From assembly GCF_007954275.1 (NCBI RefSeq), contig NZ_VOLT01000006.1, positions 248,001 to 312,000 of the forward strand: DNA of 64,000 nucleotides. The letters run 5' to 3'. Of the stretch, positions 1 through 64,000 are shown one piece after another. The position numbers and the translations under genes were made by a program. Every line of letters begins with the position of its first letter. Positions within the stretch are counted from its first letter, which is position 1. The stretch comes from Colwellia demingiae (GTDB lineage Bacteria > Pseudomonadota > Gammaproteobacteria > Enterobacterales > Alteromonadaceae). The notes beneath the pieces are model-generated. The model did no database searches, was not told the DNA's origin, and was given only the letters and a program-made list of their open reading frames with translations.

Positions 1-251
1 TGGTCTTGACCAATAACGTATTCATCGAGGCTCTCACGGATCTCGATAGGAGAAGGCAATGCTTCTTTACTTTCTTTTGGCGAAATTTCAGAAATTTCTT
101 CGCGAATAATGTCATTACATAACTCTACACATTCATCACAAACAAAGACTGATGGTCCAGCAATTAATTTACGTACTTCATGTTGGCTTTTGCCACAAAA
201 TGAGCAGTAAAGTAATTTACCATTATCGCCACCACTTTTAATATCAGTCAT
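1..251 (-). CDS. clpX: ATP-dependent Clp protease ATP-binding subunit ClpX (N-terminal part only)
   Basis: ClpX is the AAA+ unfoldase that recognises substrates, including ssrA-tagged proteins, and feeds them to ClpP. Only the first 83 codons are in the window; the gene runs off the left edge. The visible part starts MTDIKSGG and contains the four-cysteine zinc-binding domain (CSFC near residues 16-19 and CDEC near 38-41), which binds substrates and the adaptor SspB. It then enters the start of the AAA+ region (LDEYVIGQD). The gene lies just downstream of clpP on the same strand, the usual clpP-clpX order. The spacer of 75 bp would allow co-transcription. Confidence 0.93.
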
Positions 252-326
252 GCCCTACCTCTAAACTTTTAATACCAATAAATCCATTTATTACTCAATC
301 TACACCGCTAAGTATACACCGAAATC

Positions 327-989
327 CTATTTATCGTTACGTTGTTCTAATATGGAGTCAACTAATCCATATTCAACTGCTGCTTCTGCACTTAAAAAAT
401 TATCTCTGTCTGTATCTTGAGAAACTTTATCCAATGTTTGACCTGTGTGTTCAGCCATTAATTTATTAAGTTTTTCTTTTATGAATAATATTTCTTTCGC
501 ATGAATTTCAAAATCTGACGCTTGCCCTTGGAAACCGCCTAAAGGTTGATGAATCATGACTCGAGCATTTGGTAAACAATAACGTTTACCTTTTTCACCA
601 CCTGACAATAAGAATGCGCCCATACTTGCCGCTTGGCCAATACACACAGTGCTAATGTTAGGTTTGATAAACTTCATGGTATCGTATATTGCCATACCCG
701 CAGTTACTGAACCGCCCGGTGAGTTTATGTATAAATATATATCTTTATCAGGGCTTTCAGATTCTAAGAATAATAACTGCGCTATGATAAGATTAGCCAT
801 ATGATCTTCAACTTGACCACAAAGGAAGATTACACGCTCTTTTAACAGCCTTGAGTATATATCATACGAACGCTCACCTTTAGCTGTTTGTTCAACAACC
901 ATAGGCACTAACGCGCTTTCAATACCTGTCGCACTGCTTTGTGATGAAACTTGAGATGATCTTTGTGATGTAATTTGAGAATTAAACAA
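327..989 (-). CDS. clpP: ATP-dependent Clp protease proteolytic subunit ClpP
   Basis: ClpP is the self-compartmentalised serine peptidase of the ClpXP/ClpAP proteases. The 220-residue protein has the full catalytic triad: Ser122 in GQAASMG, His147 in VMIHQP and Asp196 in DRDNF, with the same spacing as in E. coli. The Ser-rich first 25 residues stand where the cleaved propeptide is expected, before ALVPMV. The best start is a TTG codon at 989: a strong GGGAAGG ribosome-binding site lies about 7 bases upstream and no ATG lies upstream in frame. The next in-frame Met (residue 30) would remove the conserved ALVPM segment. The gene is between tig and clpX, in the standard order. Confidence 0.97.
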
Positions 990-1016
990 GAGTATACCTT
1001 CCCTTAATAAATAATA

Positions 1017-1044
1017 ATGGCCTGTATGTTGCCATACAAGCCAT
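1017..1044 (-). terminator. Hairpin between tig and clpP
   Basis: ATGGCCTGTATG pairs with CATACAAGCCAT across a 4-base loop, with one mismatch. It lies between the tig stop and the clpP start. On the minus strand it is followed by AT-rich sequence but not a clean U run, so it may be a weak terminator or a processing site that sets different levels of tig and clpPX. Confidence 0.5.
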
Positions 1045-1100
1045 TAAATTTAAGCGATTGCTTAGTTAGTTGTCAATGTAAAACTAATGAAAAGTAAGCT

Positions 1101-2408
1101 TTACTTAGCTTCTGGGTTCATTATTTCATTGAAACTAGCTTTTTTATCAGAAACTTTAGCTTTTTCAACTAAAAGCTCAACGGCTTGTTCTTCTAAAGCA
1201 ACATTTTGCATCTGCTGCATAAGCTCGTTGTTGTTAGCATAGTATTCGATAACTTCTTTAGGATCTTCATAAGCTGAAGCCGCAGAAGCAATAAGTTCAT
1301 TTACTTTAGTTTCATCAACTTTAAGTTCATTTACTTTAATCACTTCACCTAAAAGTAAACCGATTTTAACACGACGCTCTGCTTGCTCTGTAAACATTTC
1401 AGCAGGTAATTGTGGTAAGTTTTTAGGATCCATTTGGCCTTGGAAACGTTGCATAGCTTGTTGACGTAAAACATCAACTTCTTGCGTAACAAGTGCTGCA
1501 GGTAAATCAACTTCATGTCCAGCTAATAAGCCATCAATAACTTGCGTTTTAACTTTAGCTTTAACAGCTTGAGTTAATTCACGTGCCATATTTTTACTTA
1601 CTTCAACACGTAAAGCTTCAACACCACCTTCTTCAATGCCAAAAAGTTTTGCAAACTCTTCATCGATTTCAGGTAAAATTGCACCTTCAGTTTTATGAAT
1701 AACGATATCAAACTCAGCATCTTTACCTTTAAGATTTTCAGCATGATAATCTTCAGGGAAAGTAACTTTGATAGTTGCTTCATCACCGGCTTTCATACCA
1801 GTAACTTCTTTCTCAAAACCAGGGATCATACGACCAGCGCCTAGTTCAAGTTCAAAACCTTCAGCTTTACCACCTTCAAATTCTTCACCGTCTACACGAC
1901 CAGTGAAATCAAGTGTTAATTTATCGCCTGATTTAGTTTTGCGTTTGTTTTCTTTCCATGTTTGATGTTGCTTTTGTAGCGTAACAAACATTTCATCTAA
2001 ATCGGCATCAGTCACGTCAACTTGTGGACGTTCAATAGCGATTTTTTCTAAATCTTTTAATTCAACTACAGGGTACACTTCAAAAGTTGCTTCAAACTCT
2101 AATGCTTTACCATCTTCATTGCTTTTAGCAACAAATGAAGGACGGCCAGCTGGATTGATTTTTTCTGCAACAATAGCATCAACAAAGTTACGCTGCATGA
2201 TTTCACCAGCAACTTCTTGACGTACTGACTTGCCGAAGCGTTTTTGAACTACTGACGGTGGTACTTTACCTGGACGGAAACCGTTAATACGCTGTGTTTT
2301 ACTGATTTGACGAAGACGATTCTTTACTTCTACATCTACTTTTTCGGCCGGAACAGAAATAGTCAAACGACGTTCCAAACCTTGTGTAGTCTCAACTGAA
2401 ACTTGCAT
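1101..2408 (-). CDS. tig: Trigger factor, ribosome-associated chaperone and peptidyl-prolyl isomerase
   Basis: Trigger factor binds ribosomal protein L23 at the exit tunnel and shelters nascent chains. The 435-residue length is normal for the family. An N-terminal ribosome-binding domain carries the signature near residues 43-50 (NGFRPGKVP, close to the family GFRxGKxP motif). A central FKBP-like PPIase domain follows at about 150-245 ([20 protein letters not shown]), then a helical C-terminal chaperone domain. The start at 2408 has GAGG about 8 bases upstream. It is first in the tig-clpP-clpX series, the usual arrangement in gammaproteobacteria. Confidence 0.97.
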
Positions 2409-2585
2409 TTAAATACCTCAAAAACTTAGCGTATTACGCTTTTACGCATCAATTAATAGTCAACACTTTTGATAAAACTTACCAAATTGGTGACAATATG
2501 ATGCCCTGTTACAAAAATTATGACGACGAATTATAGCGAGACAAAAAAAAAGTTGCAAGGTGTAAGTTTTAACCTATCAATAATT
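2409..2585. other. Upstream region of tig, no gene seen
   Basis: AT-rich spacer that should hold the tig promoter on the minus strand. I see no open reading frame and could not identify a convincing promoter pair. Confidence 0.4.
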
Positions 2586-2863
2586 TATACCTATCGGACT
2601 ATTTTATTGAGCACTTAGCGAGAATTAAAAGGTTTAGAGGTAGGCATTAATTGAAGAGAATAGTTATTCTATTGTCAAAATCAATAACGCCGCATGTAAG
2701 TCTTTACTTTTTATTAGGTACTCGTCTTTCGGAGGCCCATTAGCAAACGGATAACAACACAAAATGAAAGAAATATAGAATAACTATGTTTCATTCATTT
2801 TTCTTGTTTTAAGCTCGATAATGTAACTCTAAGCCGACCAATAAATCAATCCATTTGGTATTA
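2586..2863. repeat. MITE-like inverted-repeat element, degenerate
   Basis: The left end (TTATACC then CGGACTATTTTATTGA) and the reverse complement of the right end (TAATACC then TGGATTGATTTATTGG) match at about 18 of 26 positions, giving terminal inverted repeats about 278 bp apart. The interior segment around 2640-2695 (aggcattaattgaag, gaatagttattc, then caataacgccgc) resembles the interior of the element at 6347-6612. There is no transposase. The ends also resemble the short inverted repeat at 55550-55589. This looks like a non-autonomous dispersed repeat of the genome. Confidence 0.55.
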
Positions 2864-3044
2864 TTCATCATTCAGTTGCATTGACTAATATTTAAGTAAA
2901 TTAAGGTTTTAGTTGGTCGTGTGTTTTCAGATTGGTTTTATTTTTTATATTCATAGGGTGTTTATGCACGGAAACACTTCGCATATTAAACAAGATGCAA
3001 TAAATAATATTTTACAATGAAGGATTAGTCGCAAAAGAAGTATA

Positions 3045-3087
3045 AATTTACAGTGGATAATTTACAGTGGATAATTTAATTGTGGAT
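3045..3087. repeat. 14-bp direct repeat, two exact copies plus a degenerate third
   Basis: AATTTACAGTGGAT occurs at 3045-3058 and 3059-3072. A third, imperfect copy (AATTTAATTGTGGAT) follows to 3087. Confidence 0.85.
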
Positions 3088-3090
3088 AAA

Positions 3091-3122
3091 GATTATTAGA
3101 TTATTAGATTATTAGATTATTA
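3091..3122. repeat. 8-bp tandem repeat (GATTATTA), four copies
   Basis: Four perfect head-to-tail copies of GATTATTA lie just downstream of the tRNA operon. It is a potential slippage site in non-coding DNA. Confidence 0.9.
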
Positions 3123-3165
3123 ATAACTGAAGATTTCATGGAGTTGTAACTGATTGAAGAGAAAG

Positions 3166-3242
3166 TGGTCGGTGATGCAAGATTCGAACTTGCGACCCCT
3201 TGGACCCAAACCAAGTGCGCTACCAAGCTGCGCTAATCACCG
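3166..3242 (-). tRNA. tRNA-Pro (anticodon TGG), second copy
   Basis: A 77-nt cloverleaf with encoded CCA. Its acceptor stem is CGGTGAT/ATCACCG and the anticodon loop contains TTTGGGT, giving anticodon TGG. It is identical base for base to the tRNA at 3522-3598. It is last in the minus-strand order Pro-Arg-His-Pro. Confidence 0.96.
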
Positions 3243-3291
3243 ACATATTCTCTCAATATTTTATTAGTAGAAGATACTAATAAAGTAAAGA

Positions 3292-3368
3292 TGGGGTGGC
3301 TAAAGGGACTTGAACCCTCGACAACCGGAATCACAATCCGGGGCTCTACCAACTGAGCTATAGCCACC
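3292..3368 (-). tRNA. tRNA-His (anticodon GTG)
   Basis: A tRNA with encoded CCA and the anticodon-arm sequence CCGGATTGTGATTCCGG (anticodon GTG). The extra 5' G (G-1) paired with C73, the histidyl identity element, is visible, so the limits include it. Confidence 0.96.
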
Positions 3369-3400
3369 ATAACACTTTTTCATTTCCCCATACCTAAGTA

Positions 3401-3477
<77 letters not shown>

Positions 3478-3521
3478 GAATTTTCCTACAAAGCATATCC
3501 ACTTAAACTAAAAAATAAAAG

Positions 3522-3598
3522 TGGTCGGTGATGCAAGATTCGAACTTGCGACCCCTTGGACCCAAACCAAGTGCGCTACCAAGCTGCGCTAATCACCG
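3522..3598 (-). tRNA. tRNA-Pro (anticodon TGG), first copy
   Basis: Identical to the tRNA at 3166-3242, with encoded CCA. It is first in the tRNA operon and closest to the promoter at 3649-3677. Confidence 0.96.
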
Positions 3599-3648
3599 AT
3601 TTATGCTGTCTCAACTAACAGTAAACTGCCTCGTTTCAACGGATGCGG

Positions 3649-3677
3649 ATATTACCGAGTTGCTTAACTTCAGTCAA
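3649..3677 (-). promoter_or_regulatory. Sigma-70 promoter of the tRNA operon
   Basis: On the minus strand, TTGACT and TAATAT are separated by exactly 17 bases. They are followed by a GC-rich discriminator (CCGCATCCG), as is typical of stringently controlled stable-RNA promoters. It sits about 50 bp upstream of the first tRNA-Pro. Confidence 0.75.
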
Positions 3678-3909
3678 ACCTTTTTTTTAAATAAATAACT
3701 GTTCGGTCATTTTTAACACAAGTAGCTGCATTCTTCTTCTAGTGATAGTGATGTCTGTAGTTTATTTAAACAAACCAAGTTTTATTACTATTTTATCTAT
3801 ATAAAAAAGCATTTACCCTTTAAATAAAGTAAACCTACAATACGAGTGTCGTTTATGGCAAAATAGCGGTGTTTTTTTATCACTTAAAACCAAGGTCAGC
3901 AGTAGAGTT

Positions 3910-4764
3910 ATGAGAGCATCATTGATCGATGGCAAAGCAATTGCCAAAAAGCTTAGAGATTCAGTTAAAGAAGAAGTTGATTTACGTATTAGTAATGGCC
4001 AAAGAGTACCTGGCTTAGCCGTTATTTTAGTGGGTTGCGATCCTGCCTCTCAAGTATATGTCGGGAGTAAACGTAAAGCATGTGAAGAAGTTGGCTTTAT
4101 TTCTCGCTCTTATGATTTACCACACACTACTTCTGAGCAAGAGCTTTTGACTTTGGTAAGTGAATTAAATAACGATGACTCTATAGACGGTATTTTAGTG
4201 CAGCTGCCTTTACCAAAAAATTTAAATGCTGATTTAATTATTGAGCACATTAACCCACTTAAAGATGTTGACGGTTTTCATCCATCTAATGTTGGTAAGT
4301 TGGTGTTAAGACAGCCAGGTTTAAGACCTTGTACACCCAAGGGCATTGTTACATTAATTAAATCAACCGGTATAGATCCTAAAGGCTTAGATGCACTTGT
4401 TATTGGTGCCTCAAATATTGTTGGTCGACCTATGGGTTTAGAGCTATTACTTGCCAAGTGCACTGTAACGACAACGCATCGCTTTACTAAAGACTTAGAA
4501 GGTAAAGTGCGAAATGCTGACCTGATTGTGGTAGCCGTTGGCAAGCCTGGTTTTATTCCGGGTGAATGGATTAAAGAAGGCGCTATAGTTATTGATGTAG
4601 GCATTAACCGTTTAGACAATGGGAAATTAGTTGGTGATGTAGACTTTGGTGCAGCTAAAGAAAGAGCTTCATTTATCACTCCTGTACCTGGAGGTGTTGG
4701 TCCAATGACAGTAGCAAGTCTAATTGAAAATACGCTAATTGCTTGTCAGCAATCATCTAAATAA
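3910..4764 (+). CDS. folD: Bifunctional methylenetetrahydrofolate dehydrogenase / methenyltetrahydrofolate cyclohydrolase
   Basis: FolD interconverts 5,10-methylene-THF, methenyl-THF and 10-formyl-THF using NADP, supplying one-carbon units for purines and formyl-Met. The length (284 residues) is standard. Visible signatures are the catalytic Lys in [11 protein letters not shown] (near 53-63), the substrate loop VQLPLPKNL (near 97), [10 protein letters not shown] (near 117) and the Rossmann segment [13 protein letters not shown] (near 164). The C-terminal [12 protein letters not shown] motif is also complete. It stands alone and converges on cysS, with a shared terminator between them. Confidence 0.97.
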
Positions 4765-4805
4765 TAGCGCCATTAAAAATTTAAAGCTTAATCAAATTTA
4801 AAGCT

Positions 4806-4842
4806 AAAAAAAGGGTGAGCACTTAGTGCTCACCCTTTTTTG
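4806..4842. terminator. Bidirectional intrinsic terminator between folD and cysS
   Basis: The perfect stem GGGTGAGCAC/GTGCTCACCC with a 3-base loop is flanked by A and T runs on the two sides, so it can work on both strands. Confidence 0.92.
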
Positions 4843-4880
4843 TTATTAACATGTCTTTTTAAAAGTACTTAAATCATGCT

Positions 4881-6290
4881 TTAAGCTTTACGCCACGTAG
4901 TTTTACCCGCACTATCTTCTAAAACAATGTTCATGGCATTAAGCTTGTCACGAGCATCGTCTGCCATAGCCCAATCTTTATCAATACGTGCTTGATTACG
5001 TTGTACAATAAGTGCTTCAATTATTGCAACTTCATCATTATCATTATCGCCTTGTAAGAACGCGGCAGGGTCAAGTTGTAATAAACCAACAATCTTCCCC
5101 AGAGCGACTAATGTTGAGGCTAAATCAATCGCTAAGGCATTGTTACTTGCGGCCTTAGCCACATTCAACTCTTTCGACATTTCAAATAGTACGGCCAATG
5201 CTTGTGGCGTATTAAAGTCATCATCCATTGCTTGGCAAAATTGTTTAACAAAGCTTGAGTCTTTATTGATGACATAATCACTTTCGATATTCACATCACG
5301 AAGTGAAGTATAAATACGCTCTACAGATGCTCTCGCTTGCGTTAAGTTATCAGTAGAATAATTTAACTGACTACGATAGTGACCTGTTGTTAAGAAGAAC
5401 CTTACTGTTTCAGCATCATACTGCGCTAATACATCACGTATAGTAAAAAAATTACCTAATGATTTAGACATTTTTTCTTGATCGACTTGCACCATACCTG
5501 TGTGCATCCAGTAATTAACATAAGGAGTATTAAGGGCACAGCAGCTTTGCGCTATTTCATTTTCATGATGAGGAAAAGTTAAGTCAGAGCCACCACCGTG
5601 AATGTCAAAATGATGACCTAGCTCTTTAGCATTCATGGCTGAACATTCAATATGCCAACCCGGACGACCTTCTCCCCAAGGAGATGACCAACTTGGTTCA
5701 CCCGGTTTCGCTGATTTCCACAGTACAAAATCAAGCGGATTATTTTTATTCTGATCAACTTCAACGCGTGAACCTGATTGTAATTGTTCTAGATTTTGCC
5801 CACTAAGCTTACCGTAATCATTGTAGCTAGAAACATCAAACAATACATCACCCTGCCCTGTAGACGCTGCGTTAGCACCCGCTACATAGGCATGTTCCTT
5901 AGCCACTAAGGTTTCAATCATCGCGATGATTTCATTCATATGCGTGGTGACTCTCGGCTCTAAGTCGGGCCTAGCCATATTAAGTGCATCAAAGTCTTGA
6001 TGCATTGCGGCAATTGTTCGCTCAGTTAACGCTTCAGTCGTTTCATTATTTTCATTGGCTCTGTTGATTATTTTATCTTCAACATCGGTGATGTTACGGA
6101 CATAATTAACATCATAGCCAGAAAATCGTAGGTAACGAGCAATATTATCGAAGCTAATATAGGTGCGACCGTGACCTATATGGCATAAGTCATAAACTGT
6201 GCAACCACAAACATATAAGCCTACTTTACCTGCATTAATTGGTGTAAAGGTTTCTTTTTGACGACTTAACGTGTTGTAAATCTGCAACAT
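4881..6290 (-). CDS. cysS: Cysteinyl-tRNA synthetase
   Basis: This class I aminoacyl-tRNA synthetase charges tRNA-Cys. The 469-residue protein has the HIGH motif (CHIGHG, residues 36-41), the KMSKS motif near residue 276 and the zinc ligands expected of the family: Cys28 (YVCGC), Cys in WHIECSAM, and the His/Glu of HHENE. The C-terminal anticodon domain is complete. It is a single-gene unit with a terminator at 4806-4842. Its upstream region contains a dispersed inverted-repeat element (6347-6612). Confidence 0.97.
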
Positions 6291-6346
6291 GATATTTTAT
6301 GACTCCTACTGAGTAGTTTTTATTGAATAGTTTCGGTTGAATAAGG

Positions 6347-6612
6347 TTATACCCGTTCCACTTCAAAATACGGATTCAGTGGTAATTTAAAATACTTTAG
6401 GCAAGGCATTCATTGTAAAGAATGGTTATTCCCTTCTTAAAATGAATAACACAGCTTAAAGTTTTTTAAAAACCACCCGAAGGGGAACACAGCGCAACAT
6501 CACTTCGTTGTTGCACCAATTTGTAAGGGAATGCCATGACTTCATTGGTGCGCCTATAAGTGAAATTCCTCTGTGATCCTGAATTTTTATCTTGAAGTAG
6601 AGCGGGTATTAA
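6347..6612. repeat. MITE-like element with terminal inverted repeats
   Basis: The left end (TTATACCCGTTCCACTTCAA) and the reverse complement of the right end (AATACCCGCTCTACTTCAAG) match at most positions over about 20 bases, bounding about 265 bp with no coding capacity. The interior holds a second inverted segment (caacatcacttcgttgttg) and shares the 'aggcatt ... gaatggttattccctt ... gaataac' core with the element at 2586-2863. It fills most of the cysS-ppiB spacer, between two divergent start regions. Confidence 0.7.
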
Positions 6613-6716
6613 TTGTACCTGAACAAATCTAAAGGATCATCAATACTAATGCACTTTATAGTAAGTTAGCGTACAATTATGCCAATTAATTTATAAGAAC
6701 TTAAGTAGAGACAATT

Positions 6717-7208
6717 ATGATCACACTAAAAACCAGTCTTGGCGATATTAAAATCGAATTAGACTTCGAAAACGCTCCTGTTACTGCGAAAAATTTCCAG
6801 CAATATGTAGAAGAAGGACATTACAATGGCACCATCTTTCATCGCGTAATTAAAGGTTTTATGGCACAAGGTGGTGGTTTCGCTCCGGGTTTAGAAGAAA
6901 AAGAAACTCGCGCAAGCATTAAGAATGAAGCAAACAATGGTTTAAGTAACAAACTAGGTTCTTTAGCAATGGCACGAACTCAAGAGCCACATTCAGCTTC
7001 TGCGCAGTTCTTCATTAATCTAACTGATAATAACTTCTTAGATTTCAGCAGTGAGTCTATGCAAGGTTGGGGTTATTGTGTTTTTGGTAACGTAGTTGAA
7101 GGTATGGATATTGTCGACAAAATGGCTTTAGTTGAAACTGGCAACATGTATGGTCATGGTGACGTTCCAAAAGACGACATTTTGATTGAATCTGCGATTG
7201 TTGAATAA
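6717..7208 (+). CDS. ppiB: Cytoplasmic peptidyl-prolyl cis-trans isomerase B (cyclophilin)
   Basis: This single-domain cyclophilin of 163 residues has no signal peptide, so it belongs to the cytoplasmic PpiB class rather than the periplasmic PpiA class. The family core is visible: [13 protein letters not shown] (residues 41-53, with the catalytic Arg), [18 protein letters not shown] (near 83-100) and WGYCVFG. The lpxH start follows 14 bp after its stop, so the two are probably co-transcribed, as in many gammaproteobacteria where ppiB and lpxH are neighbours. Confidence 0.96.
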
Positions 7209-7222
7209 CCTAGCAGCCTGTA

Positions 7223-7969
7223 ATGATTGAAGATAATAAATCAGCAATAACTTATTTTATTGCTGATTTGCACCTTAGCGAAAACAGGCCTGACATCAGC
7301 GCCTGTTTTTTACGATTTTTAGAAAGTGATGCTATAGAAGCTGAAAAGCTTTATATCCTAGGCGACTTATTTGAAGCCTGGGTTGGTGATGATGATGATA
7401 GCCCATTTCTTAAAACTATCGCTGATGCACTCACTAAGCTAAGCCAATCAGGGACAATAATTTATTACATTCACGGTAATAGAGATTTTCTAATTGGTAA
7501 GCGTTATGCGAAACAAGCAAGTATGCTGCTTCTCCCAGAAGTGGATACTATCGATCTTTATGGTCGACATGTAGTCATTATGCATGGTGATACCTTATGT
7601 ACTCGCGATGTCGACTATCAAGTGTTTAGAAAAAAGTCTCGTTCTTGGTGGTGGCAAGCAGCGATTAAAAGTCTACCGTTATTTATACGTAAAAAAATAG
7701 CCGCTGACTATAGAAAGAAAAGTGCTACTGCTACTGCAACAAAGTCACAAGAAATCATGGACGTTACCGAAAGCGAGGTGATTGTATGTCTGCAAAAATA
7801 TCAAAGCCAATTGTTAATTCATGGTCATACACACAGACCTGCTATCCATGAGATTTCTGCAAATGGTGAGAGTGCTAAACGTATCGTCTTGGGCGATTGG
7901 TATGAGCAAGGTGCTTGGCTAAAAGTAACAGCTAATTCTATTGAGTTACTAAACCAATCTTTAACCTAA
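7223..7969 (+). CDS. lpxH: UDP-2,3-diacylglucosamine diphosphatase (lipid A biosynthesis)
   Basis: LpxH hydrolyses UDP-2,3-diacylglucosamine to lipid X and UMP at the inner membrane surface, the fourth step of lipid A synthesis. The calcineurin-like metal-binding motifs are all present: DLH (Asp15, His17), GDLFEAW (Asp48), GNRDF (Asn86), MHGD and the C-terminal HGHTHRP. The length of 248 residues is typical. It follows ppiB by 14 bp. Its 3' side converges with miaE. Confidence 0.96.
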   Translation: MIEDNKSAITYFIADLHLSENRPDISACFLRFLESDAIEAEKLYILGDLFEAWVGDDDDSPFLKTIADALTKLSQSGTIIYYIHGNRDFLIGKRYAKQASMLLLPEVDTIDLYGRHVVIMHGDTLCTRDVDYQVFRKKSRSWWWQAAIKSLPLFIRKKIAADYRKKSATATATKSQEIMDVTESEVIVCLQKYQSQLLIHGHTHRPAIHEISANGESAKRIVLGDWYEQGAWLKVTANSIELLNQSLT

Positions 7970-8010
7970 TATATTTTTGTATGCCTAACAATTATTTACT
8001 ATCTCGAATA

Positions 8011-8036
8011 TAACGGACAACATAAGTTGCCCGTTA
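8011..8036. terminator. Hairpin between convergent lpxH and miaE
   Basis: TAACGGACAAC and GTTGCCCGTTA pair with one mismatch over a 4-base loop. There is no strong U run, so termination is likely but not certain. Confidence 0.5.
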
Positions 8037-8071
8037 CTATTAAAAACAGCAATTAAAGCAATTTCAATAAA

Positions 8072-8848
8072 TTAAACTGGCGTTCCAGAGTGAAATTTGA
8101 AATCTTCATCTGGTGATAAGATTAATTCAGCTTCTACCTTGGCAAAGTAAGCTACCCGCTCACTAATATCCTTCCCCGAAACTTGTCCAGCTAGTGTCAA
8201 GTAATCCTGATAATGGCGAGCCTCTGAGCGCAGTAGAGACACATAAAATTTATTCAAATCATCATCTAAATGTGGTGCCAACTTAGCAAAACGCTCACAC
8301 GAACGCGCCTCAATGTAAGCACCAATAATTAACTTATCAACTAATGCATCAGGTTCAAAAGTTTTAACATGCTTTAGCATACCCTTGGCGTAACGACCCG
8401 CAGTGATCCCATCAAAAGGAATATCTCGCTTTACCATAATTTCTAGTACTTGATAAAAGTGATGTAACTCCTCTTTTATCAAGAGTACCATTTTATCAAT
8501 AAGATCTTGGCTATAAGGCGACTTACCTTGAGCATTACTACTTTTAGGTAAAATAGCTTTAGAGAGGTTATTTTTATTAGCAAGTGATGCTAAATCGCCT
8601 CGCTTTCGATATAAGAAATCCTCATAAGGTTCAAACCATTCAAGTAATACCTTACTACTGTCTTTATCTACGGCATATTTTCGAATGAGGTACATCGCAG
8701 TTTGTCCAGCTTTAAGTTCGCAGGCTAAATGGTCTCGCAAAATTATCGGTAAGTTTTCTTTTTTCTTGGCTTCATTTACCCACGCATCAGGCGTTTCGCA
8801 GGATAAAAATTTCAATATAGGTTCGAGTAATTTTTCGGCTTCTGTCAT
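8072..8848 (-). CDS. miaE: tRNA-(ms2io6A37) hydroxylase MiaE
   Basis: MiaE is an O2-dependent di-iron enzyme that hydroxylates the isopentenyl group of ms2i6A37 in tRNAs reading UNN codons. The 258-residue protein is helical, with ferritin-like metal ligands in repeated positions: E in ACELKAG, EELHHFYQ (Glu plus His two turns on), E in EARSCERF and EARHYQDY. No signal peptide is visible. It stands alone, convergent with lpxH. The call rests on the helical di-iron pattern and overall similarity to MiaE as I remember it. Confidence 0.85.
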   Translation of the reverse strand: MTEAEKLLEPILKFLSCETPDAWVNEAKKKENLPIILRDHLACELKAGQTAMYLIRKYAVDKDSSKVLLEWFEPYEDFLYRKRGDLASLANKNNLSKAILPKSSNAQGKSPYSQDLIDKMVLLIKEELHHFYQVLEIMVKRDIPFDGITAGRYAKGMLKHVKTFEPDALVDKLIIGAYIEARSCERFAKLAPHLDDDLNKFYVSLLRSEARHYQDYLTLAGQVSGKDISERVAYFAKVEAELILSPDEDFKFHSGTPV

Positions 8849-8980
8849 CTGTATATCTCAGTACTAAATAGCTAATAAATTCTTTTAAGTGAATTTTAAT
8901 GTAAATTATTACGCTATTTTAAAAGTCTATTTCTTGAGATACTAGCATAATCTGTTTTTTACCCTACATAGATCAAATTT

Positions 8981-9286
8981 ATGCCTTCTATAATAAAAAA
9001 AACGCTCACAAGTAAAAATGCAGCCCAAAAACTTGTTAAAAAACACGATAAGCTAGTGCATAGTGAAAACATGGCAGTGACTTCTCATGTTCAACGAGAA
9101 TGTGATGATTGGATAATTAATACCCTAATGCTTGATAACCTCGACGTCCCCTTTAAATACAAACGTAAGAAGCTTTACCAAGGTTTACAAGGGCAAAGAG
9201 TGAACCTTACTTATTATCCTGACACTGAAACGGTTGCCGGCTTTAGTATTGAAGTTATGTCAGTTGTACGAATCAAAGTCAGTTAG
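8981..9286 (+). CDS. Small conserved hypothetical protein
   Basis: A basic 101-residue protein that I do not recognise. It has no membrane segment or signal peptide. It starts with a Lys-rich segment (IIKKTLTSKN, LVKKHDK). A central part HVQRECDDWIINTLMLDNLDVPFKYKR and a C-terminal strand-rich part follow. The start ATG has only a weak ribosome-binding site. The codon use resembles its neighbours, so it is probably a real lineage gene. It is divergent from miaE (132 bp apart), which leaves room for both promoters. Confidence 0.65.
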   Translation: MPSIIKKTLTSKNAAQKLVKKHDKLVHSENMAVTSHVQRECDDWIINTLMLDNLDVPFKYKRKKLYQGLQGQRVNLTYYPDTETVAGFSIEVMSVVRIKVS

Positions 9287-9501
9287 GATCACAAAAATAA
9301 ATAGGTTCCTTATCGCATAAACTTATTAAAAACACTTTCTATAGAGCTTTATTGTTTATTTTTCCACCAACACTTGACGAATCACCTTATATCTCGCATA
9401 AATAAGGGTGTAATAATAAGAGTACTAATGACTTAATCATTTATTGTTGTTGTTTTAGACTAAAAGTACTTTCCGAATACTAACGTGCGAGAGGATTGAT
9501 T

Positions 9502-10101
9502 ATGATACTAAATCACATATGGGGGCTATACGCTCACCCTAAAGAAGAATGGCATGTTATTGAAAAGCGCCATGAAAGTTTAAGTTATAGTTTGATGCAC
9601 ATTTTGACCATAGCGCTCATTCCGACAATATGTTCTTACTATGCAGCTGCCCATATTGGCTGGACAATTGGTGTAGGCAACCCAATTAAAATAAGTGTAG
9701 AAAGTGCACAAATAATGGCTGTTAGCATGTATTTTGCTTTGATTTTTGGCGTATTCGCCTTAGCTTATTTGATTCAGTGGATGGCAAAAACATTTGACTC
9801 AAAACCTGACTTTGTTCAAGCACTTGAGCTTGCTGCATATACTGCAACACCATTACTTATGGTTGGCATTACCGCATTATTTCCAGTCTTATGGTTTGTT
9901 GCTTTAGCAGGTATTGCTGCGGTAGCTTACTCTATCTATCTTTTATATTCAGGTGTCCCTATTATGATGAATATCCCTGAAGAAAAAGGCTTTATCTACT
10001 CAAGTTCAGTGGTGACATGCGGATTAGTATTGTTAGTTGGCTTAATGGCATTTACCGCCGTAATGTGGACTATGGGCTTTGGTCCTGAGTTTGTTGCTTA
10101 G
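9502..10101 (+). CDS. Yip1-family inner membrane protein (YohC-like)
   Basis: A roughly 200-residue integral membrane protein with a short cytoplasmic start (HIWGLYAHPKEEWHVIEK) and five hydrophobic segments. This is the pattern of the bacterial Yip1/YohC family, whose function is unknown. I place the start at ATG 9502: GAGAGG lies 8 bases upstream, whereas the in-frame TTG at 9496 overlaps the spacer. It stands alone and is closed by a strong terminator. Confidence 0.85.
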   Translation: MILNHIWGLYAHPKEEWHVIEKRHESLSYSLMHILTIALIPTICSYYAAAHIGWTIGVGNPIKISVESAQIMAVSMYFALIFGVFALAYLIQWMAKTFDSKPDFVQALELAAYTATPLLMVGITALFPVLWFVALAGIAAVAYSIYLLYSGVPIMMNIPEEKGFIYSSSVVTCGLVLLVGLMAFTAVMWTMGFGPEFVA

Positions 10102-10143
10102 TTCACCTAAATACATAACGACTGAATAAATTTATAGTAAAAT

Positions 10144-10180
10144 AAAAAGCCTTATTTCTAAAATAGAAATAAGGCTTTTT
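10144..10180. terminator. Bidirectional intrinsic terminator between the Yip1 gene and purF
   Basis: A perfect 17-bp stem (AAAAAGCCTTATTTCTA and its complement) with a 3-base loop and A/T flanks on both sides. It serves both convergent genes. Confidence 0.92.
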
Positions 10181-10241
10181 TATGTTTTTATATTCTAGAA
10201 AAGATATAAATCAATCAGTAGTTACTTAATTAGTATGCGTA

Positions 10242-11759
10242 CTACTCTGCACCTTCATTGTACATATCAATAACAGAATCGGCATCTTTATCTGATTCTT
10301 CTTTGCTAGTATTGTTACGTAATGCATCTAACCTTTCTAAATATTCTTGGTCAATATCATTGGTTACATAATTACCATTAAATACTGAAGTATCAAAACT
10401 TTTTATTTCTGGATTGCCAACGCTAACTGCAGAGATTAAATCACCAAGAGATTGGTATATTAGTTTATCTGCACCAAGTAAATTACAAATATCATCTAAT
10501 TCACGGCCATGTGCTATAAGTTCATTAGCACTTGGCATATCTATACCATAAACATTAGGGAATCTTACTTCAGGTGCCGCTGAAGCAAAATAAACTTTAT
10601 TTGCACCTGCCGCACGCGCCATATTAATTATTTGTTCAGAGGTTGTTCCTCGAACAATAGAGTCGTCTACAAGTAAAACATTTTTACCCTTAAACTCTGT
10701 GGTAATAGCGTTAAGCTTTTGACGAACAGATTTTTTACGTTGCTCTTGACCCGGCATAATAAAAGTACGGCCAATATATCGGTTTTTAACAAAACCTTGT
10801 CGGTAAGGTAAGTTAAGCTGCTTTGCTATTTGTAAAGCAATATCGCAGGATGTTTCAGGGATTGGAATAACAACGTCAATATCAACATCTTGCCATTCTA
10901 CGGCAATTTTCTCACCTAGCTTAGTTCCCATTTCTACACGAGAGGCATAAACAGACATTTTATCCATGGTTGAATCAGGACGGGCAAAATAAACAAATTC
11001 AAAAATACACGGGCTGTAAACAGGGTTTTCAGCACATTGCTGGCTATGAATTTGGCCATTTTCAGAAAAGAAAATTGTTTCACCTGGGGCAACATCACGT
11101 ACAAAGTCAAAAGAACATGCATCGAGTGCTACTGATTCAGAAGCAACCATATACTCAACGCCTAACTCAGTTTCTCTCTTACCAAAAACTAAAGGACGGA
11201 TACCGTTAGGATCACGAAATGCAATCATACCGTGGCCAACAATAAGAGCGACAGTAGCATATGCTCCACGAACACGTTTATGGACTTTAGCGACAGCATT
11301 AAAAATATCTTCCGGAGTAAGCGAAATATTTTCACTTTGCTGTAACTCATGCGCTAGGATGTTTAGTAAAACTTCTGAATCTGAAGTAGTGTTAACATGG
11401 CGACGAGCTTCATCAAATAGCCATGTTCTTAATTCTTCAGCATTGGTTAAATTACCGTTATGCGCTAATGACAAACCAAATGGAGAGTTTGCATAAAAAG
11501 GTTGTGCTTCTGAAGAGCTAGAAGTGCCCGCTGTCGGATAGCGAATATGACCAATACCAATATTTCCTTGTAGGCGAAGCATATGGCGAGTATGAAAAAC
11601 ATCTTTCACTAAACCATTGCCTTTTCTTAGCCGAAAAGTATTATTATGAATTGTTACAATACCAGCAGCATCTTGACCACGATGCTGAAGTACGGTTAAT
11701 CCATCATATATATTCTGACTAACAGGGGTTTTACCGACAATACCAACAATACCACACAT
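10242..11759 (-). CDS. purF: Amidophosphoribosyltransferase
   Basis: PurF makes phosphoribosylamine from PRPP and glutamine, the first committed step of purine synthesis. The nucleophile Cys2 (MCGIVG) of the Ntn glutaminase domain is at the very N-terminus. The C-terminal phosphoribosyltransferase domain has the PRPP loop [14 protein letters not shown]. The length (505 residues) matches E. coli PurF. It is last in the truA-accD-folC-dedD-cvpA-purF series and is preceded by 170 bp containing a perfect hairpin, so it probably also has its own promoter. I did not find a convincing PurR box upstream. Confidence 0.97.
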
Positions 11760-11847
11760 GAAATTCTCTCCACAAAAAAAACATTTAAATACTTACTTTA
11801 ACTAAAGCATTTTGCTTAGGATGGTGTTAACCATCTAATAAATATTG

Positions 11848-11880
11848 AGTTATAAGATATTGAAATAATATCTTATAACT
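11848..11880 (-). terminator. Perfect 14-bp hairpin between cvpA and purF
   Basis: AGTTATAAGATATT and its exact complement flank a 5-base loop. It lies downstream of cvpA and 90 bp before purF. No U run follows, so it could be an attenuator or an operator rather than a plain terminator. A second small palindrome (GATGGT-GTTA-ACCATC) stands at 11819-11834. Confidence 0.5.
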
Positions 11881-11929
11881 TATCGTATACGGATTTACTC
11901 CGCATGGACTTAGTCATTCTCAGCAACAA

Positions 11930-12412
11930 CTAAGTTAAAAAACTTGATGACCCTTTAAGGTACTCAAAAAACCATTCGACGACCAAGGTAAACTCAGGAA
12001 TTAATTGAGAGCTTTGCCACCACGGTGTTTTTGCTGCACCGGTAAAAGCATCGACAAAAAATAACATGGCACTGATAATGAGTACTCCTCGAAGTGCTCC
12101 AAAAACAAGCCCTAAAACACGATCTGTACCAGAAAGGCCTGTTTTGCTAACCAATTGCCCAATAAGATAATTAACCAAAGCACCAAGGACTAAGGTTGAT
12201 ATAAAAAGAATGGCGACGGCTGCGGCATTACGCAAAAAAGGATCAGAAATATTTGTTAACAGATTGGCGAGATTTGCGTAAAAAGTACTAGCAATGAAGA
12301 AGGCACTGATCCAAATAACTAGAGATACGGCTTCTTTGACAAAACCTCGTATTAAACTGACTAGTGTTGATACGCCTATAACGGCCAAAATGGCGTAATC
12401 TATCCAAACCAT
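11930..12412 (-). CDS. cvpA: CvpA family inner membrane protein
   Basis: A 160-residue protein with four hydrophobic segments, starting [24 protein letters not shown], which is diagnostic of CvpA. E. coli CvpA is needed for colicin V production and its loss affects envelope stress tolerance; its exact activity is not established. It sits between dedD and purF, the conserved place for this gene. Confidence 0.93.
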
Positions 12413-12502
12413 AACTTGAATGTCTCGTTGAGTTTATCTAAATTAGAGGCGCGCATTCTATCAGAATTAGCCAAATAATGCCTAGCATTTTATAAAAGTC
12501 CG

Positions 12503-13117
12503 CTACTTATTTGGTTCAAAATACGCAACTTTGCCTTGGATGCCTGTAAGGTTTTTTAAAGCGGGTAACTTTTTAACCATGGCGGTCTTTATTAATTCAG
12601 GTCCTATTATGACCTTAGTTAATGTGCCTTGCTTAGTTTTGATTGGTTTGGTAAAGGCGATATAGCCTTGAGATTTTAATTTTTTTAATAGCTGGGCAAC
12701 ATTATCTTTATTTTTAAAGCTCCCTAGATGGATAACCCAAGCTTCTTTAGCAACTGCTTTTTCAGGCAACTTCCTCTTTTGCTTGCTCGCTATTTTTACT
12801 GGGGGCTTCACTGCAGGCTTTGTTATTTCATTTGTTACTTGATGAACTTTTTTCGTCGGCTTTGAAGCTGAGTTATCAATAACTGTTTCATCGATTGCTT
12901 GTTCATTAGAGATAGGTGTCACTTTTTGTCGTACTAACTTATCTTCGGGAAATGGTTTGTTGGTCAATTGACCAGAAAACACCTCTGCTTTTGGGATTGC
13001 TTCAAAATCATCTTGGTGTGATTTTTTCTCTCCATCGAGTAAGTCTGGTAAGAAAATAATAACCACGGCTGCAACAATAATAGTCCCGACAAGGCGATTT
13101 TGAAACGGTGTAGACAA
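12503..13117 (-). CDS. dedD: SPOR-domain cell division protein DedD
   Basis: DedD is a bitopic inner membrane protein whose periplasmic SPOR domain binds denuded peptidoglycan at the septum. The 204-residue protein has an N-terminal membrane anchor (residues 8-26, LVGTIIVAAVVIIFLPDLLDG), a long Lys/Pro-rich linker and a C-terminal SPOR domain (about 125-200, starting AWVIHLGSFKN). The start is TTG at 13117, supported by TTAGGAG 7 bases upstream. It is 27 bp downstream of folC and surely in the same operon. Confidence 0.92.
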   Translation of the reverse strand: MSTPFQNRLVGTIIVAAVVIIFLPDLLDGEKKSHQDDFEAIPKAEVFSGQLTNKPFPEDKLVRQKVTPISNEQAIDETVIDNSASKPTKKVHQVTNEITKPAVKPPVKIASKQKRKLPEKAVAKEAWVIHLGSFKNKDNVAQLLKKLKSQGYIAFTKPIKTKQGTLTKVIIGPELIKTAMVKKLPALKNLTGIQGKVAYFEPNK

Positions 13118-13144
13118 GAGACACTCCTAATTAATACTACTCAG

Positions 13145-14458
13145 CTACCCAATAGTTAGCTGAGCTCTGATTTTCGAAACGGTAAAAAATGAACCAAATA
13201 CAAGAATTAAGTCAGACGAATTAGACTGCTTATTCGCCATTCTAAATGCCTCATCCACATTGTCAAAACAATTAACTGTATTTGTAAATAAAGCTAACTT
13301 ACTTGCCATTGTTTCTTTTGTAGCAGCCCTTGGCACACTTAACGCTCCGGTATACCAAAAATCGACATCATCTTTTAATGATTCTAAACTCGCACTAATA
13401 TCTTTATCGCCCAACATAGCAACCACTGCATAAATATTTTGATAGTTAGCTTTCTTTTTTATCTGCTTAAGGTAACCAGCGAGATAACGAGTAGCCTGTG
13501 GATTATGACCAACATCAAGAATAACATCACATAAACCCTTCTGTTTTATTAATTCAGTTCGTCCTGCAACCTTAGTCTTCGAAATAACTTCATTTACAAA
13601 ATCAGATGTCAGCGTCAAGTTCAGCCTTTCTAATACCATAAGTGCAGTCGCGACATTATCCCGTGGGATATGAGTAGCTTTTAGTTCTGTTAACTGCGTC
13701 TTTTTGCTTTTCCAAGTCCACAGGAATTCGCTATTTTCAACGATAAAGTCCTGGTCACGTAAGAATAACCTGTCACTATAATTTTCATGTAACTGATTGG
13801 CATGGGCTAACACTGATTTTGGTGCGCTGGTATCACCAATAACAATGTCTTGCTCTTGTCGCATGATTCCTGCTTTTTCAAAACCAATAGTCTCTCTATC
13901 GTTGCCTAGAAAGCTTTGATGGTCGAGATCTATTGTTGTGATGACAGCTATATCAGCATCAATAATATTAGTTGCATCTAACCGGCCACCTAAGCCAACT
14001 TCAAGAATAATAAAACTTGGCTTAGCTTCCATTAACACGAGTAATGCAGCTAACGTCGTATACTCATAATAGCTAAGAGAAATATCTTCTCTGGCGTCTT
14101 CAATGCGTTTAAAAGCATTTATTAGGGCCAGATCTTCTACATCTTGCTTATTTATCCGCAGGCGCTCATTAAAGTGCTCAATATGAGGAGATGAATAAAC
14201 CGCAACACCTCGCTGTGAAACAAGTTCTTTACTATTGAGTAAGGCGTTTTCAATGAAAGCGCAGGTGGTACCTTTACCATTAGTGCCTGCAACAGTAATA
14301 ACCTTAGCAAAATTCAAATTAATAGCTAAGCGCTCTGCAACTTTGCCAACACGAGATAAGCCAAGGTCTATCTCAGTACTATGTAGGTTTTCTAAATAAT
14401 AAAGCCACTGATCGAGATTAGTTAAATCTTGATAGTGGCTTGAATTGTATTTTGACAT
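13145..14458 (-). CDS. folC: Bifunctional dihydrofolate synthase / folylpolyglutamate synthase
   Basis: FolC adds glutamate to dihydropteroate and then further glutamates to folates. It is a Mur-ligase-type enzyme. The P-loop VAGTNGKGTTCAF is near residues 57-69, the EVGLGGRLDATN motif near 154 and the C-terminal ligase domain contains DVGHNPQAT. The length (437 residues) is normal. It follows accD by 59 bp and is followed by dedD, as in E. coli and Pseudomonas. Confidence 0.96.
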   Translation of the reverse strand: MSKYNSSHYQDLTNLDQWLYYLENLHSTEIDLGLSRVGKVAERLAINLNFAKVITVAGTNGKGTTCAFIENALLNSKELVSQRGVAVYSSPHIEHFNERLRINKQDVEDLALINAFKRIEDAREDISLSYYEYTTLAALLVLMEAKPSFIILEVGLGGRLDATNIIDADIAVITTIDLDHQSFLGNDRETIGFEKAGIMRQEQDIVIGDTSAPKSVLAHANQLHENYSDRLFLRDQDFIVENSEFLWTWKSKKTQLTELKATHIPRDNVATALMVLERLNLTLTSDFVNEVISKTKVAGRTELIKQKGLCDVILDVGHNPQATRYLAGYLKQIKKKANYQNIYAVVAMLGDKDISASLESLKDDVDFWYTGALSVPRAATKETMASKLALFTNTVNCFDNVDEAFRMANKQSNSSDLILVFGSFFTVSKIRAQLTIG

Positions 14459-14517
14459 GTATTCATCAACAAGTGATTTGAGTTAAATAGACAATAACGG
14501 CTATTCGTTGATACTAA

Positions 14518-15375
14518 TTACGAAACAACGCTAGTTTGGCCCATAAACTTACCTAACATACGCGCTAAAGTAACTTTCATTTCGCGGCGGTCAATAATCA
14601 TATCAATTGCGCCTTTCTCTAATAAAAATTCACTGCGTTGGAAACCTTCAGGTAATTTCTCTCTAACGGTTTGCTCAATAACACGTGGACCAGCAAAACC
14701 AATTAGCGCTTTTGGCTCAGCAACATTGATGTCACCTAACATAGCCAAACTTGCTGATACACCGCCCATCGTTGGATCGGTTAATACAGAAACGTAAGGA
14801 AGACCTTTTTCACTCATTTTAGCGAGAGCTGCACTAGTCTTTGCCATTTGCATTAAAGAGAAAAGTGCTTCTTGCATACGGGCACCGCCACTAGCAGAGA
14901 AACATATAAAGGGTAGATTATGCTCTAAACAATACTCAACACCCTTAACAAAACGTGCGCCTACTACAGAAGCCATTGAACCGCCAAGGAATGCAAATTC
15001 AAACGCAGCAACGACAACTGGCATGCCGTGTAATTCACCTTTCATTACAACAAGAGCATCTTTCTCACCGGTATTCTTTTGCGCTGCACTTAAACGATCT
15101 TTATATCGTTTAGAGTCTTTAAACTTTAAGATATCTTGTGCTTCAAACTCTTCACCTAATTCCATGCGATTATCATGGTCAAGAAAGCTATCAATACGTT
15201 TACGAGCACTGATACGCATATGGTGGTCACATTTAGGACATACTGAAATTTGACGCTCTAATTCAGCTTTATAAAGCACGGCATTACATGAAGAACATTT
15301 ACTCCATACACCTTCAGGAATGCTACTTTTTTGAGTCGTTTTTGCTCTCGGGAGAATTTTTTCTATCCAGCTCAT
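14518..15375 (-). CDS. accD: Acetyl-CoA carboxylase carboxyltransferase subunit beta
   Basis: AccD pairs with AccA to carboxylate acetyl-CoA to malonyl-CoA, the first step of fatty acid synthesis. The 285-residue protein has the N-terminal zinc ribbon (Cys27, Cys30, Cys46, Cys49). The crotonase-like carboxyltransferase core follows ([19 protein letters not shown] and [11 protein letters not shown]). The dedA gene often found between truA and accD in enterobacteria is absent here. Confidence 0.97.
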
Positions 15376-15537
15376 AATTTTATTTTGGCCTGTTGCAACG
15401 AAATATCTGTCGGTTTATTGATGGAGCACTCCATCAAACTCTATTCTAAACCGCACATTAGACCATAGTATAACCTATAGAATATAGAAAAAACTGGTCT
15501 GCTCAGTAAATAATTGTGATTTGATTAAACTTTCTAT

Positions 15538-16317
15538 CTATAAAAATAATGGCCCTAAACGGCTTTTAGGTAATTCAAAGTTCTTAGGGTAATCCACATC
15601 GATAAAATATAAACCTTCTGGTGGTGCAGTAACACCTGCAACACAGCGGTTTTTAGCCAATAAAACTTCTTTCATCCAATGTGGTGTTTCTTGTGATTGA
15701 CCAACTCGCATCAAGCTACCAACAATGTTTCGCACCATGTGATGTAAAAAAGCATTGGCTTTAATATCAACAACAAGATAATCCCCCTGTCGTGTCACCC
15801 GACAATGTTTTATCGTACGAACCGCAGAATGAGATTGACAATGCACAGTTCTAAACGAGGTAAAGTCATGTTTACCGATAAGATAATCAGCACCTTGTTG
15901 CATAAGACTTTCATCTAAAGCGTAGTGACAATGACTAATACCATGACTCAATATTGCTGAACGAAGTGGTTTATTGTAAATAATATAACGATAATTTCTT
16001 GCTGTGGCACTAAAGCGTGCATGAAATTCGTCATCAACTTTCTTTACCCAAGCAACGGCGATATCAGAAGGTAAGTGAGTATTTACGCCTAAAGTCCAAG
16101 CACTATCCTTGCGTTTTTTTGAAGTGTCAAAATGAATCACTTGATTGGTTGCATTAACCCCTGTGTCGGTTCGCCCGGCACAAACCACTTCAATTTTTTC
16201 ATCTGCAATTTTAGATAATGCTTTTTCTAACTTTTCTTGTACCGTGATAACATTATTTTGGCGTTGCCAGCCACAATAATTTTTACCATCATACTCAATG
16301 CCTAACGCATAACGCAT
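15538..16317 (-). CDS. truA: tRNA pseudouridine synthase A (positions 38-40)
   Basis: TruA isomerises uridines 38, 39 and 40 in the anticodon stem-loop of many tRNAs. The catalytic Asp51 lies in [11 protein letters not shown]. The N-terminus [11 protein letters not shown] and the conserved [12 protein letters not shown] segment are also typical. The length (259 residues) is normal. It lies between fimV and accD, as in many gammaproteobacteria. Confidence 0.96.
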
Positions 16318-16413
16318 GCAACCCTACCTTTTCTAATGAAGAGATTATTTTCGCTGCGCATTATCCTTTATTTTATGCCGTTAGGCTATTGCTTGTTAGT
16401 TTATATTAACGCC

Positions 16414-19400
16414 TTACAATGAATCTAATAATGCTTGAGCTTCAACTCGCTGAGTTATATCTCCTTTGGAGATTACTTCTTGCAAGATTACTTGAGCATT
16501 TTCTTCATCATTCATTTCTATATACATTTTTGCTAAATCTAGTTTACTCGACATTGAGCCATCTTCATCAACATCCACGCCAGTCTCATTTTGAGCAAAC
16601 TTTCCTAAGCCAACGTCAATATTGGTTTTTTCGTAAGGCTCTGACACATCACCCTCGCCTAAACTATCAGAGATGAGTTCATCGACAGAGACATAATCAT
16701 CTGTTGGTTCTGTTTCCTGAGAGCTTTGAATACTTTCTTCGCCAAGGTTACCATTAGTTAAATCATCACCGATGTCGTCATTTTCAAAGATCAGTTCAAT
16801 CTCATCATTTTCCATTGACGTAGTCGCTGACTCCTCTTCAATATTGGCTAATAGCTCATCAAAATCAACATTAGCTAACTCTTCAATAACGTCTAATTCA
16901 TCAGCTTCTACAAGTGGCTCTTCATCTGAATCAGACATTTCAGATAATAGTTCAGCTAGAACATCTTCATCAGTAAAGTCAGGAGATAGCTCTATAGCCT
17001 CAGGTTGCTCTGTATCAGCTTCAATTGAATCATCTGCTAATAATTGACTTAATTCGGACTCTGTAAAGCCACCTTCAATTTGAGTATTATATGTTTCATC
17101 ATTTGATGAATCAGTTAAGTTATCACCAACGTCGTCTCTTTCATCTTCTTGAAAGTTTCTTGTTGCTTCATCTTTACTGATGGTATCCGCAATAAGTGCA
17201 TCAATATCTAGTTCATCGTCTAACTCATTACTTTCAGTACTTATTAGTGTTTCAGAATTCAACTCAGCGTCATTTTCTTTAGCAATAATATCGGTAAAAT
17301 CAGCGGTAAGAAATGGGGTTACATATTCAGCAGTAAATGCGGATATTTTAGCTTCATTCTCTGCTTTTTCATTTTGAATTTTATGGTCTTCCGGACTTAA
17401 TGTACTATCAGTTACCTTATCAATAGTACTTTTTTCATCCATTCCTTCATCAAGTTTCAACGGATTTATTATCTCTGATGAATCTTGTTTTACAACTTGT
17501 TGAGGTGTTGGAGCATTACCCGACATTGATTCAAGTAGTGCATCAATGTCATCAGGATCTGTAACTTCTGCTGAATCATTTATTGAGTCAAGCAACGCAT
17601 CAATATCATCAGGGTCGGTTACCTCTGCTGTATCATTTTCTGGGTTACTTACCGAATCATTTATTGAATCAAGCAACGCATCTATATCATCAGGGTCGGT
17701 TACCTCTGCTGTGTCATCTTCTGGGTTACTTACCGAATCATTTATTGAATCAAGCAACGCATCAATATCATCAGGGTCGGTTACCTCTGCTGTGTCACCT
17801 TCAGGGCTACTTACCGAATCATTTATTGAATCAAGTAACGCATCAATATCATCAGGGTCGGTTACCTCTGCGGTGTCATTAACTGAATCACTTACTGGCT
17901 CATTTATTGAATCAAGTAACGCATCGATATCATCAGGGTCGGTTACCTCTGCAATGTCATTAGCTGAATCACTTACTGGCTCATTTATTGAGTCAAGCAA
18001 CGCATCGATATCATCCGGGTCTGTTACCTCTGCGGTGTCATTAACTGAATCACTTACTGGCTCATTTATTGAGTCAAGCAACGCATCGATATCATCCGGG
18101 TCTGTTAACTCTACAGTGTCATTAACTGAATCACTTACTGGCTCATTTATTGAGTCAAGCAACGCATCGATATCATCAGGGTCGGTTACCTCTGCTGTGT
18201 CATTTTCTGGGCTACTTACCGAATCATTTACTGACTCAAGCAGCGCATCGATATCATCAGGGTCTGTTACCTCTACAGTGTCATTTTCTGGGCTACTTAC
18301 CGAATAATTTACTGAGTCAAGCAACGCATCGATATCATCCGGGTCTGTTAACTCTACAGTGTCATTAACTGAGTCACTTACTGGCTCACTTATTGAGTCA
18401 AGCAACGCATCAATATCATCAGGGTCGGTTACCTCTGCTGTGTCATTTTCTGAATCATTGATTGATTCAAGCAGCGCATCGATATCATCCGGATCTGTTA
18501 CCTCTGCCGTGTCATTTAATGAGTCACTTACCGAGTCGCTTTCTGAATCACTAACTGAGTCAAGTAACGCATCGATATCATCAGGGTCTGTTACCTCTGC
18601 GGCTTCATCTTTTGTTTCGATAGGCTCTTCGAAAACTAGGTCTTCATCAACAGAATCATCCAAGCCACTAAGTAGATCATTTAGATCATCTTGGCTTAAC
18701 TCGCCCCCTTCAAGCTCTTCATTTTCTGACTTTTCAGCTTCATCATCTAAACCTGATAATAATGAATCTAAGTCATCTTGATCCAACTCACCACCATCAA
18801 GAATATCAATGTCACTTTCATCATCTAATAGGATGTCTTCAAGATCATCTAAGCTATCGTCTTCATCCAAGTGAATAACGTCATCATCACTGTCAATTAA
18901 ATCTATATACAGATCATCATCCAAGTTCAACTCATCATCAAGTGATAAATCAAGTTCATCGTCTAAGTTCAACTCATCATCAAGTGATAAATCAAGCTCA
19001 TCGTCCAAGTTCAACTCATCATCAAGTGACAAATCAAACTCATCGTCCAAGTTTAATTCATCATCCAGTGATAACTCTTCAGATGCGCTTTCTTTTTTAG
19101 CGACAGGTACTTGTTTTTTATTATCTAATTCGTTGAAGAAAACTTCATCCGAGGCCTGTTTCCGGCGTTTAAACAAAAAAGCCAGTAATAGTAGTATGAG
19201 GATCGCCGGCAGAGTGCCCATGACAATTTTGAACCACAAGCTTGACATGATATCTTGTTCCGCTAGTGCAGCCTGCTGTCTCTCTAATAAAAGCTCTTTT
19301 TCTCTGGCTTCAGCCTTTGCTAATAGGGCTTGCTGCAACTTGATCATATCATCCATTTGCAGCTTGATTTCTTTGCCTTTCGCTACCTCATTCTGCATGA

Positions 19401-20028
19401 TGCCAAGTTTGTCATTAAAGGAGGTAAGCCGCTGACGTAAATCATCATTTTCTTTTAAAATAGCTTGCAAACCGTCAATTGAGTCTGAGATATCGTTTTG
19501 AATATGTTCTAATCGTTCCTGCTGTTGACCATCAATCTTTTGCAATTGGTCATTAATCTCAGTTTTTACTGTTTCTAAGTCTTTTTTCTTAACACTAGGT
19601 TCTATAAACACTGCCTTTTTAGGTGTTTTAGGCTGTGCTTTTTTCCAAGCTTTGCTATCACTTTCAGACTTTTTCTTCGCACTGTTAGTATTTATTGCCA
19701 TCATATTATTAAACGATGGAATTTTTAAATATTGTCCTTCAACCAAATAATTAATGTTGCTATCGACAAACGCTTGTGGATTTTCTTGATATAACGCCTG
19801 CATGACTTGATATACGCTCAAGCGATTATCAGGGCGAATCCGAGTAGCAATGTTCCATAGAGTATCTTTAGAGGTGATTGGGCCATATCTATCATAAGGA
19901 AAAACATCACTACTTTTAGGTCCTCGCATGCGAATGCCGCGTTCTTCTTCTGCAATAACTGGGAAGTGGGCCGTGAGTATGCCAATAATAATCGCCTGCC
20001 ATAGGCACAGACGCAATAAATGTTGCAT
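16414..20028 (-). CDS. fimV: FimV-family polar landmark / pilus assembly protein with expanded acidic repeats
   Basis: FimV/HubP proteins mark cell poles and organise type IV pilus, flagellar and chromosome-pole machinery. This 1204-residue protein has a signal peptide (about 1-26), a LysM-like peptidoglycan-binding domain (about 45-110, SKDTLWNIATRIRP), a coiled coil (about 150-260) and one transmembrane helix (about 265-287). A very long acidic cytoplasmic part follows, ending in the conserved C-terminal FimV motif (SSKLDLAKMYIEMNDEENAQ, about 1165-1185). The acidic part contains four 14-residue repeats (LSLDDELNLDDE type) and 14 copies of a DPDDIDALL repeat, mostly of 27 residues. The neighbourhood asd-fimV-truA is the classic one. 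Confidence 0.95.
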   Translation of the reverse strand: MQHLLRLCLWQAIIIGILTAHFPVIAEEERGIRMRGPKSSDVFPYDRYGPITSKDTLWNIATRIRPDNRLSVYQVMQALYQENPQAFVDSNINYLVEGQYLKIPSFNNMMAINTNSAKKKSESDSKAWKKAQPKTPKKAVFIEPSVKKKDLETVKTEINDQLQKIDGQQQERLEHIQNDISDSIDGLQAILKENDDLRQRLTSFNDKLGIMQNEVAKGKEIKLQMDDMIKLQQALLAKAEAREKELLLERQQAALAEQDIMSSLWFKIVMGTLPAILILLLLAFLFKRRKQASDEVFFNELDNKKQVPVAKKESASEELSLDDELNLDDEFDLSLDDELNLDDELDLSLDDELNLDDELDLSLDDELNLDDDLYIDLIDSDDDVIHLDEDDSLDDLEDILLDDESDIDILDGGELDQDDLDSLLSGLDDEAEKSENEELEGGELSQDDLNDLLSGLDDSVDEDLVFEEPIETKDEAAEVTDPDDIDALLDSVSDSESDSVSDSLNDTAEVTDPDDIDALLESINDSENDTAEVTDPDDIDALLDSISEPVSDSVNDTVELTDPDDIDALLDSVNYSVSSPENDTVEVTDPDDIDALLESVNDSVSSPENDTAEVTDPDDIDALLDSINEPVSDSVNDTVELTDPDDIDALLDSINEPVSDSVNDTAEVTDPDDIDALLDSINEPVSDSANDIAEVTDPDDIDALLDSINEPVSDSVNDTAEVTDPDDIDALLDSINDSVSSPEGDTAEVTDPDDIDALLDSINDSVSNPEDDTAEVTDPDDIDALLDSINDSVSNPENDTAEVTDPDDIDALLDSINDSAEVTDPDDIDALLESMSGNAPTPQQVVKQDSSEIINPLKLDEGMDEKSTIDKVTDSTLSPEDHKIQNEKAENEAKISAFTAEYVTPFLTADFTDIIAKENDAELNSETLISTESNELDDELDIDALIADTISKDEATRNFQEDERDDVGDNLTDSSNDETYNTQIEGGFTESELSQLLADDSIEADTEQPEAIELSPDFTDEDVLAELLSEMSDSDEEPLVEADELDVIEELANVDFDELLANIEEESATTSMENDEIELIFENDDIGDDLTNGNLGEESIQSSQETEPTDDYVSVDELISDSLGEGDVSEPYEKTNIDVGLGKFAQNETGVDVDEDGSMSSKLDLAKMYIEMNDEENAQVILQEVISKGDITQRVEAQALLDSL
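17521..18604 (-). repeat. 81-bp-class tandem repeats inside fimV (14 copies)
   Basis: Fourteen copies of a unit encoding VTDPDDIDALL(D/E)S plus a variable linker. Most units are 27 codons; the first is longer and the last two are shorter. Linkers fall into classes (INEPVSDSVND, INDSVSSPEND, INDSVSNPEND) that alternate in blocks, suggesting duplications of multi-unit segments. All copies stay in frame. Confidence 0.93.
18907..19074 (-). repeat. 42-bp tandem repeats inside fimV (4 copies)
   Basis: Four consecutive 14-codon units of the form LSLDDELNLDDELD, the first and last slightly diverged, sit soon after the transmembrane helix of FimV. Confidence 0.9.
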
Positions 20029-20353
20029 AAGGATGTCCTAATAAACTAATTTAAGTTATGACGCTGTTCATTATATTTAAAGCGCCAAAAAAATACCGCA
20101 TTACTTTACCTGACTAAGAGATAAAGCTTATCAGGAAGATAAAATGCAATATTTATTCCAAAAAACCATTAACTAACAAGATAATAGCAAATTCAATCAA
20201 TAAGTCTCCTATTATTGTAACTCTTATGTAAATCTATACTTTGTTTTGAGAGGGGAATATATGACTACTTGCCTACTAATTAACTTTATTCCTGTTATAA
20301 AGTCAATGGGGCTCTTAGGGGACTGATAAAGTAAAATTAAGGATTTAAAATTG
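20029..20353. other. Spacer upstream of fimV, no gene seen
   Basis: AT-rich spacer that should hold the fimV promoter (minus strand). I see no coding region and no clear structural RNA. Confidence 0.4.
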
Positions 20354-20400
20354 AAAAACTCGCCAATAACGGTATGACTACGGTTAATGACGAGTTTTTA
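20354..20400 (-). terminator. Intrinsic terminator downstream of asd
   Basis: A long hairpin with outer arms AAAACTCG/CGAGTTTT and inner arms ATAACGGT/ACGGTTAA. About 16 of 19 positions pair, and a T run lies on each side. Confidence 0.75.
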
Positions 20401-20423
20401 TATACTAACTATTGCAGTAAAAG

Positions 20424-21443
20424 TTAGCTTAAATGGTCTTTTACTAATAGTTCAGCAATTTGTACGCTATTCGTTGCCGCACCCTTGCGGACATTATCCG
20501 CAACGATCCACATATTAATGCCGCAACTATGGCTAATATCTTCACGAATACGACCAACATAAGTATCATCTTTTCCGCTCGCATCTCCAATTTGAGTTGG
20601 GAAGTCTTCATCATTACGACAAACAACAATACCAGGAGCTTGCTCTAATAAATCTTTAACTTCATCAGCTGAGATAGGTGAATTCGTTTCAATATGTAAG
20701 GCTTCGCCATGTCCAAAAAACACAGGAACACGAACAGCTGTTGGGTTAACAAGTACGTTTTCATCACCTAAAATCTTTTTAGTTTCCCAAACCATTTTCA
20801 TTTCTTCTTTGGTGTAACCATTTTCTAAGAAATCATCAATTTGTGGAATAACATTAAATGCTATTTGACGTGAAAACTTTTTACTCTCTACTGGCTTACC
20901 ACTTAATAGATTAGCTGTTTGTTTTGCTAATTCATCCATAGCTTCTTTACCACCACCAGAAACCGATTGGTAAGTACTAACATTTACACGACTAATACCT
21001 ACGGCATCATAAATTGGCTTTAACGCCACCAACATTTGAATAGTAGAACAATTCGGGTTAGCTATTATATTGCGATTACGGTAATCAGCTATCGCTTCAG
21101 GATTAACTTCAGGCACAACAAGAGGAATATCAGCGTCATAGCGAAATTCAGAGGTATTATCAATAACAATACAGCCAGCTTCAGCAGCTATTGGAGCAAA
21201 TTTAGCTGAAGTAGAACCACCGGCAGAAAAGAAACCAATTTGGACTTGGCTAAAATCAAAATCATCTGCATTTAATACTTCAATGCTCTGACCATTAAAT
21301 TCAATAATTTCACCTGCAGAGCGAGCACTGGCTAAGGGATATAATTTATTAATTGGAAATTTTCGTTCTTCAAGAATCTCCATAATAGTTTTGCCAACTA
21401 ACCCTGTTGCGCCAAGTATGCATACATCAAATTTTTGTGCCAT
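20424..21443 (-). CDS. asd: Aspartate-semialdehyde dehydrogenase
   Basis: Asd reduces aspartyl phosphate to aspartate semialdehyde, feeding lysine, diaminopimelate, threonine and methionine synthesis. The NADP-binding GATGLVGKT lies at the N-terminus. The catalytic Cys is in NPNCSTIQM (near residue 130) and the GHGEALHIE active-site histidine segment is present. I start at ATG 21443 (339 residues), because the in-frame ATG 18 bases upstream lies on the AGAGAGAGG ribosome-binding site itself. It lies between pdxB and fimV. Confidence 0.96.
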   Translation of the reverse strand: MAQKFDVCILGATGLVGKTIMEILEERKFPINKLYPLASARSAGEIIEFNGQSIEVLNADDFDFSQVQIGFFSAGGSTSAKFAPIAAEAGCIVIDNTSEFRYDADIPLVVPEVNPEAIADYRNRNIIANPNCSTIQMLVALKPIYDAVGISRVNVSTYQSVSGGGKEAMDELAKQTANLLSGKPVESKKFSRQIAFNVIPQIDDFLENGYTKEEMKMVWETKKILGDENVLVNPTAVRVPVFFGHGEALHIETNSPISADEVKDLLEQAPGIVVCRNDEDFPTQIGDASGKDDTYVGRIREDISHSCGINMWIVADNVRKGAATNSVQIAELLVKDHLS

Positions 21444-21501
21444 GTTCCTCTCTCTCTTCATTAGACTTTCTCAAACAAATGAGTCGTCTCGATAGTTTAA
21501 A

Positions 21502-22695
21502 TTAATTTTTATTAAAACCTAAACGATGTGGTACATCGCTATAAGTAGTAGATGATAAGTTGACCGTAACAGCAGAAAACTCCCTTCGAACGGGATAATT
21601 TTTCCTTAAACTGTCGAAACCTTGTACAAATAATTGTTGACGAAATATTGCATCGTCTCGCCTAACATCGTAAACCATTTTAACTAACTGGTTTAGTAAT
21701 ATTTGATTAAAATCTTGATTAATTTCAATTGCAGGGATACTAGCCGACGGTAAAAAGTTTGCTAACTGATATTTAGGCGTTATTGCTAACTGTTGACATA
21801 ATGCCTGATAGAGCATTTCACTACCACGAGCTTTTCCTTCTAAGCTATAACCTGCTATATGTGCTGTGGCTATTTCAGTATAAGGAATTAAGGCTTCAAG
21901 AACATCAGGTTCTCCTTGCCAAACATCGAGTACAATTTTTACGCCATGACCTGCCGTTTTTAATGCTAATAAGGCGTGGTTATCAATAACATCACCACGG
22001 CAAGCGCTGATTAATATTTGATCCTCACGCAATAAGGCAAGGTTCTCTGCATTTATCAATTTGTTTGTAGGATGTTCTCCACCTACAACTTTAGGCACAT
22101 GCAAAGAAATAACATCACACGCTAAAACATCCCCCAAGGGTACATAATGTCGTTGGTCAGTAGGGTTATGACTTTTATCTTGTTTTTGCTTTTCGGCTTG
22201 TTTTCTTTCAAGTAAAGGATCGCATATTTTATGTTCAATACCTAATGCAGTGAGTTTTTCACTTAAACGAGTACCTGTATTGCCGCCGCCAACAATACCG
22301 ACGGTTAATGAAGATAAAGTGAGTAAATACCGCTCAGCTAAAACGACTAATGCGCTGAGTACATACTCAGCAACTGAAATGGCATTACAACCTGGCGCTG
22401 AATGGAAAGTGATGTTTCGTTTGGCGAGATAATTTAAGTCGATATGATCAGTACCTATAGTGGCACTACCAACAAAAGAAATTTTATCGTTCAAGTGAAG
22501 TAGTTGTTCATTAACCTGAGTAATTGAACGTACTAATAAAACATCTGCATCAGCAACTTGTGCTGCGGTTAACGTCCGACCTGAAAAAGGAACTAACTCT
22601 CCCTGCTCTTCGCCATCGATACCGTTATTAAGGTGGCAGAGTTCACTAAAAAACTCTTTGGCAAATGGCATATTTTCATCAAAATATATTTTCAT
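21502..22695 (-). CDS. pdxB: Erythronate-4-phosphate dehydrogenase (vitamin B6 synthesis)
   Basis: PdxB oxidises 4-phosphoerythronate in the DXP-dependent pyridoxal phosphate pathway. The 397-residue protein belongs to the D-2-hydroxyacid dehydrogenase family. The NAD-binding VGIVGGGNTGTRL is near residue 117, ACRGDVIDN and the catalytic His region (TAHIAGYSLEGKARG) are present, and the C-terminal dimerisation domain is typical of PdxB. It is divergent from nothing nearby and reads toward asd, 58 bp away. Confidence 0.95.
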   Translation of the reverse strand: MKIYFDENMPFAKEFFSELCHLNNGIDGEEQGELVPFSGRTLTAAQVADADVLLVRSITQVNEQLLHLNDKISFVGSATIGTDHIDLNYLAKRNITFHSAPGCNAISVAEYVLSALVVLAERYLLTLSSLTVGIVGGGNTGTRLSEKLTALGIEHKICDPLLERKQAEKQKQDKSHNPTDQRHYVPLGDVLACDVISLHVPKVVGGEHPTNKLINAENLALLREDQILISACRGDVIDNHALLALKTAGHGVKIVLDVWQGEPDVLEALIPYTEIATAHIAGYSLEGKARGSEMLYQALCQQLAITPKYQLANFLPSASIPAIEINQDFNQILLNQLVKMVYDVRRDDAIFRQQLFVQGFDSLRKNYPVRREFSAVTVNLSSTTYSDVPHRLGFNKN

Positions 22696-22808
22696 AAATT
22701 CTAACTATTTGACTAAAGACATTAAAGTGTCTCAATTATACGCTCATTTAGAGCATAAGTACTAAATTTAACCCAGCAGAGCTAAAAAATTTGTCATGAA
22801 TTATAAAA

Positions 22809-22839
22809 AAACCACGCTAAATATTATTTAGCGTGGTTT
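22809..22839 (-). terminator. Intrinsic terminator of fabB
   Basis: A perfect 14-bp stem (AAACCACGCTAAAT) with a 3-base loop, followed on the minus strand by a run of seven T. Confidence 0.92.
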
Positions 22840-22892
22840 ATTATTAGTTCTAAAATGAGCATTAAGTCGGAGCTGAGCTCCAAAATATAAGC

Positions 22893-24104
22893 TTATTTAT
22901 ATTTTTTCATTACCAATGTGGCATTAGTACCGCCAAAACCAAAGCTATTCGACATAACAAGGTTTAGCTCAACATCACGCTTTTCAGTAACAATATCTAA
23001 GCCTTGTGCTTTCTCATCTAAATTATCAATGTTAATTGAAGGAGCAACAAAGTTGTTTTCCATCATTAATATTGAGTAAATAGCTTCGTGAACGCCAGCA
23101 GCACCAAGTGCATGACCTGTCATTGCTTTAGTAGCACTAATAGCTGGTGAATCTTCACCAAATAATTCTTGAATTGCGCCCAATTCTTTAACATCGCCAA
23201 CCGGTGTAGAAGTTCCGTGAGTATTTAAGTAATCAAGTTTACCTTCAACACCTTGCATGGCTTGTTGCATACAACGAACTGCGCCTTCACCACTTGGAGC
23301 TACCATGTCATAACCATCAGAGGTTGCGCCATAGCCAACAAGTTCAGCGTAAATATGTGCGCCACGTGCAAGGGCATGTTCTAATTCTTCAACAACAACC
23401 ATACCGCCGCCGCCAGAAATTACAAAACCATCACGGTCTGCATCATAGGTACGAGAAGCTAATTCAGGTGTATCATTACGACCGGCTGATAAAGCCCCCA
23501 TGCCATCAAACATCATAGCAAGTGACCAATGAACTTCTTCACCACCACCAGCAAAAACGATATCTTGTTTGCCTAATTGAATAAGCTCCATCGCATTACC
23601 AATACAATGAGCACTTGTTGCACAAGCTGAACTAATTGAGTAGTTAACACCTTTAATTTTAAAAGGCGTTGCTAAACAAGCAGATACTGTGCTGCCCATA
23701 GTTTTTGGTACGGCATAAGGACCAACACGACGAATACCACGGTTACGAAGCGTATCAGTTGAAGCAACGATGTTTTCAGATGAAGCGCCACCAGATCCAG
23801 CAACAATACCAGTACGGAAATTTGAGACTTGATCTTCAGTTAATTTTGCATCTTTAACAGCTTGATCCATAGCAATATAAGCATAACCTGCAGCATCACC
23901 CATAAAACGGATGGCTTTACGATCAATGTGATCTTTAGTTTCAATATCAGGTTTACCCCAAACTTGACTACGTAGACCTTGCTCTGCAAAACTTTCAGAA
24001 TGAGAGATACCTGACTTACCAGCTTTTAATGAGGCTAATACTTCATCCGCATTGTTACCAATACTTGAGACTATACCTAAGCCTGTTATTACGACACGTT
24101 TCAT
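22893..24104 (-). CDS. fabB: 3-oxoacyl-[acyl-carrier-protein] synthase I
   Basis: FabB is the condensing enzyme that elongates acyl-ACP and is essential for unsaturated fatty acid synthesis. The thiolase-fold catalytic triad is Cys161 (SSACATSA), His296 ([11 protein letters not shown]) and His331 ([10 protein letters not shown]). The length (403 residues) equals the E. coli enzyme. It is monocistronic, with its own terminator, and divergent from mnmC as in E. coli. Confidence 0.97.
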
Positions 24105-24361
24105 TTAACTACCATCTATAATTATGAAATTTTGCGCTATTATACAAGTAATAGCGATTGAACTGGTATTACTAGTTGCTTATCACAACAAAAAACCAGC
24201 GTACACTTGTACACTATAATATGATATCCATTCTAATATATCTATGACATTTTAATTTATCTACCTTTATTTCTGATCAAAACCTATATTTCGCGTAAAA
24301 TAGGCAAGGTAAGCGAATAGAACTATCCTCTAACACTGTCACTTCACCTAAAGAATTTTTC

Positions 24362-26410
24362 ATGAAAAAACTCGATAAAACAAATAATAGCAATAAATTA
24401 TCCTACCAAAAAGATGGAACCCCTTATTGCCAGCGCTTTGATGATATTTATTTTGAAAGTGAGTCAGGTTATCTGCAAAGTGATTTTGTTTTTATTCAAA
24501 AAAATAAAATAGGATTACGTTTACAAGTTGCTAAACAAACATTTACCGTGGCAGAAACAGGTTTTGGCACTGGGTTAAATTTTTTATTAACCTTACAGGC
24601 GTACCAAAAATCGCAACAAGCTTCATCGATTCAGCTAGCACCTTTGCATTTCATCAGCGTGGAAAAGTACCCACTAACAAAAGAGCAATTAGTCCAGTCT
24701 TTGTCTGTTTTACCGCAACTACAATCGTTAGCCTTAACACTCATTAATAGTTACCCTGATTGCCCTGTCGAAGAGTTTGGTCAAGAATTTAAAACAACCT
24801 TTTTCAATGGCCAAGTACGGTTAACTCTTATCTTTGATGATGCAGCCCAAGGTTTCTCTTCATTAAACTGTTCAAAAGAAGGTTTAGTCGATGCTTGGTA
24901 TTTAGATGGATTTACTCCAGCAAAAAAACCTGACATGTGGAGTAAGGATTTATTCTCTCAAATTGGCAGACTTTCTAAAGATCAAGCGACACTGACCACA
25001 TTTACTGTTGCTGGCTTTGTAAAAAGACAACTGCGTGATATCGGCTTTCGACTTGAAAAACTATTAGCGAAAGGTAAAAAGAAAGAAATGCTGTCTGCTG
25101 TCATGCAAAATAACCCGATAACGAATAAAGGCTACTATTTAAGACCTCTTATTACAAAACCCCAACACGTAAGTATTATTGGGGGTGGTATCGCTTCTGC
25201 TTGTGCTGCTTATGCATTAACTAAGCAAGGAGTAAAAGTAACTTTATACTGTAAAGATACTTCTCTTGCGCAAGGCGGGTCTGGCAATGCGATTGGCGCT
25301 TTATATCCTTTATTACACCAACAGGAAGATGATATAAGCTCTTTTTACCAGCAAGCTTTCTGGCGCGCTAAAGCGTTATATACAGAGATTGCCGAGCAAG
25401 GTTTTTCATTCGCACACCAATGGTGTGGATTATTAGAAGTATCTTATAAGGAAGCATTAATTAAGAGACAACACGCATTTGAAAGCCTGAATACTTGGCC
25501 TAATGACCTCATCCATGGAGTCAATGCGAAACAGGCCAGCGAACTTGCCAATATAGACCTATCTTATGGTGGTCTTTTTATGCCTAATGCTGGTTGGATA
25601 TCTCCTCAAGACTTAGTTAAACAAATTTTTAATGCGGCCAAGTCAACTACCCGTTTAAAAATAATGACCGATACTCATATCACTAAAATAAAACAAGTTG
25701 CTAATGCCACCCCAAATGAAAACAGCACTTCCTGGTCTTTAACGAGTAACCAAGGTGAATTTAACGCCAGTGTATTAGTAATATGTGGAGGTGCTGATGC
25801 GATTAAAATCGAACAGCTAAAACCTTTGCCACTTACCGCTACTCGTGGCCAAATAACGAGCATGAAGAGTAATAATAAGATAAATAAACTCTCTACCGTA
25901 ATTTGCCATAAGGGCTATTTAACCCCTGAAAATAACGGTATCCATTGCATTGGAGCAACGTTCCAGAAAAATGATACTAATATCACAACAAACAAAGCTG
26001 ATGATGAGTATAACTTAACAATGCTAGATAAGTGCTTACCAGAATTGTCGTCAACCATTGATTGGCAAGAGCAAGATATTTCTTCAAGTAAAGCAAGACT
26101 ACGTTGTATGTCACAAGACCATTTACCTCTTGTAGGTGCAGTGCCTGATATTAAAGAACATGTAGCTACTTACTCTCATTTAGCCAAAGATAAAAATTGG
26201 AAATATAGCCAAGCAGCACCGTGTATTGATAACCTTTACGTCTTACTTGGGCTTGGTGCCCGAGGTTTGTGTTCAGCACCTTTGGCTGCTGATATCTTAA
26301 CAGCTGAGTTATGTAATACCCCTTACCCAGTGGATAGCCAAATGTTATTCAACTTAAGTCCTAACCGTTTTATCATCAGGGATATTATAAAACGAAAAAT
26401 AAAGTCATAA
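24362..26410 (+). CDS. mnmC: Bifunctional tRNA mnm5s2U34 biosynthesis enzyme MnmC
   Basis: MnmC finishes the wobble modification mnm5s2U34. Its FAD domain removes the carboxymethyl group from cmnm5U and its SAM domain methylates nm5U. The N-terminal methyltransferase domain (about 1-250) shows [12 protein letters not shown] and the [17 protein letters not shown] motif. The C-terminal DAO-type FAD oxidoreductase (about 270-682) starts [17 protein letters not shown]. Both halves are complete in 682 residues. It is divergent from fabB and near yfcL and epmC, a conserved group. Confidence 0.96.
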
Positions 26411-26569
26411 GTATAATCGACCTACTAAATAATTAAGACAGCAAAGAAGGAGTAAATAAAAGCGTAAATAAACAAAAAAACTTGTGCTAAATCAACCTCC
26501 TTACCAGAAAAATAATTTACGGTACTTCTGTCGATAAAAAATGGTTTATTATATTTAGGAGTTCCAGAC

Positions 26570-27400
26570 ATGAAAGTCAGCTTGCCTCAATGGCCTATCA
26601 TTATCATTGCATTGCTATTAAGCATCGCTTTTCATCCCGTTGATGCCCAACAGCTAAATACATCACAAGCCATTAACCAAGCAGGGTTACAACGTATGTT
26701 GTCGCAACGTATGGCTAAGAATTATATACTATTAAGCCAAGATATCGATGCGGATGCTGCTGCCGATGAATTAGATGAAAGTGCAGCACTTTTCGAAGAA
26801 AATCTATTTAACTTAACTAGTTCAATTAAAGATAAAAAATCTAAAACGGCGCTTCAGAGGCTTAAAAGAGAATGGTATGCTTTTCGTGTATTTGCTTTAG
26901 AGAATGCTAAGACAGAAAACACTGAGCGAGTGGTCAAAAAAAGCACATCCTTACTGAAAACGGCGCATGCTTTAGTATTAAGTATCGAATTTACATCAAG
27001 ATCACATAGCGATCATTTAGTTAACTTATCAGGCAGACAACGTATGTTATCTCAGCGCTTAGCTATGCTTTATTACGCAAGCAACTCAGGTTATACGGAA
27101 AAATTATTTCAACAAGAGATGCATAAAACAGCAAGACAATTTGATCAAGCCTTAACTAAACTAATCAATTCAAGAGAGAACACTCCAGAAATCAAAGAAT
27201 CATTGCAAGATATTACTAATCAATGGAGCTTTTACAAAACTCGTTTTGATGGTTCAGATAAAGGAAGATTTTCACCTAAGACTATTAAAGTAGTTAGTGA
27301 GTCATTGTTAAAAGCAATGAACGATATCACTAAACTTTATGAGATAGTAAGCATAAGTGAAAACAAATACGCTTCTTGGATAAAACCAGCTAATAAATAA
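26570..27400 (+). CDS. Periplasmic protein with two PilJ-N/NarX-type sensor-like repeats
   Basis: A secreted 276-residue protein with a signal peptide (about 1-26, ending VDAQ) and no other membrane segment. It contains two copies of the motif N-x-(A/S)-G-x-QRMLSQR, at about 37-48 and 151-162. This motif marks the helical ligand-binding domain of PilJ-type chemoreceptors and NarX-type nitrate sensors (PilJ_N family). Normally that domain is tethered to a signalling module; here two copies occur alone, so the protein may be a free periplasmic binding protein. The ligand is unknown. The start has AGGAGTTCC upstream. Confidence 0.75.
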   Translation: MKVSLPQWPIIIIALLLSIAFHPVDAQQLNTSQAINQAGLQRMLSQRMAKNYILLSQDIDADAAADELDESAALFEENLFNLTSSIKDKKSKTALQRLKREWYAFRVFALENAKTENTERVVKKSTSLLKTAHALVLSIEFTSRSHSDHLVNLSGRQRMLSQRLAMLYYASNSGYTEKLFQQEMHKTARQFDQALTKLINSRENTPEIKESLQDITNQWSFYKTRFDGSDKGRFSPKTIKVVSESLLKAMNDITKLYEIVSISENKYASWIKPANK

Positions 27401-27424
27401 ATGAAGTTAGTTCGTATAAAAAAT

Positions 27425-27457
27425 AAAAGCGATGAACAGCACTGTTAATCGCTTTTT
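27425..27457. terminator. Bidirectional terminator between the PilJ-N-like gene and yfcL
   Basis: AAAAGCGAT and AACAG pair with CTGTT and ATCGCTTTT, with one internal mismatch. T runs lie on the plus side and A runs on the minus side, fitting the convergent genes. Confidence 0.85.
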
Positions 27458-27460
27458 TAT

Positions 27461-27757
27461 TTAGGTATTAATGGCTAATTTCTCTTGTAATTCCAACCAA
27501 AAATTACTGACAATTACGCTATCCTGTGGAGATAACTCTGCTTTAGCAGCCGCTATTTTATGATTAATCGCTTGTATTAGTTCTGTCGTTAGTGATTGTT
27601 GTTCATCACCAAAATCTGTAGCTGTCAAAGCAATTAAGCCGCGTAAGTAACCGCTAGCAAACAGAGTATCGCTATCGATATCCTGTTCAAATAAACTATC
27701 CAAATATTTATATAACTGCTCAACTGTCGTTAAGGTATTGTCTGAACTATCTGACAT
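27461..27757 (-). CDS. yfcL: YfcL family protein
   Basis: A small acidic soluble protein of 98 residues, predicted mostly helical, of unknown function. I assign it to YfcL from its size, composition (SDSSDNTLTTVEQLYKYLDSLF) and location: in E. coli yfcL lies beside mnmC and epmC (yfcM), the same set found here. It reads in the same direction as the kinase-like gene and epmC but is separated from them by 200 bp with an inverted repeat (27803-27823). Confidence 0.75.
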   Translation of the reverse strand: MSDSSDNTLTTVEQLYKYLDSLFEQDIDSDTLFASGYLRGLIALTATDFGDEQQSLTTELIQAINHKIAAAKAELSPQDSVIVSNFWLELQEKLAINT

Positions 27758-27802
27758 AAAGTTTTATCCTAGATATTAATATATATCACTTACCATAATC
27801 TT

Positions 27803-27823
27803 AAAGTGGACTTATACCACTTT
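27803..27823. repeat. Inverted repeat AAAGTGG-N7-CCACTTT
   Basis: Perfect 7-bp arms between yfcL and the kinase-like gene. It could be a weak terminator for the epmC-kinase pair or an operator for yfcL. The following 80 bases resemble part of the 6347-6612 element end (agataaaaatcagga). Confidence 0.35.
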
Positions 27824-27956
27824 CTTTAGGTTTGTGAAGTAGTTGTACAGATAAAAATCAGGACAATCTGCTCAAGATTACAATAGCTTGCTATTGGTGT
27901 TGGGAGCAACGCTGTCTTGAAGCTTTTTACCTGCACAGTGATTCATAATTTAATTA

Positions 27957-29120
27957 TTATTGAGGGCTAGCAAGTGGGTAAAGCACTTGGTCTTTATAAC
28001 CGGTCGTTATCGGCATAAATCCTGAAAGCTCTTGATCGAGTTCAACATCGCCGGTATCACTAATTAGTGGCTTATTATTCAAGGCTTCTAATTTAGCCTT
28101 AGTCGCCAAAATAGTAATGTTTTCACTACCACCAGCTTGCGCTAAAATAGTTCGAATAATACGAGGGCTTAATTGCTGATTACCACGACCAAAAACATGA
28201 CCCTGGCCACCAATTAAGGTTATAACAAGCTTAGTCACCCCCTGATAATCAGTAATTGCTTTGTAGAGTTCCGCCTCAGTGACATCGGAGGAAATCAGTG
28301 ATTGTTCGCTAACAATATCAACACCTAGTAAAGTATTTTCTAAGGCTAATTCACTCATTAAAAAAGCTGTGGTTGAGCCAGAGCCGATTATAAATTGTCG
28401 GTCATCATGGTCATTCATTTCTTCAATAACATTGGCTGCGATATCTTGTAATACCAGTTCGTCACTTTCTTTTCCGCCTGACTTAACCGCTTGCACATAG
28501 CGCAGCTCACTCGGAATTTTCATCTCGCTATACCGCTTTGCTTTGACAATGCCTTGCCTAAATAAGCTTTCATCTATATCCATCACATCACCGGTAGTTA
28601 AGGTCACTAATTCCTTGGTGACCATTAATTCAATAATGCGACCTGCGGCTTTTGGCGTAATAGCATAAACACCGGAGTGAATTTTACAACCTGCAGGTAT
28701 CCCTAAAACGGGTACTTGCTGATAATCATCATCACTAGCAACAACATTCGCAATATCTCGAGCAGTACCATCACCGCCAGCAAATAAAATAATGTCCACG
28801 CCATTTGCCAGTAAAGCTTCAACGGCTAGCTGACTATCTTCACTTTCAGTGTGCTTGTGCTTTGCTTGATAAAGTACTTCTACTTTAAAGCCTAAATCAC
28901 GGGCACATTTTTCACCCATAAGATCATTGGCGGTATAAATCACTATGTCATCTTTGTAAGGTAATAATACCTCAAGAGCCAGTGAAGCCCGCGCGTTTGC
29001 TTGAGGTTTCGCTCCTAAGGCTAATGCGTGCATTGCCATGCCGTCACTTCCCTTAAGTGCAACACTACCACCGATGCCTGCAATAGGATTGATTATAAAC
29101 CCCAATTTAAAATGTTTCAT
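27957..29120 (-). CDS. ATP-NAD kinase-like protein (COG3199 / AcoX-type)
   Basis: A protein of about 387 residues with the diacylglycerol/NAD-kinase fold. The N-terminal segment LGFIINPIAGIGGSVALKGSDG and the nucleotide-binding LFAGGDGTARDIANV (near residue 107) are characteristic of the COG3199 group. The substrate is not established. It is longer than, and distinct from, the real NAD kinase at 41509. Its start is uncertain: ATG 29120 fits homolog length and an AAAAGGAAC site, but ATG 29126 or GTG 29138 (with TAGGA upstream) are possible. It overlaps the end of epmC, so the two are translationally linked. Confidence 0.8.
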   Translation of the reverse strand: MKHFKLGFIINPIAGIGGSVALKGSDGMAMHALALGAKPQANARASLALEVLLPYKDDIVIYTANDLMGEKCARDLGFKVEVLYQAKHKHTESEDSQLAVEALLANGVDIILFAGGDGTARDIANVVASDDDYQQVPVLGIPAGCKIHSGVYAITPKAAGRIIELMVTKELVTLTTGDVMDIDESLFRQGIVKAKRYSEMKIPSELRYVQAVKSGGKESDELVLQDIAANVIEEMNDHDDRQFIIGSGSTTAFLMSELALENTLLGVDIVSEQSLISSDVTEAELYKAITDYQGVTKLVITLIGGQGHVFGRGNQQLSPRIIRTILAQAGGSENITILATKAKLEALNNKPLISDTGDVELDQELSGFMPITTGYKDQVLYPLASPQ

Positions 29121-29676
29121 ATTCATGTTCCTTTTCACTATTTCCTACATTCTCACCAAACTGTATTACCGTTAAAGGGTAAGGTGTTTGATAAAAGTTA
29201 GTTAGTGCTTCAATAAACTGCTGTGCTCGAGGTGGAAAACCATTCTCGATAAAAATTAACACTTGTTGATAAACCTTTGCTTTAAAACCACTAAGGTCAC
29301 CTTGATATCCATTGAGATTATCTGCAGAGGTATGGAATTTTCTCTGTGCTGCAACGTTAAAGGCCCATTCAATCGCTTGGGGAATAACTTCAACTTGCTC
29401 AAATTTCTTTTGTTGTTTCTCATTGCGACCATCTGGAATATACCAATAACCAAAATCTTCTAATAGACGTCTTTTTTCACCAGCTTGACACCAATGAGCT
29501 ATTTCATGGAAGGCACTGGCGTAATAACCATGAGCGAAAATTATTTGATGGAAAGCACAGGTTTCGTCGGCAGGTGCGTACAAGGGTTCATCACCACCTT
29601 TGATTAAGCGAGTATTGTATTGCTTAAAAAAAACCTGGTCGAATAGGGAAATAAGATCTTGGTAGTGGTGCTGCAT
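29107..29676 (-). CDS. epmC: Elongation factor P hydroxylase EpmC (YfcM)
   Basis: EpmC hydroxylates the beta-lysylated lysine of elongation factor P, the last step after EpmA and EpmB. The 189-residue soluble protein has the expected metal-binding segment HEIAHWCQAG (near residue 57) and GYWYIPDGR, both typical of YfcM. The genes for EF-P, EpmA and EpmB are not in the window. It is the upstream member of an overlapping pair with the COG3199 kinase-like gene. Confidence 0.9.
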   Translation of the reverse strand: MQHHYQDLISLFDQVFFKQYNTRLIKGGDEPLYAPADETCAFHQIIFAHGYYASAFHEIAHWCQAGEKRRLLEDFGYWYIPDGRNEKQQKKFEQVEVIPQAIEWAFNVAAQRKFHTSADNLNGYQGDLSGFKAKVYQQVLIFIENGFPPRAQQFIEALTNFYQTPYPLTVIQFGENVGNSEKEHEYETF

Positions 29677-29788
29677 AAACTAAGCTAATTAGCTGGAATT
29701 ATTGTCGGCTATTATAACGAAAAATAGTGATTGTTACATTGCCATTTTTAATTAATTACTGAGGTATAAATCGACTTGATACTACGAT

Positions 29789-29818
29789 CTTTGTTACGAA
29801 GTAACCCAAGATCGCTGA
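29789..29818. repeat. Inverted repeat between mnhG and epmC
   Basis: CGATCTTTGTTAC and GTAACCCAAGATCG pair around a GAA loop with a small mismatch. It is downstream of mnhG on the minus strand, so it may end that operon, but no U run follows. Confidence 0.45.
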
Positions 29819-29875
29819 GATAAGTGAGTCAACAACACTACTTAACTTAATTGCGAGAAAAAAAACTGTAAGGGA

Positions 29876-30208
29876 TTAAAGCTCATCTTCGATGTTATCT
29901 TTACCTTGGGTCCGATCTATACTATCAAGCTTATGATGAATGGCCGATTTAATCATCATATAAGCACTAATTGGTGCCGTTAGTAATAAAAACAGAGAGA
30001 TAAGTATTTCTTTTACACTAAATCCTGATTGTGTCGTGCTAAAAAAAATCATTGCGGCAGTTAACAAGGCTGCCATTCCGAGTGTTGTCGCTTTAGTTGG
30101 ACCATGAAGACGCATGAAAAAATCAGGCATTTTCACTAAACCAATAGAGCCAACGAGTACAAAAGAGCCGCCAATTAATAATAATATTGAAATAATCCAT
30201 TCAGTCAT
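29876..30208 (-). CDS. mnhG: Monovalent cation/proton antiporter subunit MnhG/PhaG
   Basis: The smallest accessory membrane subunit of the Mrp-type Na+(K+)/H+ antiporter. The 110 residues include three hydrophobic segments and the family signature GLVKMPDFFMRLHGPTKATTLG. It is the last gene of the mnhABCDEFG operon, 10 bp after mnhF. Confidence 0.93.
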   Translation of the reverse strand: MTEWIISILLLIGGSFVLVGSIGLVKMPDFFMRLHGPTKATTLGMAALLTAAMIFFSTTQSGFSVKEILISLFLLLTAPISAYMMIKSAIHHKLDSIDRTQGKDNIEDEL

Positions 30209-30218
30209 AACTTAACCC

Positions 30219-30488
30219 TTATTCTATAATATCGCCGCGTAGCAGGTATTTACATACTGCAACCGTACTAACAAAGCCCAACATCGCGATTAACAGTGCA
30301 GCTTCATAATATAATGCTGTCCCCATACTCATGCCATATAAAATAATCAATGCAATGCTATTTATATACATAGTATCGAGCGCAAGTATCCTATCAGGTA
30401 CAGAGGGTCCTACCAATAAACGCCATATATTTAATAATAATGACAAACCTATCATAGCGAACACAATTAAAATCACAGTTTCTAGCAT
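30219..30488 (-). CDS. mnhF: Monovalent cation/proton antiporter subunit MnhF/PhaF
   Basis: An 89-residue protein with three membrane helices and the typical RLLVGPSVPDRILALDTM segment near residue 23. It overlaps mnhE by 7 bases and is followed by mnhG. As part of the Mrp complex it helps export Na+ in exchange for protons. Confidence 0.93.
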   Translation of the reverse strand: MLETVILIVFAMIGLSLLLNIWRLLVGPSVPDRILALDTMYINSIALIILYGMSMGTALYYEAALLIAMLGFVSTVAVCKYLLRGDIIE

Positions 30489-31018
30489 TGAAATATCTCC
30501 TTAAGAGGGGCTTCATAACGTTGCTTAATTGTGTCTATTAAGGCTTGTTCATCTTTAAGATCTAAAACGTGTATCAGTAAAAATCGTTGTTCCGATCCCT
30601 CTCCTTCTATGAAAGACTCGCTCCAAGGCAGCACTTCTGCACTGACTGTTCCTGGTGTTAATGACACTGTACTCGCCAAAATGGTTATTGGCATACTGTG
30701 TGTTAAGTCTAACGGCACCTTGATGAAGCCAGGCGTTAATTTTTTAGTCGGACCTAATATCAAAATAGCAACTTGGACATTCGCAGTAATAATGTCATAT
30801 AAAACCAAAAATAAATGACGTATTGCCAAACCTGGCTTGATGATTAATGGCTGCTTAGTTCTAAATGGGCTAGTCGCCAATGGAATAACTATGGCCAAAA
30901 TAACCGCTAATACAATATGCCCAGCCGATACGCTGTTATTTAATAATAACCATACAAAAAATAGTAAAATACTCAATATTGGAGCGGGGAGCCATTTAAA
31001 TCGTGTTTCTAACCGCAT
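30482..31018 (-). CDS. mnhE: Monovalent cation/proton antiporter subunit MnhE/PhaE
   Basis: A 178-residue membrane subunit with N-terminal helices and the family core VPLDLTHSMPITILASTVSLTPGT (split here by a VS step). A soluble C-terminal tail carries the LIHVLD motif. Its start codon overlaps the mnhD stop by one base (TAATG arrangement) and its end overlaps mnhF. Confidence 0.93.
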   Translation of the reverse strand: MRLETRFKWLPAPILSILLFFVWLLLNNSVSAGHIVLAVILAIVIPLATSPFRTKQPLIIKPGLAIRHLFLVLYDIITANVQVAILILGPTKKLTPGFIKVPLDLTHSMPITILASTVSLTPGTVSAEVLPWSESFIEGEGSEQRFLLIHVLDLKDEQALIDTIKQRYEAPLKEIFQC

Positions 31019-32547
31019 TACTGGCCTCCTGAAAGAATAACTTTAATGTTGTAATTAAAATCATGTAACTGGGTAGCTGCATCAATTGCATACTCACTTA
31101 ATGGTCCAGCAAATAAACTCATTAAAGGCGCACCAGAAATAAGAATAATCAATGCTACTAGCTGCGCAGGGTGAACGCGTTCTTGCCCTGCATTTTCTGT
31201 TGCATTACTTTGAACACTGCCTTGATGATGCCAAAAAATAGTGCTGCCAGCTTTAGACACACCAATCAATATCGCTAGACTTGCCAGTAAATAGAGCGGC
31301 CAAAAAACAAAGGTATATTCGGCATTTAATGTTGCTTTAAGTAACCATACTTTACCAATGAAACCAGACAATGGTGGCATGCCTATCACCGCAATACCGG
31401 CAATCAAAAAGCAAACACCAAGCAACCTTGGCTGAGCGATTGGAGGACCCGCAGTAATGCGATCCGCAACGTTACCACGTTGACGACCAATTAAGTCAGC
31501 TAAGATGAATAGTGCTGCAGTGACCAACGTTGAGTGAACTAAGTAATAAATAGCTGCAGAACTGGCCTCAACGGTTTGAACGGCAACTAAAGCAACTAAG
31601 GTTCCCACCGACACAATCACCAAATTTGCGGCTAATTTTCTTAAGTCTTTACTCGCTATAACTCCTATTGTGCCCATAGCAATAGTGGCGAGTGCTAACC
31701 ACCATAACCAACTTTGCGCCATATGACTCAGTTCACCGGCTTCATCGCCAAAAATTAGCGTATAAACACGCATCATTGAGTACACGCCAACCTTTGTCAT
31801 TATTGCAAATAATGCAGCGACAATAGGCATAGCAGTAGCGTAAGTATTCGGTAACCACAGATGTAGCGGTAATAAGGCGCCTTTTAAAGCAAAGACCACC
31901 AGCAGCAACAAGCCACCTATTTTAGCAAGGTAAACATCATCACCTTGTAAGAGTGATACTTTCTGAGCCATATCAGCCATATTTAGAGTACCTAATACCC
32001 CATATAAAACACCCAGAGCAATCAAGAAAACCGCCGAGCCAACAAGGTTCATAATTACATATTGTAAAGCGGCACGAGTATTCTTTTTATCTCCACCGTG
32101 CATTAGTAATGAATACGAGGCAATGAGCAACACTTCAAAAAAGACAAATAGATTAAAAGCATCACCCGTTAAAAATGCGCCATTTACCCCTAAAACTAGA
32201 AAATGTACGAGTGGATGGAAGAAACTGCCTTTATCATCATCTCCTGCACTTGCATATAAAACGCATACAATGCCTAGCAACGCGGTTAAGCAAGCTAACA
32301 AAGTAGATAAAGGGTCAGCCACTAAAACAATACCAAAAGGCGCACTCCAATCACCGATTGCATAAACTTGCGTACCGTCGGCTTGCACTTTCAATAACAA
32401 GGCCAACGATGCTAAAAATGTGATTATACTTAATACTACCGAAGCAACTCTTCTGATGGCTATACTTTTGCCACAAGGTGGCATTAATAAAATAACAGCT
32501 GCCAACATCGGCAATAACACGGGTAAAGATGTCAAATGTTGGATCAT
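31018..32547 (-). CDS. mnhD: Monovalent cation/proton antiporter subunit MnhD/PhaD
   Basis: A 509-residue subunit with about 14 membrane helices, homologous to the proton-pumping NuoL/M/N subunits of complex I. Family features include FFEVLLIASYSLLMHGG, a Lys in LKGALLPLHLWLPNTYATAM and LSGFIGKVWLLKA. With MnhA it is one of the two large subunits expected to carry proton translocation. It overlaps mnhC by 4 bases. Confidence 0.94.
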   Translation of the reverse strand: MIQHLTSLPVLLPMLAAVILLMPPCGKSIAIRRVASVVLSIITFLASLALLLKVQADGTQVYAIGDWSAPFGIVLVADPLSTLLACLTALLGIVCVLYASAGDDDKGSFFHPLVHFLVLGVNGAFLTGDAFNLFVFFEVLLIASYSLLMHGGDKKNTRAALQYVIMNLVGSAVFLIALGVLYGVLGTLNMADMAQKVSLLQGDDVYLAKIGGLLLLVVFALKGALLPLHLWLPNTYATAMPIVAALFAIMTKVGVYSMMRVYTLIFGDEAGELSHMAQSWLWWLALATIAMGTIGVIASKDLRKLAANLVIVSVGTLVALVAVQTVEASSAAIYYLVHSTLVTAALFILADLIGRQRGNVADRITAGPPIAQPRLLGVCFLIAGIAVIGMPPLSGFIGKVWLLKATLNAEYTFVFWPLYLLASLAILIGVSKAGSTIFWHHQGSVQSNATENAGQERVHPAQLVALIILISGAPLMSLFAGPLSEYAIDAATQLHDFNYNIKVILSGGQ

Positions 32548-32915
32548 ACTTTACCCTTTTTATTTTTGTCGTTCTTTTTATCACTATTCTTATCGAGCAC
32601 TAGGCCATCTACATGGTCACTTCCTAAGTCTGCTCGTCCTCTGATAGCTAAAATAACCACAAAGGCTGTCATTGCAAAACCGATAACAATCGCGGTTAGC
32701 ACTAGGGCTTGCGGCAATGGATCAGCATATTGAGTACTGTTTCCTAATACAGCAGCCTTGTTGAGGCTAAGCCGTCCCGAAGAGAACAGGAATAAATTAA
32801 CCGCGTAAGAGAGCATCGTTAGCCCTAATACAACGGGGAAAGTTCTAGAGCGTAATATTAAAAACACGCCACAAGACACTAAAATCCCAACGCAAGATGC
32901 GTAAAGTAACTCCAT
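32544..32915 (-). CDS. mnhC: Monovalent cation/proton antiporter subunit MnhC/PhaC
   Basis: A 123-residue, three-helix subunit homologous to NuoK. It includes VLGLTMLSYAVNLFLFSSGR and the DPLPQALVLTAIVIGFAMTA segment typical of MnhC. The polar tail (KNSDKKNDKNKKGK) is unusually lysine-rich. It overlaps both neighbours, confirming a single operon. Confidence 0.94.
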   Translation of the reverse strand: MELLYASCVGILVSCGVFLILRSRTFPVVLGLTMLSYAVNLFLFSSGRLSLNKAAVLGNSTQYADPLPQALVLTAIVIGFAMTAFVVILAIRGRADLGSDHVDGLVLDKNSDKKNDKNKKGKV

Positions 32916-35707
32916 TAAATATTCACCTCTTCTTTAGGCGTATTAGCCGTTAATTGACCTAGACTTGCTAAAATCATTAATGTCGCACCCACTACCGTAA
33001 AATAAACACCTACATCAAATATCAAGGCACTAGCGAGTTCAATTTCTCCAATAAAAGGGATATCAAAATAATCAAACCACGTGGTCATGAAAGGTCTTCC
33101 AAAGAACCAACTGCCAACCCCGGTAAATAACGCTATCGTAATCCCTGATGCAATAATCTTGCGGTAATTAATGGGTAAGCGCTCAGAAATCCAGTTTGAA
33201 CCATGAGCTATATACTGCAAAATAAAAGCGATTGCAGTCACTAAACCTGCGATAAATCCACCACCAGGGAGGTTATGTCCGCGTAAGAAAATATAAAACG
33301 ACACCATTAATGCCAAAGGCAGTAATGACTGAGAAATACTCGCTAATAAAATAGGGTACCGTTCTTTCGCCCAAGGCCGCCCTTCACTGTCACTGCTTGG
33401 CATAATTAAAGGTAAGTTAACTAGCAGCTTTGAAATACCTAATGCTGCAATGCCTAGTACACAGATTTCGCCTAAAGTATCAAAGCCACGAAAATCGACC
33501 AAAATAACATTAACAACGTTAGTTCCACCGCCGCCTGTTTTAGCATTCGCTAAGAAAAAATCAGAGATTGACTCAAGTGGTCGTGTAATTAATGCATAAC
33601 AAATACTACTAACAACGATACCCAAAGCGGCTGAGATCCCTAAATCGCGCAACACTCGAATAGAACTAGACTCTTTTGGCGAGCGTTGCGGTAAGAAAAA
33701 TAATGCCAGCATAAGTAAAACAATGTTGACTACTTCAACCGTTAATTGAGTCAATGCTAAATCAGGTGCTGAGAAACGAGTAAACGCGACAGACACCATT
33801 AAACCTACGACGGAGATCATCAGCAGCGATATCATACGTGTGCGATACCAAATCACAGTACTAATGGCACCAATCATTAACAAGGCAGCGCCAATTGCGT
33901 TATGAACATCAATTGGAGTGAGTTGTTTTTGCCCGCCTAGCTGGTTCATTTCAAATAATGGCCAACCAGCAAAAAACAATACAACAACAAACATCAAGAT
34001 TAAATAGCGTTGTAAAGAGCCGTTTTCTATAGCGCATATTTTACGCTGACACCACTTAGTCACTACATAAATAGTGCTATCGAAGGCCTTTTTAGCGTCA
34101 AAACTAGGCAGTGAAGCATGATATTGATACAGATAACGTCGCTGTGTATACAGTAATACACCACCGGTTACTGCAATGGCGCTCATCAAGAGTGGTAAAT
34201 TAAAACCGTGCCATAGAGCAACTTTAAACTCAGGTACATATCCACCAATTACAGCAAATGAGGCTGCTTTTAAAATATCGTCAACAATAAAGTTCGGAAA
34301 TATTCCCACAACTAAGCACAAAGCAACCAGTATCTCTATTGGCACTCGCATATAACGAGGCGGTTCACTGGGTTGTCTTGGTAAATCAATGGGGTCGCCA
34401 TTAAAGAAAACATCATGAATAAAGCGAGCCGAATAAGCCACCGCTAAAGCGCCTGCAACTGTGGCAAGTACTGGAATAAGCCAAGACATAGATCCGAGTA
34501 ATTGTTGATGTAGCGTTTCAGCAAAAAACATTTCTTTAGATAAGAAACCATTCAATAGCGGAACACCAGCCATCGCAGCCGCTGCCACCATTGCCAACGT
34601 TGCCGTATAAGGCATAAATCGCCACATACCGTTGAGTTTTCGCATGTCACGCGTACCAGTTTCATGGTCAATAATACCGGTTGCCATAAATAAAGAGGCT
34701 TTAAATGTTGCATGATTAATTATATGGAAAATAGCGGCGACTGCCGCAAGCTGAGTATCTAATCCTAATAATAAGGTGATCAAACCTAAATGACTGATGG
34801 TCGAATAGGCTAATAAACCTTTTAAATCATGTTTAAATAAAGCTATATAAGCGCCAAATAATAATGTGGTTAGTCCGGTTAAACTGACCAGAATAAACCA
34901 GAGTTCAGTACCGGCTAAAGCAGGATAGAAACGTGCTAATAAGAAGATACCCGCTTTTACCATGGTGGCGGAATGCAGGTAAGCACTTACCGGCGTTGGC
35001 GCGGCCATAGCATGTGGCAACCAAAAATGAAAAGGAAATTGTGCTGACTTAGTAAAAGCGCCAAGTAGTATTAATATTAAGGTTACTTCATACCAAGCAT
35101 GTGATTGGATTATTTCTCTGCTGGCTAAAATAATGTCTAAATTATAACTACCAACAATATTACCCAACAAAAGTAAACCAGCGAGTAATGCTAAACCACC
35201 GCCACCGGTTATGGTTAAAGCCATTATCGCACCTTTGCGTGCTTCAGCTTTATGCCACCAATAACTAATTAACAAAAACGAGCTAATACTGGTGAGTTCC
35301 CAAAAAAACCACAGCTGTATGATATTGTTTGACATGACAATACCAAGCATCGCAGTCATAAACAGCATCAAATAAGAATAAAGCTTGGGCATAGAGTCTT
35401 TACTGCTTAGGTAATAACGAGCATAAAAGATAACTAATATGCCGATGCCTAATATCATAAAAACAAACAACAGCGCTAAGCCATCTAAACGAAAGGCGAT
35501 GTCTATACCCAGTAAAGGGATCCACGAAATAGTTTGACGAATAACTTCACCAGAGAAAACTGCTGGCGCTAAGCTAATCGTCATTAATAATGCGATGATC
35601 GGCATTAACATGGTCAAACCGGTCGATTGATTACGCGTTAATTTACCCGTCATTGAAGAAATAATACTGCCAAGTAAGGATAGCAAGGGTATCCAAAGCA
35701 AAGTCAT
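32915..35707 (-). CDS. mnhA: Monovalent cation/proton antiporter, fused subunits MnhA and MnhB
   Basis: A protein of about 930 residues. Roughly residues 1-750 form MnhA: NuoL-like helices with [14 protein letters not shown] and [26 protein letters not shown] (written here in sections), then the MbhD/E-like part. The final 170 residues form an MnhB domain ([16 protein letters not shown]). The A-B fusion is the form common in proteobacteria (PhaAB/ShaAB). I choose ATG 35707 ([10 protein letters not shown]), with AAGG upstream; an in-frame ATG at 35764 would add 19 hydrophilic residues with no ribosome site. It is the first gene of the operon, divergent from lrp. Confidence 0.92.
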
Positions 35708-35843
35708 AGAGTAAACCTTATAATTTTTATAATGAGAAGTAATCGTATCAAGAGATATAGCCATAATATGTCAGATTACATAGCAGTGGCAAACATTATA
35801 AATGTGAAAATTTGTAACGACTTTAACACGACATAACACAAGA

Positions 35844-35863
35844 TTTTAGACTTAAGTCTAAAA
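35844..35863. promoter_or_regulatory. Perfect 20-bp palindrome between mnhA and the Lrp-family gene
   Basis: TTTTAGACTT and AAGTCTAAAA abut with no spacer. It is centred about 146 bp from the mnhA start and 135 bp from the lrp-family start. A perfect AT-rich palindrome in a divergent spacer next to an Lrp/AsnC gene is a candidate operator for that regulator. This is inference from position and symmetry. Confidence 0.5.
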
Positions 35864-35988
35864 ATAATTCGGATAATTTAATTATTTACGTCAATAATTC
35901 AAATAATACACTTATTTCACTAGTCTCTCTACCTGCATTAAGTGTAGTATTTACTTTAATGAAGCGGTAATAAACTTATAGGTGACAA

Positions 35989-36456
35989 ATGAAGAAGCTC
36001 GATAGCATCGATTTACAAGTATTGACCATACTATATGATGATGCAGATATTACGAATAAAGAACTTGCAGCCAAAATAGGTATTGCCCCGTCTACATGTT
36101 TAGAGCGAGTTAAACGCTTAAAACTAAGTGGTGTGATTAAAGGTGCATTTATCGATGTTAATTTAAAAACTATCGGCGGTAATATAGAAGCAATTGCCGC
36201 AATTCGTTTACAACCCTATTCTGAGCAGATTGTTAATGGACTGCGTGACGATTTATTAATGCACCCTGAGATACTCAATTTATACCACATGGGTGGTAGT
36301 TATGATTACTACATTCATATGTCGGTAAAAGATAGTGAGCATTTACGTCAATTTGTCTTTAAAAACATTACGTCTCGTGATGAAGTGACGACCGTAGAAA
36401 CATCATTAGTATTTGAACATAGCCGCAGCGGTATTTTACCCAATTTCGACGAGTAA
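35989..36456 (+). CDS. Lrp/AsnC family transcriptional regulator
   Basis: A 155-residue regulator with an N-terminal helix-turn-helix (about residues 5-60; LAAKIGIAPSTCLERVKRLKLSGVIKG) and a C-terminal RAM ligand-binding domain (about 70-145; HMGGSYDYYIHMSV). It is Lrp-like, but the amino acid ligand cannot be named. It has a good ribosome site (AGGTG). It is divergent from the mnh operon with a perfect palindrome between them, so control of mnh and of itself is plausible. Confidence 0.92.
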   Translation: MKKLDSIDLQVLTILYDDADITNKELAAKIGIAPSTCLERVKRLKLSGVIKGAFIDVNLKTIGGNIEAIAAIRLQPYSEQIVNGLRDDLLMHPEILNLYHMGGSYDYYIHMSVKDSEHLRQFVFKNITSRDEVTTVETSLVFEHSRSGILPNFDE

Positions 36457-36500
36457 TTGCTGTCTTAAGCTCTAACAAATAAATGATAAATATCAGTCAT

Positions 36501-36541
36501 AAAAAATCCCGCAGTTATTGTTAAATAACGCGGGATTTTTA
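36501..36541. terminator. Bidirectional terminator between the Lrp-family gene and dnaJ
   Basis: AAAAATCCCGC and GTTATT pair with AATAAC and GCGGGATTTTT, with one unpaired base. A/T runs on both sides suit the convergent genes. Confidence 0.92.
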
Positions 36542-36574
36542 TTTTGATGCTCTAATCAGCTAAAACTAAAAGTC

Positions 36575-37711
36575 TTAGCTTTTAAGATCATCAAAAAACT
36601 TCTTAACACCATCAAAAAAGCCACTTTCTTTTGGACTATGTTTCTTGCTGCTACTCGCCATCTTTTCTTCTAATTGACGTAATAAATCAGCCTGATCACC
36701 TGATAAGTTAACTGGCGTTTCAATAACCACTTTACACATTAAATCACCCGTAGTAGAACTACGTACAGACTTAACGCCTTTCCCACGCAAACGGAACATT
36801 TTTCCAGTTTGTGTTTCTTTAGGAACTTTTAACTTAACTTTACCACCCAGTGTTGGTACTTCAATATCACCACCTAAGGCAGCAGTAACAAAGCTAATCG
36901 GCACTTCACAATATAAGTGATTTTCATCACGAACAAATATTTCGTGATCTCGAACATTTACTTGTACATATAAATCGCCTGCTGGTGCGCCATGTTCACC
37001 GGCTTCACCTTCACCTGATAAACGAATTCTATCGCCTGTATCAACACCCGCTGGGATTTTAACTGATAACGTTTTAGTTTTCTCAACACGTCCTTGACCG
37101 CGACATGAAGTACACTTATCAGTAATAACTTTACCCTTGCCGCTACAAGTAGGACAAGTTTGCTGAACAGCAAATAACCCTTGACGCATTTGTACTTGGC
37201 CATGGCCATGACAAGTGCTACATGTTTTAGCAGAAGTACCTTTTTTAGCACCAGAGCCATCACAAGGCTCACAACTAACATAAGTCGGTACTTTGATTTC
37301 TAAGCTTTTACCTTTAACTGCATCTTCAAGTGATAAATCTACGTTATAACGTAAATCTGAACCACGTTGCTGACGCTGACGTCCACGACCACCGCCGCCG
37401 CCTCCAAAAATATCACCAAAAATATCGCCGAAGTCTTGACCAAATCCACCACCATGACCACCGCCGCCACCACCGTTACCACCTTGTTCAAAAGCAGCAT
37501 GACCATACTGGTCGTAAGCAGCACGCTTTTGGTCGTCATTGAGGATTTCATAGGCCTCTTTAACTTCTTTAAACGTTTCTTCTTTAGACTTATCACCTTG
37601 AGTACGATCTGGGTGATATTTCATTGCTAATTTTTTATAGGCTTTTTTAACTTCTTTCTCAGAGGCGTCTTGGCTAACCCCTAATGTTTCATAATAATCA
37701 CGTTTTGACAT
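36575..37711 (-). CDS. dnaJ: Chaperone DnaJ (Hsp40)
   Basis: DnaJ delivers unfolded clients to DnaK and stimulates its ATPase. The 378-residue protein has the J domain (1-70, with HPD near residue 33), a Gly-rich linker with GGGG runs (about 75-120), four CxxCxGxG zinc motifs (about 145-205) and the C-terminal client-binding domains. It follows dnaK by about 220 bp with a terminator between, so it probably also has its own promoter or depends on readthrough. Confidence 0.97.
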
Positions 37712-37828
37712 AAATCGGTTTCTTTACTTCAAGTTGATTGAGACTAATTTTCTTCATTATTCTGAAAATTTTGATAAAAAATCAAGAAAATTAGCACCAA
37801 GTTAAAATTATGTTCGAATACTTTACAT

Positions 37829-37862
37829 ACAAAAAGCGTCGAGAAATATCGACGCTTTATTT
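37829..37862 (-). terminator. Intrinsic terminator between dnaK and dnaJ
   Basis: A perfect stem AAAGCGTCGA/TCGACGCTTT with a 6-base loop, followed on the minus strand by TTTTT. It probably lowers dnaJ expression relative to dnaK. Confidence 0.88.
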
Positions 37863-37931
37863 TGATGACATAGTCTAACTCTTTTGCTTGCTAAGATTAA
37901 GTAATAAAACCTAACCTTAGCGAATCAAAAA

Positions 37932-39848
37932 TTACTTGTCGTCTTTAACTTCTTCAAACTCAGCATCAACAACATCGTCTGCAGGAGCTGCGTCAGCTTC
38001 TTGAGCACCTTCAGGAGCGCTTTGAGCTTGTTCTTTAGCTTGAGCAATTTCCATTAACTTAGCTGATGCTTCCATAAGTGCTTGAGTTTTAGCTTCAATT
38101 ACTTCTTTATCATCACCTTTAACTGCTTCTTCAAGCTCAGTTAATGCTGCTTCAATTTTTTCTTTATCTTCGCTTGGTAACTCTTCGCCTGCTTCTTCAA
38201 CTTGCTTGCGAGTCGCGTGAACCATGCCATCAGCTTGATTACGTGCAGTTACTAGCTCTTCAAATTTAGCATCAGCATCAGCGTTAGCTTCTGCATCACG
38301 TACCATTTGCTCTACTTCTTCATCAGATAAACCAGAAGAAGCTTTGATAGTGATTTTTTGCTCTTTACCAGTATTCTTATCTTTAGCCGTAACGTGCAAG
38401 ATACCATCAGCATCAATATCAAAAGTTACTTCGATTTGTGGTGTACCACGTTGTGCTGGTTCAATACCTTCAAGGTTAAATTGACCTAAAGATTTGTTTG
38501 CTGAAGCTTGCTTACGCTCACCCTGACAAACATGAACAGTTACCGCAGCTTGATTATCGTCAGCTGTTGAGAATGTTTGTGATTGCTTAGTTGGGATAGT
38601 AGTGTTTTTGTCGATAACCTTAGTCATCACACCGCCCATAGTTTCGATACCTAATGACAATGGTGTAACGTCTAATAAAAGAACGTCAGTCACATCACCA
38701 GAAAGAACACCCGCTTGAATCGCTGCACCAGAAGCTACTGCTTCATCAGGGTTAACGTCTTTACGTGGCTCTTTACCGAAGAAATCAGTAACGGTTTTTT
38801 GAACTAGTGGCATACGAGATTGACCACCAACCAAAATAACATCATCAATTTTGCTTACTGATAAATCTGCATCTTTAAGCGCTTGTTTAAGCGGCTCTAA
38901 AGTTGCTTTAACCATATCTTCAACTAATGACTCTAATTTAGCACGAGTCACTTTGATGTTCATGTGCTTAGGACCTGAACCATCAGCAGTGATGTAAGGT
39001 AAGTTAACATCTGTTTGTTGTGCTGAAGAAAGTTCACATTTAGCTTTTTCTGCTGCTTCTTTTAAACGCTGCATTGCTAAAGGATCAGACGTTAAGTCCA
39101 TGCCTTGGTCTTTTTTGAATTCAGCTACAAGATAGTTGATTAGACGGTTATCAAAATCTTCACCACCTAAGTGAGTATCACCATTAGTCGCTAGTACTTC
39201 AAAAGTATGTTCGCCATCCATTTCATCAATTTCAATGATTGAAATATCGAATGTACCACCACCTAGATCGTAAACCGCAATAACTTTATCGCCTTCTTGC
39301 TTGTCCATGCCGTAAGCAAGTGCAGCTGCAGTAGGTTCGTTGATAATACGTTTAACTTCAAGACCAGCAATACGACCAGCATCTTTCGTTGCTTGACGTT
39401 GTGAATCGTTAAAATAAGCAGGAACAGTAATAACAGCTTCAGTTACGGTTTCACCTAAGAAGTCTTCAGCAGTCTTCTTCATTTTCTTAAGAACTTCAGC
39501 TGAAACTTGTGGCGGAGCAATTTTCTCGCCTTTAACTTGAACCCAAGCATCACCGTTATCCGCTTTAACAATACCAAATGGCATAATATCGATGTCACGT
39601 TGTGTTTCTTTATCTTCGAAACGACGACCGATTAAGCGTTTAATTGCATATAAAGTATTTTCAGGGTTAGTCACAGATTGACGCTTAGCAGGTTGACCTA
39701 CTAATGTTTCGCCTTCAGCTGTATAACCAATGATTGAAGGAGTTGTGCGATCGCCTTCTGCATTTTCAATAACACGTACACTGTCGCCATCTAAAACAGC
39801 AACACATGAGTTAGTTGTTCCTAGGTCAATACCAATAATTTTGCCCAT
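37932..39848 (-). CDS. dnaK: Chaperone DnaK (Hsp70)
   Basis: This ATP-driven chaperone has 638 residues, the normal length. It starts [18 protein letters not shown], which includes the phosphate-binding loop, and contains [21 protein letters not shown] and the interdomain linker [13 protein letters not shown]. The C-terminal lid ends in the acidic EEVKDDK tail. A sigma-32 promoter lies about 75-100 bp upstream. The order here is grpE, a thioredoxin-like gene, dnaK, dnaJ. Confidence 0.98.
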
Positions 39849-39920
39849 CTTGGGAGCTCCTATTCATAAATCTTTATCTAAATAGATAAAGTAATTTTGA
39901 TTAAATTGTTTGTTGAATAA

Positions 39921-39948
39921 TAAGTGGGGTCAGCAAAATGCTTTTCAA
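39921..39948 (-). promoter_or_regulatory. Sigma-32 (RpoH) heat-shock promoter of dnaK
   Basis: On the minus strand, TTGAAA is followed after 13 bases by CCCCACTTA. This is close to the RpoH consensus (CTTGAAA, then CCCCATNT) and lies at the right distance from the dnaK start. Confidence 0.8.
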
Positions 39949-40070
39949 TGGATAAGTTTAAAAAAATTGGCTTTTTGTTAAGATTTAAGCAAAAAGTAGT
40001 TGGAAACAGGTAATGTTACTAGAGAACATTACCTTTAGCGGAGTTTTGACCCAGAAATCTACATTATTGA

Positions 40071-40562
40071 TTATTTTTTAATTATTTCTTGTAGCGCTAA
40101 ATCAAAACGAGGATCAGCTTTATCTGAACTGGAGGTTTTCCAAATTATTTCATTTTTACGATTAATAAAAAATGTTGTTGGGGTTCCTCTAACGCCATAA
40201 AGTTTAGCAACCTCTTCTCCCATTACCCCAGTTAAAAAAGAGTAACCTCTGCGATTAATTTCGTCTTGAGGCAATGCACCTTCATCTTCATTAAAGCTAA
40301 TTGAAATGAGTTCTACACCTTGTGCTTGATATTTTTTCTGCAGTGCAACTAAGGTTGGTTGTAATTTTTTACAATAAGGACACCAAGTTGCCCAAAAATG
40401 TAAAATAACAGGCTTGTTTTTATACTGTTCTAAACTAATCACCTCTCCATTTTGAGTTTTCAGTTGCCAAGGTTTTGCTGTTTCACTGGCGTTTACAGTA
40501 AAACTTGCCCCAATAATTAAACTAACAAAAACAAAAAGTATCGTTTTAAAAATATGATTCAT
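40071..40562 (-). CDS. Periplasmic TlpA/ResA-like thioredoxin-fold protein
   Basis: A 163-residue exported protein with a signal peptide (about 1-25, ending VNASE) and a thioredoxin fold carrying the CPYC redox motif (Cys61, Cys64) inside FWATWCPYCKKLQP. The cis-Pro loop GTPTTFF follows. TlpA/ResA proteins reduce periplasmic disulfides or act in cytochrome maturation; the partner here is unknown. It lies between grpE and dnaK on the same strand, after the grpE terminator, and is not a usual member of this chaperone cluster. Confidence 0.88.
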   Translation of the reverse strand: MNHIFKTILFVFVSLIIGASFTVNASETAKPWQLKTQNGEVISLEQYKNKPVILHFWATWCPYCKKLQPTLVALQKKYQAQGVELISISFNEDEGALPQDEINRRGYSFLTGVMGEEVAKLYGVRGTPTTFFINRKNEIIWKTSSSDKADPRFDLALQEIIKK

Positions 40563-40671
40563 AGTAAACAGAGGATATATAAATGAATGGTATTGTAAAA
40601 GACCTAGTTTTCTTCAAGATATTTCAGAAATTTTCAATTTTTTTTATAAAATCAAAAAAAAAGCAAAAAAA

Positions 40672-40696
40672 AAGCAAAGAGTTAATCTCTTTACTT
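40672..40696 (-). terminator. Intrinsic terminator of grpE
   Basis: On the minus strand, AAGTAAAGAG pairs with CTCTTTGCTT and is followed by long T runs interrupted by GC. The poly-T tract reaches into the spacer before the TlpA-like gene. Confidence 0.82.
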
Positions 40697-40721
40697 TTTT
40701 ATTCAGTCATCGTTAATTTGA

Positions 40722-41351
40722 TTACGCTGTAGCATCAACACTTGGCGCGGCTTTAGATACCATCACCATAGCAGGTCGAATTAAACGACCATTTAACTCA
40801 TAACCTTTTTGCATTACTGCAATAACAGTATTTGGCGCTACTCCAGGTACTTCCTGCATTGACATTGCTTGATGAAGTTCAGGATTAAAAGGTTGATCTT
40901 GTGGATCAACGGCCTTCACACCAAATTTATCTAACGAAGTAATTAAACCTTGAAGCGTTAACTCAACGCCTTCAATAACACCTTTATTACTTTCATCTTC
41001 TTTATCAATATTTTGAAGCGCTCGTTCTAAGTTATCAACGCTTGTTAGCATTTCAGCAGCAAATTTCTCTAAAGCAAACTTACGTGCTTTTTCGACATCT
41101 TGAGCAGCACGACGACGAATATTGTCTACTTCTGCTTTGGCACGAATAACCGAGTCTTTTTGATCAGCAACGGTAGATTGGGCTGTAGCTAACGCTAACT
41201 CTAACTCGTTAATTTTTTCTTGCTCAGCACTAATAACATCATGGGCATGATCATGTTGATCTTCTACTTGCTCTTCAGCTTGTTGTACTATGTCATCTGC
41301 TAATTGCTCAGCACTTAACTCTTCTTTATTGCTTGTTGATTCTGTTGTCAT
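40722..41351 (-). CDS. grpE: Nucleotide exchange factor GrpE
   Basis: GrpE releases ADP from DnaK. The 209-residue protein has an acidic N-terminal tail, a long coiled-coil helix (about 45-110; the [14 protein letters not shown] type segment) and the C-terminal beta-wing domain with the signature around [16 protein letters not shown]. It has its own sigma-32 promoter and terminator, and is divergent from nadK, the common gammaproteobacterial layout. Confidence 0.96.
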
Positions 41352-41383
41352 GGAAAAACCTCAATTTTATAACTATTGGTGAC

Positions 41384-41412
41384 ATTATGGGGGCTCTCTA
41401 AAATGATTCAAG
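41384..41412 (-). promoter_or_regulatory. Sigma-32 (RpoH) heat-shock promoter of grpE
   Basis: On the minus strand, CTTGAAT is followed by CCCCCATAAT. Counting the last four C of the tract, the -35 hexamer TTGAAT and CCCCAT are 13 bases apart, as in the dnaK promoter. It starts about 33 bp before the grpE ATG. Confidence 0.85.
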
Positions 41413-41508
41413 CTTGTTTTAAAAACATTTTGTAAAAAGTGAACTTTACAAGTGATCAAAATCCAGCGAAACTGCTCCTAACCCTAGCAAAATAAGTAAA
41501 TTACCGTT

Positions 41509-42390
41509 ATGGCTCAACACTATAAAACTATTGGCCTTATTGGCAAACCTAATCATGATGGCGCGAGCGCTACAATACAAACATTGCACAAATACTTATT
41601 AGCAAATGACTATCAAGTCATTGTCGAAGTGTCAGTGGCGCAATCGCTCGATATAAAAAAAATGAAAACCGGTACCTTAACTGATATTGGCGAACAAGCA
41701 GATCTCGCCATTGTTATTGGTGGTGATGGTTACATGCTCGGCGCAGCGCGCGTACTTGCTTGTTTTGATATTGGCGTAATCGGTGTAAACCGAGGTAACC
41801 TAGGTTTTTTAACCGATCTTTCTCCCGCTGAAATCATTGAGCCTTTAGAACAAATCTTGGCGGGCAAGTCACGCAGTGAACAACGCTTTATTATTGAGGC
41901 TGAAGTTTATCGTCACGGAAAACTAAAAAGTTCAAATAGTGCGGTTAACGAAGCGGTACTTCATGCCGGTAAAGTTGCAAGCATGATTGAATTTGAAGTT
42001 TATATTGATGGCACATTTATGTTTAGCCAGCGCTCTGATGGATTAATTATTTCCACACCTACCGGCTCAACGGCCTATTCAATGTCTGCTGGTGGACCTA
42101 TTTTAACGCCCAACTTAAACGCACTATCACTCGTACCTATGTTTCCTCATACCTTAACAAGTCGACCTATTGTTGTTGATGGTAATAGTGAAATCAAACT
42201 GATACTAGCCAACGATAACCATGAAAACTTGCAAGTGAGTTGTGATGGCCATGTTATTTTAACGGTAATGCCTGGTGACGAAGTTATCATCAAAAAGAGT
42301 GAGTGCAGCATTCGATTGATCCACCCTTTAGATCATGATTACTTTAACGTATTACGAAACAAATTAAGCTGGGGTAACAAACTTTATTAG
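41509..42390 (+). CDS. nadK: NAD kinase
   Basis: NadK phosphorylates NAD to NADP. The 293-residue protein has the catalytic GGDG motif (residues 71-74), followed by [11 protein letters not shown] and the second conserved block [17 protein letters not shown]. It is divergent from grpE and upstream of recN, the same order as in E. coli (grpE / nadK-recN-bamE). Confidence 0.97.
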
Positions 42391-42472
42391 CCCTTCCATA
42401 CTCTTTATGTATGAATAATAGCTATCAAAGTGAACAAATAGTTTTTAAATAAGCTTGAATAAAAACCAATAC

Positions 42473-42488
42473 CTGTATAGATTAACAG
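42473..42488. promoter_or_regulatory. LexA (SOS) box upstream of recN
   Basis: CTGT-ATAGATTA-ACAG matches the CTGT-N8-ACAG LexA consensus exactly. It lies 33 bp before the recN start, overlapping the likely -10 region (TATAGA). Confidence 0.85.
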
Positions 42489-42520
42489 TACTGGTTTTTT
42501 ACTCATGCTTAAGGTTAACT

Positions 42521-44206
42521 ATGCTACTGCAACTTAACATTCAAAATTTTGCCATTGTCCGTTCATTAGATATTGATTGGCAATCAGGCATGACGACGAT
42601 TACCGGTGAAACTGGCGCAGGAAAATCAATTGCTATTGATGCGCTGGGTTTATGTTTAGGTGATAGAGCAACCACCAATGTTGTTAGACCAAACTGCAAA
42701 AAAGCCGATTTAGCGGCAACTTTTGAAATAAAGAAAAACAAAATGGCTCGTGCTTGGTTAAAGCAACATGAACTCGTTTCTGAGCATGATAGTGAATGTA
42801 TACTTCGCCGTGTTATCTCCGCAGAAGGTCGCTCAAAATCTTATATCAATGGCAGCCAAGTTCCTTTAGTGCAATTAAAAGAAATTGGGCAGCTTTTAAT
42901 TAATATTCATGGTCAACATGATCACCAGCTTATCGTTAAAGCGAACCAACAATGTCGCTTGCTTGATAATTATGCCAACCACTTACCTTTGCTCAGTGCA
43001 GTAAAACATTATGCCCAACAGTGGAATAAACTTAATAAAGAATTAGAAATGCTGCAGCAAAGCAAACAGCAGCGTGAAGCAGAACAACAACTCATTCAAT
43101 ACCAGGTAACTGAACTCGATGAGTTCTCATTACAGCCTGACGAGTTTTTAACGCTGGAAAAAGATTATAAACGCCACAGTAATGCGCAAGATTTATTGGA
43201 CTCAACACTAAGCACATTACAAAGCTTATCCGAAAACGATAATTTTAATATCTTAGATTCACTTAGAGAATGTAGCGAAAATATCAATTCAATCGCACGC
43301 GTTGATAATCAACTGACTGATGTAGCCACTATCTTATCAGATACCTTAATTCAATTAGATGAAGCAAATAACGATTTAACGCACTATTATCAGCAACTTG
43401 AACTAGACCCTCAAAATTACGCTATCATTGAAGAACGGTACTCTACCGCAGTACAGTTGGCCAAAAAACACCAACTTTCTCCAGAAAACCTAGTTAACTT
43501 CCATAGCGAATTAAAACAACAGCTCGCCTCAATATCCGGTGATGAAACGCGCATTAATACTATTATTGAAGAATTAGAGCAGACAAAACTTCACTATATA
43601 GAAAGCGCTGAGATTTTATCAGCATCAAGACAAAAGTCGGGTAAAAGCCTGAGCAAACTGATTAGTAAAAGCATGCAAGAACTGAATATGCCCCACGGGC
43701 AATTCTGTATTGCCGTTGATAATAATAAAAAACAAGAAAATGGCAAAGATAGTATCAATACCAATGGTATTGATACTATTAGCTTTCAAGTTAGCATTAA
43801 CCCAGGACAAGCGCTTGAAGCCATGCATAAGGTTGCTTCTGGTGGTGAATTATCACGTATCAGTTTAGCTATGCAGGTTATTTTGGCCGATAAAGTGATC
43901 ACGCCAACACTAATATTTGATGAAGTCGATGTAGGTATCAGTGGCCCCACAGCGGCTATGGTAGGTAAAAAGTTAAAGCAGCTATCTAAAAATACTCAAG
44001 TTATTTGTGTAACTCATTTACCACAAGTGGCATGTAAAGGGCATCAGCAACTCTTTGTGAGCAAATTGACTGATGGTGAACTGACTGAAACTAAAGTTAG
44101 TGAACTAAATGAATCAAATCGGGTCAAAGAAATTGCTCGTTTGCTCGCGGGAGATAAAATATCTCAGCACAGTTTAGCAAATGCGCAAGAGCTATTAGCC
44201 AGCTAA
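42521..44206 (+). CDS. recN: DNA repair protein RecN
   Basis: RecN is an SMC-like ATPase that acts in double-strand break repair. With the start at ATG 42521 (AAGG 7 bases upstream) it has 561 residues and begins MLLQLNIQNFAIV, as expected. The Walker A is GETGAGKS (29-36), the ABC signature VASGGELSRIS and Walker B LIFDEVDVGISG are near the C-terminus, and the middle is coiled coil. An in-frame ATG at 42455 lies upstream of the LexA box and is not the start. The LexA box shows SOS control. Confidence 0.96.
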   Translation: MLLQLNIQNFAIVRSLDIDWQSGMTTITGETGAGKSIAIDALGLCLGDRATTNVVRPNCKKADLAATFEIKKNKMARAWLKQHELVSEHDSECILRRVISAEGRSKSYINGSQVPLVQLKEIGQLLINIHGQHDHQLIVKANQQCRLLDNYANHLPLLSAVKHYAQQWNKLNKELEMLQQSKQQREAEQQLIQYQVTELDEFSLQPDEFLTLEKDYKRHSNAQDLLDSTLSTLQSLSENDNFNILDSLRECSENINSIARVDNQLTDVATILSDTLIQLDEANNDLTHYYQQLELDPQNYAIIEERYSTAVQLAKKHQLSPENLVNFHSELKQQLASISGDETRINTIIEELEQTKLHYIESAEILSASRQKSGKSLSKLISKSMQELNMPHGQFCIAVDNNKKQENGKDSINTNGIDTISFQVSINPGQALEAMHKVASGGELSRISLAMQVILADKVITPTLIFDEVDVGISGPTAAMVGKKLKQLSKNTQVICVTHLPQVACKGHQQLFVSKLTDGELTETKVSELNESNRVKEIARLLAGDKISQHSLANAQELLAS

Positions 44207-44400
44207 GCTCATTTACTCACCATCGTTTTAGTAAAAAGGGATCCGGTAACTGGTGAACTACCTACTTTCATTGTCGTGATGCAAATAGAGTTTTTTTCAC
44301 TGATGTAATAAATAGCTTTGAATCCGTGCTGGGCTTGGGTATTATCCCTGCTCACACTTTTAGCCTGTTTTTTTGAGCTACTTAAAGGTAAATAAATTTT

Positions 44401-44835
44401 ATGTATTTTCGTGTTGCCATTGTTATTACTGCCCTAACCTTATCTGCCTGTTCTAGTTGGGTTTTTCGTTACGATGTTCCCCAAGGTAATTACCTTGAAC
44501 AAAAGAGTATTGATAAACTACAAGTAGGTATGACCAAGGAACAGGTTAAATTTATTTTGGGTAGCCCTGTTGTTGTAGACGCTTTCAATAATGATACTTG
44601 GAATTATGTCTACAAGTTAAAGTCTGGTCGAAGCAGAGATTTCGACATGAAAAAACAATTTATTATTGACTTTTCTAATGACAAATTAGTATCAGCTTCA
44701 GGAGACTTTGAGTTATCCGATAAATTTAACACCCCTTTCAATGCTCCTACAGTAGAAACTGAACCTGCTAATGACAATAAGCCCAATGAAGAAGTAAACC
44801 CTGTTGTTAAAAGTAAGACTATTGATGGTAAATAG
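44401..44835 (+). CDS. bamE: Outer membrane assembly lipoprotein BamE
   Basis: BamE (SmpA) is a lipoprotein subunit of the beta-barrel assembly machine. The 144-residue protein has a lipobox LSAC with the lipidated Cys17. The BamE core GMTKEQVKFILGSPVVVDAF and WNYVYKLKSG follow, then a low-complexity polar tail (about 115-144) longer than in E. coli. It follows recN, as in E. coli, and converges with rnfH. Confidence 0.95.
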   Translation: MYFRVAIVITALTLSACSSWVFRYDVPQGNYLEQKSIDKLQVGMTKEQVKFILGSPVVVDAFNNDTWNYVYKLKSGRSRDFDMKKQFIIDFSNDKLVSASGDFELSDKFNTPFNAPTVETEPANDNKPNEEVNPVVKSKTIDGK

Positions 44836-44880
44836 ATAAGAAAAAATTAATGAGCTTTTAGCTTGGTAAAACTTAGCTAC

Positions 44881-44910
44881 AAAAAAAACGGCATAAATGC
44901 CGTTTTTTTA
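44881..44910. terminator. Bidirectional terminator between bamE and rnfH
   Basis: ACGGCAT and ATGCCGT form a short stem, flanked by eight A on the left and seven T on the right. It serves both convergent genes. Confidence 0.88.
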
Positions 44911-44939
44911 TATCTATTACAAACTAAGTATTTGTAGGT

Positions 44940-45335
44940 CTATTTTTTAGCATCAACTCTCAAAGGGTTTACACGACCGCCTGTTGTTTTATCAGCGCGT
45001 CCTTCTAATTTCGCTTTTTCCGCTCGACGCTTCCTAACATCCTTAGGATCCGCTATCAATGGACGATATACTTCAATTCTATCAAGATCGTTGACAACTT
45101 CTGATAGTTTTACCGCCCTATTCCAAACACCTACTTTATTAACTTTTAGGTCAATTTCAGGAAATAAGGCGATAACGCCTGATTCCAAAATTGCTTGTTC
45201 GACCGTAGAGCCCTCTGCAACCAATAAGGTTAGTATTTTTTGTTTGTGTGGAACACCATAAACAACTTCTATGGTTACCTTATCGTCGTTCACTGAACCA
45301 TCAAGACTATTTAACTCACTGTTATCGACAGTCAT
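44940..45335 (-). CDS. rnfH: RnfH family ubiquitin-fold protein
   Basis: A small protein of the RnfH/UPF0125 family, with a beta-grasp (ubiquitin-like) core at about residues 20-105 (VEVVYGVPHKQKILTLLV and RIEVYRPLIADPKDVRKRRA). Its function is unclear; despite the name, direct roles in the Rnf complex are not established. The 131 residues include extra N- and C-terminal tails. It is 2 bp downstream of ratA, with which it forms the conserved ratA-rnfH pair next to smpB. Confidence 0.93.
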   Translation of the reverse strand: MTVDNSELNSLDGSVNDDKVTIEVVYGVPHKQKILTLLVAEGSTVEQAILESGVIALFPEIDLKVNKVGVWNRAVKLSEVVNDLDRIEVYRPLIADPKDVRKRRAEKAKLEGRADKTTGGRVNPLRVDAKK

Positions 45336-45337
45336 AA

Positions 45338-45778
45338 TTACACATTAACTCCGTAAATTTCTTTTGCGCGCTGGGTAAACACTTGCACTAAGCTATTACT
45401 AAAATGGCCAAATACTTTACCAAAAGCCAAAGAAACGAGTTTGTTTGAAAACTCATACTCTAACTCTAAACTAACCTTGCAAGCCTCATCTGATAAAGGC
45501 GTGAGTAACCAATAACCTTCAAGTTTTTTGAAAGGCCCATCAACAAGTGACAAATGAATTTTTTCATTAGATATCAATGTATTTTTAGTAGTGAACCACT
45601 TACTTAACCCACCTTTAGACACAAGTAACGCTGCGGTTACTGATTGCTCATCTTTATCTATAACCTTACTGTCATTACAATCAGGCAAGAACTTAGGATA
45701 GGCTGGGATATCATTTATTAACTGGTACATTTGATCAACACTGTACATAACTAAAGCACTACGACTTATGGTTGGCAT
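45338..45778 (-). CDS. ratA: START-like protein RatA (toxin/coenzyme Q-binding family)
   Basis: A 146-residue protein with the START/polyketide-cyclase fold (PTISRSALVMYSVDQMYQLI, LPDC, and a C-terminal helix SLVQVFTQRAKEIYG). E. coli RatA was reported to block 70S ribosome association, and relatives (Coq10-like) bind ubiquinone; the role here could be either. I start at ATG 45778, with GGAG 5 bases upstream, rather than the in-frame ATG at 45802. It is divergent from smpB, the conserved layout. Confidence 0.92.
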   Translation of the reverse strand: MPTISRSALVMYSVDQMYQLINDIPAYPKFLPDCNDSKVIDKDEQSVTAALLVSKGGLSKWFTTKNTLISNEKIHLSLVDGPFKKLEGYWLLTPLSDEACKVSLELEYEFSNKLVSLAFGKVFGHFSNSLVQVFTQRAKEIYGVNV

Positions 45779-45943
45779 TACTACTCCGCATGTTGCCCCC
45801 ATTCAATGCCCGACATGATAGCAAAACCTCACAAAAAGCGCATTATTCTGCTAATTTTTATGTTAAAAATAAATTTTTCATGTAAAAGCAGTTTATTCTC
45901 AGTATAATCACCGCGTTTGCTGCTTATTGCGGTAAAGGAATGG

Positions 45944-46441
45944 ATGATAAAGATGGCTAAGAAAAAATCAAAAAGCTCTAACAGTAATACTATCGCTTTA
46001 AATAAAAAAGCGAGGCACAACTATAGCTTAACGGACAAGTTTGAAGGCGGAATGAGCTTACAGGGTTGGGAAATTAAGAGTATTAGAAGTGGCAAAGTAA
46101 ATATTTCTGACTGTTACGTACATATTAAAGACCGTGAAGCTTATTTATTAGGAGCTGAAATATCGCCTCTGAATGCAGCTTCTAGTCACGTTGTATGTGA
46201 TCCAAATCGTGATAGAAAATTATTACTTAACCGTAGAGAGCTAGATAAAATCATAGCGGCTGTTGAACGTGACGGTTACTCTTTGATTGCAACGGCTATG
46301 TACTGGAAAGCCTGTTGGGTGAAACTCGAGTTTTACTTGGGTAAAGGTAAGAAAGATCATGATAAACGTTCCGATATTAAAGACAGAGAATGGGCTGTTG
46401 ATAAAGGTCGTTTAATGAAGAATAAAAACTTAGATCGATAA
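45944..46441 (+). CDS. smpB: SsrA-binding protein SmpB
   Basis: SmpB binds tmRNA and delivers it to stalled ribosomes for trans-translation. The protein has the OB-fold core ([47 protein letters not shown]) and the basic C-terminal tail [15 protein letters not shown] needed for ribosome placement. The start is either ATG 45944 (AAAGGA 4-5 bases upstream) or ATG 45953 (MAKKKSK), giving 165 or 162 residues. It stands 131 bp upstream of ssrA. Confidence 0.96.
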
Positions 46442-46484
46442 TTTGTTATGCTGTTTGTTAGGTAAGTGGTTAAAAAATACCACG

Positions 46485-46513
46485 TTGTCTATTTAACTTA
46501 AGCGTTGTATAAT
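46485..46513 (+). promoter_or_regulatory. Sigma-70 promoter of ssrA
   Basis: TTGTCT and a perfect TATAAT are 17 bases apart. Transcription would start about 50 bases before the mature tmRNA end, leaving a short leader for RNase P removal. Confidence 0.8.
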
Positions 46514-46572
46514 GCGATCCATAGGTATATCGAACCTATAATAGAAAAAAGAGTTAGAAAAGAAAAAACTTT

Positions 46573-46922
46573 GGGGCGGATCTAGGATTCGACAAGATTC
46601 ATGAAACTCAAGGTGCATGCCCAGGGGCGGTTTGCCTGGTAAAAAGCCGCAAAACTATAATTGCTAACGACGATACGTTCGCACTAGCCGCTTAGGCTAG
46701 CCATCGCCTTGAAATCTCTCCTATTGGTTAGAGGATCGATGGTCACCCCAAATAGGATAGCGAGGGAAGCACGCTTGAGGCTGAACCGCGAAATAGTATC
46801 AAGCTCACCATGACGAAGCCTGTCGCTTGGCGTCTAATTGGTTAAATAAATGAGCGACTAAGCATGTAGTACCGAGAACGTAGGCTTTTTGGACGGGGGT
46901 TCGATTCCCCCCCGCTCCACCA
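46573..46922 (+). ncRNA. ssrA: Transfer-messenger RNA (tmRNA, SsrA)
   Basis: A 350-nt tmRNA. The tRNA-like ends pair (GGGGCGG with CCGCTCC), followed by A and encoded CCA, with a T arm GGGGGTTCGATTCCCCC. The reading frame at 46663-46695 encodes the proteolysis tag ANDDTFALAA followed by TAG; the charged alanine is added before it. The ALAA end is the ClpXP recognition signal, and clpXP is also in this window. The gene follows smpB and is closed by a terminator at 47002-47026. Confidence 0.97.
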
Positions 46923-47001
46923 AAAGAAGACCTTTTTAGTCTTTTAGTTATACCTAGTAACTTTTAGATTTGGCCGTAGACAAGCAATTGTTTATGATAA
47001 G

Positions 47002-47026
47002 AAACCGCTTAATTGCGGTTTTTTTA
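47002..47026 (+). terminator. Intrinsic terminator of ssrA
   Basis: AAACCGC and GCGGTTT flank a short loop and are followed by a run of T. Confidence 0.85.
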
Positions 47027-47195
47027 TGTCTGAAATATAGGGCTTACAAATAGCGATCAATATTAGCTGCAAGGTTTATCCTCTTTGTCTCTGAATTATC
47101 TACTCCTATTTGCTTTGCCTATGAATCAATCGGTGTTCCCTACTAATGCAATAGCCACCGTAGAAAGTGATAAACCACAACCTTATGTTTTTCAT

Positions 47196-47420
47196 TTATA
47201 ACCCTAGTTGCTCCACTTCATTTAACGTCACAATGTAAGATAAGCTTGACCAACAAAGTGACATAAACAATACGGTTACTTCGACCTTATGCTTTTTGGT
47301 ACCTCGGCGTACTGCGATTAAAATACCGATAGGAAGACCGATCAAAATAGGTGTAGAAGCCAACCCCAAAAGAGCAGACTTATCTGGAAATATCATGGTA
47401 GCAATTAGGGAGGCCGCAAT
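47196..47420 (-). CDS. Small membrane protein, start codon unclear (possible pseudogene)
   Basis: An open frame for a small protein with two hydrophobic segments (IAASLIATMIFP and LASTPILIGLPIGILIAV) and a conserved-looking polar middle (RRGTKKHKVEV). The first ATG (47396) has no ribosome-binding site and would cut the first helix. Upstream in frame there is a perfect AAGGAG (47430-47435), about 9 bases before an ATT codon at 47418-47420, and a stop at 47439-47441. Either ATT is used as a rare start or the original start was lost. I do not recognise a family. Confidence 0.4.
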   Translation of the reverse strand: MAASLIATMIFPDKSALLGLASTPILIGLPIGILIAVRRGTKKHKVEVTVLFMSLCWSSLSYIVTLNEVEQLGL

Positions 47421-47512
47421 AAATAAAAGCTCCTTCTTTTATAAAGAACCCAATTTTGGTTAACGCTTGTTATTCTTTCTAGTTCTTGTTGAAAGTAGGA
47501 AGTGGGATCTAA

Positions 47513-48193
47513 TTACATGCATAAATTAAGTATTTGAGGTGTTCTTATGTGTTCTATCCGTTTGCTAATATTATTACTTTGTTGAGTCGCTAACTGAATA
47601 ATAGCCTCTGCGACATCATATGCTTTCACCGGTTTAAAATCTGCTAACACACCCACCATTAAAGGACTTACCATGTTCAAAACACATTGAAGTACTTTCT
47701 CATCCTTTCTTGTTTCTTCACGAGAGCCGACTAATGACCCCGGATGCATAAAGGTAACTTTTTCAAACTCAAGTTGTTGTAACTCTGCTTCCATTTCCCC
47801 CTTACAACGGAGATAGTGCGAACGAGAACTGACAGAGGCACCTAGACAAGAGACAACAATGATATGTTTCACCCCAAACGAGTACATTTCTTTGGCAACG
47901 TTAACCACTAAATCAACATCAATCGCTCTAAGCTTTTCTTTGCTTCCTGCTTTTTTTAACGTTGTTCCTAATGTGAGCACACCAATAATTGGTGTGCTAG
48001 GTACATCACCTTCAGAAGGTATTGATAAATCAGGGCTCAACCATTGAGTCAGCTTGCTGTGCTCTATTGTAATAGGGCGACGTGACAGAGAATAGATATG
48101 GTCAACACTTTTATTGTCTAGTGCTAGCTCTACTGTCGATTTACCGATGAGCCCAGTCGCGCCAGCTATTACGATTGATAAACGGTTAGCCAT
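47513..48193 (-). CDS. NAD(P)-binding Rossmann-fold protein (NmrA/HTATIP2-like)
   Basis: A 226-residue atypical short-chain dehydrogenase-like protein. The glycine motif VIAGATGLIGKSTVE is at the N-terminus, and VSCLGASVSSRSHYLRCKGEME carries the YxxxK-like segment. Such proteins are annotated as nucleoside-diphosphate-sugar epimerases or oxidoreductases; the substrate is unknown. I start at ATG 48193, with AAGGG 6 bases upstream; the longer frame adds 20 residues without support. It stands alone. Confidence 0.82.
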   Translation of the reverse strand: MANRLSIVIAGATGLIGKSTVELALDNKSVDHIYSLSRRPITIEHSKLTQWLSPDLSIPSEGDVPSTPIIGVLTLGTTLKKAGSKEKLRAIDVDLVVNVAKEMYSFGVKHIIVVSCLGASVSSRSHYLRCKGEMEAELQQLEFEKVTFMHPGSLVGSREETRKDEKVLQCVLNMVSPLMVGVLADFKPVKAYDVAEAIIQLATQQSNNISKRIEHIRTPQILNLCM

Positions 48194-48620
48194 AATATCC
48201 CTTAAATAAATAGTTATTTGCTTAAATTCCGTAAAAGAACAATAACACTTCATCCTAAATAAATCAGCCAGTCTACTTATGCATTGTGATCATTTGTAAC
48301 CCTAAAGATCTTGAATGCATTAGCTAATAATTGATTAATAAACTTGAAGAGGCTTGAGACACTCTTCATTTACGAAGAACTAGCAGGCGTTGTTCTTTCT
48401 TTTTCACATACGATGAGGGATAAATAAAATAAAAATATTCAGAGCACTCCCTTACACTCCTACCGCTTAAAAAACATGCTCAGTACGATCACTTTAAAGC
48501 GCTTCAGTTTGATGTAATCGATACCCAAGTTATTTATAAGCACTCAAGCAGTACACTATTTTTATTTGTCGGGTTATAATCCCCCCTTAATTTATAATTT
48601 GTTAACAAGGTTTCCTCGGC
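48194..48620. other. Spacer with no gene seen
   Basis: AT-rich DNA between divergent genes. A possible promoter for the phosphoribosyltransferase lies near 48560-48590 (TTTGTCGGGTTATAATCC, with a good TATAAT), but I could not settle the -35. Nothing else is recognisable. Confidence 0.4.
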
Positions 48621-49178
48621 ATGGAAAAACGTTTTATTACCGCGCAAGAATTATTAGAAGATTCTTTTCGTGTAGCCGCTAAAGTATTTGAAGATGGCTT
48701 TCGCCCTCAGTTTATTGTTGGTATCTGGCGAGGCGGTGCACCGATTGGTATCGCTGTTCAAGAATATTTCGATTTCAAAAAAATAGAAACCGATCACATT
48801 GCTGTTCGTACTTCCTCTTATTACGGCATTAATCAGCAAAGTAAAGAAATTAAAGTACACGGCTTACATTACATTATTGAAAATGCTAATTCAGGCGATG
48901 GCTTATTAATCGTTGATGATGTTTTTGATTCTGGTCGCAGTATCGATGCCTTAATTAAACAGTTAAAGCAAAACATGCGTAACAATATGCCTCTTGATGT
49001 TCGTGTTGCTTGCCCTTGGTATAAGCCTCAAAATTCAAGAGTTGATTTTGCTCCTGACTACTATATTCATACTTCTGATGAATGGTTAGTGTTCCCACAT
49101 GAATTATCAGGATTAACGCCTGATGAAATCATCAATGGCAAAAAAGATTTAGTCAATATTCAGGATTTATTAGTCTAA
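48621..49178 (+). CDS. Purine-type phosphoribosyltransferase (hypoxanthine PRTase-like)
   Basis: A 185-residue type I phosphoribosyltransferase. The PRPP-binding loop GLLIVDDVFDSGRSID (near residues 92-107) and the N-terminal IVGIWRGGAPIG are clear. It resembles the small hypoxanthine/xanthine PRTase group rather than Hpt or Gpt proper, so the base is uncertain. Purine salvage is the likely role. It is a single gene closed by a strong terminator. Confidence 0.85.
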   Translation: MEKRFITAQELLEDSFRVAAKVFEDGFRPQFIVGIWRGGAPIGIAVQEYFDFKKIETDHIAVRTSSYYGINQQSKEIKVHGLHYIIENANSGDGLLIVDDVFDSGRSIDALIKQLKQNMRNNMPLDVRVACPWYKPQNSRVDFAPDYYIHTSDEWLVFPHELSGLTPDEIINGKKDLVNIQDLLV

Positions 49179-49210
49179 CGGTTACTTACCTAACACCTAA
49201 TGAATTATTA

Positions 49211-49240
49211 AAAGCATGTCATCGCGACATGCTTTTTTTT
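49211..49240 (+). terminator. Intrinsic terminator of the phosphoribosyltransferase gene
   Basis: A perfect stem AAAGCATGTC/GACATGCTTT with a 5-base loop and a run of T. Confidence 0.92.
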
Positions 49241-49446
49241 GGTCAATGAGAACTAAATACAGTCATTATTGATTATCCAAAACACATGTTATATCGCTTT
49301 AACTTCTGCAATCATGATGAGTTCTCCTTTTATTCATCACTTAAAACGACAAAAAAACAACAAAAAACATCAAAGTTGCATCCCTCATACTTACTAAATT
49401 TTTACTCACTCAAATGATTTTGAATAAAAATAAATATAATTAAAAC

Positions 49447-49460
49447 TTGATCTATATCAA
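49447..49460 (+). promoter_or_regulatory. FNR/EtrA-type anaerobic regulator site
   Basis: TTGAT-CTAT-ATCAA is a perfect match to the FNR consensus TTGAT-N4-ATCAA. It lies 47 bp before the regulator gene that heads the bd oxidase genes, which suggests oxygen-responsive control of the group. Confidence 0.75.
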
Positions 49461-49506
49461 TATAAGTTTAAACTTTCAGAAATTACTGAAACTTCAGAAC
49501 ACTATT

Positions 49507-50052
49507 ATGATACTTACTTCAAAAATAGAATCCTTTGTTATGCATTGTGGCGAAATGGGCAGCCGCTGGGGCTTTAACCGTACCGTAGGTCAAATGTATG
49601 GCTTGCTAATTATTCATCAAGAGCCATTAACCGCTGTAGATATTTCAGAAGCACTTAATATATCACGCGGCAATGTCAGCATGGGAATCAAAGAACTGCA
49701 ATCATGGCGTTTAGTGCAAGTTCAGCATAAACCTAAAGATAGAAAAGAGTATTACTCTCCTGCAGGTACCATTTGGGAGATGGCTACCCGAGTATTTGAA
49801 GAACGTCGTAAACGCGAAATTGACCCTACCCTTTCACTGTTACGCGATAACTTGTTGGATGAGCCTGCCAATCAGAAGGAAGTGTATGCACAAGAGAAGA
49901 TGCATGAAATTCATGACTTACTAGAGACCGTCACCCATTGGGCTGGTGAGTTACAAAGCATGAGCCCAGAGAAGCTTAATACCCTGATGAAATTAGGTGC
50001 TGGGGTAAGTAAAGTCATCAACCTTAAAGACAAATTAATTAATAAAAGTTAA
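49507..50052 (+). CDS. GbsR-like (MarR superfamily) transcriptional regulator
   Basis: A 181-residue DNA-binding protein of the GbsR/COG1510 group. The N-terminal FVMHCGEMGSRWGFNRTVGQMYGLL is typical, followed by a winged helix-turn-helix (about 40-95; TAVDISEALNISRGNVSMGIKEL) and a helical C-terminal part. The start at ATG 49507 gives the family length; frames starting further upstream run through the FNR site. It is 96 bp upstream of cydA on the same strand and is a likely local regulator of the oxidase. Confidence 0.88.
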   Translation: MILTSKIESFVMHCGEMGSRWGFNRTVGQMYGLLIIHQEPLTAVDISEALNISRGNVSMGIKELQSWRLVQVQHKPKDRKEYYSPAGTIWEMATRVFEERRKREIDPTLSLLRDNLLDEPANQKEVYAQEKMHEIHDLLETVTHWAGELQSMSPEKLNTLMKLGAGVSKVINLKDKLINKS

Positions 50053-50109
50053 GTGTCCGCTTAACTTTATTGTCACCATTCAAAGAACATTTTCAATTGA
50101 CAGCCCAAT

Positions 50110-50127
50110 ACTTATAAACATATAAGT
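50110..50127. promoter_or_regulatory. Palindrome ACTTATA-N4-TATAAGT before cydA
   Basis: Perfect 7-bp arms, centred 30 bp upstream of the cydA start. It is a candidate operator for the GbsR-like protein encoded just upstream; this is inference from position. The spacer also holds a small hairpin at the end of the regulator gene (50045-50068). Confidence 0.45.
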
Positions 50128-50148
50128 GGTGGGCTAATGGAGTCCGTT

Positions 50149-51522
50149 ATGCTTGAAACGCTAATGCTGTCACGCATTCAGTTTGCCGCCAATATAAGTT
50201 TTCATATTCTCTTTCCAACAATCACTATAGCGTTAAGTTGGTTTCTATTTTTTTTCAAATTACGTTTTGTTCAAACGGGTGAGCCGGTTTGGATGCGCGC
50301 CTATCGATTTTGGGTAAAAATATTCGCAATCACTTTTGCCATTGGCGTCGTTACGGGTATTACTATGTCATTCCAGTTTGGTACTAACTGGCCTAAATTC
50401 ATGGAAACGGTGGGGAATATTGCCGGTCCGTTATTAGGTTATGAAGTATTAACCGCATTTTTCCTCGAAGCTGGCTTTCTCGGTATTATGTTATTTGGTA
50501 TGAATAGGGTTTCAGCGAGAGTACACACTTTAGCGACCCTTATTGTTGCCATAGGGACAACCTTGTCTGCCTTTTGGATTTTAGCCCTTAACTCTTGGAT
50601 GCAAACCCCGCAAGGTCATGAAATGCGAGATGGTGTTGCTTTTCCTGTCGATTGGTTGGCTATTATTTTTAACCCCTCATTTCCTTATCGATTATCGCAT
50701 ATGGTTGTTGCATCAGGCTTAACTGCCGCCTTTTTAGTCGCCGGCATCAGTGCTTATAGATTACTTAAAGGTGACGATAAAAAAGCGCCAAAGCTGACAC
50801 TAAAAATAGCATTAACCGTGGCAATGTTTTTAACACCTCTGCAAATATTTATTGGTGATATGCACGGGTTAAATACGCTTGAGCATCAGCCACAAAAAAT
50901 TGCAGCGATGGAAGGCGTGTGGCATACCGAAAAAGGTGCTCCGTTGTTACTTTTCGCTATTCAAGATGAGCAGGAAAAAACTAATCATTTTGAGCTAGCA
51001 ATACCTAACATGGCAAGTTTCATTTTAACCCATGATCTTCAAGGAGAAATTAAAGGCTTAAATGAATTTGAAGGTAATCATCCACCAGTAGCTCCAGTAT
51101 TTTATGCCTTTCGAGTTATGGTTGGCGTTGGCATGTTAATGCTAATAGTTTCGTGGGCGGGTCGCATACAACTTTGGCGAAATAAACCTTTGCCACGGTG
51201 GTTATTAAAAACATTAGTGGCCATGAGTTTCTCAGGATGGTTAGCGACTTTAGCCGGTTGGTATGTAACTGAAATAGGTAGACAACCTTGGCTAGTCACA
51301 GGAATTTTAACGGTTAAAGATGCCGCCACCGATATAGCACCGGGAAATGTTGCTTTATCACTATCCCTATATCTCATTTTATATGTGGTGTTAATGACTG
51401 CTTATTTACACACGCTATTTACCATGGCAAAACGTGCGGTTGAAATTGAAGAAATAACAGATGACGAAAAAGTTAAACCTGTAATTACCTCAATGACAGC
51501 AAAGGAGAATAATTATGTTTGA
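50149..51522 (+). CDS. cydA: Cytochrome bd-type quinol oxidase subunit I, short Q-loop type
   Basis: Subunit I binds hemes b558, b595 and d and oxidises quinol to reduce O2 to water. With ATG 50149 (GGAG 7 bases upstream) the heme ligand His is residue 19, exactly as in E. coli CydA. Also visible are SHMVVAS (second His), FYAFRVMVGVG (the heme b558 Met) and the GRQPW motif. At 457 residues it is shorter than E. coli CydA (522) and lacks the long Q-loop insert, so it belongs with the CioA-like group often linked to cyanide tolerance. About nine membrane helices. It overlaps cydB by 8 bases. Confidence 0.94.
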   Translation: MLETLMLSRIQFAANISFHILFPTITIALSWFLFFFKLRFVQTGEPVWMRAYRFWVKIFAITFAIGVVTGITMSFQFGTNWPKFMETVGNIAGPLLGYEVLTAFFLEAGFLGIMLFGMNRVSARVHTLATLIVAIGTTLSAFWILALNSWMQTPQGHEMRDGVAFPVDWLAIIFNPSFPYRLSHMVVASGLTAAFLVAGISAYRLLKGDDKKAPKLTLKIALTVAMFLTPLQIFIGDMHGLNTLEHQPQKIAAMEGVWHTEKGAPLLLFAIQDEQEKTNHFELAIPNMASFILTHDLQGEIKGLNEFEGNHPPVAPVFYAFRVMVGVGMLMLIVSWAGRIQLWRNKPLPRWLLKTLVAMSFSGWLATLAGWYVTEIGRQPWLVTGILTVKDAATDIAPGNVALSLSLYLILYVVLMTAYLHTLFTMAKRAVEIEEITDDEKVKPVITSMTAKENNYV

Positions 51523-52513
51523 AGCTAATTCACTGGCGGTAATTTTTGTTTCACTGATGGGGTTTTCTATCTTGTTATACGCCATTTTAGATGGTTATGA
51601 CCTAGGTGTTGGGATATTGCTGCCCCTTACACAAAAAGATGATAGCGATACTATGATCGCCTCTATAGGGCCTTTTTGGGATGCTAACGAAACTTGGCTA
51701 GTATTAGCCATTGGCTTGCTATTAATTGCTTTTCCCGCTGCCCATAGTCATATTTTTAAAGAGCTCTATTTACCAACCGCAATATTATTAATTAGCTTAG
51801 TTTTACGTGGCGTGGCGTTTGATTTTAGAGCCAAGGCAGCATTTAGCCACAAAGCTACCTGGAACAAAGTATTTAAAGTGGGATCATTACTTGCTGCCAT
51901 GAGTCAAGGTTATATGCTTGGCATGTATGTGATGGGCTTTGAAGACACATTAGCTGCCTATATTTTTAGTTTACTGAGTGCCTTTGGTGTAGCTGCAGCA
52001 TATGCTTATATCGGTGCCTGTTGGTTGATCATGAAAACAGAGGGCGCGTTACAAGTTCAAGCAGTTAACTGGGCCAAAAAGACCGGAGTTCTATGCTTTA
52101 TTGGCGTAGTAGCAGTTTCTGCAGTGAACCCATTAATTAACCCTGATGTATACGCGAAATGGTTTGCTTGGCCCACGACCTTATATATTTTACCGTTGCC
52201 GATAATGTGTTTTGCCCTATTTGTTTATAGTCAAATGCAACTGAAACTCTTACCGGCTCACAATGATATAGGTTGTTGGCGACCCTTTGTGGCCGCTGTC
52301 GTGATTTTTGCGTTATGCTTTTTTGGTTTAGCTTTTAGCTTCTTCCCCTACATTGTGCCGGGTAAGTTAACCATTTGGCAGTCAGCAGCAGCGCCTGAAT
52401 CACTGAGCTTTATTCTTTGGGGAGCAATCATAGTAGTTCCGGTGATCATCAGTTATACCGTATTTTCATATCGTGTTTTTTGGGGAAAGGTGCAAGAGTT
52501 GAGATACCATTAA
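51515..52513 (+). CDS. cydB: Cytochrome bd-type quinol oxidase subunit II
   Basis: A 332-residue subunit with eight or nine membrane helices. The family start (LLYAILDGYDLGVGILLPL) and the segment GPFWDANETWLVLAIGLL are clear. The length matches the CioB group. It overlaps cydA. No CydX-like micropeptide gene is visible immediately downstream. Confidence 0.94.
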   Translation: MFEANSLAVIFVSLMGFSILLYAILDGYDLGVGILLPLTQKDDSDTMIASIGPFWDANETWLVLAIGLLLIAFPAAHSHIFKELYLPTAILLISLVLRGVAFDFRAKAAFSHKATWNKVFKVGSLLAAMSQGYMLGMYVMGFEDTLAAYIFSLLSAFGVAAAYAYIGACWLIMKTEGALQVQAVNWAKKTGVLCFIGVVAVSAVNPLINPDVYAKWFAWPTTLYILPLPIMCFALFVYSQMQLKLLPAHNDIGCWRPFVAAVVIFALCFFGLAFSFFPYIVPGKLTIWQSAAAPESLSFILWGAIIVVPVIISYTVFSYRVFWGKVQELRYH

Positions 52514-52726
52514 GTCACTATTAAAATGACTTTTATTAACCAACTGCTCTGGTAGTGTATTTAGTATCAGAGTCGAGTCAGGAATAGATGGCGATTAAGA
52601 TAGGTAGTCAAGGCAAAGGGTAAACTGACAGAGAAAAGGTATTGTTACCTAACTGCAAAGTAACACAGTTGCGCTTACCTGCTAGGTAGGCACAACTGCT
52701 ATGAAAAAACCGCTAACAAAGTCACA

Positions 52727-52758
52727 AACAACCAAATGATAAATACCATTTGGTTGTT
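52727..52758. terminator. Hairpin between convergent cydB and the chemoreceptor gene
   Basis: A perfect 12-bp stem (AACAACCAAATG and its complement) with an 8-base loop. There is no pronounced U run on either side. It probably ends both convergent transcripts. Confidence 0.6.
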
Positions 52759-52788
52759 AAGTAAAGTGACTTTAGTACTTATCTAACA

Positions 52789-54699
52789 TTAGCTTAATTT
52801 AAACTGTGCAACTAAAGCTTTCAAATTAACATTGGCATTAGCTAACTCAATAGTTTGATCAAGACTGTTATTTCCATTTACCACTAACTCATTTGCCATA
52901 TCGCTAATTGCCGTCATATTTCGGGCTATTTCATCAGAAACACAACTTTGTTCTTCAGCAGCAGTAGCAATTTGTAAATTTAGATCGTTTATTTGACTTA
53001 CCGATTCATTAATCGAGCCTAAATCATTCGCAACCACTTCTGTTGATTTAGCAACTTCCAAACATGTGGACTTAGTTGAACCCATGGTAGAAATTGCAGA
53101 GCTAGAGCCTTCTCGCAATTGTAAAAGAGTATGCTCAATTTCTGTTGTACTGTCTTGAGTTTTGGCAGCAAGTGCCCTTACTTCGTCAGCAACTACAGCA
53201 AAACCTCTTCCATATTCACCCGCTCTAGCGGCTTCAATTGCTGCATTTAACGCTAATAAATTTGTTTGACCCGCAATATCCCCTATGACTTTCAATACAT
53301 TATTGATGTCAGAGGTATTTCGTTCAATTTCAGAAATGCTATTCGAAGTATTTTCAACCTCATTAACTAACCTTGCGACTATTGATGTGGCCTCTCCAAC
53401 CGATTCTTTGGACTTCAATGCTTGAGTATTGGTTGTTTGTGTAAATGCTGCCGTATCATTACTATTTTGAGCGACATCTTTTGCTGTAACACTCATCTCT
53501 TCTATAGCAGAAACTATTTGGTCCGTTTCGATCATATGTGCATTGAGAATGGTGCCATTTGAATCAACTTCATCTCTAAGTTTTTTTATACTAACGTCAA
53601 TCTCAATACTCGATTGCGAAACATCAAGCATTAACCGTTGTAACTTTTCAATAAATAAATTTATATTCTCAGAAATAAGACCTAGGTCATCGTTATTCTT
53701 TACCGGTAAGCGAGACGTTAAATCACCGTTACCTTTAGACAAATCATGTACCATTTCTTTAAGCAATAAAATAGGTCGATACAGTGCTTGTAAAACCAGT
53801 AGCAGTACTGCAATTCCAATAATAATCATTACAATAGAAGATACCACGGCTTGATTAAGCGCAGAATCTAAAGAAGCATAAGCAACCGATTTATCAATAC
53901 CAACGAACAAATACCATTTTTTACCATTTACCAGCTCTATCGATTTAGTAAATGCGATTTTATCCACACCGTTTAATGTGTAGTCTTTCATCATTTCATC
54001 TTGTGACAACATTTCTCTTTCAAGATCTGCCATACCTGCATTGCGAAAAGGTGTACCCACGACCACGATTTTAGAAGTCGAAGCCAGTACATTTCCTTCT
54101 TCATCAGTAATAACTGATATCGCACCCGGTTGCTTAATTCCTTTTACGGTATCACCTAAAATAGTCAATTCAATATCAGCTAAAGCGACACCATCATTCA
54201 TCACTTTAATAATTGAAACAACATCATTGCCAGTAGTTGCATCAGGGTAAACTTCTGTTATATCCAATACATTACTGGCTTTAGCTTGACTGTACCAAGG
54301 ACGCTTTGTCGGATCATATAACTCAAGTTTTGCAACGCCATCAACCCACGCATCACCAACCGATGTTGAATATGCTCTACCATCATCAAAGCCAATATAT
54401 ATAGCACTGACATCACCTGCAGTTTTCGCGAATTTAGCAATACCAACAAAGTTATCTTGATAAGAGCCATTAACATAATTATTAGCCAACTCATCAATTA
54501 ATTTAGCTTTAGACTGAAACCATGTTTCAACTTTATCGGCTTCATAACGAATCATGCCTTGAGATGTTTCATTTACGTTTTCAACCGTATTATTACGAAT
54601 TTCATTATAAGACATCCAATTGGAGACTAATAAACAAAAGACGATCAATCCACTCATTGAAACAATCAAAGCACTTCTAAATCCAAGCATTTTTTTCAT
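52789..54699 (-). CDS. Methyl-accepting chemotaxis protein with periplasmic Cache domain
   Basis: A 636-residue chemoreceptor. It has an N-terminal membrane helix (about 8-30), a periplasmic dCache-type sensor (about 35-285; [13 protein letters not shown] is typical), a second helix (about 290-312), a HAMP domain (about 315-365) and the cytoplasmic signalling domain. The hairpin tip of that domain, around [20 protein letters not shown], is well conserved. I start at ATG 54699; longer frames run into the upstream gene's region without a ribosome site. It is 65 bp downstream of a periplasmic binding-protein gene and likely in the same operon. Confidence 0.93.
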
Positions 54700-54764
54700 A
54701 TTATAACTCTCGATTAATTTTTTTTTATAAACGACATTCAGGTTTAGGACAACAAAATAATAAT

Positions 54765-55532
54765 TCAGTCCTGAATGTACTTTTTCCATACGGGTTGTAA
54801 TTTTCCATCTCTGTTCAGTGTTGCAAGTTCTTTTGTAAACAGATCAATGACACAGTTTGACGTACCTTTATGAAAGACAAAATTAACATCTGAATCATCT
54901 TTTAGTAAATAAAGGGAGGTAACCGTATTTTTTTCAACGCCTAATTTTTTTAGTTGGTAATACGTTACATCTTCTGAATAGGCAATGGCATCTACACGCT
55001 TACGCAATAACATTTCCAACATACTGACAGCAGATATTGTTTCAACCTGCTTCGCTGGATTTTTTTGAATATTCAGTAATTTTTGACCGATATCACCTCT
55101 TACAACAGCAATAGTTAATTCATCAAAAGTTTTGTTTTGCAGGGTGTCAATATTTGACGTTAAAGCCAAAATAGAAATTTTTGTCGTGGTAGGTAGAGGT
55201 ACAAGTTGAAACTTACTTGCTCGCTCTGGTGTCGTTACCATAGAAAACGCAGCATAATCAGAGTAACGTTCCATATACATTATCAACCTAGCCCATGGTA
55301 AAACAATGATATTATTACCTCTTTTTTTTATGCTAAGTTCATTGTAGATCATAGCTAAAATCTCAGGTACAGCCCCCACTAAACGACCTGATTCATCAAG
55401 ATAATTATAAGGGGGATAATCTTCTGTTACCCAATGAAGTTTAGATAAAAATAACTTACTTTCACTTTCTGTACACGCAAAGGTTGATGATGTTAATAAT
55501 AGTAGTATTAAACTAGTTAAAAATTTTATCAT
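54765..55532 (-). CDS. Family 3 periplasmic solute-binding protein
   Basis: A 255-residue exported protein with a signal peptide (about 1-19, ending STFAC; a lipobox-like Cys at 20 is possible). It has the two-lobed SBP_bac_3 fold ([20 protein letters not shown] and the [17 protein letters not shown] region). Such proteins bind amino acids or similar small molecules, but no transporter genes are next to it. The only partner is the downstream chemoreceptor, so a sensing role is as likely as transport. Confidence 0.85.
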
Positions 55533-55549
55533 TTATAAATGCCTGAGTG

Positions 55550-55589
55550 TAATACCAGTCGGACTACTTTATTGATCCATTCGGTATAA
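55550..55589. repeat. Short inverted repeat related to the MITE-like ends
   Basis: TAATACC, then CGGACTACTTTATTGA, is very close to the left end of the element at 2586-2863. It is followed at once by the inverted end ATCCATTCGGTATAA. It looks like a collapsed copy, or two ends brought together with the interior lost. Confidence 0.55.
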
Positions 55590-55872
55590 GTTATTTGTAG
55601 GCTCAATAAGCGTCCTACCAACAATCAATTGTTATCTTTATTTTCTTCCTTTGCTATATAAATACATCCTAGTATGCGAGGTAAAAAACAATTGAATTTA
55701 TATTTTAAGAATAAAGTATAGTCAAAGATTACCTATAGTTAAGTATAATTTTCTCTATATTCTATTACTGCCCATTAGTGCTGTACTCTTGGCTCTGATG
55801 GTAGAGAAGTTAAAGAATATTATAGGTGCTTAAAACTTGATTGGTTTAACAGGTATGATGATAAAAATTGTC
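55590..55872. other. Spacer with no gene seen
   Basis: AT-rich DNA between the gcvT terminator and the start of the binding-protein gene. It should hold the promoter of the latter (minus strand). No open frame or structured RNA is recognisable. Confidence 0.4.
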
Positions 55873-55902
55873 AGGATTAAACGATGAATATCGTTCAATC
55901 CT
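55873..55902 (-). terminator. Intrinsic terminator of gcvT
   Basis: AGGATTGAACGAT and ATCGTTTAATCCT pair (one mismatch) around a 4-base loop and are followed on the minus strand by GACAATTTTTA. Confidence 0.8.
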
Positions 55903-55957
55903 GTTAAAACTTGGATTAAGATAGGCTAACTGTGAACGCTATCTTATATCACTAACT

Positions 55958-57085
55958 TCAGCCTCTAAAATAGCGCTGCTCAACAAATGGCATTTTTTGA
56001 ATTAGCATAGGCAGTTTTTTACCGCGAACTTCGGCAAAAATTTCCGTATCTAATACTGCATATTGAGTTTGAACATACCCCATGGCAATGGGAGAGCCTT
56101 TAGTTGGTCCAGCGGTACCACTGGTTACTACGCCAATTTCGTCGCCTTGGGTATTGAATAATTTAACACCTTCTCGTACAGGGGCTTTACCTAAACCAAC
56201 CATACCGATGCGTTTACGAGCAACGTCTTTTGTTACGATTTGATCAAGAATAATGTCTGCGCCTGGGAAACCACCAGCACGTGCACCATCAGTACGTCTT
56301 ATCTTGCTAATTGCCCATAACAAGCTTGCCTCAACTGGCGTTGTTGTTTGGTCAATATCATGGCCATATAAACATAAACCTGATTCTAAACGAAGAGAAT
56401 CACGTGCGCCTAAACCAATCCACTCAATTTCTTCCTCAGCTAACATCAAGCGAGTAATACGCTCAGCATGTTCACCAGGAATTGATATTTCAAAGCCATC
56501 TTCACCCGTATAACCAGCTCGGCCGATAATACATTGAGCGCCAGCGAAATCTACTACACGAGAATCCATGAATACCATATCAGCAGACTCAGGCAATAAG
56601 CGTTTTAATACTTCACCTGCTTTTGGTCCCTGTAAAGCCAATAAAGCACGGCCTTCTAGGATTTCTATTTTAACATCTGCAGGCAGGTGTTTTTGCATGT
56701 GCGCAATATCTTGCGTTTTACATGCGGCATTAACTACAACAAATAAATGGTCGCCAAAGTTGCTCACCATTAAATCATCAAGTAAACCACCTTGCTCATT
56801 AGTAAATAGCGCATAACGCTGTTTACCTTGTGGTAAATCGATAATATCAACCGGCACTAATGTTTCTAATGCGGCCGCAGCATTTTTTCCAACTAGTTTT
56901 AATTGTCCCATATGAGAGACATCGAACAATCCTGCTTGAGCACGAGTATGTAAATGCTCTTTCTTAACGCCCATTTCGTACTGTACAGGCATATCATAGC
57001 CAGCAAATGGTACCATTTTGCCGCCAGCTTCAATATGAAGGTCGTAGCATGGAGTTTTGAGCAGTTCTTGATTTGATTCAGTCAT
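55958..57085 (-). CDS. gcvT: Glycine cleavage system T protein (aminomethyltransferase)
   Basis: GcvT releases ammonia from the aminomethyl-lipoyl H protein and passes the methylene group to THF. The 375-residue protein has the expected THF-binding core (VPFAGYDMPVQY, FDVSHMGQLKL, GYTGEDGFEISIP and the DSLRLESGLCLYG region). Start at ATG 57085, with GGAG 6 bases upstream. Unusually it is on the opposite strand from gcvH and gcvP, about 2.9 kb from glyA. It lies 60 bp downstream of a Na+/amino acid symporter gene with which it is probably co-transcribed. Confidence 0.96.
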   Translation of the reverse strand: MTESNQELLKTPCYDLHIEAGGKMVPFAGYDMPVQYEMGVKKEHLHTRAQAGLFDVSHMGQLKLVGKNAAAALETLVPVDIIDLPQGKQRYALFTNEQGGLLDDLMVSNFGDHLFVVVNAACKTQDIAHMQKHLPADVKIEILEGRALLALQGPKAGEVLKRLLPESADMVFMDSRVVDFAGAQCIIGRAGYTGEDGFEISIPGEHAERITRLMLAEEEIEWIGLGARDSLRLESGLCLYGHDIDQTTTPVEASLLWAISKIRRTDGARAGGFPGADIILDQIVTKDVARKRIGMVGLGKAPVREGVKLFNTQGDEIGVVTSGTAGPTKGSPIAMGYVQTQYAVLDTEIFAEVRGKKLPMLIQKMPFVEQRYFRG

Positions 57086-57099
57086 GAGATCTCCGTGAA

Positions 57100-57116
57100 C
57101 CGCCCGTGAAGGGCGG
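57100..57116 (-). promoter_or_regulatory. GC-rich hairpin just before the gcvT ribosome-binding site
   Basis: CCGCCC-GTGAA-GGGCGG is a strong short stem-loop in otherwise AT-rich DNA, between the symporter stop and the gcvT ribosome site. It may stabilise or attenuate the downstream message. Confidence 0.5.
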
Positions 57117-57145
57117 CCCAAAGTATGGTTTGAAATAGCAGGAAA

Positions 57146-58528
57146 TTAGTCTGCTTGTTTTGTCATTTCAGCAGGAGCTTCGCCGCCGCTAGTAAAGTAT
57201 TCACGAGTTAATTTAATCACTACCGGACTTAGTAAGACTAGTGCGATTAAGTTAGGAATTGCCATTAACGCGTTCATTGTATCGGCAAGTAACCAGATGA
57301 ATTCTAACGAACCAACAGCGCCAACAGGTACAACTAAAATCCAAAGAATACGGAAAGGCATAATAGCTTTAACACCAAAGAAGTACTGTACACACTTCTC
57401 ACCGTATACACTCCAACCTAGTATAGTTGTAAATGCAAAAACTGTAAGAGCAATAGCTACAATGTAGTTACCATATGGAATCGCTGTGGCAAAAGCATTC
57501 GAGGTTAATTCAGCACCCGTTGAACCAGATGTCCACTCACCAGAAACAACAATAGCTAAACCGGTAATTGTACAAACAACTAAAGTATCAATGAACGTTC
57601 CTAACATTCCCACAAGGCCTTGAGCTACAGGGTTATTAGTTTTAGCCGCTGCATGAGCAATAGGAGCACTACCTAAACCAGCTTCATTTGAGAAAACACC
57701 ACGAGCCACACCGAAACGAATAGCAGCCCAAACAGCAGCACCGGCGAATCCACCTTCAGCAGCAGTTTCTGTAAATGCACTTTCAAAAATTAGAGCGATA
57801 GCTGCAGGAAGTTCAGCAGCATGTACGAATAAAACAACAACACCAGCACTGATGTAGAATATAGCCATTAATGGAACAAGTTTACCGGCAACATCACCAA
57901 TACGTTTAATACCACCCATAAGCACTAAGCCTACAAGTACCATTAGAATAATACCGGTAGCTGCAGGCGGAACACCAAAGCTACTTTCAAGTGCGTTTGC
58001 AACTGAGTTTGATTGTACTGTATTACCGATACCAAAAGCAGCGATAGAACCAAATAGTGCGAATGCACCACCTAACCAGCCCCATCTGCTTGATAAACCG
58101 TTTTTAATATAGTACATCGGACCACCGATTTGGTTACCGTTTGCATCAACTTCACGATAACGAACTGCCAATACAGCTTCAGCAAATTTAGTCGCCATAC
58201 CTACTAAGGCAGTACACCACATCCAAAATAGTGCGCCTGGGCCACCTAGGAATATAGCAGTTGCAACACCAGCGATATTACCAGTACCGATAGTTGCGGA
58301 TAGTGATGTCATTAATGCATTAAAAGGGCTGATTTCGCCTTTAGCATTTTTATCTTCATCTGGAATACGACCTGTCCAGAGCAACCTAAAGCCTGTTACT
58401 AACTTAAGGATCGGCATGAATCGTAAACTGACCATTAAGAATAAACCAACACCAAGTATCATAACTAGCATGGGGACACCCCAAACCAAGCTATTGAGAC
58501 TGGAAATTAAACCCGTTAAAAATTCCAT
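57146..58528 (-). CDS. Sodium:alanine/glycine symporter (AGCS family)
   Basis: A 460-residue inner membrane carrier with about ten helices. The AGCS signatures NALMTSLSATIGTGNIAGVATAI, GGPMYYIKNGL and ARGVFSNEAGLGSAPIAHA (each segment visible in order) are complete. AGCS carriers take up alanine or glycine with Na+; next to gcvT and opposite glyA-gcvHP, glycine is the likely substrate. A palindrome at 58635-58650, about 110 bp upstream, matches one in front of glyA. Confidence 0.94.
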   Translation of the reverse strand: MEFLTGLISSLNSLVWGVPMLVMILGVGLFLMVSLRFMPILKLVTGFRLLWTGRIPDEDKNAKGEISPFNALMTSLSATIGTGNIAGVATAIFLGGPGALFWMWCTALVGMATKFAEAVLAVRYREVDANGNQIGGPMYYIKNGLSSRWGWLGGAFALFGSIAAFGIGNTVQSNSVANALESSFGVPPAATGIILMVLVGLVLMGGIKRIGDVAGKLVPLMAIFYISAGVVVLFVHAAELPAAIALIFESAFTETAAEGGFAGAAVWAAIRFGVARGVFSNEAGLGSAPIAHAAAKTNNPVAQGLVGMLGTFIDTLVVCTITGLAIVVSGEWTSGSTGAELTSNAFATAIPYGNYIVAIALTVFAFTTILGWSVYGEKCVQYFFGVKAIMPFRILWILVVPVGAVGSLEFIWLLADTMNALMAIPNLIALVLLSPVVIKLTREYFTSGGEAPAEMTKQAD

Positions 58529-58569
58529 AATTATTTCTCTCTGTTGTAATAATTTGTTTATATTTATGT

Positions 58570-58586
58570 ATCAACCTAGTGTTGAT
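58570..58586. repeat. Small inverted repeat in the leader of the symporter gene
   Basis: ATCAAC-CTAGT-GTTGAT, with perfect 6-bp arms, lies about 45 bp before the symporter start. Its role is unknown. Confidence 0.35.
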
Positions 58587-58634
58587 TTTATTATTTTGTA
58601 AATAATCGAAGACTTTCAAAGAAGACGAACAAAA

Positions 58635-58650
58635 GTTTCCAATAGGAAAC
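58635..58650. promoter_or_regulatory. Candidate operator GTTTCC-N4-GGAAAC (upstream of the symporter-gcvT genes)
   Basis: A perfect inverted repeat with arms GTTTCC/GGAAAC and spacer AATA. The same palindrome occurs at 59607-59628 with spacer TATA. Being present on both sides of the XRE-cupin gene, it is the best candidate for that regulator's binding site. Confidence 0.65.
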
Positions 58651-58806
58651 AAGCTAGCTAAAAATATGAGGAATTGCAAGTTTTAAATTGGAATAGTTGA
58701 GCTTTATTTTTTGTAATTATAGTGATTATAAAATAAAACACTTGTTCTAAAATAAGCATTAATAGCTTTGAATACAAGGCATTATGAGATGTGCCTTTGT
58801 GGTATT

Positions 58807-58838
58807 CAATTGACTTTAGCAGGAACTAAAGACAATTG
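58807..58838. terminator. Hairpin downstream of the XRE-cupin gene
   Basis: CAATTG and CTTTAG pair with CTAAAG and CAATTG around a 6-base loop with one A/A mismatch. It lies just after the end of the regulator on the minus strand. No U run follows, so termination is uncertain. Confidence 0.5.
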
Positions 58839-58892
58839 ACTTAATCTGACGGGTAAGCGTTATTCTGCAGTAATCCACAATATCAATGCATC

Positions 58893-59489
58893 CTATTTGC
58901 TAGTCGATATGACAAGGTGCCCCATGGTCGCATCGTAATAGGCACTGTCTCCCACAACTAAGGTTGCAGGCTCATAAAATTCAGTCAGCAGTTGAACTTC
59001 TCCCTCCAAAACCAGCAGGAACTCCTCACCTTCATGACGAACCCACTCACCAAAATGGTCAAAGTTTCGCGCATGAACTCTACTTTTGTATGGCATCATC
59101 TTTTTGTTTCTAAGCTGAGTAGACAACAGTTCATGCTCGTAGGTTAGCGTGGCGTGGGGCCGTCCTTGCCCATTTAGGGTTACGTCTCTTCGACCCGTCA
59201 CCTTAGTTTCTTTAGGTTTGGTAAATAATTGGGGTAACTCAATATTAAGCCCCGAAGCCAACTTTTGCATGACGCTAAACGTTGGTGAAATTTGTTCATT
59301 TTCAATCTTTGACAAGGTAGAACGCGCCAATCCAGTGCGTTTACTTGCTTCTTCAAGCGTCAATTTATTTTCAGTTCGAATCGCTTTAAGCTGCACGCCT
59401 ATCGTCGCTTTCTCTACCACTCGCTTATTATTTTCATTATCCCCAATAGTCATTGAAGGATACTTATCAACCTTATCATGCTCGCTCAT
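58893..59489 (-). CDS. XRE-family regulator with C-terminal cupin domain (likely truncated by an amber codon)
   Basis: A 198-residue regulator with an N-terminal XRE helix-turn-helix (about 28-85; LTLEEASKRTGLARSTLSKIE) and a C-terminal cupin sensor (about 125-195; EEFLLVLEGEV, VVGDSAYYDATMGHLVIST). The frame ends at TAG 58893-58895, after ISTSK. The next codons in the same frame read DALILWITAE and then TAA (58860-58862), which looks like the normal last strand of such cupins. It therefore seems to carry a late nonsense codon. The protein may still work, be read through, or be impaired. It lies between the symporter-gcvT and glyA-gcvHP groups and is their likely regulator. Confidence 0.88.
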   Translation of the reverse strand: MSEHDKVDKYPSMTIGDNENNKRVVEKATIGVQLKAIRTENKLTLEEASKRTGLARSTLSKIENEQISPTFSVMQKLASGLNIELPQLFTKPKETKVTGRRDVTLNGQGRPHATLTYEHELLSTQLRNKKMMPYKSRVHARNFDHFGEWVRHEGEEFLLVLEGEVQLLTEFYEPATLVVGDSAYYDATMGHLVISTSK

Positions 59490-59606
59490 CGTACCACCTA
59501 GCTAAATATTTCGTTTAAACAATAGTGGCACATTAACAACCTATACAGAACTCTTTTAGGAAACTATCAAGGGGATAGCGCTACATTGACTAGACTTTAT
59601 TGAAAT

Positions 59607-59628
59607 AAAGTTTCCTATAGGAAACTTT
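59607..59628. promoter_or_regulatory. Candidate operator, perfect palindrome between the XRE-cupin gene and glyA
   Basis: Arms AAAGTTTCC and GGAAACTTT flank TATA, so the full 22 bp is self-complementary. It lies just upstream of a plausible glyA promoter (TTGCAT at 59632-59637, 17 bases, TATGTT at 59655-59660). A half site (TAGGAAAC at 59557-59564) stands 61 bp further left, beside a possible -35 of the regulator's own promoter. Confidence 0.7.
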
Positions 59629-59941
59629 TATTTGCATTTATAAATATTGCCTGTTATGTTTTATACGTGTTCGAAATTCAATCAATACGAAAATCAGTAC
59701 TAGAAAGATGTTTGGTTCACGAGCACTTCTAGGTAAAAGGTATAGCACCGACAATATCTCCGCCTTTGATAAAGCATTCTAACGATGCGTCAAACAGGCA
59801 TAGATATGATAAATAAATATAACGAAATGTCTCAGGGTGGTTTAGCAATAAACGCAGTAACCTGTAAATAAAGACTATCAAACATAATCATTAGGTTACT
59901 GAATGCATATTCATAACGCTTAACTATTGAGGAATACAACA

Positions 59942-61237
59942 ATGAAAAACACTTACACATCTGGTGAACTAGAACAATTTTTTTCAAGCAAACTCTCTTC
60001 TACTGATGGCGCCGTTCAAGTGGCTATAGACCTTGAAGAAGCGCGTCAAAATCAGCAAATAGAATTAATCGCTTCAGAAAACATTGTTTCAAAAGCAGTT
60101 ATGGAAGCTCAAGGCACGGTATTAACAAATAAATACGCTGAAGGTTATCCTGGCCGTCGTTACTATGGTGGCTGTGAACATGTTGATCTAGTTGAAACGT
60201 TGGCGATTGATCGAGCCAAGCTTATCTTTAAAGCTGATTACGTTAACGTACAACCTCATTCAGGCGCACAAGCTAATGGCGCAGTAATGCTTGCCTTAGT
60301 AAAGCCGGGCGATACTATTTTAGGCATGTCACTTGATGCCGGCGGCCATTTAACCCATGGCGCTAAACCTGCTCAATCAGGAAAGTGGTTCAATGCAATT
60401 CATTACGGCGTTCGCAAGGATGATATGCGTATTGATTATGACCAAGTATTAGCACTTGCTAAAGAACATAAGCCAAAAATGATCATCGCTGGTGGCTCAG
60501 CAATTCCTCGTCAAATAGATTTTGCTAAGTTCCGTGAAATTGCCGATCAAGTTGGTGCCATCTTAATGGTTGATATGGCCCATATTGCTGGCTTAGTAGC
60601 TGCGGGCGCACATCAAAACCCACTACCTTTCGCAGATGTTGTTACTACCACAACGCATAAAACATTAAGAGGCCCTCGTGGCGGCTTAATTTTAACCAAC
60701 AATGCAGATGTCGCGAAGAAAATTAATTCGGCTGTATTCCCTGGTTTGCAAGGTGGCCCATTAATGCATGTTATTGCTGCAAAAGCAGTCGCTTTAGGCG
60801 AAGTACTAGAACCATCTTTTGGTGCGTACATCAAGCAAGTATTAAGCAACGCTAGAGTGCTAGCTAGCACATTGCAACAAAGAGGTTGTGACATAGTTAC
60901 TGATGGAACTGATACCCATTTAATGCTGGTTGACTTACGTCCTAAAGGATTGAAAGGAAATACCACAGAAGAAAGTTTAGAACGAGCAGGCATTACTTGT
61001 AACAAAAATGGTATTCCATTCGATTCAGAAAAACCTATGGTAACTTCTGGTATTCGTTTAGGTACTCCAGCAGGTACTAGTCGTGGTTTTGGTAATGAAG
61101 AGTTTGAATTAATTGGACAGTGGATTGGTGATGTTCTTGATGGTTTAGTTGCAAACCCAGAGGACAATAGCGTAGCAGAAAAGAAAGTTTTACAGCAAGT
61201 TCAAGAACTTTGCTTGAGATTTCCACTATATAGCTAA
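59942..61237 (+). CDS. glyA: Serine hydroxymethyltransferase
   Basis: SHMT interconverts serine and glycine with THF using PLP. The PLP lysine is in [14 protein letters not shown]. Conserved parts include [38 protein letters not shown] and [16 protein letters not shown] start at ATG 59942 (TGAGGA 9 bases upstream; the in-frame TTG at 59927 overlaps that site), giving 431 residues, a little longer than usual at both ends. Placed before gcvH and gcvP, it is probably a catabolic copy that turns the methylene-THF and glycine flow toward serine. A second glyA elsewhere in the genome is likely but cannot be seen here. Confidence 0.95.
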
Positions 61238-61288
61238 GCAACGAATTAATACCACGATAAGCTCAACTATAAAAATAGGATTACTATC

Positions 61289-61675
61289 ATGAGCACAGCA
61301 GAAAAAGATTATCAATTTGCCCCAAGTCACGAGTGGGTTAAAAATAACAATGACGGTACCGTTACTATCGGTATTTCAAACCATGCGCAAGAGTTGTTAG
61401 GTGATGTTGTTTTCATTGAACTACCTGAGCAAGGCGATGAAATAACTGCCGGTGAACAATTTACACTCGTAGAATCAGTAAAAGCCGCTTCAGACGTATA
61501 CGCGCCTGTATCGGGTGAAATCATTGAAATTAATGAAGCACTAGAAGACTCACCAGAGTCAATTAACCAATCCGCATTTGTTGAAGGCTGGATTGTAAAA
61601 GTTAAGCTTTCAGAGCCTGAGCAATTAGAAAGTTTACTTAGTTATGAGGCATATAATGCCGGTATCCAAGACTAA
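61289..61675 (+). CDS. gcvH: Glycine cleavage system H protein
   Basis: GcvH carries the lipoyl arm that shuttles the aminomethyl group between GcvP, GcvT and the L protein. The 128-residue protein has the lipoylation lysine in LVESVKAASDVYAPVSGE (near residue 65). It is 51 bp after glyA and 51 bp before gcvP, in one operon. Confidence 0.96.
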   Translation: MSTAEKDYQFAPSHEWVKNNNDGTVTIGISNHAQELLGDVVFIELPEQGDEITAGEQFTLVESVKAASDVYAPVSGEIIEINEALEDSPESINQSAFVEGWIVKVKLSEPEQLESLLSYEAYNAGIQD

Positions 61676-61726
61676 TCAGATATCTGCACATGCTTAACAT
61701 TTACTAGACGTTATACTGGAGTTTTC

Positions 61727-64000
61727 ATGACTAACAACAATTTATTAGCACAACTGAACGATAATTTAGATTTTATCAGTCGACATAATGGCCCTGATCG
61801 AGCCCAACAACAGCATATGTTAAAAACGCTGAAAGTAGACTCTATCGAACAAATGATCGATAAAACAGTGCCAGATAATATTCGCCTTTTGCAGCCAATG
61901 GCATTAGCAAAACCACAAAGCGAAGTTGAAATGTTGGCAACACTCAAAGGTATAGCTTCAAAAAACAAAGTAAACAGAAGTTATATTGGACAAGGGTATT
62001 ATGATACCCATGTTCCTCACGTTATTTTACGTAATGTGTTCGAAAATCCTGGCTGGTATACCGCTTATACGCCTTATCAGCCAGAAATTTCACAAGGTCG
62101 TTTAGAAGCACTACTTAATTTTCAACAAATGATCACTGATCTTACCGCAATGGAATTATCCAATGCGTCTTTGCTCGATGAAGCCACCGCAGCTGCAGAA
62201 GCCATGAACTTATGTAAGCGTGCCAGTAAAAACAAAAGTAACGTCTTTTTTGTTAGTGACGATGTTCACCCACAAACATTAGATGTGATCAATACACGAG
62301 CAAAATACTTTTCTTTTGACGTTGTGGTAGCACCATGCTCAGAACTAGAAAATCATGATGTATTTGGTGCTTTGTTGCAATATCCTGGCACAACAGGACA
62401 AGTACACAATTTAGAAGACATCATAGAACAAGCCCATAGCAAAAAAACTTTGGTTGCAGTTGCCGCTGACTTACTCTCTTTAACTGTACTTAAAGCGCCT
62501 GGAGAAATGGGCGCTGATGTTGTTATAGGGAGTGCTCAACGTTTTGGTGTTCCCATGGGTTACGGTGGTCCACACGCTGCTTTTATGGCCACTAAAGAAA
62601 AATATAAGCGCACTATCCCTGGTCGAATTATCGGTGTTTCAATTGACTCAAAAGGTCAGCCTGCTTTGCGTATGGCTATGCAAACACGAGAGCAACATAT
62701 TAGGCGAGAAAAAGCCAATTCGAATATTTGTACCGCGCAAGCATTACTTGCCAATATGGCATCCTTTTATGCCGTGTACCATGGTCCACAAGGGCTGAGG
62801 AAAATGGGTAGACGCGTGAATCGTTTAACATCAGTGCTCGCTGCGGGTTTACAAAAAGCAGGTATTGAACTGGTACATAATGATTTCTTCGACACTATTA
62901 CCCTACAAACAAATGAACAAACTGATGCGATTTATCAACGCGCATTAGCTGCAGATCTTAATTTGCGCTTATTGCCTAACCAACTTGGCATTAGTTTGGA
63001 TGAAACCACGACAGCCGCTGATGTAGAGGCATTATGGTTAGCTATCACTGAAAAATCATTTAACGTTGACGATATCGAACAAACACTAAGTGCAGAGTTT
63101 TGTAACATACCTGCTGATTGTCAGCGTACTAGTGAGTATTTAAGCCACCCAGTATTTAATAGTTATCACAGTGAAACGCGAATGTTGCGTTATTTAAAAA
63201 GTCTTGAAAATAAAGACTTTTCATTAACTCACGGCATGATACCGCTGGGCTCATGTACAATGAAGCTCAATGCTACTGCTCAGATGATCCCTGTTACCTG
63301 GCCTGAATTTTCACGAATGCACCCTTTTGCTCCAAGCGATCAATGTACAGGTTATGAAGCCCTAGCCGAAAGCTTTAGCGATATGCTAATAGAAGTGACT
63401 GGATATGACGCTTTTTCATTACAGCCAAACTCTGGTGCTCAAGGAGAATATGCAGGACTTATTGCTATTCAACGTTACCATGCCTCTCGAGGTGATAATC
63501 ATAGAAATATCTGTTTAATACCAAGCTCTGCCCATGGAACTAACCCAGCTAGTGCTTCAATGGTATCAATGCGTATTGTACTTGTTAATTGTGATAAAGA
63601 AGGCAATGTTGATGTCAATGATTTGAAGGAAAAGATAAACCTTCACCGTGATCAACTATCTGCAATGATGATCACTTATCCTTCAACACATGGCGTTTAT
63701 GAAGAGAGCATCAAAGAAATTTGCGAGCTTATTCATGAAGCTGGTGGTCAAGTTTATCTTGATGGTGCCAATATGAATGCACAGGTAGGGTTAACTTCGC
63801 CTGGCTTTATTGGCGCTGATGTTTCTCATCTCAACCTACATAAAACATTTTGTATTCCACACGGCGGCGGTGGCCCAGGCATGGGACCTATAGGTGTTAA
63901 ATCACATTTAGCTGACTTTTTACCAGGGCACAGTGTTACCAATACAGTAGGCGCAGTATCAGCAACCGCACTAGGTAGTGCTTCTATTTTACCTATTTCT
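61727..64000 (+). CDS. gcvP: Glycine cleavage system P protein, glycine dehydrogenase (5' part)
   Basis: GcvP is the PLP enzyme that decarboxylates glycine and loads the H protein. The frame is open from ATG 61727 to the right edge (758 codons); the remaining 200 or so residues are outside. The N-terminal [27 protein letters not shown], and [15 protein letters not shown] segments are typical. The PLP lysine is Lys706 in [18 protein letters not shown] checked that these blocks are all in one frame, so there is no frameshift in the visible part. Confidence 0.96.

Follow-up and report, generated by a model that had tools for sequence, protein, structure and literature searches.

Glycine and its betaine precursors are important marine nutrients. 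The locus described here raises the question of what controls a set of genes for glycine import and breakdown in Colwellia demingiae, and whether the XRE-cupin protein encoded in their midst does so through a palindrome found on both sides of its gene. Our window, a stretch of 64,000 nucleotides of this genome, contains the following genes and sites:

55958..57085, minus strand: gcvT, aminomethyltransferase, predicted target (PF01571, NF010093)
57146..58528, minus strand: AGCS sodium:amino-acid symporter gene, predicted target (PF01235, TIGR00835)
58635..58650: candidate operator 2, GTTTCCAATAGGAAAC, before the AGCS-gcvT genes
58893..59489, minus strand: XRE-cupin regulator gene (HTH_3 and Cupin_2), 198 aa (Pfam and orthologue alignment)
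59557..59564: half site, TAGGAAAC, between the regulator gene and operator 1
59607..59628: candidate operator 1, perfect 22-bp palindrome, AAAGTTTCCTATAGGAAACTTT, between the regulator gene and glyA
59942..61237, plus strand: glyA, serine hydroxymethyltransferase, predicted target (PF00464, NF000586)
61289..61675, plus strand: gcvH, predicted target (PF01597, TIGR00527)
61727..64000, plus strand: gcvP, predicted target, called as an ORF that continues beyond the window

The Locus and Its Palindromic Sites

The gene calls for the symporter, GcvT, GlyA and GcvH are backed by both Pfam and NCBIfam and that of the regulator by Pfam; gcvP was named by eye and via a second copy of 65% identity, without a family scan. 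The genome has two gcvP genes, the other one lying at G000:C24 (G numbers denote the genomes compared, G000 being that of the window strain, and L numbers denote loci). The gcv genes of the window are a second glycine-cleavage set, and the AGCS symporter beside them would have glycine as its substrate.

We consider it likely that the XRE-cupin protein is a local regulator of this second glycine-catabolism set, probably a repressor that is relieved by glycine and acts at two operators; we infer binding by the protein, the ligand and repression alike. A dimer of the intact protein would bind RTTTCC-N4-GGAAAC, and the two operators flanking the regulator gene would bring both AGCS-gcvT (import and T-protein) and glyA-gcvH-gcvP under its control. 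Most likely it would repress by occluding both promoters, and glycine or a closely related product, once bound in the cupin domain, would release it. Glycine is the favoured ligand because the predicted targets comprise its import, its cleavage, its conversion to serine and, in the genome G127, the deamination of serine.

An earlier sequence-only reading had placed a 16-bp inverted repeat at 58635-58650, a perfect 22-bp palindrome at 59607-59628 and a half site at 59557-59564, and all three positions agree with the sequence. The 16-bp core of operator 1, GTTTCC-N4-GGAAAC, corresponds to 59610-59625 within the 22-bp palindrome. Both palindromes turned out to be conserved, but the half site is weakly kept (in three of seven aligned sequences, that of the window among them). 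It is probably not essential, and we set it aside as an extra operator.

The exact core occurs twice in the window and twice in the entire genome of 5,227,722 bases, in both cases at this locus, and the reversed pattern used as a control has one exact match in the same genome. With at most one mismatch, the genome contains 7 sites vs 12 for the reversed pattern, and all five one-mismatch sites lie inside ORFs; with at most two mismatches, the window contains 5 sites vs 1.95 expected, a number reached in 4 of 100 shuffles. Summed over 147 genomes, we counted 50 exact sites and 44 for the reversed control, while RTTTCC-N4-GGAAAY, counted in 24 regulator-bearing genomes from among those of the 80 named loci (see below), gave 57 matches vs 46 reversed in sum, with 0-5 per genome. 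No over-representation of the palindrome was found genome-wide, neither in the 147 genomes nor in the 24 that bear the regulator. Since its frequency is similar to that of the reversed controls, it provides no argument, and the case therefore rests on position. The two exact sites of the window strain, both beside the regulator gene, suggest a small and local regulon.

Conservation of the Site Among Relatives

The comparison covered 147 genomes, including that of the window strain, and 80 named loci (the best 80 of 341), of which 77 were left after removal of the paralogue loci L076, L080 and L081. These 77 loci span Colwellia, Shewanella, Vibrio, Photobacterium, Psychromonas and others; the closest named relatives among the best 80 of 341 are strains of Colwellia psychrerythraea. 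The 77 loci overlap the 147-genome set (L061 corresponds to G026 and L062 to G032), and many of them stem from close relatives and are not independent of each other.

An orthologue of the regulator beside gcv or glyA genes was found in 15 of the 147 genomes (that of the window strain included), and in all 15 the site adjoins the regulator gene with at most one mismatch. Lack of conservation near orthologous loci had been named beforehand as an outcome that would refute the proposed regulon; when this comparison was run, the site upstream of the regulator was kept with at most one mismatch in 68 of the 77 named loci (exactly in 29, with at most two mismatches in 73), compared to dinucleotide-shuffle means of 0.08, 0 and 1.3, respectively. 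This upstream site, site 1, is missing in four loci (L072, L073, L082 and L123). Upstream regions, 55 after dereplication, were also submitted to an unbiased count of all 5-mer inverted repeats with gaps of 0-10, in which TTTCC-N4-GGAAA ranked first, being present in 44 of the 55.

The counterpart before AGCS or gcvT, site 2, was identified with at most two mismatches in 44 of the 77 named loci, in 43 of them outside genes and in L107 inside gcvT. It is asymmetric in many Vibrio loci (GTTTATTATTGGAAAC), and the unbiased repeat count detected no dominant symmetric repeat in the gap between the regulator and AGCS or gcvT. Many Vibrio gcvT leaders (L093 and others) carry an imperfect second GTTTCC...GGAAA repeat right after site 2, which is perhaps a tandem operator.

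Genomes with a different gene order are informative for the link between site and target. In G127 and G146, the regulator and glyA lie apart from AGCS-gcvT and gcvH-gcvP, and the latter group has its own exact site (GTTTCCGATAGGAAAC). G127 contains a further exact site before sdaA (L-serine ammonia-lyase, TIGR00720) and another about 300 nt before a Porin_4 gene, a second such gene there. Among the six genus members that have a gene for a PTS_EIIC_2 (PF13303) membrane protein (L178, L179, L180, L215, L217 and L224), an exact palindrome is located about 300 nt upstream of it in G033, G026 and G007, a version with one mismatch in G032 and G027, and a degenerate one (4 mismatches) in the window strain.

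The exact site is present in 33 of the 147 genomes, and in 21 of these 33 no gcv-type regulator was detected. We inspected 3-kb stretches around one exact site each in 19 of these 21 genomes (the site of G104 was found separately to lie in an ORF, and G137 was left out); none of the 19 sites was near gcv, glyA or AGCS genes, 17 lying inside ORFs and 2 being intergenic. G007, which is among the 21, possesses the second gcv set on a contig that ends inside glyA, in addition to its second exact site before the PTS_EIIC_2 gene; it may seem to lack the regulator simply because the contig ends there. Upstream of gcvT in the other gcvTHP set, no site was found in G000 and G033 (best match with 5 mismatches). 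In the regulator-less genomes G011 and G037, the sole gcvP type is that of the other set, and no one-mismatch sites were found around these gcvP genes; a single two-mismatch match lies, by position, inside the gcvP gene of G037. The site thus tracks the second glycine-cleavage set together with the regulator, and as regulator and site co-occur beside genes of glycine import and breakdown, they look like a dedicated switch for glycine use. The proposal that the XRE-cupin protein governs both arms of the locus gains support, at the level of sequence, from the conservation of the site, from its presence on separated gcv genes and from the 0 of 19 count in regulator-less relatives.

The Regulator Protein

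The regulator shows the XRE-cupin architecture, with HTH_3 (2.5e-14) and Cupin_2 (1.3e-6) both above the cut-off. Its best NCBIfam match, confined to the HTH part (residues 28-96), is PuuR, the putrescine regulator of Escherichia coli; the PuuR equivalog (NF007408) was rejected, scoring 50.9 bits vs a cut-off of 211 over residues 28-96 only. In an AlphaFold model of an orthologue built from a 57-row alignment (pLDDT 82.1, pTM 0.53; an earlier model from 11 sequences was poor, with a pLDDT of 52.9), the HTH helices extend over residues 29-79 and the cupin strands over residues 109-207, the last strand being 200-207. The window protein, as far as it is present, is 97% identical to its nearest orthologue and has a complete HTH, but a TAG codon at 58893-58895 ends it 11 residues short of the orthologues, and in all 80 named loci the regulator reads to the full C-terminus. 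Because this codon stops the protein at residue 198, the last cupin strand is missing, and the regulator may be weakened or inactive in the window strain. The premature stop reflects either real decay or a sequencing error. In G045 (L023 / L060), two ORFs (133 and 79 aa) take the place of the intact orthologue, and the site is still found on either side.

Residue H190 (orthologue numbering) is invariant and H151 and E155 are at least 90% conserved among the 57 rows, and we take these three residues to resemble the metal triad of cupins. In a Foldseek search with the orthologue model, HppE-type epoxidases ranked first (full-length rmsd about 12) and 1Y9Q ranked sixth (about 18); VIA likewise gave Psf4/HppE first, with full-length rows at an rmsd near 12, and 1Y9Q was absent among the 50 matches listed. 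Good structural matches concern separate domains only, namely C.AhdI and SinR for the HTH and many cupins for the barrel, and the structure search therefore gives no reading of the ligand.

Three paralogues of the regulator with 69-71% identity are encoded in the genome of the window strain. The recognition helix reads A(R/K)STLSK in all 30 gcv-linked rows listed, and its R/K position is occupied by P or A in eight of nine paralogues; the paralogue of L045 keeps the R, yet is without an intergenic site. Eight of the nine paralogues form one clade in the tree (100/99), which joins the gcv-linked rows of Colwelliaceae with weak support (88/65), and the ninth, L045, is placed apart. In G033, which we take to be C. 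psychrerythraea strain 34H, the paralogues L043 and L044 adjoin soxDAG-purU (the NCBIfam names of the sox genes come from L043 only, L044 being matched via identical ORF starts). No intergenic site with at most two mismatches was found in the paralogue neighborhoods or in the DNA before both sox operons of G033; three matches at this threshold are all coding, namely in soxA of each G033 copy and in a serine-dehydratase-like ORF of L045. The paralogues of about 70% identity in L043 and L044 (G033) and in L038 and L039 (window strain) adjoin purU, and on their other side we find a gene for a glutathione-independent formaldehyde dehydrogenase or a GGDEF gene. L040 and L042 represent a further type of paralogue; that of L040 lies near ORFs that by eye resemble glmS and glmU, and no gene for glycine or sarcosine is evident in its surroundings.

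Predicted Promoters and Alternative Explanations

Next to each of the two operators, a promoter can be predicted:

58651..58656, minus strand: -10-like hexamer of the AGCS-gcvT promoter, TAGCTT, directly abutting operator 2
58674..58679, minus strand: -35 of the AGCS-gcvT promoter, TTGCAA (conservation)
59632..59637, plus strand: -35 of the glyA-gcvHP promoter, TTGCAT, 6 nt past the 16-bp core of operator 1
59655..59660, plus strand: -10 of the glyA-gcvHP promoter, TATGTT (conservation)

On the glyA side, TATGTT begins 28-30 nt past the core in 45 of 73 loci, all 45 of which have TTG at the exact 17-bp spacer, and it occurs at other positions only 3 times in 18,396. With a start site assumed some 7 nt beyond the -10, the centre of operator 1 would fall near -50 of the glyA promoter, an ambiguous position, as it also fits an activator. 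On the AGCS side, an AT-rich -10-like hexamer abuts the core in 13 Colwellia-like loci (the window and 12 others, a smaller set than the 44 loci that have site 2); ten of these have TTG at -29 and three have it at -28, and the geometry of operator 2 would fit the position of a repressor. Neither promoter was listed by a generic promoter scan, and both therefore rest on conservation.

The ambiguous placement of operator 1 leads to a dual mode of action, in which the protein would repress AGCS-gcvT at the -10 and start but activate glyA-gcvHP from near -50 through contact with the polymerase, in the way of some lambda-CI-like proteins. We think this unlikely, since the XRE-cupin proteins that PMC7901475 characterizes are repressors, the polymerase can also be blocked by a dimer that covers about -60 to -39, it would be odd to regulate one pathway in opposite directions in its two halves, and several Photobacterium loci keep the site without the adjacent TATGTT promoter. 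A wider scenario would combine such a two-way glycine switch, with import and gcvT blocked and glyA-gcvHP activated beside the -35, with a recruitment of copies that differ at one recognition-helix residue to the sarcosine-oxidase operons of Colwellia, which act one step earlier; we regard it as distinctly improbable, but if it were true, a duplicated regulator family would track the route from betaine to serine stepwise. The truncated protein raises another possibility, namely that in the window strain the regulator gene has already become a pseudogene, its two sites being either relics or targets of the paralogues. The loss of the last cupin strand, the degenerate state of the PTS_EIIC_2 site, of which G033, G026 and G007 have an exact version, and the three paralogues of 69-71% identity would all agree with this, and it deserves to be kept in mind as a tentative alternative, although we lean against it: both operator cores are perfect, the protein retains 97% identity to its nearest orthologue and a complete HTH, the stop could be a sequencing error, and the paralogue neighborhoods examined have no intergenic site at up to two mismatches.

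The palindrome could also belong to a different regulator, such as a GcvA-type LysR protein, HexR or a PUR factor, with the XRE-cupin protein as a bystander. It had been remarked earlier that none of the known controls of glycine cleavage (GcvA/GcvR and Lrp, or a glycine riboswitch) is visible here, which holds for the glycine riboswitch, as none is present in the genome, but not for GcvA: a GcvA-type LysR protein is encoded elsewhere in the genome, not near the locus (G000:C29, 453.6 bits, cut-off 288). Moreover, gcvTHP of Shewanella is predicted to be under GcvA, HexR and PUR (PMC3223726, in excerpt), and a central-carbon regulator that we interpret as HexR has regulons in Shewanellaceae and Vibrionales which include the glycine cleavage system (excerpted text of PMC5343134). 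This explanation nevertheless appears very unlikely to us, given that the site stands beside the XRE-cupin gene in 15 of 15 genomes and near gcv genes in none of the 19 regulator-less ones, that the housekeeping gcvT is without it, and that the recognition helix differs in eight of the nine site-less paralogues. HexR-like sites in the window were rejected, six being found, fewer than the 8.5 expected. That the repeat acts as RNA, in the form of a terminator or attenuator hairpin, is suggested by a terminator scan, which picks up each of the two repeats as a stem-loop with a T run behind it. However, the conserved -35-like hexamer of glyA comes only after operator 1, the outermost positions of the core are occupied by A and C, which do not pair, in 32 of 73 loci and by G and C in 36 of 73, a change in one arm without compensation, and no Rfam family reached its threshold at the window locus and 11 orthologue loci. 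On the basis of these one-armed changes and of the position upstream of the -35 we rejected the hairpin, which we consider scarcely credible.

Comparison With Known Systems

A local repressor of the second glycine set, the reading we prefer, would have counterparts among the XRE-cupin regulators of Pseudomonas aeruginosa, for which the excerpted text of PMC7901475 describes sites beside their own genes, palindromic motifs and repression. PsdR, PauR, ErfA and others share with the protein described here the combination of HTH_XRE and cupin domains and a palindromic operator adjoining their own gene, PsdR also the arrangement of two sites around the regulator gene, and the set as a whole has mostly few targets, in the uptake and breakdown of amino acids and small molecules (PMC7901475, in excerpt). 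The differences lie in the operator sequence and in the targets, and for our locus we infer repression and ligand. The word "glycine" has no occurrence in the main text of PMC7901475, and PMC12565409, which deals with XRE palindromes, contains no glycine, GTTTCC or GGAAAC.

Dedicated control of gcv, glyA and sdaA in a genome with two gcv sets is also exerted by GcsR of P. aeruginosa (PMC4894688, in excerpt), where it serves the use of glycine; its targets overlap with those predicted here, sdaA having a site in G127. GcsR, however, is a TyrR-like enhancer-binding activator with the site TGTAACG-N4-CGTTCCG (same excerpt), unlike the XRE-cupin protein and the other site found here. The predicted GcvA, HexR and PUR regulation in Shewanella is comparable in that it concerns glycine cleavage in a related family, but neither GcvA nor HexR shares a protein family with the XRE-cupin regulator, and PUR is without an assigned protein (PMC3223726, in excerpt). 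The site described here is on the second gcv set, and in G000 and G033 the region before the housekeeping gcvT lacks it.

The glycine riboswitch RF00504 gave no match in the window, in the genome of the window strain and in 11 orthologue loci. It was identified in 13 of the 147 genomes, and in all eight loci examined (L170-L177) it precedes a diverged AGCS gene (48-54% identity); no gcv gene was found in the 3-kb stretch at these riboswitch loci, which represent 8 of the 13 genomes. The likeness to our locus is the glycine control of an AGCS transporter. This suggests a non-orthologous control of one function: some families of the order would have a riboswitch on AGCS and others an XRE-cupin operator on AGCS-gcvT, and RNA and protein may have replaced one another in the control of the importer.

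In C. psychrerythraea 34H, XRE regulators (CPS_2483 and CPS_4037) follow each soxBDAG operon according to Collins and Deming (PMC3691474), whose excerpted text mentions no gcv regulator. By position, these two should be the paralogues of about 70% identity in L043 and L044 of G033; they are located beside a sarcosine pathway that feeds glycine, and differ from the gcv-linked regulators in their recognition helix and in having no intergenic palindrome at up to two mismatches. No XRE-cupin regulator of glycine genes was recognised in the literature searched, outside of which lay most subscription papers and RegPrecise, so that an earlier in-silico record is possible. The regulator and its operator are presented as candidates for controlling how glycine is used catabolically in Colwelliaceae, Shewanellaceae, Vibrionaceae and Psychromonadaceae.

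Some further genes were noted in passing. In G127, gcvP is followed by a porin-like gene that Pfam assigns to Porin_4, and in G033 and G146 by one that looks porin-like by eye (L181:8787-9851, L183:5385-6467 and L223:239-1321). The window itself also contains four tRNA genes at 3166-3598 and a tmRNA gene at 46573-46922 with the tag ANDDTFALAA.
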